35,425 bases of DNA, taken from NCBI GenBank assembly GCA_945965275.1, contig CAMFNB010000012.1, positions 1 through 35,425 on the forward strand. The letters are read 5' to 3'. Shown here one piece after another: positions 1 to 35,425 of this stretch. This stretch comes from an uncultured Clostridia bacterium (lineage in GTDB: Bacteria; Bacillota; Clostridia; UBA1212; SIG427). The notes below the pieces were generated by a model, which was not told the DNA's origin, did not search any database, and was given only the letters and a program-made list of their open reading frames with translations. Position 1 is the first letter of the stretch, and every line of letters begins with the position of its first letter. Made by a program: the position numbers and the translations under genes.

Positions 1-2
1 CT

Positions 3-1703
3 CTTATATGTGTCGGTGTAATTGTTACATTCATTTACAGCTCATATAACGCATATTTTGTTTTTGCCGGCGAAGGTGATCTTACAAAGCTGTTCTATGA
101 GTCAATTGTAATGATTATTCTTTTCGTGAAAATCGGAAGATACATCGACAAAAAGAATAAGGCCAAAGCTGTTGACACAATAAAGAATCTTGTAACTCTC
201 ACACCAAAGAAGGCCGTCGTTTTGAGGGACGGCAGAGAAGAAACAGTTACTCTCAATGAAATCGAAAAGGGTGATATTCTCGCCTGCAGACCCGGAGAAA
301 AAATTGCTGTTGACGGTAAAATAATCAAAGGCGAAACACATACTGATGAGTCTTTCATCACGGGCGAATCAAAGCCTGTATCAAAGAAGCCGGGTGATAC
401 TTGTCTTGCAGGTTCGATAAATTATGACGGATATGTGGAATATGAGGCAGTCAATATCGGCCGCGATTCCAGTATTTCGCAGATTGTTGATCTTGTGGTA
501 AACGCAACAAACACAAAAGCTCCCATTGCAAGGATTGCAGATAAGATAAGCGGCGTATTTGTCCCGTTTATATTTCTTGCAGCGGTAATTTCGTTCGTCA
601 TAAATATGATTGTCACTTCTCAGGTTTCGCAGAGTCTTGAGGCAATGGTATCTGTGCTTGTTGTGGCCTGTCCCTGTGCACTTGGTCTCGCAACTCCTCT
701 TGTAATGGTTGTTGCAATCGGTACAGCCAGCAGAAAGGGACTTGTAATAAAATCAAGTGAGATAATCGAGCAACTGAACAGAATCGACACAATTGTTTTT
801 GACAAAACAGGAACTCTCACAAAAGGCGAGCTTGAAATCGCAGATAAGGCATTAAAGGAAGGTGAGGACGAGGATAAGCTTCTGAAACTTCTTCAGAGTC
901 TGGAAACAAAATCAAATCATCCTCTTGCGAAAAGCATCTGTAAAAATGCTGAAAATCTTTTTGAAGTATCAGATTTTTCCGAAACAAGCGGAAAAGGCGT
1001 GGCAGGCGTTATTGACGGTAAAAAATATTATGCCGGCAACAAAAAATATTTCGATGATTTTGATTTGAAAAATTGCTTTTTACAGAGTGCCGAAGAATTT
1101 TCTGCAAAGGGCGAAAGCCTTGTATACTTCTGGAACGATGACGGACTACTTGCCCTGTTCGGACTCAGAGATGAAATAAAGGACGGCATCAGAGAGACAA
1201 TAGAAAATCTCGAAGCCATGGGAAAGAGAACGGTAATGCTCTCGGGTGATAATGAAAACACTGCGAAAATCATCGCAAAAGAACTGGGAATCAGAGAGGT
1301 ATACAGCAATATCTCACCGCAAGGCAAGGTTGAAAAAATACAGGAACTCAATGAATTTAAGAGTGTACTGATGGTTGGCGACGGCATCAATGATTCTCCT
1401 GCACTGAAAACCGCAGAAATCGGAATCAGCGTCTCAAACGGAACTGACATAAGCAACGATGCGGCTGACGTGATTATGATGTCAGATGACATGAACAAAA
1501 TCTGTGATTTATTCAAAATCGGAAGAAAGGCAATTACTGTTATAAAGCAGAATCTGTTCTGGGCTCTTTTCTATAACGTGTGCATGATTCCGCTGGCAAC
1601 AGGACTTTTACCGATTGGAATTAATCCGATGGTCGCAAGTCTTGCGATGGTAATATCAAGCATCACGGTTGTGCTGAACAGTCTGAGATTAAAAAAAGTT
1701 TAA
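3..1703 (+). CDS. copA: Cu+-exporting P1B-type ATPase (CopA-like), 5' end cut by window
   Basis: The reading frame is open to the left edge, so only the C-terminal 566 codons are present and the N-terminal metal-binding domain and first helices lie outside. P1B ATPases pump Cu+ or similar ions across the membrane through a phospho-aspartate cycle. Visible motifs are the actuator TGES, the intramembrane CPC in VACPCALGLATP, the phosphorylation site DKTGT, the SNHPL of the nucleotide-binding domain, the hinge GDGINDSPAL, and a C-terminal helix MVASLAMVISSITVVLNSL that carries the Met and Ser pattern of Cu+ pumps. The CPC and C-terminal helix favour Cu+ over Zn2+ or Cd2+. No chaperone or CsoR-type repressor follows within the window. 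A promoter for the next gene begins immediately downstream, so this is probably the end of its unit. Confidence 0.93.
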   Translation, partial: LICVGVIVTFIYSSYNAYFVFAGEGDLTKLFYESIVMIILFVKIGRYIDKKNKAKAVDTIKNLVTLTPKKAVVLRDGREETVTLNEIEKGDILACRPGEKIAVDGKIIKGETHTDESFITGESKPVSKKPGDTCLAGSINYDGYVEYEAVNIGRDSSISQIVDLVVNATNTKAPIARIADKISGVFVPFIFLAAVISFVINMIVTSQVSQSLEAMVSVLVVACPCALGLATPLVMVVAIGTASRKGLVIKSSEIIEQLNRIDTIVFDKTGTLTKGELEIADKALKEGEDEDKLLKLLQSLETKSNHPLAKSICKNAENLFEVSDFSETSGKGVAGVIDGKKYYAGNKKYFDDFDLKNCFLQSAEEFSAKGESLVYFWNDDGLLALFGLRDEIKDGIRETIENLEAMGKRTVMLSGDNENTAKIIAKELGIREVYSNISPQGKVEKIQELNEFKSVLMVGDGINDSPALKTAEIGISVSNGTDISNDAADVIMMSDDMNKICDLFKIGRKAITVIKQNLFWALFYNVCMIPLATGLLPIGINPMVASLAMVISSITVVLNSLRLKKV

Positions 1704-1721
1704 GAATTGTTAATAATTGTT

Positions 1722-1749
1722 TTGAAAATTTAGTATTTTGTAATATAAT
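1722..1749 (+). promoter_or_regulatory. Sigma-A-type promoter for the UDP-HexNAc dehydrogenase
   Basis: TTGAAA (1722-1727) and TATAAT (1744-1749) are separated by 16 bases in the AT-rich gap after the ATPase stop. Transcription would begin near 1756, giving a leader of about 60 bases before the start at 1816. The leader contains a weak GC-rich dyad (about 1766-1787) whose function I cannot judge. Confidence 0.6.
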
Positions 1750-1815
1750 AATAGGAGATTATTAGTGGCGGCTTATGCTGCTTACGTAAATTTTTCATAA
1801 GACAAGGGGAAAAAT

Positions 1816-3126
1816 ATGTCACTTTATGAAGATTTAAGAGCCAACAGGGAAAAATTATCCCTCGTGGGACTTGGATATGTGGGAATGCCTATTGCAATCG
1901 CATTTGCGAAGAAGGGAATCGATGTTGTAGGCTTTGATCTTAATGAGAAGAAGATTGATTTGTACAAATCGGGTATTGACCCGACAAATGAGGTCGGAAA
2001 CGATACAATCAAGAACACGACGGTTGCTTTTACAGCCGATGAAACAAAGCTTCGCGAAGCTAAGTTCCATATCGTAGCCGTTCCTACACCTGTATATGAT
2101 GATCACACTCCTGATCTCACACCGGTTGAGGGAGCAAGCAGAATCTTAGGACGCAACCTTACAAAGGGAAGCATTGTTGTTTTTGAATCAACAGTATATC
2201 CGGGAGTTACGGAAGATGTATGTGTTCCGATTCTTGAAAAGGAGTCAGGTCTTAAATGCGGAGTTGATTTCAAAATCGGATATTCTCCTGAAAGAATCAA
2301 TCCGGGCGACAAAATTCATCGTCTCGAAACCATTACGAAGATTGTTTCCGGAATGGATGATGAAACTCTTGATATTGTGGCAAAGGTATACGAAATCGTA
2401 GTTGATGCCGGTGTTCACAGAGCAAGCTGCATCAAGGTTGCCGAAGCTGCAAAGGTTATCGAAAACTCACAGCGTGACATAAACATTGCTTTTATGAATG
2501 AGCTTTCAATCATCTTCAATAAGATGGGCATTGATACAAAATCTGTTCTTGAAGCTGCAGGAACAAAGTGGAATTTCTTAAACTTCAGACCGGGACTTGT
2601 AGGCGGACACTGCATTGGTGTTGATCCGTATTACCTTACATACAAAGCAGAAATGATGGGTTATCACAGCCAGGTTATTCTGGCAGGTCGTCGCATTAAT
2701 GACGATATGGGTAAGTACATTGCAGAAAGCTGTGTTAAGAAGCTCATAAAAGCAGAAAAAACAGTTAAGAATGCAAGAGTTGCAATACTCGGTTTCACAT
2801 TCAAGGAAAACTGCCCTGATACAAGAAACAGCAAAGTGTATGATATTGTAAAAGAACTCAGAGAATACGGTATTGAGCCGATTATCACAGATCCTCAGGC
2901 CGACAGTGCAGAAGCAAAGAGACTTTACGGTGTTGAATTTGTTCCGATGAGCGAAATCAAAGACATGGACGCAGTAATTCTCGCAGTTGCACACTCTGAC
3001 TTTGAGTCATTTAAGATGGGTGACTTCGAAGCTATGTTCAGAGGCGCTAAGGTTCTCCTTGATGTAAAAGGAATGCTTGACAGAAAAGCTTACGAAGAAG
3101 CCGGATTTGAGTATTGGAGACTTTAA
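1816..3126 (+). CDS. UDP-N-acetylhexosamine 6-dehydrogenase (TviB/WbpO-like)
   Basis: This 436-residue enzyme belongs to the UDP-glucose/GDP-mannose dehydrogenase family, which oxidises C6 of a nucleotide sugar to the uronic acid with two NAD+. The N-terminal Rossmann motif is LVGLGYVGMPIA (about residues 16-27). The catalytic region near residue 260 is GLVGGHCIGVDPYYLTYKAE, with the active-site Cys in GGHCIG. The C-terminal UDP-binding domain has GFTFKENCPDTRNSK. The GHCIGVDPYYLTYKAE wording and the length fit the TviB/WbpO/WecC group acting on UDP-GlcNAc or UDP-GalNAc better than UDP-glucose dehydrogenase. An epimerase of the matching TviC/WbpP type lies at 14285. The exact sugar is inferred. 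The RBS AGGGGAAAAAT precedes the ATG, and a strong terminator follows. It appears monocistronic. Confidence 0.9.
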   Translation: MSLYEDLRANREKLSLVGLGYVGMPIAIAFAKKGIDVVGFDLNEKKIDLYKSGIDPTNEVGNDTIKNTTVAFTADETKLREAKFHIVAVPTPVYDDHTPDLTPVEGASRILGRNLTKGSIVVFESTVYPGVTEDVCVPILEKESGLKCGVDFKIGYSPERINPGDKIHRLETITKIVSGMDDETLDIVAKVYEIVVDAGVHRASCIKVAEAAKVIENSQRDINIAFMNELSIIFNKMGIDTKSVLEAAGTKWNFLNFRPGLVGGHCIGVDPYYLTYKAEMMGYHSQVILAGRRINDDMGKYIAESCVKKLIKAEKTVKNARVAILGFTFKENCPDTRNSKVYDIVKELREYGIEPIITDPQADSAEAKRLYGVEFVPMSEIKDMDAVILAVAHSDFESFKMGDFEAMFRGAKVLLDVKGMLDRKAYEEAGFEYWRL

Positions 3127-3128
3127 TA

Positions 3129-3146
3129 CATAATCTGCGGGTTATT
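3129..3146. promoter_or_regulatory. Imperfect palindrome related to the XRE-gene operator
   Basis: CATAATCTGCGGGTTATT matches the perfect palindrome at 3588-3605 at 15 of 18 positions by eye. A further half-site GCGGGTTA follows about 10 bases later. The two sites flank the XRE regulator gene, which suggests, but does not prove, that both are bound by that protein. Confidence 0.4.
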
Positions 3147-3185
3147 AAATAAAAGCGGGTTAAGTATTAGAATTTAATCGATATC

Positions 3186-3200
3186 GTGAATGATATTCAC
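3186..3200. repeat. Short dyad GTGAAT-GAT-ATTCAC
   Basis: This is a six-base perfect inverted repeat around GAT in the gap between the dehydrogenase stop and its terminator. It could be an operator or a minor RNA hairpin. No function can be assigned. Confidence 0.3.
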
Positions 3201-3222
3201 AGATAGTTAACCGAAAAAGATT

Positions 3223-3254
3223 AAAAGCGAAGCCGTTTGGCTTCGCTTTTGTCT
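3223..3254. terminator. Bidirectional rho-independent terminator
   Basis: Stem AAAAGCGAAGCC, loop GTTT, complementary arm GGCTTCGCTTTT. T-rich sequence follows on the plus strand and the A-rich left arm supplies the U tract in the other direction. It lies between two converging genes, the dehydrogenase and the XRE regulator, and can serve both. Confidence 0.85.
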
Positions 3255-3255
3255 T

Positions 3256-3531
3256 TTATTTCTTCTTTTTATCGGCAACTCTGCTTGCCGTCTCTTTATT
3301 TATCTCATATGTTTCGGTACCTTTGAGCAGATAATCAGTGGAAACATCAAATATCCGAGAAAGAGCAAGAAGATTGTCTATCTGTATTCTCTTTTTACCG
3401 TTTTCAAGATTGGAAATCATCGGGTCGGATACTCCGAGCTGCTCAGCAAGATATTCCTGAGTCCAGCCGAAGCTGATTCTCAGTTCTCTTACACGCATTC
3501 CAAGGCTTTTAAGGAGATCGTTTTCCGGCAT
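3256..3531 (-). CDS. XRE-family helix-turn-helix regulator
   Basis: The protein has 91 residues and is essentially one HTH_3 (Cro/CI-type) domain. Residues 9-64 contain LGMRVRELRISFGWTQEYLA, then GVSDPMISNLENGKKR as the recognition helix region, then LLALSRIFDVSTDYLLKG. A basic tail ends in DKKKK. Such proteins bind palindromic operators as dimers. Its start is preceded by an AAAGGA Shine-Dalgarno at good spacing. A perfect 18-bp palindrome lies 57 bases upstream of the start, and a diverged copy lies beyond the 3' end, so autoregulation is likely. The divergent Fe-S scaffold operon starts about 190 bases away and could also be controlled. The target set is unknown. Confidence 0.9.
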   Translation of the reverse strand: MPENDLLKSLGMRVRELRISFGWTQEYLAEQLGVSDPMISNLENGKKRIQIDNLLALSRIFDVSTDYLLKGTETYEINKETASRVADKKKK

Positions 3532-3587
3532 AATAAATCCTTTCCTGTTTCCTGCTTATATTTTACATTTGAAATTAAGCTGATTTA

Positions 3588-3605
3588 CATAACCTGCAGG
3601 TTATG
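3588..3605. promoter_or_regulatory. Perfect 18-bp palindrome, candidate XRE operator
   Basis: CATAACCTGCAGGTTATG is its own reverse complement. It lies in the divergent gap between the XRE regulator (minus) and the NifU-like operon (plus), about 50 bases upstream of the plus-strand -35. This is the usual place and symmetry for a Cro/CI-like operator. Confidence 0.6.
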
Positions 3606-3654
3606 AAGGAAGAAGAAAAAGTCTTAAATATTGGGGAACCCCGTGCCTTTTAGT

Positions 3655-3683
3655 TTGCAAAACAGAGCGATTTGGAATATAAT
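3655..3683 (+). promoter_or_regulatory. Sigma-A promoter of the NifU-like/GGGtGRT operon
   Basis: TTGCAA (3655-3660), 17-base spacer, TATAAT (3678-3683). Transcription would begin near 3690 and leave a leader of about 32 bases with the AAAGGGG ribosome binding site at 3704-3710. A small GGGGAACCCC dyad lies just upstream at 3633-3642. Confidence 0.7.
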
Positions 3684-3721
3684 CTAAGCTATGAAATTAT
3701 GTGAAAGGGGTTTATTGTAAA

Positions 3722-4423
3722 ATGAACTACTCAAAAGAAGTAAGCAATATGTGCCCTGTAACAAAAGGTCCCCATCACGGACCCGCTCCGATTCCTGAGG
3801 AAGGAAAATGGATACAGGCAAAAGAAATTAAAGACATTTCAGCATACACTCACGGTGTAGGTTGGTGTGCTCCTCAGCAGGGTGCCTGCAAACTCTCTCT
3901 TAACGTTAAAGAGGGTATTATCGAAGAAGCACTTGTTGAGACAATCGGTTGTTCAGGTATGACTCACTCAGCAGCTATGGCAGCTGAAATTCTCCCGGGC
4001 AAGACAATTCTTGAAGCACTCAACACAGACCTTGTATGTGATGCTATCAACACAGCTATGAGAGAACTTTTCCTCCAGATCGTTTACGGACGTTCACAGA
4101 GTGCTTTCTCTGATGACGGTCTTGTAATCGGTGCAGGTATGGAAGACCTTGGTAAAGGATACCGTTCAATGGTTGGTACAATGTACGGAACCAAAGAGAA
4201 GGGTGTAAGATACCTTGAAATGACAGAAGGCTACTGCACAAGAATGGCCCTCGATGAGAACAACGAAGTAATCGGTTATGAGTTCGTTTCACTTGGCAAG
4301 ATGACAGACTTCTTAAAGAAGGGCATGGAGCCAAACGAAGCTTACGAAAAGTCAATCGGTCATTACGGACGTTTCAATCCGGAAGACGGTGCGGTCAAAT
4401 ATATTGACCCTCGTAAAGAATAA
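3722..4423 (+). CDS. NifU/IscU-like iron-sulfur cluster scaffold paired with GGGtGRT protein
   Basis: The start is placed at 3722 (MNYSKEVSNMCPV) because AAAGGGG lies 11 bases upstream. An in-frame GTG at 3701 has no ribosome binding site. The 233-residue protein carries NifU_N-like features: GWCAPQQGACKLSLNV, the IGCSGMTHS segment with a conserved Cys, then a helical stretch with GAGMEDLGKGYR and a later EGYC. NifU-type proteins assemble [2Fe-2S] clusters on three Cys residues. This version is a distinct subgroup that in Clostridia sits next to the GGGtGRT gene, as here (14 bases apart). Codon choice is strongly biased, suggesting high expression. Which client proteins receive clusters is unknown. 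Confidence 0.85.
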   Translation: MNYSKEVSNMCPVTKGPHHGPAPIPEEGKWIQAKEIKDISAYTHGVGWCAPQQGACKLSLNVKEGIIEEALVETIGCSGMTHSAAMAAEILPGKTILEALNTDLVCDAINTAMRELFLQIVYGRSQSAFSDDGLVIGAGMEDLGKGYRSMVGTMYGTKEKGVRYLEMTEGYCTRMALDENNEVIGYEFVSLGKMTDFLKKGMEPNEAYEKSIGHYGRFNPEDGAVKYIDPRKE

Positions 4424-4437
4424 GGAGGTAATTTGAC

Positions 4438-5448
4438 ATGGCACAATTTGAAGGTTATGAAAGACGTGAATCTAAAATCTTAGAGACACTGGCAAAATAC
4501 GGAATCAATTCAATTGATGAATGTAAGGAAATCTGCGACAAAGCAGGTATCGATCCATACACAACAGTTCAGGAAACACAGCCTATCTGTTTCGAGAATG
4601 CTAAATGGGCTTACACAGTAGGTTCAGCAATCGCAATTAAAGAAGCTGAGAGAACAGGCGACAAGTCAGCAGCTACAGCAGCAGCTAACATCGGTGTTGG
4701 TCTTCAGTCATTCTGTATCCCGGGCTCAGTTGCTGAGAACAGAAAAGTAGGTCTTGGCCACGGTAACCTCGGTAAAATGCTTCTTTCAGAAGAGACAGAG
4801 TGCTTCTGCTTCCTTGCAGGTCACGAGTCATTCGCAGCTGCTGAGGGTGCTATCAAAATCGCTCTTAACGCTAACAAGGTTCGTAAGAATGCTCTTCGAG
4901 TTATCCTTAACGGTCTCGGAAAAGACGCTGCATATATCATTTCAAGAATCAACGGTTTCACATATGTTGAAACAGAATTTGATCCATATGCAGAAGAAGT
5001 TAAAGTTATTAAAGAGATTCCTTTCTCAAAGGGTCCTCGTGCAAACGTAAAGTGCTACGGTGCAGACAACGTTCCTGAGGGTGTTGCAATCATGAGACTT
5101 GAGACAGTTGGTGTATCAATCACAGGTAACTCAACTAACCCGACACGTTTCCAGCATCCTGTTGCAGGTACATACAAGAAATGGTGTATCGAGAACGGCA
5201 AGGGATACTTCTCAGTTGCATCAGGCGGTGGTACAGGTCGTACTCTTCACCCTGATAACATGGCTGCAGGTCCTTCTTCTTACGGTATGACAGATACAAT
5301 GGGAAGAATGCACAGTGACGCTCAGTTCGCAGGTTCATCTTCAGTTCCTGCACACGTTGAAATGATGGGACTTATCGGTATGGGTAACAACCCAATGGTA
5401 GGTGCTACTGTTGCATGTGCAGTTGCAGTTGAAGAAGCTTTAAAGTAA
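4438..5448 (+). CDS. GGGtGRT family protein of unknown function
   Basis: This 336-residue protein has the signature that names the family, SVASGGGTGRTLHPDN, near residue 262. It is followed by conserved Gly/Met-rich sequence including SSYGMTDTMGRMHSD and MGLIGMGNNPMVG. It follows the NifU-like gene after a GGAGG site and appears to be in the same transcript, ending at a terminator. The family is found with an Fe-S scaffold-like partner in many anaerobic Firmicutes, so a role in metal-cluster handling is an inference from context. Several Cys residues are present (for example in CFCFLAGH and DECKEICDKAG). No transmembrane segment or signal peptide is visible. Codon use is that of a highly expressed gene. 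Confidence 0.88.
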   Translation: MAQFEGYERRESKILETLAKYGINSIDECKEICDKAGIDPYTTVQETQPICFENAKWAYTVGSAIAIKEAERTGDKSAATAAANIGVGLQSFCIPGSVAENRKVGLGHGNLGKMLLSEETECFCFLAGHESFAAAEGAIKIALNANKVRKNALRVILNGLGKDAAYIISRINGFTYVETEFDPYAEEVKVIKEIPFSKGPRANVKCYGADNVPEGVAIMRLETVGVSITGNSTNPTRFQHPVAGTYKKWCIENGKGYFSVASGGGTGRTLHPDNMAAGPSSYGMTDTMGRMHSDAQFAGSSSVPAHVEMMGLIGMGNNPMVGATVACAVAVEEALK

Positions 5449-5470
5449 TTCATTTTACAGTTAAAAATAT

Positions 5471-5503
5471 TAAGCCCTCACTCGAAAGAGCGGGGGCTTT
5501 TTT
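5471..5503 (+). terminator. Rho-independent terminator after the GGGtGRT gene
   Basis: A GC-rich stem around AAGCCCTCACTC, tetraloop GAAA, and GAGCGGGGGCTT (with small bulges), followed by TTTTTT. It ends the scaffold operon before the hicAB promoter. Confidence 0.85.
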
Positions 5504-5568
5504 CGACCATTTGCATAATTTGAGAAAGCGATTTAGGGTATATTTATGACTATTGAAATGATGAAAGT

Positions 5569-5598
5569 TTGACACCGTATGCGGTACCAGGATATAAT
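5569..5598 (+). promoter_or_regulatory. hicAB promoter with internal dyad
   Basis: TTGACA (5569-5574) and TATAAT (5593-5598) with an 18-base spacer. The spacer contains the inverted repeat ACCG-TATG-CGGT, well placed for repression by the ribbon-helix-helix antitoxin HicB. The AAGGAG ribosome binding site begins immediately after the -10, so the conventional start point would fall at or inside it. Confidence 0.6.
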
Positions 5599-5610
5599 AA
5601 GGAGAAAAGT

Positions 5611-5858
5611 ATGTCCACATGGGAAAAACTGATGTATCGTGTTAAATCTCTTTCTGATGATTTGAGATTTGAAGAAATAAAAAAGGTTTTGGAAGAGTAT
5701 GGCTATGAAATGAAAAGGAGTGGCAGTGCAGGCAGTCACTGTACATTTCAAAAGAAGGACACGATCCTTTGACTATTCCGAAACACGGAAAAAATGTAAA
5801 AGTAATTTATGTGAAGTTGGTAAAAAAGGCGGTAGAGGAGGATGACAATAATGGCTAA
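5611..5858 (+). pseudogene. hicA: HicA-type toxin gene disrupted by a one-base frameshift
   Basis: HicA toxins are small mRNA interferases with a double-stranded RNA-binding fold and a catalytic His. The first part reads MSTWEKLMYRVKSLSDDL and later KRSGSAGSHCTFQKK, including the expected GSH. It then stops at 5770-5772. If one base is added in the AAGAAGGAC run near 5756, translation continues as GHDPLTIPKHGKNVKVIYVK and ends at 5858, overlapping the hicB start in the standard hicAB arrangement. The shift therefore truncates the toxin to 53 residues plus none of its C-terminal strand. It could be a real inactivating mutation, which is common for toxins, or an assembly or sequencing error at a short G run. 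Confidence 0.85.
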
Positions 5859-6267
5859 GGCAAAAGTTTCAAAAAAAGAAACGGATGAAAAACTCAAATT
5901 CTATATGAACTTGCCATACAGAATGATTGTTGAAGAAGATACCGAAGAAGGCGGATACGGGGTTTGGTTCCCTGATCTTCCGGGATGTATTACATGCGGC
6001 GAAACCATTGCGGAAGCAGCCGAAATGGCAAAAGATGCAAAACTTGCGTGGTTTGAGGCTTGTCTTGAAGAAGAAAGAGAAATACCGATGCCTTCGAATA
6101 ACAACGACTACTCCGGACAATTCAGACTCAGAATGCCTAAAACACTGCATAAAAAACTCGCCGAAGAAGCCAAAGAAGAAGGAATCAGTATGAACCAGTA
6201 TTGCATATATCTGCTGACAAAAAACAGCTTTGAAACTGTTTCGGAAAACAAGAAAAAATACCGCTGA
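5851..6267 (+). CDS. hicB: HicB-type antitoxin with C-terminal ribbon-helix-helix domain
   Basis: The start is set at 5851 (MAKAKVSKKETDE) because GGAGG at 5837-5841 is 9 bases upstream. The ATG at 5842 touches that site and is too close. The 138-residue protein has the partial RNase H-like HicB fold at residues 13-75 (YRMIVEEDTEEGGYGVWFPD, GCITCGETIAEAAEMAKDAK) and a C-terminal CopG/Arc-like segment FRLRMPKTLHKKLAEEAKEE followed by GISMNQYCIYLLTKNS. HicB neutralises HicA and represses the operon through the DNA-binding domain. This gene is intact, whereas the toxin gene ahead of it is frameshifted. Confidence 0.93.
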   Translation: MAKAKVSKKETDEKLKFYMNLPYRMIVEEDTEEGGYGVWFPDLPGCITCGETIAEAAEMAKDAKLAWFEACLEEEREIPMPSNNNDYSGQFRLRMPKTLHKKLAEEAKEEGISMNQYCIYLLTKNSFETVSENKKKYR

Positions 6268-6308
6268 ATATGATATAATAAACAAACACTAATTAATGAG
6301 GTTAAATA

Positions 6309-8156
6309 ATGAGTTATATACCTGACGACATACTTCTTTCCGTTGAAAAGCCGTCACGTTATACGGGCGGAGAATGGAACGAAGTAATTAAAGACAAGAA
6401 CGAAATTGACATAAGAGTCGGCTTTTGCTTTGCGGACATTTATGATATAGGAATGTCACATTTAGGACTTAAACTTCTCTATCATATGCTTAATGAGAGA
6501 AAAGACACATGGTGCGAGCGTGTATTTGCACCGTGGCCTGATCTTGAAGAAAAGATGAGAGCAGAGGGATACAAGCTCTATGCTCTGGAATCCCAGGAGC
6601 CTGTTGAAAATTTCGACATGCTTATGTTTACGCTCCAGTACGAGATGGCATTCACAAACATTCTCAACATGATTGATTTGGCCGGTCTTCCCGTTTATTC
6701 AAAGGACCGTACCGAAGGTATGCCTTTCATCATCGCAGGCGGCGGTGTTGCAAACAATCCGGAACCGCTTGCAGACTTTGTGGACGTGTTCAATATCGGT
6801 GAAGGTGAAGAAGTGTTAAATGAAATTCTCGATTGCTATAAAGAATGGAAAAAAGCAAAGAAACCGAGAATTGAATTCTTAAAAGAAGTATCAAAAATTG
6901 AAGGCGTATATGTTCCTGCTTTTTACAGGACGGAATATAATGAAGACGGAACAATAAAATCATTTGAGCCCACTGAACCGGAAGCAAAGAATCCGGTAAA
7001 AAAGAGAGTAGTCGAATCATATGACAAATGCTATTTCCCTGAAAAATTTGTCGTACCGTACGGCAATGTGGTTCACGACAGAATTATGATTGAGGTTATG
7101 AGAGGCTGCAGTCACGGCTGTCGTTTCTGTCAGGCGGGATTCATTTACCGTCCGGTAAGAGAAAGAAGCATTGATACAATCGTAAATCTTGCGGACAAGC
7201 TTGTTAAATCCACCGGTTATGAGGAAATCTCACTGCTTAGTTTAAGTACCTGCGACTATACTGATATTGCCGGACTTGCAGACAGACTTCTTGACAAGTT
7301 TGAAGAGAAGAGGGTAAGTCTTTCGATTCCGAGTTCACGTGTTGATGCGTTTACACTCGGTCTTGCGGAGCGTGTGTCAAAGGTCAGGAAGAGCGGACTT
7401 ACTTTTGCCCCTGAAGCAGGCACACAGAGAATGCGTGACATCATAAACAAGGGTGTAAATGAAGAAGATCTTTTAAAGTCAGCAAGACTTGCTTTTGAAG
7501 GCGGATGGAACAATGTTAAATTGTACTTTATGCTGGGTCTTCCTTATGAGACAGACGAGGACGTGCTGGGAATCCCCGCACTTGCAAAGAAGGTTCTTGA
7601 CGAGTATTACGATGTATATGCAAACAGAAAATGCAGGAGACCTGAAATAACGGTCAGTGTTTCAACTTTCGTTCCGAAACCGTTTACACCGTTCCAGTGG
7701 TGTGAGCAAATCACAACCGAAGAAATCAAGCGCAGACAGCAGCTTATTAAAACCAATCTGGACAAGAGAATCAGATTCAGTTGGCACAATCCTGAAACAT
7801 CGGTGCTTGAAGGCACTTTATCAAGAGGAGACAGAAGAATCGGTCAGGTCATCTACAATGTTTGGAAGGATGGCGGAAAATTTGATGCCTGGGATGAGTA
7901 CTTAAGTTATGAAAGATGGGAGAAGGCATTTGCTGACGCAGGACTTACAATGGAATTTTACAACCAGAGGGAGCGCAGAGAAAATGAAATTCTCCCGTGG
8001 GATCATATAAGCGTGGGTGTGACAAAGAGATTCTTCAGATGTGAGTTTGAAAAAGCAAAGCGCGGAGAACTTACAAAGGGCTGTCTTGAAAAATGCAGTG
8101 CCTGCGGAATGACATCATACGGAAAGGGTGTGTGCGTAAATGATATACAGAATTAA
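6309..8156 (+). CDS. B12-binding-like radical SAM protein, TIGR03960 family
   Basis: This 615-residue protein has an N-terminal B12-binding-like Rossmann region (about residues 20-190, with GFCFADIYDIGMSHLGLKLL and IIAGGGVANNPEPLADFVDV). A radical SAM domain follows with the cluster motif CSHGCRFC (CxxxCxxC) inside EVMRGCSHGCRFCQAGFIYRP. A C-terminal Cys cluster reads KGCLEKCSACGM. The family (TIGR03960, rSAM_fuse_unch) is encoded beside or fused to TIGR03936 and its reaction is not known. Its location upstream of RNase E/G in many Firmicutes suggests a role in RNA or ribosome modification, which is inference. The start has TGAGGT six bases upstream. The 3' end overlaps the next gene by 17 bases. 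Confidence 0.9.
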   Translation: MSYIPDDILLSVEKPSRYTGGEWNEVIKDKNEIDIRVGFCFADIYDIGMSHLGLKLLYHMLNERKDTWCERVFAPWPDLEEKMRAEGYKLYALESQEPVENFDMLMFTLQYEMAFTNILNMIDLAGLPVYSKDRTEGMPFIIAGGGVANNPEPLADFVDVFNIGEGEEVLNEILDCYKEWKKAKKPRIEFLKEVSKIEGVYVPAFYRTEYNEDGTIKSFEPTEPEAKNPVKKRVVESYDKCYFPEKFVVPYGNVVHDRIMIEVMRGCSHGCRFCQAGFIYRPVRERSIDTIVNLADKLVKSTGYEEISLLSLSTCDYTDIAGLADRLLDKFEEKRVSLSIPSSRVDAFTLGLAERVSKVRKSGLTFAPEAGTQRMRDIINKGVNEEDLLKSARLAFEGGWNNVKLYFMLGLPYETDEDVLGIPALAKKVLDEYYDVYANRKCRRPEITVSVSTFVPKPFTPFQWCEQITTEEIKRRQQLIKTNLDKRIRFSWHNPETSVLEGTLSRGDRRIGQVIYNVWKDGGKFDAWDEYLSYERWEKAFADAGLTMEFYNQRERRENEILPWDHISVGVTKRFFRCEFEKAKRGELTKGCLEKCSACGMTSYGKGVCVNDIQN

Positions 8157-8772
8157 ATACGGCAGATATGAAGGCGTAAAATACATTTCACACTTAGACA
8201 TCCTTAAACTTTTTGACAGAGCAACAAGAAGAGCCGATCTTCCGGTCGCTTATTCAGAGGGTTTTAACCCGCATCCGAAATTTGTTTTCGGCATGCCGAT
8301 TCCGGTCGGAACAACCAGTGAATCAGAGTATGTTGACATTACTTTTACAGAGGTCATAAAGAAAGAGGACGTGTTAAATAAACTGAATGATGCACTTCCT
8401 CCGTCAGTGAGAATTCTTGAAATCAATGAAATTACAGAGCAGACACCTAACATTATGAAAAACATGGCGGCTGCAAAATACAGAATCAAAGCGGATTTTG
8501 AAGAAGGCGAGATTGAAAAAATCGTAGCCAAGGCGCATGAAAAAGACGAGCTTGTTGTTGAAAAGAAATCAAAAAGCGGAACAAAAATGGTGGACATCAG
8601 ACCAATGATTTTCTTTGCAAAGAAAGAAGATGATGCACTTATTCTGACAACCGCAGCAGGCAACGAGGTTACGCTCCGTGCAGATCTTGCCGTAACAACG
8701 CTTGCCGGAAGAGACCTTAAAATCAAATCAATCCACAGACTTGCATTGCTGACAAAAGACGAGATTAAATGA
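8140..8772 (+). CDS. TIGR03936 (DUF2344) radical SAM-associated protein
   Basis: The 210-residue protein has the characteristic start MIYRIKYGRYEGVKYISHLD, followed by LFDRATRRADLPVAYSEGFNPHPKFVFG and MPIPVGTTSESEYVD. In other bacteria this domain is fused to the C-terminus of the TIGR03960 radical SAM protein. Here it is a separate gene that overlaps its partner by 17 bases and the RNase gene by 4 bases (ATGA). The overlaps imply translational coupling and stoichiometric expression. No catalytic residues are established for this family. Confidence 0.9.
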   Translation: MIYRIKYGRYEGVKYISHLDILKLFDRATRRADLPVAYSEGFNPHPKFVFGMPIPVGTTSESEYVDITFTEVIKKEDVLNKLNDALPPSVRILEINEITEQTPNIMKNMAAAKYRIKADFEEGEIEKIVAKAHEKDELVVEKKSKSGTKMVDIRPMIFFAKKEDDALILTTAAGNEVTLRADLAVTTLAGRDLKIKSIHRLALLTKDEIK

Positions 8773-9854
8773 GAGAACTTCTTATAAATCAAAATGAAGA
8801 TATAGCTGTTTTGGAAGACGGTGAACTCGTTGAGTATAAAGAGTTCGTAAACGATGAAATGCCCACGGTCGGTGATGTTTATGTGGCCAGGGTAACTGAT
8901 TTTTTACCGGGAAATCCCGATGCCTGCTTCCTTGATATCGGCAAGGGAATGACCGGCTTCTGCTCTGACAGAAAGAATATGAGGCAGGGCGAAATCGGTC
9001 TGTTTCAGGTTGAAGTTGCACCGCACGGACTAAAGCAAACAAGACTGACAAGGGGCGTACGGTTAAGAGCACCGTTTACCGTATGTATGATGGACTACGG
9101 TAATGCAGGAGTCAGTATATCCGCAAAAATCAAACCGATACCGATGAAAAGAGTACTGAAGGATCTGGGTGAAAAAATTCTTGAAGCAAACTCCGGGTTA
9201 ACCGGAATTATTATGAGAACAAGCTGCTCACAATATGATTTTGATTGTGTGGAACACAAGGCAAATGCCGAGGCAAAGGCTCTCAATAATTACTTTAATG
9301 CTTTCAAAAACGCTCCTAAAAATCCGGGAAGAATATATAAAGTAAATCCGTCTTCGGATATGCTTGCTCTGTATCCTTGGTTTGATTCCATTATCGTTGA
9401 AAACGAGAGGGTATTTAAGGACTGTCTTGAAGGAAATCAGAGGGTAAGATATGTTCCGATCGGACAGAACGGTTTTTCAATATTCGATAAGAAAAACATA
9501 CCCGGCATGGTTTCAAAGCTTCTCGGCAAAAAGGTTTATCTAAAGTCAGGCGCAAATATAATGATTGACAAAACCGAAGCACTTACCGTTATTGATGTTA
9601 ACACGGGAAAGGCTGTCGGAAAGTCTTCTGATATATCAAAAGTTAATCTTGAAGCGATAAGAGAAATAATGAGACAACTCAGACTCAGAAATATCGGCGG
9701 AGCCATTGTATGCGATATGATAGGAACCACGGAAGAAAACAGGCAGGAGATGCTTGAGCTTGCAAGAGCACTTGCCGTGAGGGATATGGTGAAAGTAAAA
9801 GTTCACGGCTTTACGGAATTGGGTCTTTTGGAAATAAGCAGAAAGAGGACATGA
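8769..9854 (+). CDS. rng: Ribonuclease E/G family protein, short form lacking the Zn-link
   Basis: RNase E/G cuts single-stranded A/U-rich RNA and processes rRNA and tRNA precursors. The 361-residue protein has an N-terminal S1-like region (about 33-110; VARVTDFLPGNPDACFLDIG) and the catalytic core. The two metal-binding Asp positions are present in VIDVNTGKAVG and GGAIVCDMIG, with EIMRQLRLRNIGG between. It ends at GLLEISRKRT. Family members normally continue through RKRTRES into a CPxCxG zinc-link motif that joins two subunits, so the C-terminal part is missing. No continuation is visible in other frames before the terminator. It is the last gene of the operon with the two radical SAM partners. 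Confidence 0.88.
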   Translation: MRELLINQNEDIAVLEDGELVEYKEFVNDEMPTVGDVYVARVTDFLPGNPDACFLDIGKGMTGFCSDRKNMRQGEIGLFQVEVAPHGLKQTRLTRGVRLRAPFTVCMMDYGNAGVSISAKIKPIPMKRVLKDLGEKILEANSGLTGIIMRTSCSQYDFDCVEHKANAEAKALNNYFNAFKNAPKNPGRIYKVNPSSDMLALYPWFDSIIVENERVFKDCLEGNQRVRYVPIGQNGFSIFDKKNIPGMVSKLLGKKVYLKSGANIMIDKTEALTVIDVNTGKAVGKSSDISKVNLEAIREIMRQLRLRNIGGAIVCDMIGTTEENRQEMLELARALAVRDMVKVKVHGFTELGLLEISRKRT

Positions 9855-9880
9855 CAGGATTTCGAATAACAAAAAAACAA

Positions 9881-9914
9881 ATCCCGAATCCGTTTGGATT
9901 CGGGATATTTTTTG
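9881..9914. terminator. Bidirectional terminator between the RNase operon and rpsT
   Basis: Perfect stem ATCCCGAATCC, loop GTTT, GGATTCGGGAT, with a T run on the right (9908-9914) and an A run on the left (9871-9877). It serves the plus-strand RNase operon and the minus-strand rpsT. The CC-GTTT-GG loop is the same as in the terminator at 3223. Confidence 0.92.
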
Positions 9915-9934
9915 ACTTTGCGCAAAATCAAAAA

Positions 9935-10195
9935 TTATTCAGCTTTGTTTGCTGCCTTAGCAAGTCTTGACTTTTTACGAGCAGCTGTCTGCTTTTTGAT
10001 GAGACCCTTTGAAGCAGCCTTATCGATGTTAATAGAAGCTGTCTTTACTGCTTCAGCTTTGTCAGCAGCGTTAGTATCAATAGCAGCTTTAGCCTTCTTA
10101 ATAGAAGTTCTGAGAGCTGATCTTTGAGCTACGTTCTGTACGTTCTTCTTTTCAGAAGTCTTAACTCTTTTCTTAACTGATTTAATGTTAGGCAA
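9935..10195 (-). CDS. rpsT: 30S ribosomal protein S20
   Basis: S20 is a small basic primary binder of 16S rRNA helices. I place the start at the TTG at 10195-10193, giving MPNIKSVKKRVKTSEKKNVQ, which is the canonical S20 N-terminus of 86 residues. AGGAGG lies 8 bases upstream of it. The upstream in-frame GTG (10204) is inside the Shine-Dalgarno sequence itself and would add MNT, so it is unlikely. E. coli rpsT also starts with UUG, where the weak start contributes to autoregulation by S20. A similar control here is inference. The rest is Ala/Lys-rich with GLIKKQTAARKKSRLAK near the end. Confidence 0.95.
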   Translation of the reverse strand: MPNIKSVKKRVKTSEKKNVQNVAQRSALRTSIKKAKAAIDTNAADKAEAVKTASINIDKAASKGLIKKQTAARKKSRLAKAANKAE

Positions 10196-10246
10196 AGTAT
10201 TCACCTCCTACTGTAAAATAACACACGCCCTTTAGACGCAACGACG

Positions 10247-10275
10247 ATTATAACACGGATCAATAATTATTGCAA
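10247..10275 (-). promoter_or_regulatory. rpsT: rpsT promoter
   Basis: On the minus strand TTGCAA (10275-10270), 17-base spacer, TATAAT (10252-10247). The -35 overlaps the last codons of the upstream lipid kinase gene. Transcription would begin near 10240, leaving a leader of about 45 bases ending in AGGAGG. Confidence 0.75.
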
Positions 10276-11186
10276 GGCGGAATAACCAATGTAATGGCTT
10301 CCTTGAGGGTGGAAATGACAACCGGAATAGTGCCTCCGTTTTCGCCGTCATAGTCAACAGGGAAGTTCTCATCTTCAACAGGCTCAGAAGCCCTTGTGAT
10401 TTTTACGGAGGACGACTGAATGTACTTTACATGCGGATCGTCAATGTGGGAACCGACCTGAATTTTTATTCCCAGCGGTAAAATATCAAGCGGAGCAATT
10501 TTTTTAATAATACAGATATCAAGGACTCCGTCGTTTGTTTTTGCATGAGGACAAATGTTGGCAAAGCCGCCGACTGAGCAGGTGTTTGCCACTACAAAAA
10601 GGAACACGTCTTCTTCGAATACCGTTCCGTCATCAAGTTCAAACCTAAGCGGTACGGTGTCGAGCTTAAGCTGAGAAAGGTCCTTTATTCCCGCAATGTA
10701 GTATGCAAGCTTGCCGAATGATGTCTTAAGGTCAGGAGTTACCTTGTGAGCAACCTCTGAGAGAAGACCTCCTGCAGCAACATTAAGGAAATATTTATTG
10801 TTCATTTTACCGATGTCCACTTTTTCGGTGTTCATCTCTTTTATCATGTTTGCAATGTCTTCCGGATAAACGGGAAGCTTGAGTGCGGTTGCAAAGTCAT
10901 TGGTTGTGCCTGCACCGATAATCACGAGGGGAGTCTGGGTTCCGCTTCTTACAAGTCCGTTTACGACCTCGTTTACGGTTCCGTCTCCGCCTACTGCCAT
11001 TACGAAGTCAAACTCACCCTCGGTAATTGCAGCTGCACGGTTTTCCGCGTCGTCTTTTTTCTGTGTATAAAAGATAGTTACTTCTTCTGCAATTCCGCGT
11101 GTGAGAATTCTGTCGATGGAATCAATTGCAATACGCTGAACATTCTGCTTTCCTGAAGAAGGATTAATTATAGCCAAACCTTTCAT
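10260..11186 (-). CDS. Diacylglycerol kinase-family lipid kinase (YegS/BmrU-like)
   Basis: The catalytic domain occupies the N-terminal half: MKGLAIINPSSGKQN, then the nucleotide-binding GGDGTVNEVVNGL and GAGTTNDFATALKLP. The C-terminal beta-sandwich ends in PVDYDGENGG, where the family's substrate-site D-G-E occurs. These cytosolic enzymes phosphorylate diacylglycerol or related lipids, returning them to phospholipid synthesis. I choose the ATG at 11186 since it gives the family N-terminus and follows the upstream stop by 13 bases. Its own ribosome site is poor, so re-initiation after the upstream gene is likely. An in-frame TTG at 11213 lies directly against AAGGAGG, too close to use. The precise lipid substrate is not known. 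Confidence 0.9.
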   Translation of the reverse strand: MKGLAIINPSSGKQNVQRIAIDSIDRILTRGIAEEVTIFYTQKKDDAENRAAAITEGEFDFVMAVGGDGTVNEVVNGLVRSGTQTPLVIIGAGTTNDFATALKLPVYPEDIANMIKEMNTEKVDIGKMNNKYFLNVAAGGLLSEVAHKVTPDLKTSFGKLAYYIAGIKDLSQLKLDTVPLRFELDDGTVFEEDVFLFVVANTCSVGGFANICPHAKTNDGVLDICIIKKIAPLDILPLGIKIQVGSHIDDPHVKYIQSSSVKITRASEPVEDENFPVDYDGENGGTIPVVISTLKEAITLVIPPCNNY

Positions 11187-11199
11187 TTCATTTTTACCG

Positions 11200-12918
11200 T
11201 TAAAAAACAGCAACCTCCTTGTTTTGTGTTAAATCAATCATTTTGAAATAACTCTTCGGGCTGTCCGTATCTCCCGGATAGTAGGCGAAAAGATTGTTTC
11301 CGGTAACATATATTTCTGACGCTCTTAAGCCGCTGACCTTTTCGGGTTTTGCGTTTGCATCTGTCATGTCGAGCTTGTATATACCTGTTTCTTCGCCGAC
11401 AATTCCGTCGAAGAAGAGAGTGTCTCCGTCAAAGAAATATGCTCCGGTTCCGAGATAAAAGCCCTTTAATGCGACTGCCTGACCGTTTTCGTCAATTCTG
11501 CAGAGGCTGATTGTTGAGTTTCCGTTGTAGTCAGTGTTCTTACAGTCAAAATAAATCTCATTATTATAGAAATCAAAGGTGTAAGCCTCACCGAGGTAAA
11601 CGGATTCAACTCCGAGGGAATCGCCGAAATCTGCTACAAAATAGATGCCTTTTCCCGCACCTGCGGAGAAGTAGAGGGTGTTTTTCTCATCGAACTTCAT
11701 AATATATCTGAAGAGGAAAACATTTTGTGACTCGTAATATACGTAGTCTGCTGATTCTTCACTTATGTCAACATAAAGTTTCTCATCTGTTCCGTCGGTC
11801 TTTACAGAAGAAATGCCGTATTTGTCAGAGAAATATATTCTGCCGTCATGATATGTAAGACATGAAACATTTGTTTCCGTGAGAAGCTTCGGCTCAGGTG
11901 AATCAGGAGCAACAGAATATGTCTTTCCGTCAAGATAATTTCTGTAAAAAATCTTTTCTCCGTCGGTAATTACTTCTTTTACCGGGACATCTGAGAATAC
12001 TTCTGAAGTGCCTTTCTTTAAATCATATACATAAAGCTTATTGTCTTTGGCAATATTCTGGAAATAAACGTTGTCGCCGATCTGGGCGATTGCCATCCTG
12101 TTTCCGTACTGCACGCCCGGGTCAAGACCGTCTTCTTTGTCTTTTTTGAATATGTTATACACCAAAAGAACAGCAATATTGAGTAATACGATTGCCGCTA
12201 TTACAATAACAGCAATTTTTATTTTTCTTGAGCGCTTTTTTTCCTGCTCGTGTTTTGCTTCAATGGCATTGGCGGCGTCTTCTTCGGTATAGACAAGGGT
12301 ATCCGCGTCAAGTCCCAGTTCTTCGTGACTGACGGAAGAGAGAGCTGTTTCTTCCTCCTGAATTACCTTGTGCCATACATCGGGTGAAGCCGCTTCAATA
12401 TCCCTCTTTATTTCTTCTTTAATCTGAGCTGATGTTTTCTCTGTGAATTTGTCTCCCAAACGGGCAATTCCGCGCTTAAACTCATTCTTTGCCGAGCCGG
12501 TCTTGTACCAGAGAATTCTTGCGATGTCTCTGCTGCTGAGTGCTGACATGGTAAAAAGCATTACGATGGACGCTCTGTCATTTTTACCGTTGTTTACAAG
12601 CTCCAAAAGAAGAGAAGAAAGGTTATACTGTCGCGGATTGCTTATTTTTCCCGCAAATGCGGGATTGTGTGAAACATTGTTTGCTATGTTTCTGGCCATG
12701 TCCAGAAGCCAGTATTCGGCAGACATGTCCGAATTGAAGAGATAAGCAAGTGCTTTGACTCTTCTGTAAACCTCTGCGGTTACGTCACCTGCAAGGCCGA
12801 TATCTTTTACAATTGATACGGCAAGTGCAAAAACTTCATTATGTGTTTGATCGTAAAGTGCGCGTAAATCAGAGTCATTTCCTCTTGCCACACCTACGGT
12901 TAAGAACTCCAAATCCAA
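11200..12918 (-). CDS. ECF-sigma-like domain joined through one TM helix to an extracytoplasmic repeat domain (DUF5050-like)
   Basis: The TTG start (12918) has AGAGGT 7 bases upstream. Residues 18-84 resemble sigma region 2 (DVTAEVYRRVKALAYLFN, then EYWLLDMARNIANNVS). Residues 105-156 resemble region 4, with the helix-turn-helix ALSSRDIARILWYKTGSAKNEFKRGIARL. An acidic linker with many Glu residues follows, then a basic stretch KKRSRKIK and one hydrophobic helix at about 234-256. Residues 260-572 are predicted outside the membrane and contain repeated short units such as IGDNVYFQNI, DGEKIFYRN, HDGRIYFSD and NNEIYFD, typical of DUF5050/beta-propeller domains. The arrangement looks like a sensor that carries its own transcription factor. 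The sigma regions are divergent, so it may not bind RNA polymerase. It shares a transcript with the lipid kinase. Confidence 0.75.
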   Translation of the reverse strand: MDLEFLTVGVARGNDSDLRALYDQTHNEVFALAVSIVKDIGLAGDVTAEVYRRVKALAYLFNSDMSAEYWLLDMARNIANNVSHNPAFAGKISNPRQYNLSSLLLELVNNGKNDRASIVMLFTMSALSSRDIARILWYKTGSAKNEFKRGIARLGDKFTEKTSAQIKEEIKRDIEAASPDVWHKVIQEEETALSSVSHEELGLDADTLVYTEEDAANAIEAKHEQEKKRSRKIKIAVIVIAAIVLLNIAVLLVYNIFKKDKEDGLDPGVQYGNRMAIAQIGDNVYFQNIAKDNKLYVYDLKKGTSEVFSDVPVKEVITDGEKIFYRNYLDGKTYSVAPDSPEPKLLTETNVSCLTYHDGRIYFSDKYGISSVKTDGTDEKLYVDISEESADYVYYESQNVFLFRYIMKFDEKNTLYFSAGAGKGIYFVADFGDSLGVESVYLGEAYTFDFYNNEIYFDCKNTDYNGNSTISLCRIDENGQAVALKGFYLGTGAYFFDGDTLFFDGIVGEETGIYKLDMTDANAKPEKVSGLRASEIYVTGNNLFAYYPGDTDSPKSYFKMIDLTQNKEVAVF

Positions 12919-12948
12919 GTCAATTACCTCTTAATAAGTAGTTGAATA

Positions 12949-12978
12949 ATTGTACCACGAAATCCGAAATTCTTGCAA
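12949..12978 (-). promoter_or_regulatory. Minus-strand promoter for the sigma-like receptor operon
   Basis: TTGCAA at 12978-12973, 18-base spacer, and TACAAT at 12954-12949, upstream of the TTG start at 12918. The -35 is palindromic and coincides with the -35 of the opposite promoter. Confidence 0.5.
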
Positions 12979-13000
12979 TAATCACAGTTTCTTGTATAAT
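12973..13000 (+). promoter_or_regulatory. Plus-strand promoter for the CNNM/CorC-like gene
   Basis: TTGCAA (12973-12978), 16-base spacer, TATAAT (12995-13000). Transcription would begin near 13007, just ahead of AAGGAG at 13008-13013. This leaves a very short leader and favours a start close to 13025. Confidence 0.65.
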
Positions 13001-13024
13001 ACTTCTTAAGGAGTGTGGTAATCT

Positions 13025-14272
13025 ATTTTACTCAATTTAATTATAATTTTCGTCCTTGTTATTATGTCAGCATATTTTTCTGCCAGCGAGACCGCGTTTT
13101 CGGCACTCAACAGAATTAAAATAAAAAATCTGGCGGCAGACGGAAATAAAAAAGCAAAAAGAGTCATTTATCTGACAGATCGTTATGACAATCTTTTGTC
13201 TACTATTCTTATAGGAAACAATATTGTTAATATCGCCGCATCGGCCCTTGCTACCATAACAGCGAATATAATATCGAACAGCAACTGGGCTGTAACTATA
13301 GGAACTGCAATTTTAACGGTAGTGGTTCTGATTTTCGGCGAGATTATTCCGAAAAGTCTTGCAAAAGAATCGGCAGAGGCATTTGCAATGTTCTCGGCAC
13401 CTTTTATGAGACTCATGATGGTTGTGCTTACTCCGCTGAGTGTTTGCTTCCTCGGCATCAAAAAGCTTATCTCAAAGATGTTCAAGCCAAAGGAAGTGGA
13501 TTCTGAAATCGAAGAGGAGCTTCTCACTTTTGTGGATGAAGCGGAGAGCGATGGCGATCTCGATGAGGAGGAAAGTGACCTTATCAGAAACGCAATCGAG
13601 TTCAACGAAACGGTTGCCGAAGATATTTACACACCGCGTGTGGATATTGTGGCGGTTGAGTTGACAGATCCTCATGAAAAGATAGAGGAAACTTTTTACA
13701 AGAGCGGGTATTCAAGACTTCCGGTATATAATGAAACCCTGGACAACATCGTCGGTGTTTTGAATCAGAAGGATTTTACGAATCCGAACAACGAGAATGC
13801 AAGTCTTGAGAAAATAATGACAAAGCCGGTAATGATTGTACCGTCAATGAAGATTTCGAAACTTCTTTCGACACTTCAGCTTAAAAAGAGCCATCTTGCC
13901 GTAGTCCTTGACGAGTTCGGCGGAACATTAGGAATCGTTACTCTTGAAGACGTGGTTGAAGAACTTGTCGGAGAGATCTGGGATGAGCATGATGAGGTGG
14001 TTGAGGACTTCCAGCCAATGGGCGAAGGAAGATACAGGGTTTTGGGCTCGGCATCCCTTGATGACATGTTCGAACTTTTTGAGATGGAAGTACCTGAGGA
14101 AAATGACAGTAACACGGTTGGCGGCTGGGTTACTGAATTTAAAGAACAGATTCCTGCCGTAGGTGAAGAAATCATAATTGAACCGTTCAATATATTTGTA
14201 ACAAAGAGTGACGAAAAACATGTTGAGGAGGTTATCGTCACATTAATGAAAAAAGAGGAAACTGAAGAATAA
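13025..14272 (+). CDS. CNNM/HlyC-CorC family membrane protein (DUF21 plus CBS pair), probable ATT start
   Basis: This family is linked to Mg2+ or other divalent ion homeostasis. From the first ATG (13064) the protein reads MSAYFSASETAFSALNRIKI and lacks most of the first membrane helix. In-frame codons upstream encode LLNLIIIFVLVI, exactly the hydrophobic lead expected. They begin at an ATT (13025), with AAGGAG 11 bases before it and a stop at 13019. No ATG, GTG or TTG exists there, so an AUU start is the best reading, giving 415 residues. Domains: DUF21 helices (to about 150), CBS pair (about 205-330; YSRLPVYNE, SHLAVVLDEFGGTLGIVTLEDV) and the CorC/HlyC C-terminal domain. The gene is followed 12 bases later by the epimerase. 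Confidence 0.85.
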   Translation: MLLNLIIIFVLVIMSAYFSASETAFSALNRIKIKNLAADGNKKAKRVIYLTDRYDNLLSTILIGNNIVNIAASALATITANIISNSNWAVTIGTAILTVVVLIFGEIIPKSLAKESAEAFAMFSAPFMRLMMVVLTPLSVCFLGIKKLISKMFKPKEVDSEIEEELLTFVDEAESDGDLDEEESDLIRNAIEFNETVAEDIYTPRVDIVAVELTDPHEKIEETFYKSGYSRLPVYNETLDNIVGVLNQKDFTNPNNENASLEKIMTKPVMIVPSMKISKLLSTLQLKKSHLAVVLDEFGGTLGIVTLEDVVEELVGEIWDEHDEVVEDFQPMGEGRYRVLGSASLDDMFELFEMEVPEENDSNTVGGWVTEFKEQIPAVGEEIIIEPFNIFVTKSDEKHVEEVIVTLMKKEETEE

Positions 14273-14284
14273 GAGGGAATTAAA

Positions 14285-15259
14285 ATGGGGTTCAGTGAAG
14301 TAAACTTTAAAGAAGGAACACAGTTCCTTGTAACAGGCGGTGCCGGATTCATCGGTTCAAACCTTTGTGAGGCAATTCTTGACAAGGGCTGCAAGGTAAG
14401 ATGTCTTGACAATCTTTCTACCGGTAAAAAAGCAAATGTGGATATGTTTGCGGATAATCCGAACTATGAGTTTATCGAAGGTGATATCAGAGACTTTGAC
14501 ACATGTATGAAGGCCTGCGACGGAGCCGAGTTCGTACTCAACCAGGCAGCATGGGGAAGTGTTCCGAGAAGTATCGAAATGCCCCTTTATTACGAACAGG
14601 TTAACATCATGGGAACTCTCAACATGATGGAGGCAGCAAGACATACAGGTGTATCAAAATTCGTATATGCTTCATCAAGCTCAGTTTACGGTGACGAGCC
14701 TAATCTTCCGAAGAAAGAGGGAAGAGAAGGAAATCTTCTTTCACCTTATGCTCTTACTAAGAGAGTTGACGAAGAATACGGAAAGCTTTACAAAAAGTTA
14801 TATAATCTCGACACATACGGAATGAGATATTTCAATGTATTCGGAAGAAGACAGGATCCCGACGGAGCTTATGCCGCAGTTATTCCTAAATTCTTAAAGC
14901 AGCTTTTAAACGGCGAAGTTCCGACAATCAACGGCGACGGAAAACAGTCAAGAGACTTCACATATATTGATAATGTAATAGAGGCAAACTTAAAGGCTTG
15001 CAAGGCTTCTTCTGAGGCAGCAGGTCAGGCCTTCAATATCGCATACGGCGGACGGGAGTTCCTTATCGATATTTATTATGCCCTGACAGAAGCTCTCGGT
15101 GTGGATATCGAACCGAACTTCGGCCCTGACAGAGCAGGCGACATCAAGCATTCAAACGCGGACATCAGCAAGGCAAAGGAACTTCTCGGTTACGACCCTT
15201 CATTCAGCTTCGAAGACGGAATCAAGCTTGCCATTGAATGGTATAAGGAGAATCTGTAA
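14285..15259 (+). CDS. Nucleotide-sugar 4-epimerase (SDR family, WbpP/TviC-like)
   Basis: An extended SDR enzyme of 324 residues that binds NAD+ through TGGAGFIGSNLCE (residues 18-30). The catalytic residues are visible as SSSSVYG followed by YALTK (YxxxK). The later RYFNVFGRRQDP and SRDFTYIDNV segments are typical of UDP-hexose/HexNAc 4-epimerases. GSVPRSIEMPLYY resembles the WbpP/TviC branch that accepts N-acetylated sugars or their uronic acids. That pairs logically with the TviB/WbpO-like dehydrogenase at 1816, although they lie 11 kb apart. The substrate is inferred. The stop overlaps the proB start by one base (TAATG). Confidence 0.88.
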   Translation: MGFSEVNFKEGTQFLVTGGAGFIGSNLCEAILDKGCKVRCLDNLSTGKKANVDMFADNPNYEFIEGDIRDFDTCMKACDGAEFVLNQAAWGSVPRSIEMPLYYEQVNIMGTLNMMEAARHTGVSKFVYASSSSVYGDEPNLPKKEGREGNLLSPYALTKRVDEEYGKLYKKLYNLDTYGMRYFNVFGRRQDPDGAYAAVIPKFLKQLLNGEVPTINGDGKQSRDFTYIDNVIEANLKACKASSEAAGQAFNIAYGGREFLIDIYYALTEALGVDIEPNFGPDRAGDIKHSNADISKAKELLGYDPSFSFEDGIKLAIEWYKENL

Positions 15260-16062
15260 TGACGGAATGTTCAGAAAGAGGTTGCCTTAAGGATGCGAAA
15301 AGAATTGTCATCAAAATAGGCACTTCCTCACTTACATATGAAAACGGTAAAACAAATTTAAAGAGAATCGGAATACTTACCAGAGTTATTTCCGATTTAA
15401 TGAATCAGGGCAAGGAAGTTATCCTTGTTTCTTCCGGTGCGGTTGGTCTTGGCGTAAACACGCTGAAAATGGAAGAAAAACCTGATACTGTATCAGGAAG
15501 ACAGGCTGTTGCTGCAGTCGGTCAGTGCAAGCTCATGCAGATTTACGCTCAGAATTTCTCTGATTACGGATACTCCGTCGGACAGCTGCTTATTACGAAT
15601 ACAATAATCAGCAACCCCGAAATGCACGAAAATACAATCAATACATTCAATGAATTACTTAAACTTAAAGTTGTTCCGGTTGTAAACGAAAACGACAGTG
15701 TTGCCGTAGACGAAATCAAGTTCGGCGATAACGACAATCTTTCATATATCGTTTCCGAAATCACGGACGCTGACCTTTTAATTATCTTAACAGACACGGA
15801 CGGATACTATGATTCGAATCCGAATAATCCGGACGCAAAGCTTTATCACAACATTTATGATTTGTCAGAAGAAATAGAAAAAGCCGCAGGAGGTGCCGGC
15901 AGCAAACTCGGTACCGGCGGAATGCTCACCAAAGTTCATGCCTGCAGAATGGCTGCTGAAAAGGGCAGAGATGCCGTGATAGTAAACGGCAACGATCCCG
16001 AAATCATCTTTGATGTTATTGACGGCAAAGATGTGGGAACGTTGTTCGTGGCAAAGAAATAA
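15259..16062 (+). CDS. proB: Glutamate 5-kinase, without PUA domain
   Basis: ProB phosphorylates glutamate to gamma-glutamyl phosphate, the first step of proline synthesis. The 267-residue amino-acid-kinase fold shows RIVIKIGTSSLT at residues 15-26, the nucleotide-site VSSGAVGLG, NENDSVAVDEIKFGDNDNLS, and the ADLLIILTDTDG and GTGGMLTK motifs. The C-terminal PUA domain found in E. coli ProB is absent, as is common in this lineage. The start overlaps the epimerase stop. proA is not adjacent. A terminator follows immediately. Confidence 0.95.
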   Translation: MTECSERGCLKDAKRIVIKIGTSSLTYENGKTNLKRIGILTRVISDLMNQGKEVILVSSGAVGLGVNTLKMEEKPDTVSGRQAVAAVGQCKLMQIYAQNFSDYGYSVGQLLITNTIISNPEMHENTINTFNELLKLKVVPVVNENDSVAVDEIKFGDNDNLSYIVSEITDADLLIILTDTDGYYDSNPNNPDAKLYHNIYDLSEEIEKAAGGAGSKLGTGGMLTKVHACRMAAEKGRDAVIVNGNDPEIIFDVIDGKDVGTLFVAKK

Positions 16063-16071
16063 ACAAAAAAT

Positions 16072-16108
16072 AACACCTCACGTTTTTTTTCGTGAGGTGT
16101 TTTTTTTG
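16072..16108. terminator. Bidirectional terminator between proB and the penicillin-binding protein
   Basis: Arms AACACCTCACG and CGTGAGGTGTT around an eight-T loop, followed by a further T run, with an A-rich left flank. It separates two convergent genes. Confidence 0.9.
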
Positions 16109-16110
16109 CG

Positions 16111-18483
16111 TTAATCTTCCAGTTGTGGCGCCGGTGGCTCTGTCGGCGGAGCGGGTGGCTCAGTCGGAGGAGACGGCGGATTTGTCGGATCTGCCGGAGC
16201 TTCCGTTGCAGGTGCCGGTGTTGGCGTCGACGACGAAGGTGTTGTACTTGGTTCCGGCGAAGAACTGCTGTCCGGTGTTGCATCCGGATCAGGACTCACC
16301 TCAGGTGTTGCTGTGGCAGCAGAGCTGTGAATCGGACAAACCACTGTGGGTTGTGAACCTATCGGGAAGGACTGCTTCTCTGTATGAGGACAGTAAGGTG
16401 TTGAAATCATACCTGATTCCGAACAGATAACAAGCTCTATTTTTGCATTGGGATCAAGTGTTGCACCCGGTTCAGGGGTAATTACTGTCTGACTGTTATT
16501 TGTATGAGGGAAGTCCATAGGAGCAAGATTTGTATGAATCTTATTCATAACACGACTCCAAAGAACAGCTGCCTGATGGTCTTCATTGTGCGGAATTGTT
16601 GAGTTGTTGTCAAATCCGTACCAAACAGAAGCTGCATAATACGGAGTGAAACCGCAGAACCAAACGTCATATTTGTTTGATGTTGTACCTGTTTTACCGG
16701 CTGATAAAATTGCCTGACCTTTGCCGTTCTTGACATTTACATATCCTGCGGCAGTACCGCCTGAAACAACTTCTCTTAAAATGTTTGTCATGACAACTGC
16801 AGTATCTGTCTTGTATACCTTTGTTGAAACAGCAGGATTCTCAAAATAGATATTGCCGTCCTTGTCATAAACAGTTGTGTAGGTGATAGGCGGGTTATAT
16901 GTTCCGTCTGTGGCAAACGGGCTGAATGCACCGACCATTTCTCTTGTGCACATACCGTTTGTGAAACCGCCTAAGCAGGCTGAAATCTGTTTTTCATTTG
17001 TTCTGTCAATTCCGCTTAACTTAAGATAGTTCAGGAAATCTTTTCTGTAAGACGAGAACTGATCATAGAGCATTGCCGCAACAACGTTGTACGAGAATTT
17101 AACAGCCTGTGTTACTGTTGAAGGGCCGTGGTAACTCTTATCTGAGTTGTTTGGCCATGGGGTACCCGGATCATCGGGATTCAAATATACGGGAACCTCG
17201 TTTATTACCATATTAGGGGTAATGAGTCCCATGTCAAGCATAGGTCCGTAAACAAGAATAGGCTTAATTGCAGAACCTGGCTGTCTCTGTGAGTCTGTTG
17301 CTCTGTTGAATGCGAATGCCGTCTTCTTTTCGCCGTATCCGCCGTACATTGCAACAATGTATCCCGTGTACGGGTCTGTAACGGTTATCGATGCCTGAAC
17401 AAGCTTTTCGCCGGCACCCTTTCCTTTGTTGGAAGGGAAGTTATTAACATCGGTAAAAACTTCATTTACTGCTGCCTGGATGTTTGAATCCATTGTGGTC
17501 TTAATTGAAATACCGCTGTTGTAAATAACGTTGTTTGCCTGAGTCTCAGTGAGACCCTTTGCTCCCATAAGGTCTTTACGAAGATCCTTAACGGCAGCGT
17601 CCATAAAGTATGAGTTAACGACAACGGAAGCTCCGCTGCTTGAACTCTTGTAATCGTCATTAAACTTGAGCGGGGTCTGGATGGCTTCCTTGTATTCCGC
17701 GTTTGAAATCATTCCGAGAGAAAGCATCTTATCGAGAATGAGAACCTGCCTCTTGTATCCGTTTTCACGGCCCTTTGTGGTCATGGGGTTATACTTGCTG
17801 GGACTGTTTGTAATGCCCGCAAGGTAAGCACATTCACCGAGAGTAAGCTCTGAAAGGTCTTTATTAAAATATCCGCTTGCGGCGGTTTTTACACCGTATA
17901 CGTTATTTGCCATGTAAATAACGTTACAGTAAAGCTCGATTATTTCTTCCTTGCTGTGATCTTTTTCAAGCTGGAGAGCACGCCACTGTTCACGGATTTT
18001 TCTGGGAACGCTTCTCGCATCGTCACCGGTAATGTTTTTTACAACCTGCTGCGTGATTGTACTTCCGCCGTGACTCTTAAAGCCCGGTAAAAAGTATCCG
18101 AGGAAAGCCGCAATTGAACGCTTGTAGTCAATACCCGAATGCTCGTAGAAGCGTTCATCCTCAATGGCAATCATTGCATTCCTGAGGTTCTCGGGAATGT
18201 CTTCGTAGTCAACCCAAACTCTGTTTTTGTTTTCAGAGCCTTTAAGGGTGCCGATTATGTTGTCATCTTTATCATATACGAAAGAAACGAAACCTGTTAT
18301 ATACAAATCTTCATCCTGAAGCTTGTCGGTGGTGATAATACAGCCGGCAACCACACCAAGAAGAAGACCTGCACCGATACAAACAGCTATGATGGCTGCG
18401 ATAAGTCCCGTCTTGCAAAGATTTTTGAATATTGTCAGGACAATATGTCCTGCACTTTTCTTTTTTCCGGTTTCTGTTCCCAT
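16111..18483 (-). CDS. pbpA: Class A penicillin-binding protein (PBP1A-like)
   Basis: This bifunctional enzyme polymerises glycan strands and cross-links peptides outside the membrane. After a short basic cytosolic start (GKKKSAGH) comes one helix at about residues 26-50. The GT51 transglycosylase follows at about 70-250, with its catalytic Glu in IAIEDERFYEH and GGSTITQQVVKN. The transpeptidase has the nucleophile S404 in PGSAIKPI (SxxK), SYN in KFSYNVVA, and KTGT in AGKTGTTSNKYD. The last roughly 70 residues are rich in Pro, Thr, Ser and Ala with repeated PPTEPPAP units, probably a wall-spanning flexible tail. AAGGA precedes the ATG. It is transcribed alone from an extended -10 promoter. 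The gene symbol is a family-level label. Confidence 0.95.
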   Translation of the reverse strand: MGTETGKKKSAGHIVLTIFKNLCKTGLIAAIIAVCIGAGLLLGVVAGCIITTDKLQDEDLYITGFVSFVYDKDDNIIGTLKGSENKNRVWVDYEDIPENLRNAMIAIEDERFYEHSGIDYKRSIAAFLGYFLPGFKSHGGSTITQQVVKNITGDDARSVPRKIREQWRALQLEKDHSKEEIIELYCNVIYMANNVYGVKTAASGYFNKDLSELTLGECAYLAGITNSPSKYNPMTTKGRENGYKRQVLILDKMLSLGMISNAEYKEAIQTPLKFNDDYKSSSSGASVVVNSYFMDAAVKDLRKDLMGAKGLTETQANNVIYNSGISIKTTMDSNIQAAVNEVFTDVNNFPSNKGKGAGEKLVQASITVTDPYTGYIVAMYGGYGEKKTAFAFNRATDSQRQPGSAIKPILVYGPMLDMGLITPNMVINEVPVYLNPDDPGTPWPNNSDKSYHGPSTVTQAVKFSYNVVAAMLYDQFSSYRKDFLNYLKLSGIDRTNEKQISACLGGFTNGMCTREMVGAFSPFATDGTYNPPITYTTVYDKDGNIYFENPAVSTKVYKTDTAVVMTNILREVVSGGTAAGYVNVKNGKGQAILSAGKTGTTSNKYDVWFCGFTPYYAASVWYGFDNNSTIPHNEDHQAAVLWSRVMNKIHTNLAPMDFPHTNNSQTVITPEPGATLDPNAKIELVICSESGMISTPYCPHTEKQSFPIGSQPTVVCPIHSSAATATPEVSPDPDATPDSSSSPEPSTTPSSSTPTPAPATEAPADPTNPPSPPTEPPAPPTEPPAPQLED

Positions 18484-18512
18484 AGTTCTTTCCTTAGTAT
18501 AAATATATGCTC

Positions 18513-18521
18513 ATTATACCA
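18513..18521 (-). promoter_or_regulatory. Extended -10 promoter for the penicillin-binding protein
   Basis: On the minus strand TGGTATAAT (TGn plus a perfect -10) lies about 30 bases upstream of the ATG. The -35 is weak and overlaps the dyad at 18536-18560. Confidence 0.55.
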
Positions 18522-18535
18522 TTTAATTCCTTTTT

Positions 18536-18560
18536 GGGAAATAATATATGTATATTTCCC
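18536..18560. repeat. Dyad with GGGAAATA arms in the pbp-comEC divergent gap
   Basis: Eight-base arms GGGAAATA and TATTTCCC surround an AT-rich nine-base centre. The dyad sits over the expected -35 of the penicillin-binding protein and upstream of comEC, a plausible repressor site. No regulator can be named. Confidence 0.35.
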
Positions 18561-18601
18561 GAAAATTTGACCGATTATTCATCTTTCTTTAATCTTTGAA
18601 C

Positions 18602-20707
18602 ATGAGAGAAAGAAAAGTGTTTTTGATATTCATATTGCTTTTTACCGTTTCATATGTTTCGGGTCTTATTTACGAACACCGAATAAACGGAAAGTCGGGA
18701 GAAGAATATATAACAACAGAGGGGACAGTATACAAAGAAGTCTGGAACAGCGAAAAGGACCTTGTTCTGGAAACAGGTGATTATTTCGGAAGAGTGCTTG
18801 TAAAAAATGTCAGTTTTGCGAAGCGCTTTATCGGTAAAAGGATTAAACTGACGGGAAAAGTATCCGTGCCGGAATCAGCAAGAAATCCCGGCGGCTTTTC
18901 ACAGGCGGCGTTCCTGGCCGGTAAAAACATATATCATGTCATGGAATGTGACATGATTTCAGAGACGGAAGGGTTTGGGTTTTCACTGAGAGCAATAGGC
19001 TCTGCAATAAGGCAAAAGGCAGAAGCTGCAACAGCCGGACTGATGGGAGACAACAGAGGATTTATGCTGGGAGTGATGACAGGTGATTCCTCGGCACTTG
19101 ATAAGGAAATGAAATCTTATGTGCGACTCAGCGGAATATCACATTTGTTCGCAGTGTCGGGAATGCATGTGGGATATGTTCTCATGCCGTTTCAAAAGGG
19201 CGTAAGGCGTAAAAGCATAGGTATAGGAGTTCGGTCGGTTTTGTGCATTATTCCGATAATATTTTTTGCAATACTTACGGGACTTTCTCCGTCGGTTGTG
19301 AGGGCTGCCGCGGGTACATCATACGGACTTGTTGCCAAAGCGGTAAAAAGAAAGCCGGACCCGCTTAATGCAATCGGCGTGGGCGGCATAATCTGCCTTG
19401 CTTTGTATCCTTTGGCGACAAAGGACACGGGCTTCATTCTTTCCTTCGGTGCCGTCCTTTCAGCATATTTCCTATTGCCGGTTATAAAGAAAATAAAAAA
19501 GAAGGAAAGCAAACTGTTTGATATTATCTCATACGGTCTTGCGGTGAATATCGGACTGCTGCCCGTAATGATATACAAGTACGGTGCTTTTTCTCCGGTC
19601 GGAATACTGATTACTGTTATTGCATCACCTCTGTCAGCCGTGCTTTGTGTTTTCGGATATTCTTCGGTGCTCCTTTACGCTTTCCCGTTTACAAGATATA
19701 TTGCAAAAATTATATCCTACGGACTTACTTCCGTGACAAAGCTTATTGAAAAGATTTCAGAGACGGGAGCACTTATTCCGAATATAAGGCTGCCGATATA
19801 TTATGCATGGCTTATTGCGGCTTTTTATGCAGTCTGCATATTCCTGACTGCCAAAGAGAGTAAAAAAACGCGTATGCTTGCTGCAATTCTCTTTCTTGTA
19901 TTTTTGCTTTCATTCACATATATGGCGGTAAAAAAGAATCAGGCAAAAATAATATGGTTCGATGTGGGACAGGGCAGCTGTGCTTTGGTTCAGACCGAGG
20001 AAGGTAAAAGAATATTGATTGACGGCGGCACCGGTTATACGGACGTAAGCGACCTGCTTAACAAAAACGGATACCGTCGGATAGACTATGTGATTGTAAG
20101 TCACGGGGATGAGGACCATTCGGGAGGGATATATGATGTGCTCAGAAACAACAGCGTGAAGGCTTTAATCGTGCCGGACAACCCCGATGATGCCAATTGT
20201 GCGGAGCTTGCCTCGCTGGCTGAAGAAAACAATATCAAAGTCATTAAAATATCCGAATCCTGCAGAATGAAAATGAGTGAAAACAGTGAGCTTACGATGT
20301 ATTTTTACAGGGATTCGGCATCTTTAAACAATTCCTCTGTTGTGGTACAATTAAACGCAGAAGGCAGGTCGGTGCTTTTTCCCGGAGATTTGGAAATAAA
20401 GGGAGAAAAAAAGCTGGCTGAAAGCGGGATAATCGGTGAATGTGACATTGTCACAGCATCACATCACGGATCGGGCGGGGCAACAGGAAATACGTTGCTG
20501 GAACTGACCAAACCCCGACTTTCGGTTATATCCGTGGCCAAGAATAATTTTTACGGTCATCCGGCAGCGGAAACGCTTGAACGCCTCAACACGGCCGGCA
20601 TAAATATTTTACGGACAGACAGGGACGGAGCGGTTATTGTTCGTCTCTTTGAAGATTACATCGGAGCAGATACATGGCTGACGGAAAAGAAATTGATTAT
20701 CAGATAA
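18602..20707 (+). CDS. comEC: ComEC/Rec2-family DNA uptake channel
   Basis: ComEC conducts single-stranded DNA across the membrane in natural transformation. Order: a first helix, an OB-like DUF4131 region (about 30-130), the Competence membrane domain with many helices (about 155-440; GISHLFAVSGMHVGY, LTGLSPSVVRAAAG), and a C-terminal metallo-beta-lactamase domain (about 450-700) with DVGQGSCALVQ, SHGDEDHSGG and ASHHGSGGA. All domains are intact. The ATG at 18602 and a TTG at 18596 are both possible starts. Neither has a good ribosome site, so translation is likely weak. The end overlaps holA by 34 bases. Whether the organism is transformable cannot be told from this window. Confidence 0.93.
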   Translation: MRERKVFLIFILLFTVSYVSGLIYEHRINGKSGEEYITTEGTVYKEVWNSEKDLVLETGDYFGRVLVKNVSFAKRFIGKRIKLTGKVSVPESARNPGGFSQAAFLAGKNIYHVMECDMISETEGFGFSLRAIGSAIRQKAEAATAGLMGDNRGFMLGVMTGDSSALDKEMKSYVRLSGISHLFAVSGMHVGYVLMPFQKGVRRKSIGIGVRSVLCIIPIIFFAILTGLSPSVVRAAAGTSYGLVAKAVKRKPDPLNAIGVGGIICLALYPLATKDTGFILSFGAVLSAYFLLPVIKKIKKKESKLFDIISYGLAVNIGLLPVMIYKYGAFSPVGILITVIASPLSAVLCVFGYSSVLLYAFPFTRYIAKIISYGLTSVTKLIEKISETGALIPNIRLPIYYAWLIAAFYAVCIFLTAKESKKTRMLAAILFLVFLLSFTYMAVKKNQAKIIWFDVGQGSCALVQTEEGKRILIDGGTGYTDVSDLLNKNGYRRIDYVIVSHGDEDHSGGIYDVLRNNSVKALIVPDNPDDANCAELASLAEENNIKVIKISESCRMKMSENSELTMYFYRDSASLNNSSVVVQLNAEGRSVLFPGDLEIKGEKKLAESGIIGECDIVTASHHGSGGATGNTLLELTKPRLSVISVAKNNFYGHPAAETLERLNTAGINILRTDRDGAVIVRLFEDYIGADTWLTEKKLIIR

Positions 20708-21711
20708 TCAGAGGAAGGCTCAGTAACAGGGAAGTTCACGGAGCCTACCTTCTTTACGGAGATGAGCCCTACTACATGGATCATATCTGTAAGGAAATAA
20801 AGGATATTACGGTGGGAGAAGACGTACTTAACTACACCAAGTACACATCCATGCCGGAAATGGGCGACCTGGTATCCAACTGTATGGGATTTCCCATGTT
20901 TTCCGAGTATAAGCTAATTGTTGTATATGACTCCGGTCTTTTTGGCTCCAAGAAAAAAGATGATGCGGCGGAAGGCTCTTTCCAAGAGGAAACAAGCTCT
21001 GTAAAAGAAGAGCTCATTGACCTCATAGAAAATCTTCCCGACACTACAATTCTCATTTTCAGAGAAAGCAGTGCAACCAAAAATCTCAAAACATACAAAT
21101 CAATTTTAAAACACGGAACGGTTGTGCTTTGCGAAAAAGAAAGCGACAGTAACTTAAGGCAGTTCCTTACAGGCTATGCGCGTCATGAAAAGAGACTCAT
21201 GTCAAAGGATGCCGCTGACCTCATGCTCCTGGGAATCGGTAATGATATTTCGCGTCTTAGGTCAGAAGTGGATAAGCTTGTCTTATACAAAGCACCGGGA
21301 GAAACAATAACACCGGACGATGTTCGTGCGGTGTGCAAGCTGTCTCTTACTGCCATGACATGGGATCTTACAGATGCAATAATGGCCGGTAAAAAGGAAA
21401 AAGCACTCATTTATCTTCAGGCTCTCCTTGACGAGAAAACACCTGCTAATATGCTTTTTGCCACCATAACAAAGATGTATCTCAATCAGTACAATATCAA
21501 GAGCCTTATTGCACAGGGTTACACTTCAGACCAGGCCGCCGCAAAAATTCACATACATCCCTTTGTGGCAAAAAAGTATGCCCAGGCACTGAGAAATGTT
21601 CCGGCAGCATACATTGCGAAAAAGGCGGAATACAGCATCGAACTTACCGAAGACGTGAGAAGCGGAAAGATAACTGAACTTTATGCACTTCAGTTGCTGG
21701 TGTCTGACTGA
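20674..21711 (+). CDS. holA: DNA polymerase III delta subunit
   Basis: HolA opens the beta clamp as part of the clamp loader. The 345-residue protein shows the usual start with HGAYLLYGDEPYYMD, then a Rossmann-like AAA region (about 20-160; LPDTTILIFRESS), the lid with DISRLRSEVDKLVLY, and the C-terminal collar domain with KRLMSKDAADLML and MLFATITKMY. It overlaps the comEC 3' end by 34 bases and is one base upstream of hemW. holA next to comEC is a common order in Firmicutes. rpsT, which often follows it, is found 11 kb away here. Confidence 0.95.
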   Translation: MADGKEIDYQIIRGRLSNREVHGAYLLYGDEPYYMDHICKEIKDITVGEDVLNYTKYTSMPEMGDLVSNCMGFPMFSEYKLIVVYDSGLFGSKKKDDAAEGSFQEETSSVKEELIDLIENLPDTTILIFRESSATKNLKTYKSILKHGTVVLCEKESDSNLRQFLTGYARHEKRLMSKDAADLMLLGIGNDISRLRSEVDKLVLYKAPGETITPDDVRAVCKLSLTAMTWDLTDAIMAGKKEKALIYLQALLDEKTPANMLFATITKMYLNQYNIKSLIAQGYTSDQAAAKIHIHPFVAKKYAQALRNVPAAYIAKKAEYSIELTEDVRSGKITELYALQLLVSD

Positions 21712-21712
21712 T

Positions 21713-22801
21713 ATGAAAGAAATTGAGATATACATTCACATACCCTATTGCGTTCGCAAGTGCAGATACTGCGATTTTCTTTCATATGCGAATGCTTCCT
21801 GCAAAGAGAAAAAAACATATTTTGAAAAGCTTGCTGATTCAATAAGAGGTGACAGCAACTATGTTGTGCGAAGTGTTTTCTTCGGCGGAGGAACTCCCTC
21901 TTCAGTGGATGCGGAATATATCTGCGGTATTCTGGAAAAGATAAAAAAAGAGTACAGGATTAAGGACAATGCGGAAATAACGCTTGAAGCAAATCCGGGA
22001 ACACTTACACCGGGGAAACTGAAAGCATACAAAGATGCAGGTTTTAACAGACTCAGCATGGGAGTTCAGAGTCTTAATGACGAACTTCTGAAAACCATGG
22101 GCAGAATCCATACGGCAGAGGAAGCCCGTCAGGGTTTCAAAATGGCAAGAGAAGCGGGATTTGACAACATAAACACTGACCTGATACTCGGTTATCCCAC
22201 TCAGACTAAGAAGATGTTCGGTGAAACCCTTGATGAAATTATAGAAATCAGGCCCGAACACATATCGGCATACAGTCTTATAGTTGAAGAAGAAACGCCT
22301 CTTTATGACGCAATCGAAAAGGGTGATTTGCCTAAACCAAGTGACGAAGACGACAGAGAAATGTATCGTATGGCCTGTGAAAAGTTAAAGGCAGCAGGTT
22401 ATGAACAATATGAGATCTCAAACTTTGCAAAGCCCGGATACGAAAGCATTCACAACACGGGTTACTGGACGGGAGTTCCGTACATAGGATACGGCATTGC
22501 CGCCGCTTCATATATTGACGGTAAAAGACTTTCGAATAACGAGGACCTTTTACCGATGCTTGAAGAAAGAGTCGACAAAGAAACCGCCGAAAAAGAATTC
22601 ATGATGCTGGGCTTCAGACTGACAAAGGGACCTGACTCAAAGAGATTCTTTGAAATGTTCGGCGAAGGATACGAAGAAAAATTCGCTGAGATTTTAACAG
22701 GACTTGAAAATAAAAAACTTATTGATAAATGTGAAACGGGGTACAGACTTTCGGCAAAGGGAATTGATTTTGCAAACGAGGTATTCGGAGAATTCATATG
22801 A
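21713..22801 (+). CDS. hemW: Heme chaperone HemW (coproporphyrinogen III oxidase-like radical SAM)
   Basis: The start is set at 21713, one base after the holA stop, giving MKEIEIYIHIPYCVRKCRYC with the radical SAM motif CxxxCxxC at the family's normal distance from the N-terminus. A further upstream ATG at 21683 lies inside holA. Later motifs are FFGGGTPSS, LEANPGTL, GVQSLND and NINTDLILGYP, all typical of HemW. HemW transfers heme to respiratory proteins and is not the true HemN. HemN activity requires additional residues that I do not see. 362 residues. It overlaps the nuclease-helicase gene by four bases. Confidence 0.92.
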   Translation: MKEIEIYIHIPYCVRKCRYCDFLSYANASCKEKKTYFEKLADSIRGDSNYVVRSVFFGGGTPSSVDAEYICGILEKIKKEYRIKDNAEITLEANPGTLTPGKLKAYKDAGFNRLSMGVQSLNDELLKTMGRIHTAEEARQGFKMAREAGFDNINTDLILGYPTQTKKMFGETLDEIIEIRPEHISAYSLIVEEETPLYDAIEKGDLPKPSDEDDREMYRMACEKLKAAGYEQYEISNFAKPGYESIHNTGYWTGVPYIGYGIAAASYIDGKRLSNNEDLLPMLEERVDKETAEKEFMMLGFRLTKGPDSKRFFEMFGEGYEEKFAEILTGLENKKLIDKCETGYRLSAKGIDFANEVFGEFI

Positions 22802-25176
22802 GAAAGAACAGATATGATGTCAGTGTCAGAGAACTGGTGGAATTTCTGCTGAGACACGGCGATATAGCGCCGGGAGGCGGAAGCGAGAGTCCTGACAGAA
22901 TGGCATTGGGTGTGAAAATTCATAAAAAACTCCAGTCGGCTTTTAAAGAGGCCGACAATTCCTACGTTGCGGAAAAAACAGTTCAGAAGAGAATTGAGAG
23001 AGACGGAATCACTTTCTTTGTGGCCGGAAGAATTGACGGCTACAGGGTTGTAAACGACTGTCTCATGCTTGATGAAATAAAGAGCACGGATGCGGAGCTT
23101 GATTCAATCGAAGAGGCTGAACTCCTTCACATGGCACAGGGCAGAGTATATGCGGCAATACTTCTGGAAGAGGAACTCAAAGACATTAAGAAATCCAGTG
23201 TCGGTGTAATATATGCAAATATCGAAACAACAGACACAAAAGTTTTTTCACATACTGAGACACGAGAGGAATGCATAGCATATTTCGAAGGACTTCTGGA
23301 AGAATACATTAAGTGGATTCTTTTTGAAGAAAAGCACAAGGATAAGAGAACGGAAGAACTGAAACAAATGAAATTCCCGTTCCCGGCATACCGACAGGGG
23401 CAACGTGAACTTGCAGTATCCGTTTATCGCTGCATTATGGACGGCGGTAAAATGTTTGCAAATGCTCCGACGGGAATAGGAAAGACTTCGTCAACTCTTT
23501 TCCCGGCTTTAAAAGCAATGGGAGAGGAACTTACTGACAAAATATTCTATCTCACCGCAAGAAATGCCGGAGCCATCCCGCCTGCAGATGCAATGAATCT
23601 TCTTAAACAGCAAAGCGGTGAGCTTTCATATATCAGCCTGACATCAAAGGAAAAAATTTGTCCCTACAAAAAGAAATGTTCACCTGATACATGCCCGTAC
23701 GCTAAAGGACATTTTGACCGAATAAACAATGCATTATGGGAATCCGTAAACAAATACAGAGCTTTTTCCGGAAAGACAATTCTGGCCCTCGCAAAGGAAT
23801 ACAATGTCTGTCCCTTTGAGCTCAGCCTTGATATTTCTCTATACTGCGATGTCATAATCGGTGACTATAACTATCTGTTTGATCCCAAATCACGCCTGGC
23901 AAGATATTTCGGTGACGGCACAAAGGCTGACTACACATTCTTAATTGATGAGGCACATAACCTTCCTGACAGAGCAAGGTCGATGTTTACAGCCACATTG
24001 TCACTTAATAAGTTTATATCAACAGCCGAGGCGGCAAAACCGTATTCAAAAGGATTTTGGAATGCGGCAAGTACAATTATCACATTCCTGAAGGAAGAAA
24101 AAGACAAGCTTGAAAGGTCAGAGGATGACAACGGCTTCAGTTTCCAAAATGACGACAGCATACTTGCACCTCTTGAAAAATTCTGCAGCGCAATGAGCAG
24201 ATTCACGGACACAAAATCATGGAGAATGAGAGTGCCTGAAGAAATACGCGAGCGTATGCTTGAGCTTTACTTTGATACGCTTTTTTACCTGAAGATAAGT
24301 GATCTCTACGATGAAAAATTCTGTTTTCTGAGAGTGCCGGGCCGGGACGGAGATTTTAAATTCACTCTGTTTTGCGCTGACCCATCCGGTGTTATTGCAG
24401 AGGTAACCGAAATGGGACGGGGAACCGTGTTCTTTTCGGGAACGCTTGCTCCGATGAATCACTATATCGACTGTATGGGCGGTAAAAACACTGATGCAAT
24501 AGTGGATGTTCCGTCTCCGTTCCCGCACGAAAACAGACTGACCATAGCTGCTTTTGACGTGGCAACAGCATACAGCAGGAGAGCAGGATACTATGACACG
24601 GTTGCTGAATATGTGGAAAGACTCACGAAGCTTCCGACAGGAAACTACATGGTATTCTTCGGATCGTATAAATACCTCAGGGAAATCGAAGTAAGACTTC
24701 CGAGGGAACTTAAGGACGAAATAATATTCACACAGCCTCAGAATGCATCCTACAAGGAGCGGGAAAAATTTCTGGATGATTTCGTAAAGAATCCGGTAAA
24801 AACCAGAATAGGTCTCTGTGTTTTGGGCGGAGCATTTTCAGAGGGAGTAGACCTTGTGGGTGACAGACTTTCCGGCGTAATTATTGTCGGTGTGGGACTG
24901 CCCATGATTTCAATGGAAAACCAGATTATACAGGCCGTAACAGGCAAGGACGAACCGGAGAGGGGATTCAAAACCGCTTATGTATATCCCGGCATAAACA
25001 AGGTTCTCCAGGCTGCGGGAAGAGTTATCCGTACCGATACGGACAGAGGCTTTGTCGTTTATCTTGACGAAAGATACAGAAGCTCTGAGTATGAAGAAAT
25101 ATTGTCGGCTGATTACAACATTGTAAAAGCCGACAACATAGATAACGTTTTCAGTTTGATTGAGGATTTTCTCTGA
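22798..25176 (+). CDS. PD-(D/E)XK nuclease fused to XPD/Rad3-like DNA helicase
   Basis: The 792-residue protein has an N-terminal RecB/Cas4-like nuclease (about 35-180) with D80 in GRID, E93 and K95 in DEIKS, and a QxxxY motif (Q114, Y118). The helicase follows with Walker A NAPTGIGKTSS (about 222-232). Four Cys at about 288, 294, 299 and 338 form the [4Fe-4S] pattern of XPD/DinG in ICPYKKKCSPDTC and NVCPF. DEAH is at 384-387, and helicase motif VI is GRVIRTDTDRG. Such enzymes unwind DNA 5' to 3'. A repair or recombination role is inferred. It is the last gene of the comEC operon and abuts the convergent peptidase gene with no space. Confidence 0.88.
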   Translation: MRKNRYDVSVRELVEFLLRHGDIAPGGGSESPDRMALGVKIHKKLQSAFKEADNSYVAEKTVQKRIERDGITFFVAGRIDGYRVVNDCLMLDEIKSTDAELDSIEEAELLHMAQGRVYAAILLEEELKDIKKSSVGVIYANIETTDTKVFSHTETREECIAYFEGLLEEYIKWILFEEKHKDKRTEELKQMKFPFPAYRQGQRELAVSVYRCIMDGGKMFANAPTGIGKTSSTLFPALKAMGEELTDKIFYLTARNAGAIPPADAMNLLKQQSGELSYISLTSKEKICPYKKKCSPDTCPYAKGHFDRINNALWESVNKYRAFSGKTILALAKEYNVCPFELSLDISLYCDVIIGDYNYLFDPKSRLARYFGDGTKADYTFLIDEAHNLPDRARSMFTATLSLNKFISTAEAAKPYSKGFWNAASTIITFLKEEKDKLERSEDDNGFSFQNDDSILAPLEKFCSAMSRFTDTKSWRMRVPEEIRERMLELYFDTLFYLKISDLYDEKFCFLRVPGRDGDFKFTLFCADPSGVIAEVTEMGRGTVFFSGTLAPMNHYIDCMGGKNTDAIVDVPSPFPHENRLTIAAFDVATAYSRRAGYYDTVAEYVERLTKLPTGNYMVFFGSYKYLREIEVRLPRELKDEIIFTQPQNASYKEREKFLDDFVKNPVKTRIGLCVLGGAFSEGVDLVGDRLSGVIIVGVGLPMISMENQIIQAVTGKDEPERGFKTAYVYPGINKVLQAAGRVIRTDTDRGFVVYLDERYRSSEYEEILSADYNIVKADNIDNVFSLIEDFL

Positions 25177-25896
25177 TTATTCCCTTGATCTTCTGTTAAC
25201 AAGTAAGATGAGTCTTAAAAGCTGTGCCAGAGATGTTGCGAGTGCAGCAAAATATGTCATTGCGGCGGCTGTAAGAACCTTTCTTGCACCGCCTATTTCA
25301 TTTTCCGCAAGCATGCCTGTTTCTTTGATTGCTTTTAATGCCCTTCTGCTGGCGTTGAGCTCAGTGGGAAGAGTGAGGAGCTGGAAAAGTGTTGAAAATG
25401 CGAAGCAAAGAACACCGGCATAAGCAAAATATATTCCCTTGTCACCGAATTGTGAAACCGAGGAAAGAATGAGTCCTAAGATAATCAGCGGCCAGCTCAG
25501 CTTAGCACCTATGTTGGTAATCGGAATTATCATGTTTCTCAGCGTGAGAGGAGCATAATTTGCAGCGTACTGACAGGCATGTCCCGCTTCGTGGCAGGCA
25601 ACTCCGATTGCCGCAACAGATGTTGAGTTATATACGGGCTGGGAAAGGCTTATCGTGCCTGTTTTCGGATTAAAGTTGTCCGTAAGGTTTCCCTGGCAGG
25701 GAACTATGGCAACGCCGTTTACCCCGTTTGCCTGAAGTACGCGTTTTGCGGCTTCGGCACCCGTAAGTCCGCTTGAGGATAAAATCCTGCTGTATTTATT
25801 GAATCTTGATTTTACCGATGCACTTGCGATAAGTGATAATATAATGCAGGGAACAATCAATATAATGTACCAAATGTCTATACCCCAAAACAGCAT
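25177..25896 (-). CDS. YugP-type integral membrane zinc metallopeptidase
   Basis: The start at 25896 (MLFWGIDIWYIILIVPCI) is chosen for the AGGAGG site about 7 bases upstream. The longer frame adds 22 residues with no ribosome site. The 239-residue protein has an N-terminal helix, the zinc site in ACHEAGHACQY (HExxH), and further hydrophobic helices near residues 128-150 and 160-180. It belongs to the PF04298 (Zn_peptidase_2) family, whose substrates are unknown. Its stop codon abuts the stop of the helicase gene. Confidence 0.92.
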   Translation of the reverse strand: MLFWGIDIWYIILIVPCIILSLIASASVKSRFNKYSRILSSSGLTGAEAAKRVLQANGVNGVAIVPCQGNLTDNFNPKTGTISLSQPVYNSTSVAAIGVACHEAGHACQYAANYAPLTLRNMIIPITNIGAKLSWPLIILGLILSSVSQFGDKGIYFAYAGVLCFAFSTLFQLLTLPTELNASRRALKAIKETGMLAENEIGGARKVLTAAAMTYFAALATSLAQLLRLILLVNRRSRE

Positions 25897-25921
25897 TTCA
25901 ATGCCTCCTTTTCGTGCTGAT

Positions 25922-25950
25922 ATTATAGCATAAAATCGGTGTTTTTTACA
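25922..25950 (-). promoter_or_regulatory. Promoter of the YugP-like gene
   Basis: TGTAAA (25950-25945), 17-base spacer, TATAAT (25927-25922), with AGGAGG downstream. The -35 is a partial match. Confidence 0.5.
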
Positions 25951-25962
25951 GGCGGGGCTCAA

Positions 25963-25991
25963 TTGACTTTTAGCCTGTTATTCCATATAAT
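25963..25991 (+). promoter_or_regulatory. Promoter of the transcarboxylase operon
   Basis: TTGACT (25963-25968), 17-base spacer, TATAAT (25986-25991), the closest match to consensus in the window. Start near 25998 and GAGGTG site five bases before the ATG at 26022. This agrees with the strong codon bias of the genes it drives. Confidence 0.8.
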
Positions 25992-26021
25992 TATTTCTAA
26001 TTTGTATTTAGAGGTGTTTTT

Positions 26022-27434
26022 ATGACAGCAAGAGATAGAATTAAATCTTTATTTGATGAAAACACGTTTGCTGAAACAGATGCCAAACTCATGTCAAAGG
26101 GTGCTGAAAAAACAGCAGGTGACGGAGTTATTACAGGCTATGGCACGGTAAACGGAAGACTTTGCTTTGCTGCAAGCCAGGATTCTGAATTCCTCGGCGG
26201 AGCATTCGGCGAAGCACAGGCAACAAAAATTGCAAATGCAATCGCAAGAGCAGTTAAGGTGGGAGCTCCTTTTGTGTTATTTATTGATACAGCCGGAGCA
26301 AGAATCGAAGAGGGCCTGGATGCTCTTGAAGGCTTCGGCAAACTTACAAACGCGCTTGCTTCTGCATCAGGAGTTATCCCGACAATGGCAGCAGTAGTGG
26401 GACAGTGTCCTGCAGGTATGAGCATGGTTGCCGAAATGACTGACTTTGTATTTATGACAGAAAAGGGAACAATGAGCGTTAACTCTCCCGAGTCAATCAA
26501 AGCTTCAGGAAAGCTTGATGCTGATGCTAAGACAGTTGCCGGAGTTGCAATTAACACAGAAAAGAACGGATGTGCTCATTTCGCATGCAGCGACGATGAT
26601 GCACTCGTTGCAAAAATCAAAGAGCTCGTGGATGTTCTTCCTGACAATAACTACTCAGGTACTCCGGGAGAACTTTGCGAGGATGACCTCAACAGACAGT
26701 CACCAGAACTTTCAGGAATCGTTTCAGGAGACAACTACGATGTAAAGGATGTAATCAAAGCAGTTTCTGATTACAACTTCTTCCTCGAGGTTCATGAAAA
26801 TTACGCAAAGAACATTGTTGTCGGTTTTGCAAAATTCAACGGATACACAGTAGGCGTTGTGGCAAACCAGAACGCATGCAAGGAAGGCGCTCTTTCAGTT
26901 GCGGCATGTATTAAGGCAGCAAGATTTGTTCAGTTCTGCGATTCATTCAATATCGCAGTTGTTACATTCACTGATACAGCAGGATATGAGAAATGCATGT
27001 GCCAGGAGAAGCAGGGTCTTGCAAGATCACTTGCAAAACTTGCTTATACATTCTCACAGGCAACAGTGGCAAAAATCAATATCATCATTAAAAAGGCTTA
27101 CGGCAGTGCTTACGTTACAATGAACAGCAAAGCCCTCGGTGCAGATTTCGTATATGCCTGGGACGAAGCTGATATCGCAGTACTTGATCCGATTACAAGC
27201 GCAAGCGTCCTTTATCATGATGAAATCGCTGCTTCGGCTAATCAGGCAGAAACAAGAAAGCAGAAGGCAAAAGAATACAGAGATCTATACGGCACACCTG
27301 TAAATGCCGCTGAAAAGGGACTCGTTGATGATTGCATCGTTCCTGCGGAAACAAGACCGAGAATCATCAGTGCTCTTGAAATGCTTGCAACAAAGAGAGT
27401 ATCAACACCAGACAGAAAACACGGTACAAAATAG
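26022..27434 (+). CDS. Carboxyltransferase subunit (12S/PccB-like, divergent)
   Basis: Two crotonase-fold halves of an acyl-CoA carboxyltransferase are recognisable. The N half contains FLGGAFGEAQATKI, FIDTAGARIEEGLDALEGFG and SGVIPTMAAVVGQC. The C half contains GYTVGVVANQNA, AARFVQFCDSFNIAVVTFTD and KKAYGSAYVTMNSKALGAD. In typical PccB or transcarboxylase 12S subunits the oxyanion regions read CAGGA and DVPGF. Here they are CPAGM and DTAGY, so the acceptor may not be a standard acyl-CoA. The 470-residue length is shorter than the usual 510-520. The next two genes provide the biotin carrier and a 5S-type subunit. Codon use is highly biased. Confidence 0.85.
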   Translation: MTARDRIKSLFDENTFAETDAKLMSKGAEKTAGDGVITGYGTVNGRLCFAASQDSEFLGGAFGEAQATKIANAIARAVKVGAPFVLFIDTAGARIEEGLDALEGFGKLTNALASASGVIPTMAAVVGQCPAGMSMVAEMTDFVFMTEKGTMSVNSPESIKASGKLDADAKTVAGVAINTEKNGCAHFACSDDDALVAKIKELVDVLPDNNYSGTPGELCEDDLNRQSPELSGIVSGDNYDVKDVIKAVSDYNFFLEVHENYAKNIVVGFAKFNGYTVGVVANQNACKEGALSVAACIKAARFVQFCDSFNIAVVTFTDTAGYEKCMCQEKQGLARSLAKLAYTFSQATVAKINIIIKKAYGSAYVTMNSKALGADFVYAWDEADIAVLDPITSASVLYHDEIAASANQAETRKQKAKEYRDLYGTPVNAAEKGLVDDCIVPAETRPRIISALEMLATKRVSTPDRKHGTK

Positions 27435-27445
27435 GAGGAAGAACC

Positions 27446-27820
27446 ATGAAAAAATATAACGTAACAGTTAACGGAAACATTTATGAAGTAGAAGTAGAAG
27501 AAGTAGGCGGCGCAGCAAGCTCAGCTCCTGTTGCAGCACCTCTTGCGGCAGCTCCCGTTGCAGCTCCTAAGGCAGCTCCTGCACCTGCAGCAAGCGGAAA
27601 AGCAGGCAGCGTAAAGGTTGAAGCTCCTATGCCGGGCACAGTACTTGCAATCAAGGCTCCTGCAGGAACAGCAGTTAAGGCAGGCGATCCTGTTATCATT
27701 CTTGAAGCTATGAAGATGGAAAATGAAATCGCAGCTCCTGCTGACGGCGTTGTTGCATCAATCAACGTAGCTCAGGGCGCAACTGTTAATACAGGCGACG
27801 TACTTGCTACACTTAACTGA
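27446..27820 (+). CDS. Biotin carboxyl carrier protein (1.3S-like)
   Basis: The 124-residue protein has a short N-terminal segment (MKKYNVTVNGNIYEVEVEEV). An Ala/Pro-rich flexible linker follows at about 25-52. The C-terminal biotinyl domain (53-124) carries the target Lys in EAMKMEN. It moves CO2 between the two flanking carboxyltransferase subunits. AGGAGG precedes the start, and the spacing to its neighbours is 11 and 19 bases. The size and layout match the 1.3S subunit of transcarboxylase and the carriers of oxaloacetate or methylmalonyl decarboxylases. Confidence 0.94.
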   Translation: MKKYNVTVNGNIYEVEVEEVGGAASSAPVAAPLAAAPVAAPKAAPAPAASGKAGSVKVEAPMPGTVLAIKAPAGTAVKAGDPVIILEAMKMENEIAAPADGVVASINVAQGATVNTGDVLATLN

Positions 27821-27839
27821 TATTTCGGAGGACTAAACA

Positions 27840-29237
27840 ATGGCAAAAGTAAAAATCACTGAGACCATCCTTCGTGATGCTCATCAGTCACTTATCGCTA
27901 CAAGAATGCCGACCGAGGAAATGCTTCCTGTTATTGAGAAGCTTGATAACATCGGTTACAACGCACTTGAAGCATGGGGCGGTGCAACATTCGATGCATC
28001 ACTCAGATTCTTAAATGAAGATCCGTGGGAGAGACTCAGAAAAATAAAGGCAGTTGCCAAGAAGACTCCTCTCCAGATGCTCCTCAGAGGACAGAACTTA
28101 CTGGGATACAAGCACTATGCAGATGACGTTGTTGAATACTTTGTACAGAAGGCTGTTGCAAACGGTATCAACATCATCAGAATTTTCGATGCATTAAATG
28201 ATGTAAGAAATATCGAAACAGCAATGAAGGCCTGTAAGAAAGAGGGCGGACATGCTCAGGCATGTTTCTCATATACAATCAGCCCATATCACAACATTGA
28301 TGTTTTCGTAAAAGACGCAAAGAGAATGGAAGAGATGGGTGCTGACTCAATCTGTATCAAGGATATGGCAGCTCTTCTTTTACCGTACGAGGCTTATGAC
28401 CTTGTAAAGGCTCTTAAGGAAAACGTTAAGGTTCCGATTGAACTTCACACTCACTACACATCAGGTGTTGGTTCAATGACATACTTAAAGGCAATCGAAG
28501 CAGGCGTTGATATCATCGACACAGCTATTTCTCCATTTGCAGGCGGTACATCACAGCCTCCTACGGAACCAATCGTAGCAGCTCTCAAGGGAACTGAGTA
28601 TGACACAGGTCTTGACCTTGAGGCACTTTCAGAAATTGCTGACTACTTCAAGCCATACAGAGAACAGTGCATTAAAGACGGATTACTCGATCCTAAGGTG
28701 CTGGGCGTAGATGCCAACACACTTATTTATCAGGTACCGGGCGGAATGCTTTCAAACCTTGTATCACAGCTTAAGCAGCAGAATGCAATGGATAAGTTTG
28801 AGGCAGTTTTAAGAGAGGTTCCGAGAGTTCGTGAAGACATGGGATTCCCTCCGCTTGTAACTCCTTCATCTCAGATTGTAGGTTCACAGGCAGTGCTCAA
28901 CGTACTTGCAGGTGAGAGATACAAGATGGTTTCAAAAGAAACAAAGGGACTTGTAAAGGGCGAGTACGGACGTACACCTGCTCCTATCTCAGATGAAATT
29001 AAGGAAAAGATTTTAAAGGGCGAAGAACAGATTACATGCAGACCTGCAGATCTTATCAAGCCTGAACTTGAGAATATCAAGAGCGAAATCAAGGAATACA
29101 TTGAGCAGGATGAAGACGTTCTTTCATATGCTTTATTCCCGAAGCAGGCACTTGATTTCTTCAAGGTAAGACAGGCAGCAAAATACGGAATTGACGGAGA
29201 TGCGGTTAATTACAAAAACGCAACTCACCCGGTTTAA
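27840..29237 (+). CDS. Oxaloacetate/pyruvate carboxyltransferase subunit (5S/OadA/PycB-like)
   Basis: A TIM-barrel carboxyltransferase of 465 residues: metal-site Asp in ILRDAHQSLIATR, LLRGQNLLGY, FDALND, the active-site Lys in SICIKDMAALL, and metal-binding ELHTHYTSG. A PYC_OADA C-terminal domain follows (about 300-450). It lacks the C-terminal biotin domain of OadA, which is encoded separately just upstream. Together the three genes correspond to the 12S, 1.3S and 5S subunits of transcarboxylase. No OadB-type membrane decarboxylase or OadG gene is present in the cluster. That argues against a sodium pump, provided these are not elsewhere. Only three bases separate it from the next gene. Confidence 0.92.
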   Translation: MAKVKITETILRDAHQSLIATRMPTEEMLPVIEKLDNIGYNALEAWGGATFDASLRFLNEDPWERLRKIKAVAKKTPLQMLLRGQNLLGYKHYADDVVEYFVQKAVANGINIIRIFDALNDVRNIETAMKACKKEGGHAQACFSYTISPYHNIDVFVKDAKRMEEMGADSICIKDMAALLLPYEAYDLVKALKENVKVPIELHTHYTSGVGSMTYLKAIEAGVDIIDTAISPFAGGTSQPPTEPIVAALKGTEYDTGLDLEALSEIADYFKPYREQCIKDGLLDPKVLGVDANTLIYQVPGGMLSNLVSQLKQQNAMDKFEAVLREVPRVREDMGFPPLVTPSSQIVGSQAVLNVLAGERYKMVSKETKGLVKGEYGRTPAPISDEIKEKILKGEEQITCRPADLIKPELENIKSEIKEYIEQDEDVLSYALFPKQALDFFKVRQAAKYGIDGDAVNYKNATHPV

Positions 29238-29240
29238 TCA

Positions 29241-30482
29241 ATGGATGTAATTATTATCGGAGGAGGACCGGCAGGCTTGATGGCTGCAATTACTGCAGCC
29301 AAGAGAGGCTTGTCGGTCTCCGTTTTTGAAAAGAATAAAATGCTGGGAAGAAAGCTCAGAATAACAGGCAAGGGAAGATGCAATGTAACAAATGCCTGTG
29401 ATTTTGATGAGCTTCTCTCAAACATACCCCAGGGAAGTAAATTCATGATGTCTTCACTGCGCTCTTTTGACAATCATGATCTTATGAACTTTTTTGAGGA
29501 AAACGGACTGCCTCTTGTTATTGAACGCGGCAACAGGGTATTTCCTGAATCCCAGTCTGCATCAGATGTTGCGGATTGCCTCAAAAAACTCTGTAAAAAG
29601 CTTAATATAGAAATATACTGCGGAACAGAGGTTACGGAAATTCTCGTGGGAGAGGACAAACGTGCCTGCGGAATAAGATGCGGTGACTCGGAGTTTCATG
29701 CAAAAGCCGTTATTCTGGCAACAGGAGGACTTTCTTATCCGCTTACAGGTTCAACCGGAGACGGATACAAATGGGCTGAGCAGCTCGGACATAAAGTCAC
29801 GGAATTAAAGCCGTCCCTTGTGGGCCTTTACTCAAATGACAAACTCATTCCAAAGCTTCAGGGATTGTCGCTTAAAAACATAGGCTTCAGGCTTTTTCAG
29901 AATGATAAAAAAGTATATGAGGATTTCGGAGAACTGCTTTTTACCGACAAGGGCATTTCAGGGCCTGTGGTTCTTTCAGGAAGTCGCACGATTCTGAAGT
30001 ACGGTTTCAATAACATTAAAGCCGAAATTGACTTAAAGCCGGCACTGGATGATCAAAAACTTGATGCGAGAATTCAGCGTGATTTCCAAATGTATTCCCG
30101 TAAGCAAATTGTGAATTCACTGGGTGACCTTTTACCTAAGAGCCTTATTACAGTTATAATCAAAAAGTGGAAAATATCGGGAAATAAATTCGTTAACCAG
30201 ATTACAAAAGAAGAGCGCGAAAGACTTGTGCATCTTCTGAAGCATTTTACCGTTACAATAAACGGCTCTGAAGGCTTTGAAAGAGCAGTTGTGACGGCAG
30301 GAGGAATTGATCTTAAGGAAATCAATCCGAAAACCATGGAGTCCAAACTGGTACCGGGACTTTTCTTCGCCGGAGAGATTTTGGACGTGGATGCATACAC
30401 AGGAGGATTTAATCTGACGGTGGCATTTACGACAGGCGCGGCCGCAGGAAGGAATGTTTTACATACCGGGAATAAAACATAG
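29241..30482 (+). CDS. FAD-dependent oxidoreductase of the HI0933/YhiN (BaiN-like) family
   Basis: The 413-residue protein begins with the dinucleotide motif DVIIIGGGPAGLMAAITAAKRG. It also has GRKLRITGKGRCNVTNAC, ILATGGLSYPLTGSTGDGY and the C-terminal FAD motif GLFFAGEILDVDAYTGGFNLTVAF (positions about 376-399). These define the TIGR00275/PF03486 family. One homologue (BaiN) has been linked to bile acid dehydroxylation, but most members have no proven reaction, so no substrate is assigned. It follows the 5S-like gene by three bases without an obvious ribosome site, implying translational coupling. Confidence 0.9.
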   Translation: MDVIIIGGGPAGLMAAITAAKRGLSVSVFEKNKMLGRKLRITGKGRCNVTNACDFDELLSNIPQGSKFMMSSLRSFDNHDLMNFFEENGLPLVIERGNRVFPESQSASDVADCLKKLCKKLNIEIYCGTEVTEILVGEDKRACGIRCGDSEFHAKAVILATGGLSYPLTGSTGDGYKWAEQLGHKVTELKPSLVGLYSNDKLIPKLQGLSLKNIGFRLFQNDKKVYEDFGELLFTDKGISGPVVLSGSRTILKYGFNNIKAEIDLKPALDDQKLDARIQRDFQMYSRKQIVNSLGDLLPKSLITVIIKKWKISGNKFVNQITKEERERLVHLLKHFTVTINGSEGFERAVVTAGGIDLKEINPKTMESKLVPGLFFAGEILDVDAYTGGFNLTVAFTTGAAAGRNVLHTGNKT

Positions 30483-30490
30483 GTATTCGT

Positions 30491-30519
30491 TCGACAAAGT
30501 CCTGATTTGAGTGTATAAT
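30491..30519 (+). promoter_or_regulatory. Promoter of citrate synthase gene
   Basis: TCGACA (30491-30496), 17-base spacer, TATAAT (30514-30519), then AGGAGG ahead of the ATG at 30549. It lies in the short gap after the flavoprotein gene, so citrate synthase can be expressed separately from the transcarboxylase operon. Confidence 0.65.
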
Positions 30520-30548
30520 ATAAAATCACTTTACAGGAGGACTTTAAT

Positions 30549-31937
30549 ATGCAAAAAAAGGACGCGAACAGCTTTTTTGAAATCACGCCCGAACTGGTTT
30601 CTCTTGCGGGATTGTGTACGGAAAGCAGTACAATTGACACGGAACTCTACGGAAAATATGACGTTAAAAGAGGACTTCGTGACATCAACGGTAAGGGTGT
30701 TTTGACAGGACTTACCGAAATATCTGAAATTCAGGCTTCAAAAGAAATTGACGGTAAAAGTGTTCCCTGCGACGGAAAACTTTTTTACAGAGGCATCAAT
30801 GTAGAAGATTTGGTAAAAGGATTCATAACCGAAAACAGATTCGGTTTTGAGGAGACGGCATACCTGCTTCTCTTCGGAAAGCTGCCCACGCAGACTCAGT
30901 TCGATGAATTCAAAGCAACAATGAACAAATACAGAACGCTTCCCACAAACTTTGTGAGAGACGTTATCATGAAGGGACCTTCTGCAGATATGATGAATAC
31001 ACTGGCAAGAAGTGTGCTTACCCTTTATGCATATGACGAAAAGGGAAATGACACATCACTTCCGAACGTACTCAGACAGTGTATTGAAATGATTGCACTT
31101 TTCCCGCAGCTTGCGGTATACGGATATCAGGCATATCAGTACAACTCTGATCTTTCTCAGAGCTTTTTCATTCATGAACCGCATAATGAGCTTTCAATTG
31201 CGGAAAATATTCTGTATATGCTTCGCATAGACCACAAATACACGCCTCTTGAGGCAAGAATTCTTGATCTTGCCCTGATTTTACATGCAGAACACGGCGG
31301 CGGTAATAACTCCACATTTACAACCCATGTTGTAACAAGTTCGGGAACAGATGCATATTCTGTAATTGCAGCGGCACTCGGCTCTCTCAAAGGACCGAGA
31401 CACGGCGGAGCAAACATCAAAGTTGTTCAGATGTTTGAAGATATGAAAAAGAATGTTAAGGACTGGGAGGACGAGGACGAGGTTGCTGCGTACCTGAGAG
31501 CACTTCTGAATAAACAGGCCTTTGACCAAAAGGGACTTATATACGGTATGGGTCATGCGGTTTACTCGTTGTCTGATCCGAGAGCAAACATATTCAAGAG
31601 ATTCGTAAAGGATCTTTCCGTTGAAGACGGAATGGAGAAGGAATACAATCTCTATGCATTGGTTGAAAGACTTGCTCCGAAGGTAATCGGAGAGGAAAGA
31701 AAAACATATAAAGGAGTCAGTGCAAATATCGACTTTTACTCCGGTTTTGTATATCATATGCTTGGTATTCCGACAGAACTGTTCACACCGATCTTTGCCA
31801 TGTCACGTATAGTGGGATGGTGTGCACACTTAATCGAAGAGCAAATCAATGCCGGTAAAATAATCCGTCCGGCCTACATGAGTATCGCAGAAAGAAAAGA
31901 ATATATTCCTATGGGGGAAAGACAGAATGAAATTTGA
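30549..31937 (+). CDS. gltA: Citrate synthase
   Basis: Citrate synthase condenses oxaloacetate with acetyl-CoA. The 462-residue protein shows the conserved LHAEHGGGNNSTFTTHVV and SLKGPRHGGAN, then the CoA-site GMGHAVYSLSDPRA. His and Asp residues of the active site are in place. An N-terminal extension of about 90 residues precedes the FYRGINVEDLV segment. This extension is seen in the Clostridia type. A 2-methylcitrate synthase activity cannot be excluded. It sits directly after a carboxyltransferase set that also uses oxaloacetate. The 3' end overlaps the dipeptidase start by 11 bases. Confidence 0.94.
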   Translation: MQKKDANSFFEITPELVSLAGLCTESSTIDTELYGKYDVKRGLRDINGKGVLTGLTEISEIQASKEIDGKSVPCDGKLFYRGINVEDLVKGFITENRFGFEETAYLLLFGKLPTQTQFDEFKATMNKYRTLPTNFVRDVIMKGPSADMMNTLARSVLTLYAYDEKGNDTSLPNVLRQCIEMIALFPQLAVYGYQAYQYNSDLSQSFFIHEPHNELSIAENILYMLRIDHKYTPLEARILDLALILHAEHGGGNNSTFTTHVVTSSGTDAYSVIAAALGSLKGPRHGGANIKVVQMFEDMKKNVKDWEDEDEVAAYLRALLNKQAFDQKGLIYGMGHAVYSLSDPRANIFKRFVKDLSVEDGMEKEYNLYALVERLAPKVIGEERKTYKGVSANIDFYSGFVYHMLGIPTELFTPIFAMSRIVGWCAHLIEEQINAGKIIRPAYMSIAERKEYIPMGERQNEI

Positions 31938-33348
31938 AAGAGTTTATGACTTGTTCAAGGAAATCTCAAAGGTGCCGAGAGGCTCGGGAAACATGGAAGG
32001 TATTTCCGACTTCGTTTTGGCATTTGCGAAGAACTGCGGATGCAAAGCAGAGAAGGACGAGCACTGCAACGTTTTTGCTGTAAAAGAAGCCGCTCCGGGA
32101 TTTGAAAACGAGCCGCCGATGATTCTTCAGGCGCACATGGATATGGTTTGCGTAAAGGACACAGGCGTTGCACACGATTTTACAAAGGATCCCATTGAAA
32201 TAGTTGAGAAGGATGGCTGGATTACGGCAAACGGAACTTCTCTCGGCTCTGATGACGGTCTCGGTGTTTCAATGATGCTTGCACTCTTGGAGAGCAAAGA
32301 TCCCATGAGAAAGCTTGAATTCATTTTTACAACTGATGAGGAAACTTCAATGATCGGTGCAACGGGATTTGACTGCAGCAAGCTTACAGGAAAATATATT
32401 TTGAATCTTGACGAAGAGGAAGAAGGACATATTGTTGTCAGCTGTGCGGGAAGCTCGGATATCAGACTTCAGCTTTCGTATGAGGATTTGGGATATGAGC
32501 ACATTAAATCAGATAAGTTATATTCTCTTACGCTTTCACATTTCAGAGGCGGACATTCAGGTATTGAAATCAATGAGAACCGTCTGAATGCTCTCAGAGT
32601 AATGGGAGAGATTCTCGGGGAAGTTAATAAACTCGAAGGTTTCAAGCTTGCATCAATTTCAGGCGGACAATTCTTTAATGCAATCCCGAAGGATGCGGAG
32701 ATTCTTTTTACCGTTAAGGACGCTTCTTTAATTGAGAATATGCTTGCAGATAAGCTTGAGACATACAAACTGATTGAGCCCGATGCAAAACTTGTTCTCA
32801 CAGAAAAACCGGGCGAGGAGATTTGCGTATATTCAGATGCGGCAACAGACAGAATTACCGCGGCAATTGAGAATGCTCCTCACGGCGTGTTTACAATGCA
32901 CGAAACCATTCCGGGATTTGTTGAGACATCAATCAATTTTGCAATTATTCGCGAGCTTGATGACTGCCTCGAATTCGATTTCATGTTCAGAAGCAATGTG
33001 GATGATATGATGGACAAGGGTGAAGAGGCTGTAAGAAAACTTTCTGAGAAGGTTGGCGGAAATGTTATCACCGGACACCGCAGCTTCGGCTGGGAAGAGA
33101 AGAAGGACAGCGCATTTGTTCCTTATGTTTGTCAGAAGTTTGAAGAGACTCTCGGTAAAAAGCCTGAGGTTATGGGGGTACACGCAGGACTTGAGTGCGG
33201 CGTATGGTCAAAGAAGATTCCGGGAGCAGATCCTGTTTCCATGGGACCGACGCTTAACCATCCGCATACTACGATGGAGGAAGCAAGTCTTGAATCACTT
33301 GAACATTACACGAGATTTGTGGATGCGATTGTGAAGGGAAAGATTTAA
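31927..33348 (+). CDS. pepD: Aminoacyl-histidine dipeptidase (PepD, M20C)
   Basis: A cytosolic di-zinc aminopeptidase of 473 residues that cleaves dipeptides, especially Xaa-His. Zinc ligands and catalytic acids are seen in LQAHMDMVCVK, NGTSLGSDDGLGV and TTDEETSMIGATG (about residues 76-155). NLDEEEEGHIVVSCAGSSD follows at the M20C-specific position. The dimerisation (lid) domain spans about 205-380, and the last metal-binding His lies in GPTLNHPHTTMEEAS. The start lies inside the end of the citrate synthase gene, so the two are co-translated. A strong terminator follows. Confidence 0.93.
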   Translation: MKFERVYDLFKEISKVPRGSGNMEGISDFVLAFAKNCGCKAEKDEHCNVFAVKEAAPGFENEPPMILQAHMDMVCVKDTGVAHDFTKDPIEIVEKDGWITANGTSLGSDDGLGVSMMLALLESKDPMRKLEFIFTTDEETSMIGATGFDCSKLTGKYILNLDEEEEGHIVVSCAGSSDIRLQLSYEDLGYEHIKSDKLYSLTLSHFRGGHSGIEINENRLNALRVMGEILGEVNKLEGFKLASISGGQFFNAIPKDAEILFTVKDASLIENMLADKLETYKLIEPDAKLVLTEKPGEEICVYSDAATDRITAAIENAPHGVFTMHETIPGFVETSINFAIIRELDDCLEFDFMFRSNVDDMMDKGEEAVRKLSEKVGGNVITGHRSFGWEEKKDSAFVPYVCQKFEETLGKKPEVMGVHAGLECGVWSKKIPGADPVSMGPTLNHPHTTMEEASLESLEHYTRFVDAIVKGKI

Positions 33349-33363
33349 ATAAAGATTTGATTC

Positions 33364-33393
33364 AAAAAGCAGGGCGCAGACCCTGCTTTTTTT
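33364..33393 (+). terminator. Rho-independent terminator after pepD
   Basis: Arms AAAAAGCAGGG and CCCTGCTTTTT around CGCAGA, then TT. It separates the metabolic operon from the accessory-looking segment. Confidence 0.88.
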
Positions 33394-33403
33394 CTGAAAA
33401 TAA

Positions 33404-33499
33404 CAAAGTTCCTATGAAAAATGTAAAAGGAGTTGCAAAGTTCATATGAAAAATGTTAATATGTTTACAAAGTTCATATGAATTTTGTAAATGAGGCGA
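33404..33499. repeat. Three tandem 32-bp operator-like repeats
   Basis: Copies begin at 33404, 33436 and 33468, each starting CAAAGTTC(A/C)TATGAA. Copies 2 and 3 contain the perfect palindrome TTCATATGAA, while copy 1 has one mismatch. Copy 3 extends to a 22-bp dyad (33467-33488; arms ACAAAGTTCAT and ATGAATTTTGT) with one mismatch. The period of 32 bases is about three DNA turns, so bound proteins would lie on one face. They lie directly upstream of the AAA ATPase gene and probably contain its control region. Three copies without unique spacers is not a CRISPR. Confidence 0.75.
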
Positions 33500-33501
33500 A
33501 A

Positions 33502-34827
33502 ATGAGAAGAGATATAACAGAAGAATTAAAAAAGTGGAAAGACAGTTCAAGACGAAAACCACTAATCCTTACGGGCGTGCGTCAGTGCGGAAAAACTTAT
33601 GTGCTGAAAGAATTCGGAAAAGAGTTCTTTGATAATGTTTGCTATATAAACTTTGAATCAAGTGAAAAATACAGAGGAGTTTTTGAGTTTGATTTTGACG
33701 TAAACAGGATAATCAGTGAAATTGAATTAGCCGAAAACATTAAAATTATTGCAGGTAGAACACTTGTGTTTTTTGACGAGATACAGGAGTGTCCGAAAGC
33801 AATTACTTCACTTAAATATTTTTGCGAGAATATGCCTGAACTTCATTTAGTGACTGCAGGCTCCTTGCTTGGTGTTGCTTTAAAAAAAGAAAACATTTCA
33901 TTTCCTGTTGGAAAAGTTAACAGAATGCAAATGTATCCCATGAACTTTGGCGAATTTTTGTCAGCTCTCGGAAATGATGAACTTCTGAAAGTTTTTGAAA
34001 ACTGGAATGTTGACAGAGAAATACCTGATTTGTATTCCGTTCCGTTTGAAAGACTTCTTAAGGAATATTATGCGGTGGGAGGAATGCCGGAGGCTGTAGC
34101 AGAGTATTCTCAAAGCAAAGATTATGAAGCAGTCAAACAAATACAGTCAGATATTCTTGCAGACTATGCCGATGATTTCTCCAAGCATGCACCTGCCGTT
34201 GATATTGAAAAGATACGAATGATCTGGGATTCAATTCCGAAGCAGCTTGCCAAAGAAAACAAAAAGTTTATGTTCTCTCACGTTAAGGAAGGAAAGAGAG
34301 CATTTGAACTGGAAGCTGCATTGGAGTGGCTTAAAAATGCGGGACTTATTCAAAAACTGGAAATGGTCAGCAATGCTGAGGCTCCTTTGGCAGCCAACGC
34401 AGACGCAACATATTTTAAAATATACATGAGTGACGTAGGGCTTTTAAGCAGAAAGCTGGGATTGGACACAGACAGTTTTAATGACGATTCTTTTTTGCAG
34501 ACTTTTAAGGGTGCAATAACGGAAAACTATGTTTTGAATGAACTTATGAGTCTGAAGAAAAATCCGTATTTCTGGAGATCCGGAAATACTGCCGAACTTG
34601 ATTTTGTATATGAGAGTGAATCGAGAATAATACCGATTGAAGTTAAGTCAGCAACAAATACAAGAGCAAAAAGCTACAGACAGTTTTGCATGAAGTACAA
34701 ACCTGAAACTGGATTTAAATTGTCCATGAAAAACATTGCGGAAAACGATTGCGAAGGAACCCGAACAATCAGTCTGCCGTTGTATTTGTTGTGGGATATT
34801 GAGAGGTATGTGAAAATAAGAAAATGA
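33502..34827 (+). CDS. AAA_14/DUF4143 ATP-binding protein (COG1373)
   Basis: The start is set at 33502 (MRRDITEELKKWKDSSRRKP), with GAGG six bases upstream. A longer frame from 33478 would begin inside the third repeat. The 441-residue protein has Walker A GVRQCGKTYVLKEFG (about 24-38), Walker B LVFFDEIQECP, sensor region HLVTAGSLLG, and a winged-helix-like region with ALEWLKNAGLIQKLE. A C-terminal DUF4143 nuclease-like segment reads YFWRSGNTAELDFVYESE then IIPIEVKSA, the D-ExK pattern of PD-(D/E)XK folds. Such genes are common and mobile in anaerobes, but no function is established. The segment lacks the CGGTAAAA octamer that marks the rest of the window. Confidence 0.88.
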   Translation: MRRDITEELKKWKDSSRRKPLILTGVRQCGKTYVLKEFGKEFFDNVCYINFESSEKYRGVFEFDFDVNRIISEIELAENIKIIAGRTLVFFDEIQECPKAITSLKYFCENMPELHLVTAGSLLGVALKKENISFPVGKVNRMQMYPMNFGEFLSALGNDELLKVFENWNVDREIPDLYSVPFERLLKEYYAVGGMPEAVAEYSQSKDYEAVKQIQSDILADYADDFSKHAPAVDIEKIRMIWDSIPKQLAKENKKFMFSHVKEGKRAFELEAALEWLKNAGLIQKLEMVSNAEAPLAANADATYFKIYMSDVGLLSRKLGLDTDSFNDDSFLQTFKGAITENYVLNELMSLKKNPYFWRSGNTAELDFVYESESRIIPIEVKSATNTRAKSYRQFCMKYKPETGFKLSMKNIAENDCEGTRTISLPLYLLWDIERYVKIRK

Positions 34828-34841
34828 ATAACATGCAAACT

Positions 34842-35423
34842 TTATAATGATAATGCGGATAAACTGATAGTTAGCTTACGCTGATGAAGGGTGATAAGGT
34901 TGTCGAGGTTACGGAAATATGAGCCAATTTTTTTCTGTTCCTCTATTTTTGGAATCGGTATTTCGATATCCATCATCTTGTTTTTGGATATGTTATATCT
35001 TGAAATACCCTGCGCCAAAAATGTTATTTTCTTTCTCATTGAGGAAGAACGAAGCATATATGCGAGATAATAAGGATTGAACTCAACCGTTGGTCTATAT
35101 CCAAAGCAAAAGCTGTTTAAGTAGGTATTTTCAGCGTTTTCAAGCCAAACAGAGGACATTCCGACTTCTTCAGGTGTTTCTGATGATGTGGTAAATAGCA
35201 CATCTCCAAAAAGAACTTTGTTTTGACTATCATCAATTTCAACTGCTTCAGTCATATCCGGCAAACCGACGGGATTAGAAAATACATTCATATAAGTTAC
35301 GAATTGTCCGTTGCCGTGTCCAAAATCTTCTTTCGTTTTTCCTGACAAACCTGTATAGGTTGTTCCAACCTCTCCCAACTTACGCTGTTCCCAAGTAGTT
35401 GCAAAAAAGAAAGTTTTGGCTAC
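34842..35423 (-). CDS. hsdS: Type I restriction specificity subunit (HsdS) fragment, cut by window edge and shortened at C-terminus
   Basis: HsdS recognises DNA for a type I restriction-modification enzyme through two target-recognition domains. The visible 193 residues include the TRD-opening WEQRKLGEVGTTYTG, then FNPYYLAYMLRS, ISRYNISKNKMMDIEIPIPK and EEQKKIGSYFRNLDNLITLH. Full-length family members continue HQRKLEKLxNIKKxxLxKMF, but here HQRKL is followed by TISLSALSL and a stop. The break exactly at a conserved repeat segment is typical of recombining or silent hsdS cassettes. The frame is open to the right edge, so any upstream TRD lies outside. The hsdR and hsdM genes are not in view. 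Confidence 0.85.
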   Translation of the reverse strand, partial: VAKTFFFATTWEQRKLGEVGTTYTGLSGKTKEDFGHGNGQFVTYMNVFSNPVGLPDMTEAVEIDDSQNKVLFGDVLFTTSSETPEEVGMSSVWLENAENTYLNSFCFGYRPTVEFNPYYLAYMLRSSSMRKKITFLAQGISRYNISKNKMMDIEIPIPKIEEQKKIGSYFRNLDNLITLHQRKLTISLSALSL

Positions 35424-35425
35424 TT

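Follow-up and report, generated by a model that had tools for sequence, protein, structure and literature searches.

A sigma factor and its inhibitor are normally two proteins. Fusions of the two have nevertheless been described: IutY (ECF243) of Pseudomonas putida holds an ECF sigma factor and a membrane anti-sigma factor in one chain and is activated by Prc/RseP cleavage (PMC8999054), and in ECF48, ECF52 (SCO4117) and ECF53 of Actinobacteria a sigma part, an anti-sigma-like segment, a helix and an outer part are fused (PMC5826349, PMC8999054). ECF57 proteins, in which a sigma part is followed by C-terminal propeller-type (WD40-like) repeats, are described as activated by protein interaction, with conserved cysteines joining regions 2 and 4 (PMC8999054). 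As a two-protein system, Tt-RpoE1 of Thermoanaerobacter tengcongensis is held by the membrane anti-sigma factor Tt-TolB, which has an outer TolB domain, via a 39-residue N-terminus (PMC3397946).

Here we analysed a stretch of 35,425 nucleotides (the window) from an uncultured Clostridia bacterium, in which one gene encodes a protein of related design. According to the original prediction, a single chain combines regions 2 and 4 of an ECF-sigma-like factor with a linker, a membrane-spanning helix and a propeller on the outside, and profiles, a structure model and homologs bear out this domain order (Table 1). The open reading frame is a genuine gene: among the 31 genomes of an uncultured Clostridia order from gut and rumen, 30 (the window's own included) encode a full-length homolog, with identities of 23-50%. 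The prediction had also contrasted the layout with normal ECF systems; given the membrane-tethered fusions cited above, it is not unprecedented.

Table 1. Features of the fused gene and its surroundings, in window coordinates.
Feature	Position	Strand	Details and basis
DagK/YegS-type lipid kinase, following gene in the operon	10260..11213	minus	recurrent partner in the order
Complete fused gene (sigma-like part, anti-sigma segment, TM helix, DUF5050 propeller)	11200..12918	minus	572 aa, TTG start
Extracytoplasmic beta-propeller (DUF5050), residues 277-572	11203..12090	minus	Pfam, model, profile
Single transmembrane helix, residues 233-253, N-terminus inside	12160..12222	minus	hydrophobicity and charge
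Cytoplasmic linker, residues 193-232, acidic, then K/R-rich near the membrane	12223..12342	minus	alignment
Built-in anti-sigma segment, residues ~161-192	12343..12438	minus	hhalign against partner anti-sigmas
ECF sigma region 4, residues 113-160, divergent	12439..12582	minus	profile and alignment
ECF sigma region 2, residues 1-90	12649..12918	minus	profile and fold matches, most conserved domain
Shine-Dalgarno AAGAGG, 8 nt 5' of the TTG start	12927..12932	minus	read from sequence
Putative sigmaA-type promoter TTGCAA-N18-TACAAT	12949..12978	minus	consensus by eye; best-score scan chose another, insignificant site
CNNM/CorC family membrane protein, divergent neighbour	13064..14272	plus	beside the fused gene in the window and same-family G001 only

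The sigma regions had been described as recognisable yet divergent, and the profile searches agree: Pfam sigma models gave no match on the window protein, yet the NCBIfam ECF models SigK (2.3e-8) and SigX (1.3e-7) matched its region 2, as did the Mtb SigC structure 2o7g (2.3e-5). A profile built from 30 homologs aligned residues 2-161 to residues 27-187 of Mtb SigK (E 7e-13) and matched SigW in both regions 2 and 4. As in ECFs, region 2 is followed by region 4 with neither region 1.1 nor region 3. Mean pairwise identity is highest in region 2 (42% vs 30% in the propeller), where A43, E49 and W70 are invariant and N81 is nearly so. Matched by their spacing from the tryptophan, W70 (30/30 homologs) and N81 (29/30) correspond to W81 and N92 of SigH, which contact the promoter -10 (PMC6411747), and the length of the specificity loop is unchanged in the fused homologs.

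Of the contacts conserved in ECFs (the Q and E/D of region 2.2, a basic region 2.4 and the K/R of the recognition helix), several have changed, although E49, W70 and N81 are kept. In all or nearly all fused members with an intact region 4, Q/H48 of region 2.2 is replaced by V, A or I and E44 by R; K/R146 of the stand-alone ECFs is E in 25/25 fused members, and the basic character of region 2.4 has disappeared, its net charge passing from +3.5 in stand-alone to -0.2 in fused proteins. The homologs from genus g3 (L026-L030) go further: they have lost region 4.1 together with the HTH turn but retain the segment, helix, propeller and operon. Anti-sigma factors cover ECF surfaces through a dual interface (PMC7406223), and the changed positions belong to region 2.2 and to the recognition helix of region 4, kinds of surface covered in this way, as expected if the sigma and anti-sigma parts were locked together. 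Functional ECFs may lack some canonical residues, however, since BldN, a functional ECF, aligns with S at the Q position. The proposed sigma factor is upheld as to its fold, whereas the family-wide changes in RNAP and DNA contacts and the partial loss of region 4 in g3 leave its action as a sigma factor a supposition.

The original prediction noted that normal ECF systems use a separate anti-sigma factor and sensor. In the window protein no anti-sigma is missing, since its sigma-binding segment directly follows region 4 within the one polypeptide: the stretch between region 4 and the helix is homologous to the N-terminus of separate anti-sigma factors and bears the motif IxxxIxxDxxxxxPDxxxxI, in which P179 does not vary among the fused homologs and D180 hardly does. 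For all 11 of the nearest stand-alone ECFs (L093-L103), the next gene, a few bases on, encodes such a segment and then a membrane helix, the partner anti-sigmas starting xEIExxLKxAVxxxxPDxLDxIL; in most of the further matches from the phylum the motif is likewise in the next gene. Comparison of the fused segment with the partner N-termini by hhalign gave a probability of 94% (E 1.4e-7) and a score of 34.2, against a maximum of 14.4 in 200 column shuffles, and among 53 windows along the fused protein the match was confined to those starting at 131-171. All four partners scanned are RsgI_M (PF23750) anti-sigmas, and three also carry PepSY domains. A PD-motif N-terminal segment ahead of the membrane helix, an RsgI_M-type trait, is present in the window protein; the RsgI_M outer domain is absent from the fused proteins scanned, and no Pfam match to the zinc-finger (ZAS) anti-sigma family was obtained for the window protein. 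On these comparisons, the protein is a sigma/anti-sigma pair joined as a single polypeptide that has acquired a new ectodomain, and the head-to-tail order of ECF and anti-sigma genes explains how such a fusion could arise. At another locus (L106/L130, G712:C35) a single TAG is all that separates a stand-alone ECF from its anti-sigma, which is in the same frame, and the fused-protein profile spans both, an arrangement that may picture how the fusion could have arisen.

The sole hydrophobic helix is preceded by six K/R residues and followed by three, and a single such helix is found in 30/30 homologs. The K/R-rich side is the sigma side, which supports the predicted topology with the sigma part inside and the propeller outside. 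The outer part, foreseen as a propeller, matches DUF5050 (PF16472) at residues 258-410 (E 2e-10; 40.7 bits vs a Pfam gathering score of 27), and its profile matches designed as well as natural propellers. The structure model reached a pLDDT of 86 for the full chain, and of 94 with a pTM of 0.91 for residues 1-195. As anticipated for residues 1-160, sigma structures were recovered: the top Foldseek matches for residues 1-195 are anti-sigma-bound ECFs, with an rmsd of ~5 over both domains (TMt 0.71 for SigW-RsiW, 0.74 for CnrH-CnrY and 0.69 for RpoE-NepR), and RNAP-bound ECFs fit poorly as a whole, with an rmsd of ~27. PhyR sigma-like domains were also among the matches. The sigma domain as modelled fits a closed off state, although AlphaFold might give a closed form for any ECF modelled alone.

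We extended the search to 391 genomes from the class, including 16 from the order, and to 399 from the phylum, including the window's own, with slight overlap. In the ~770 genomes sampled outside the order, the profile search found no sigma part and DUF5050 in one chain; what it finds there are stand-alone ECFs or separate DUF5050 proteins. Those class DUF5050 proteins that we inspected as candidates for a link to ECFs, through an anti-sigma N-terminus or an adjacent ECF, were stand-alone membrane or secreted proteins. The one order member without the fusion is G003, an 84%-complete MAG that was considered as a 31st carrier and set aside, its profile match being the DUF5050 part of a different protein (L092), which has a C-terminal stretch resembling dockerin repeats. 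Most genomes of the order gave no match for a stand-alone ECF of the same kind, no relative was found on viral contigs, and the window's own genome has no paralog of the whole protein or of DUF5050. The named members of the order are uncultured Clostridia, several of them from the rumen, caecum or rectum of yak, water buffalo and sheep. The sigma domains of the 30 fused proteins group as a single branch in a tree with 25 stand-alone ECFs (support 100/97), so that a single fusion event suffices; by this phylogeny, the fusion arose once.

The lipid kinase, rightly predicted to be a partner, overlaps the fused gene by 14 nt directly downstream of it and is present in 25 of the 29 fetched neighbourhoods as well as in the window, as a rule in this same position. 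Directly upstream lies a cardiolipin synthase (PLD family) in 16/29 neighbourhoods, and this operon order suggests a link of the fused protein to lipids. The CNNM gene, by comparison, was rejected as a functional partner for lack of conservation beyond G001, and its product probably stands outside the system; the predicted envelope or lipid link holds up, its recurrent partners being the lipid kinase and cardiolipin synthase. The CNNM frame is open 5' of its first ATG (13019-13064), where it encodes the hydrophobic residues SILLNLIIIFVLVI and offers no ATG, GTG or TTG. No protease gene is linked to the fused gene in the neighbourhoods read; the genome does hold a site-2 protease homolog, found by an unspecific match.

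The proposed overlap between the promoters of the fused and CNNM genes agrees with a reading by eye, in which one palindromic TTGCAA (12973-12978) is the apparent -35 of both, with a candidate -10, TATAAT, at 12995-13000 on the plus strand for the CNNM side. In the best-score scan of Table 1, good sigmaA-type promoters were seen at several fused operons and none at others. The stand-alone ECF genes (L093-L103) are preceded by a fixed element, TGCAATAAAA-N12-GC[AG]TTAT (scores 13-17 of 17), likely the autoregulatory promoter of stand-alone ECFs paired with RsgI_M-type anti-sigmas; it often follows an A-tract/T-tract. Upstream of the fused operons this element is absent, with background scores of 9-12 save for three AT-rich matches (13-15) in g3. 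A pattern search located the strict element in 2/31 genomes of the order, once each: the copy in G005 precedes that genome's own stand-alone ECF, and the second exact copy lies in G011 (L144, C80:3747-3774). The ECF-type core AAC-N-CGT is not enriched upstream of the fused operons (1 seen vs 2.8 expected) but neither is it for the stand-alone ECFs, which makes it uninformative in this comparison. Judged from these upstream regions, the ancestral ECF regulon looks to be gone.

We give about an even chance to the reading that the window protein is an autoinhibited, membrane-tethered, one-chain sigma/anti-sigma switch for envelope lipids. An ECF gene paired with an RsgI_M-type anti-sigma would have become fused to the cytoplasmic segment of that anti-sigma, the DUF5050 propeller replacing the usual ectodomain. 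In the resting state, segment 161-192 would hold the two sigma regions in their closed form at the membrane. An envelope or lipid-related state would be sensed by the propeller, and the signal would free the sigma part through proteolysis close to the membrane (site-1 and then site-2 protease, as in IutY) or through a shape change of the still tethered chain, whereupon the freed part would adjust transcription with RNA polymerase at promoters unlike those of the ancestral ECF. The sequence itself shows the domain order, the anti-sigma segment, the single origin and the operon shared with lipid genes; we infer the sensing, gating, release and any sigma activity, and take the closed arrangement from the model. 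The homology of the segment, the anti-sigma-bound Foldseek matches, the conservation of region 2 with W70, N81 and the loop kept, the single branch, the site-2 protease homolog and the Tt-RpoE1 analogue favour the switch, which is weakened by the changed RNAP and DNA contacts, the loss in g3, the absent stand-alone ECF promoter, the unenriched AAC...CGT and a possible tendency of AlphaFold to the closed form.

Several of the same observations suit a module in which the sigma and anti-sigma parts are permanently locked, do not start transcription and serve as a rigid cytoplasmic domain relaying the propeller signal to another partner, perhaps the lipid enzymes; we consider this possible, if somewhat doubtful. 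The changes in region 2.2 and the recognition helix are fixed on a kind of surface covered by anti-sigmas (PMC7406223), g3 keeps the rest of the protein and its operon without part of region 4, the ancestral promoter is gone and the lipid-enzyme partners recur. Against a locked module, region 2 is the most conserved part, W70, N81, E49 and the specificity loop length are kept, and the S of BldN illustrates that canonical residues can be missing from a working ECF. Taken further, the pair would be frozen into a non-transcribing core regulator across the order, passing propeller signals to phospholipid metabolism (cardiolipin synthase, diacylglycerol-type kinase), which we think rather unlikely. 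The PhyR matches, together with strong conservation of a sigma domain altered at its contacts, could also indicate a sigma mimic that, like the sigma-like domain of PhyR, acts as a decoy for another protein, a free anti-sigma for example, but no receiver domain (Pfam) or NepR-like partner was seen, the chain already has its own anti-sigma segment, and most genomes of the order gave no match for a stand-alone ECF of the same kind; a decoy seems quite improbable. Nor do we put much weight on an ordinary ECF acting while permanently tethered, in the manner of ToxR/CadC-type membrane regulators and without release. A single chain with one helix would fit, as would the lack of a linked protease gene across the neighbourhoods read; the built-in segment and closed model point instead to an off state, and to our knowledge no sigma factor has been described that works from the membrane, leaving this a very slim prospect.

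Whichever reading applies, a gut/rumen Clostridia order appears to retain a one-chain version of what is usually a pair, with its inhibitory segment identified through split relatives. As the segment was identified by homology, autoinhibition is directly testable by deletion, and the loss of region 4 in g3 is a natural test of remaining sigma function. Tied to cardiolipin and lipid-kinase genes, the protein may be an envelope-lipid regulator in barely known bacteria. Sigma/anti-sigma fusions such as IutY and ECF52 being already known, the window protein adds a further variety.

Like those fusions, the window protein has a sigma part, an anti-sigma segment, a helix and an outer domain in one chain. 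It shares with IutY the joining of sigma, anti-sigma and membrane anchor, but IutY serves iron/siderophore cell-surface signalling in a Gram-negative host, with no propeller sensor described (PMC8999054). The layout of ECF48, ECF52 and ECF53 is also similar; their anti-sigma is a zinc finger, whereas the window protein has the PD-motif segment, and the outer domain of ECF52 is carbohydrate-binding rather than a DUF5050 propeller. The ECF-RsgI_M pairs from Clostridia and their relatives (L093-L103) have the nearest sigma sequences and an anti-sigma N-terminus homologous to 161-192, but are encoded by two genes, with an RsgI_M outer part (some with PepSY) and their own element TGCAATAAAA-N12-GCRTTA. 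Tt-RpoE1/Tt-TolB, likened by layout, is a split analogue that differs in being two proteins and autoregulated. ECF57 has a comparable propeller-type C-terminus, but the cysteines that join its regions 2 and 4 have no counterpart in the window protein, whose translation contains no Cys within residues 1-160, and PhyR differs by the receiver domain after its sigma-like domain. What sets the fusion described here apart from the known ones is the type of anti-sigma, the DUF5050 sensor, the host group and the alterations at the sigma contacts.
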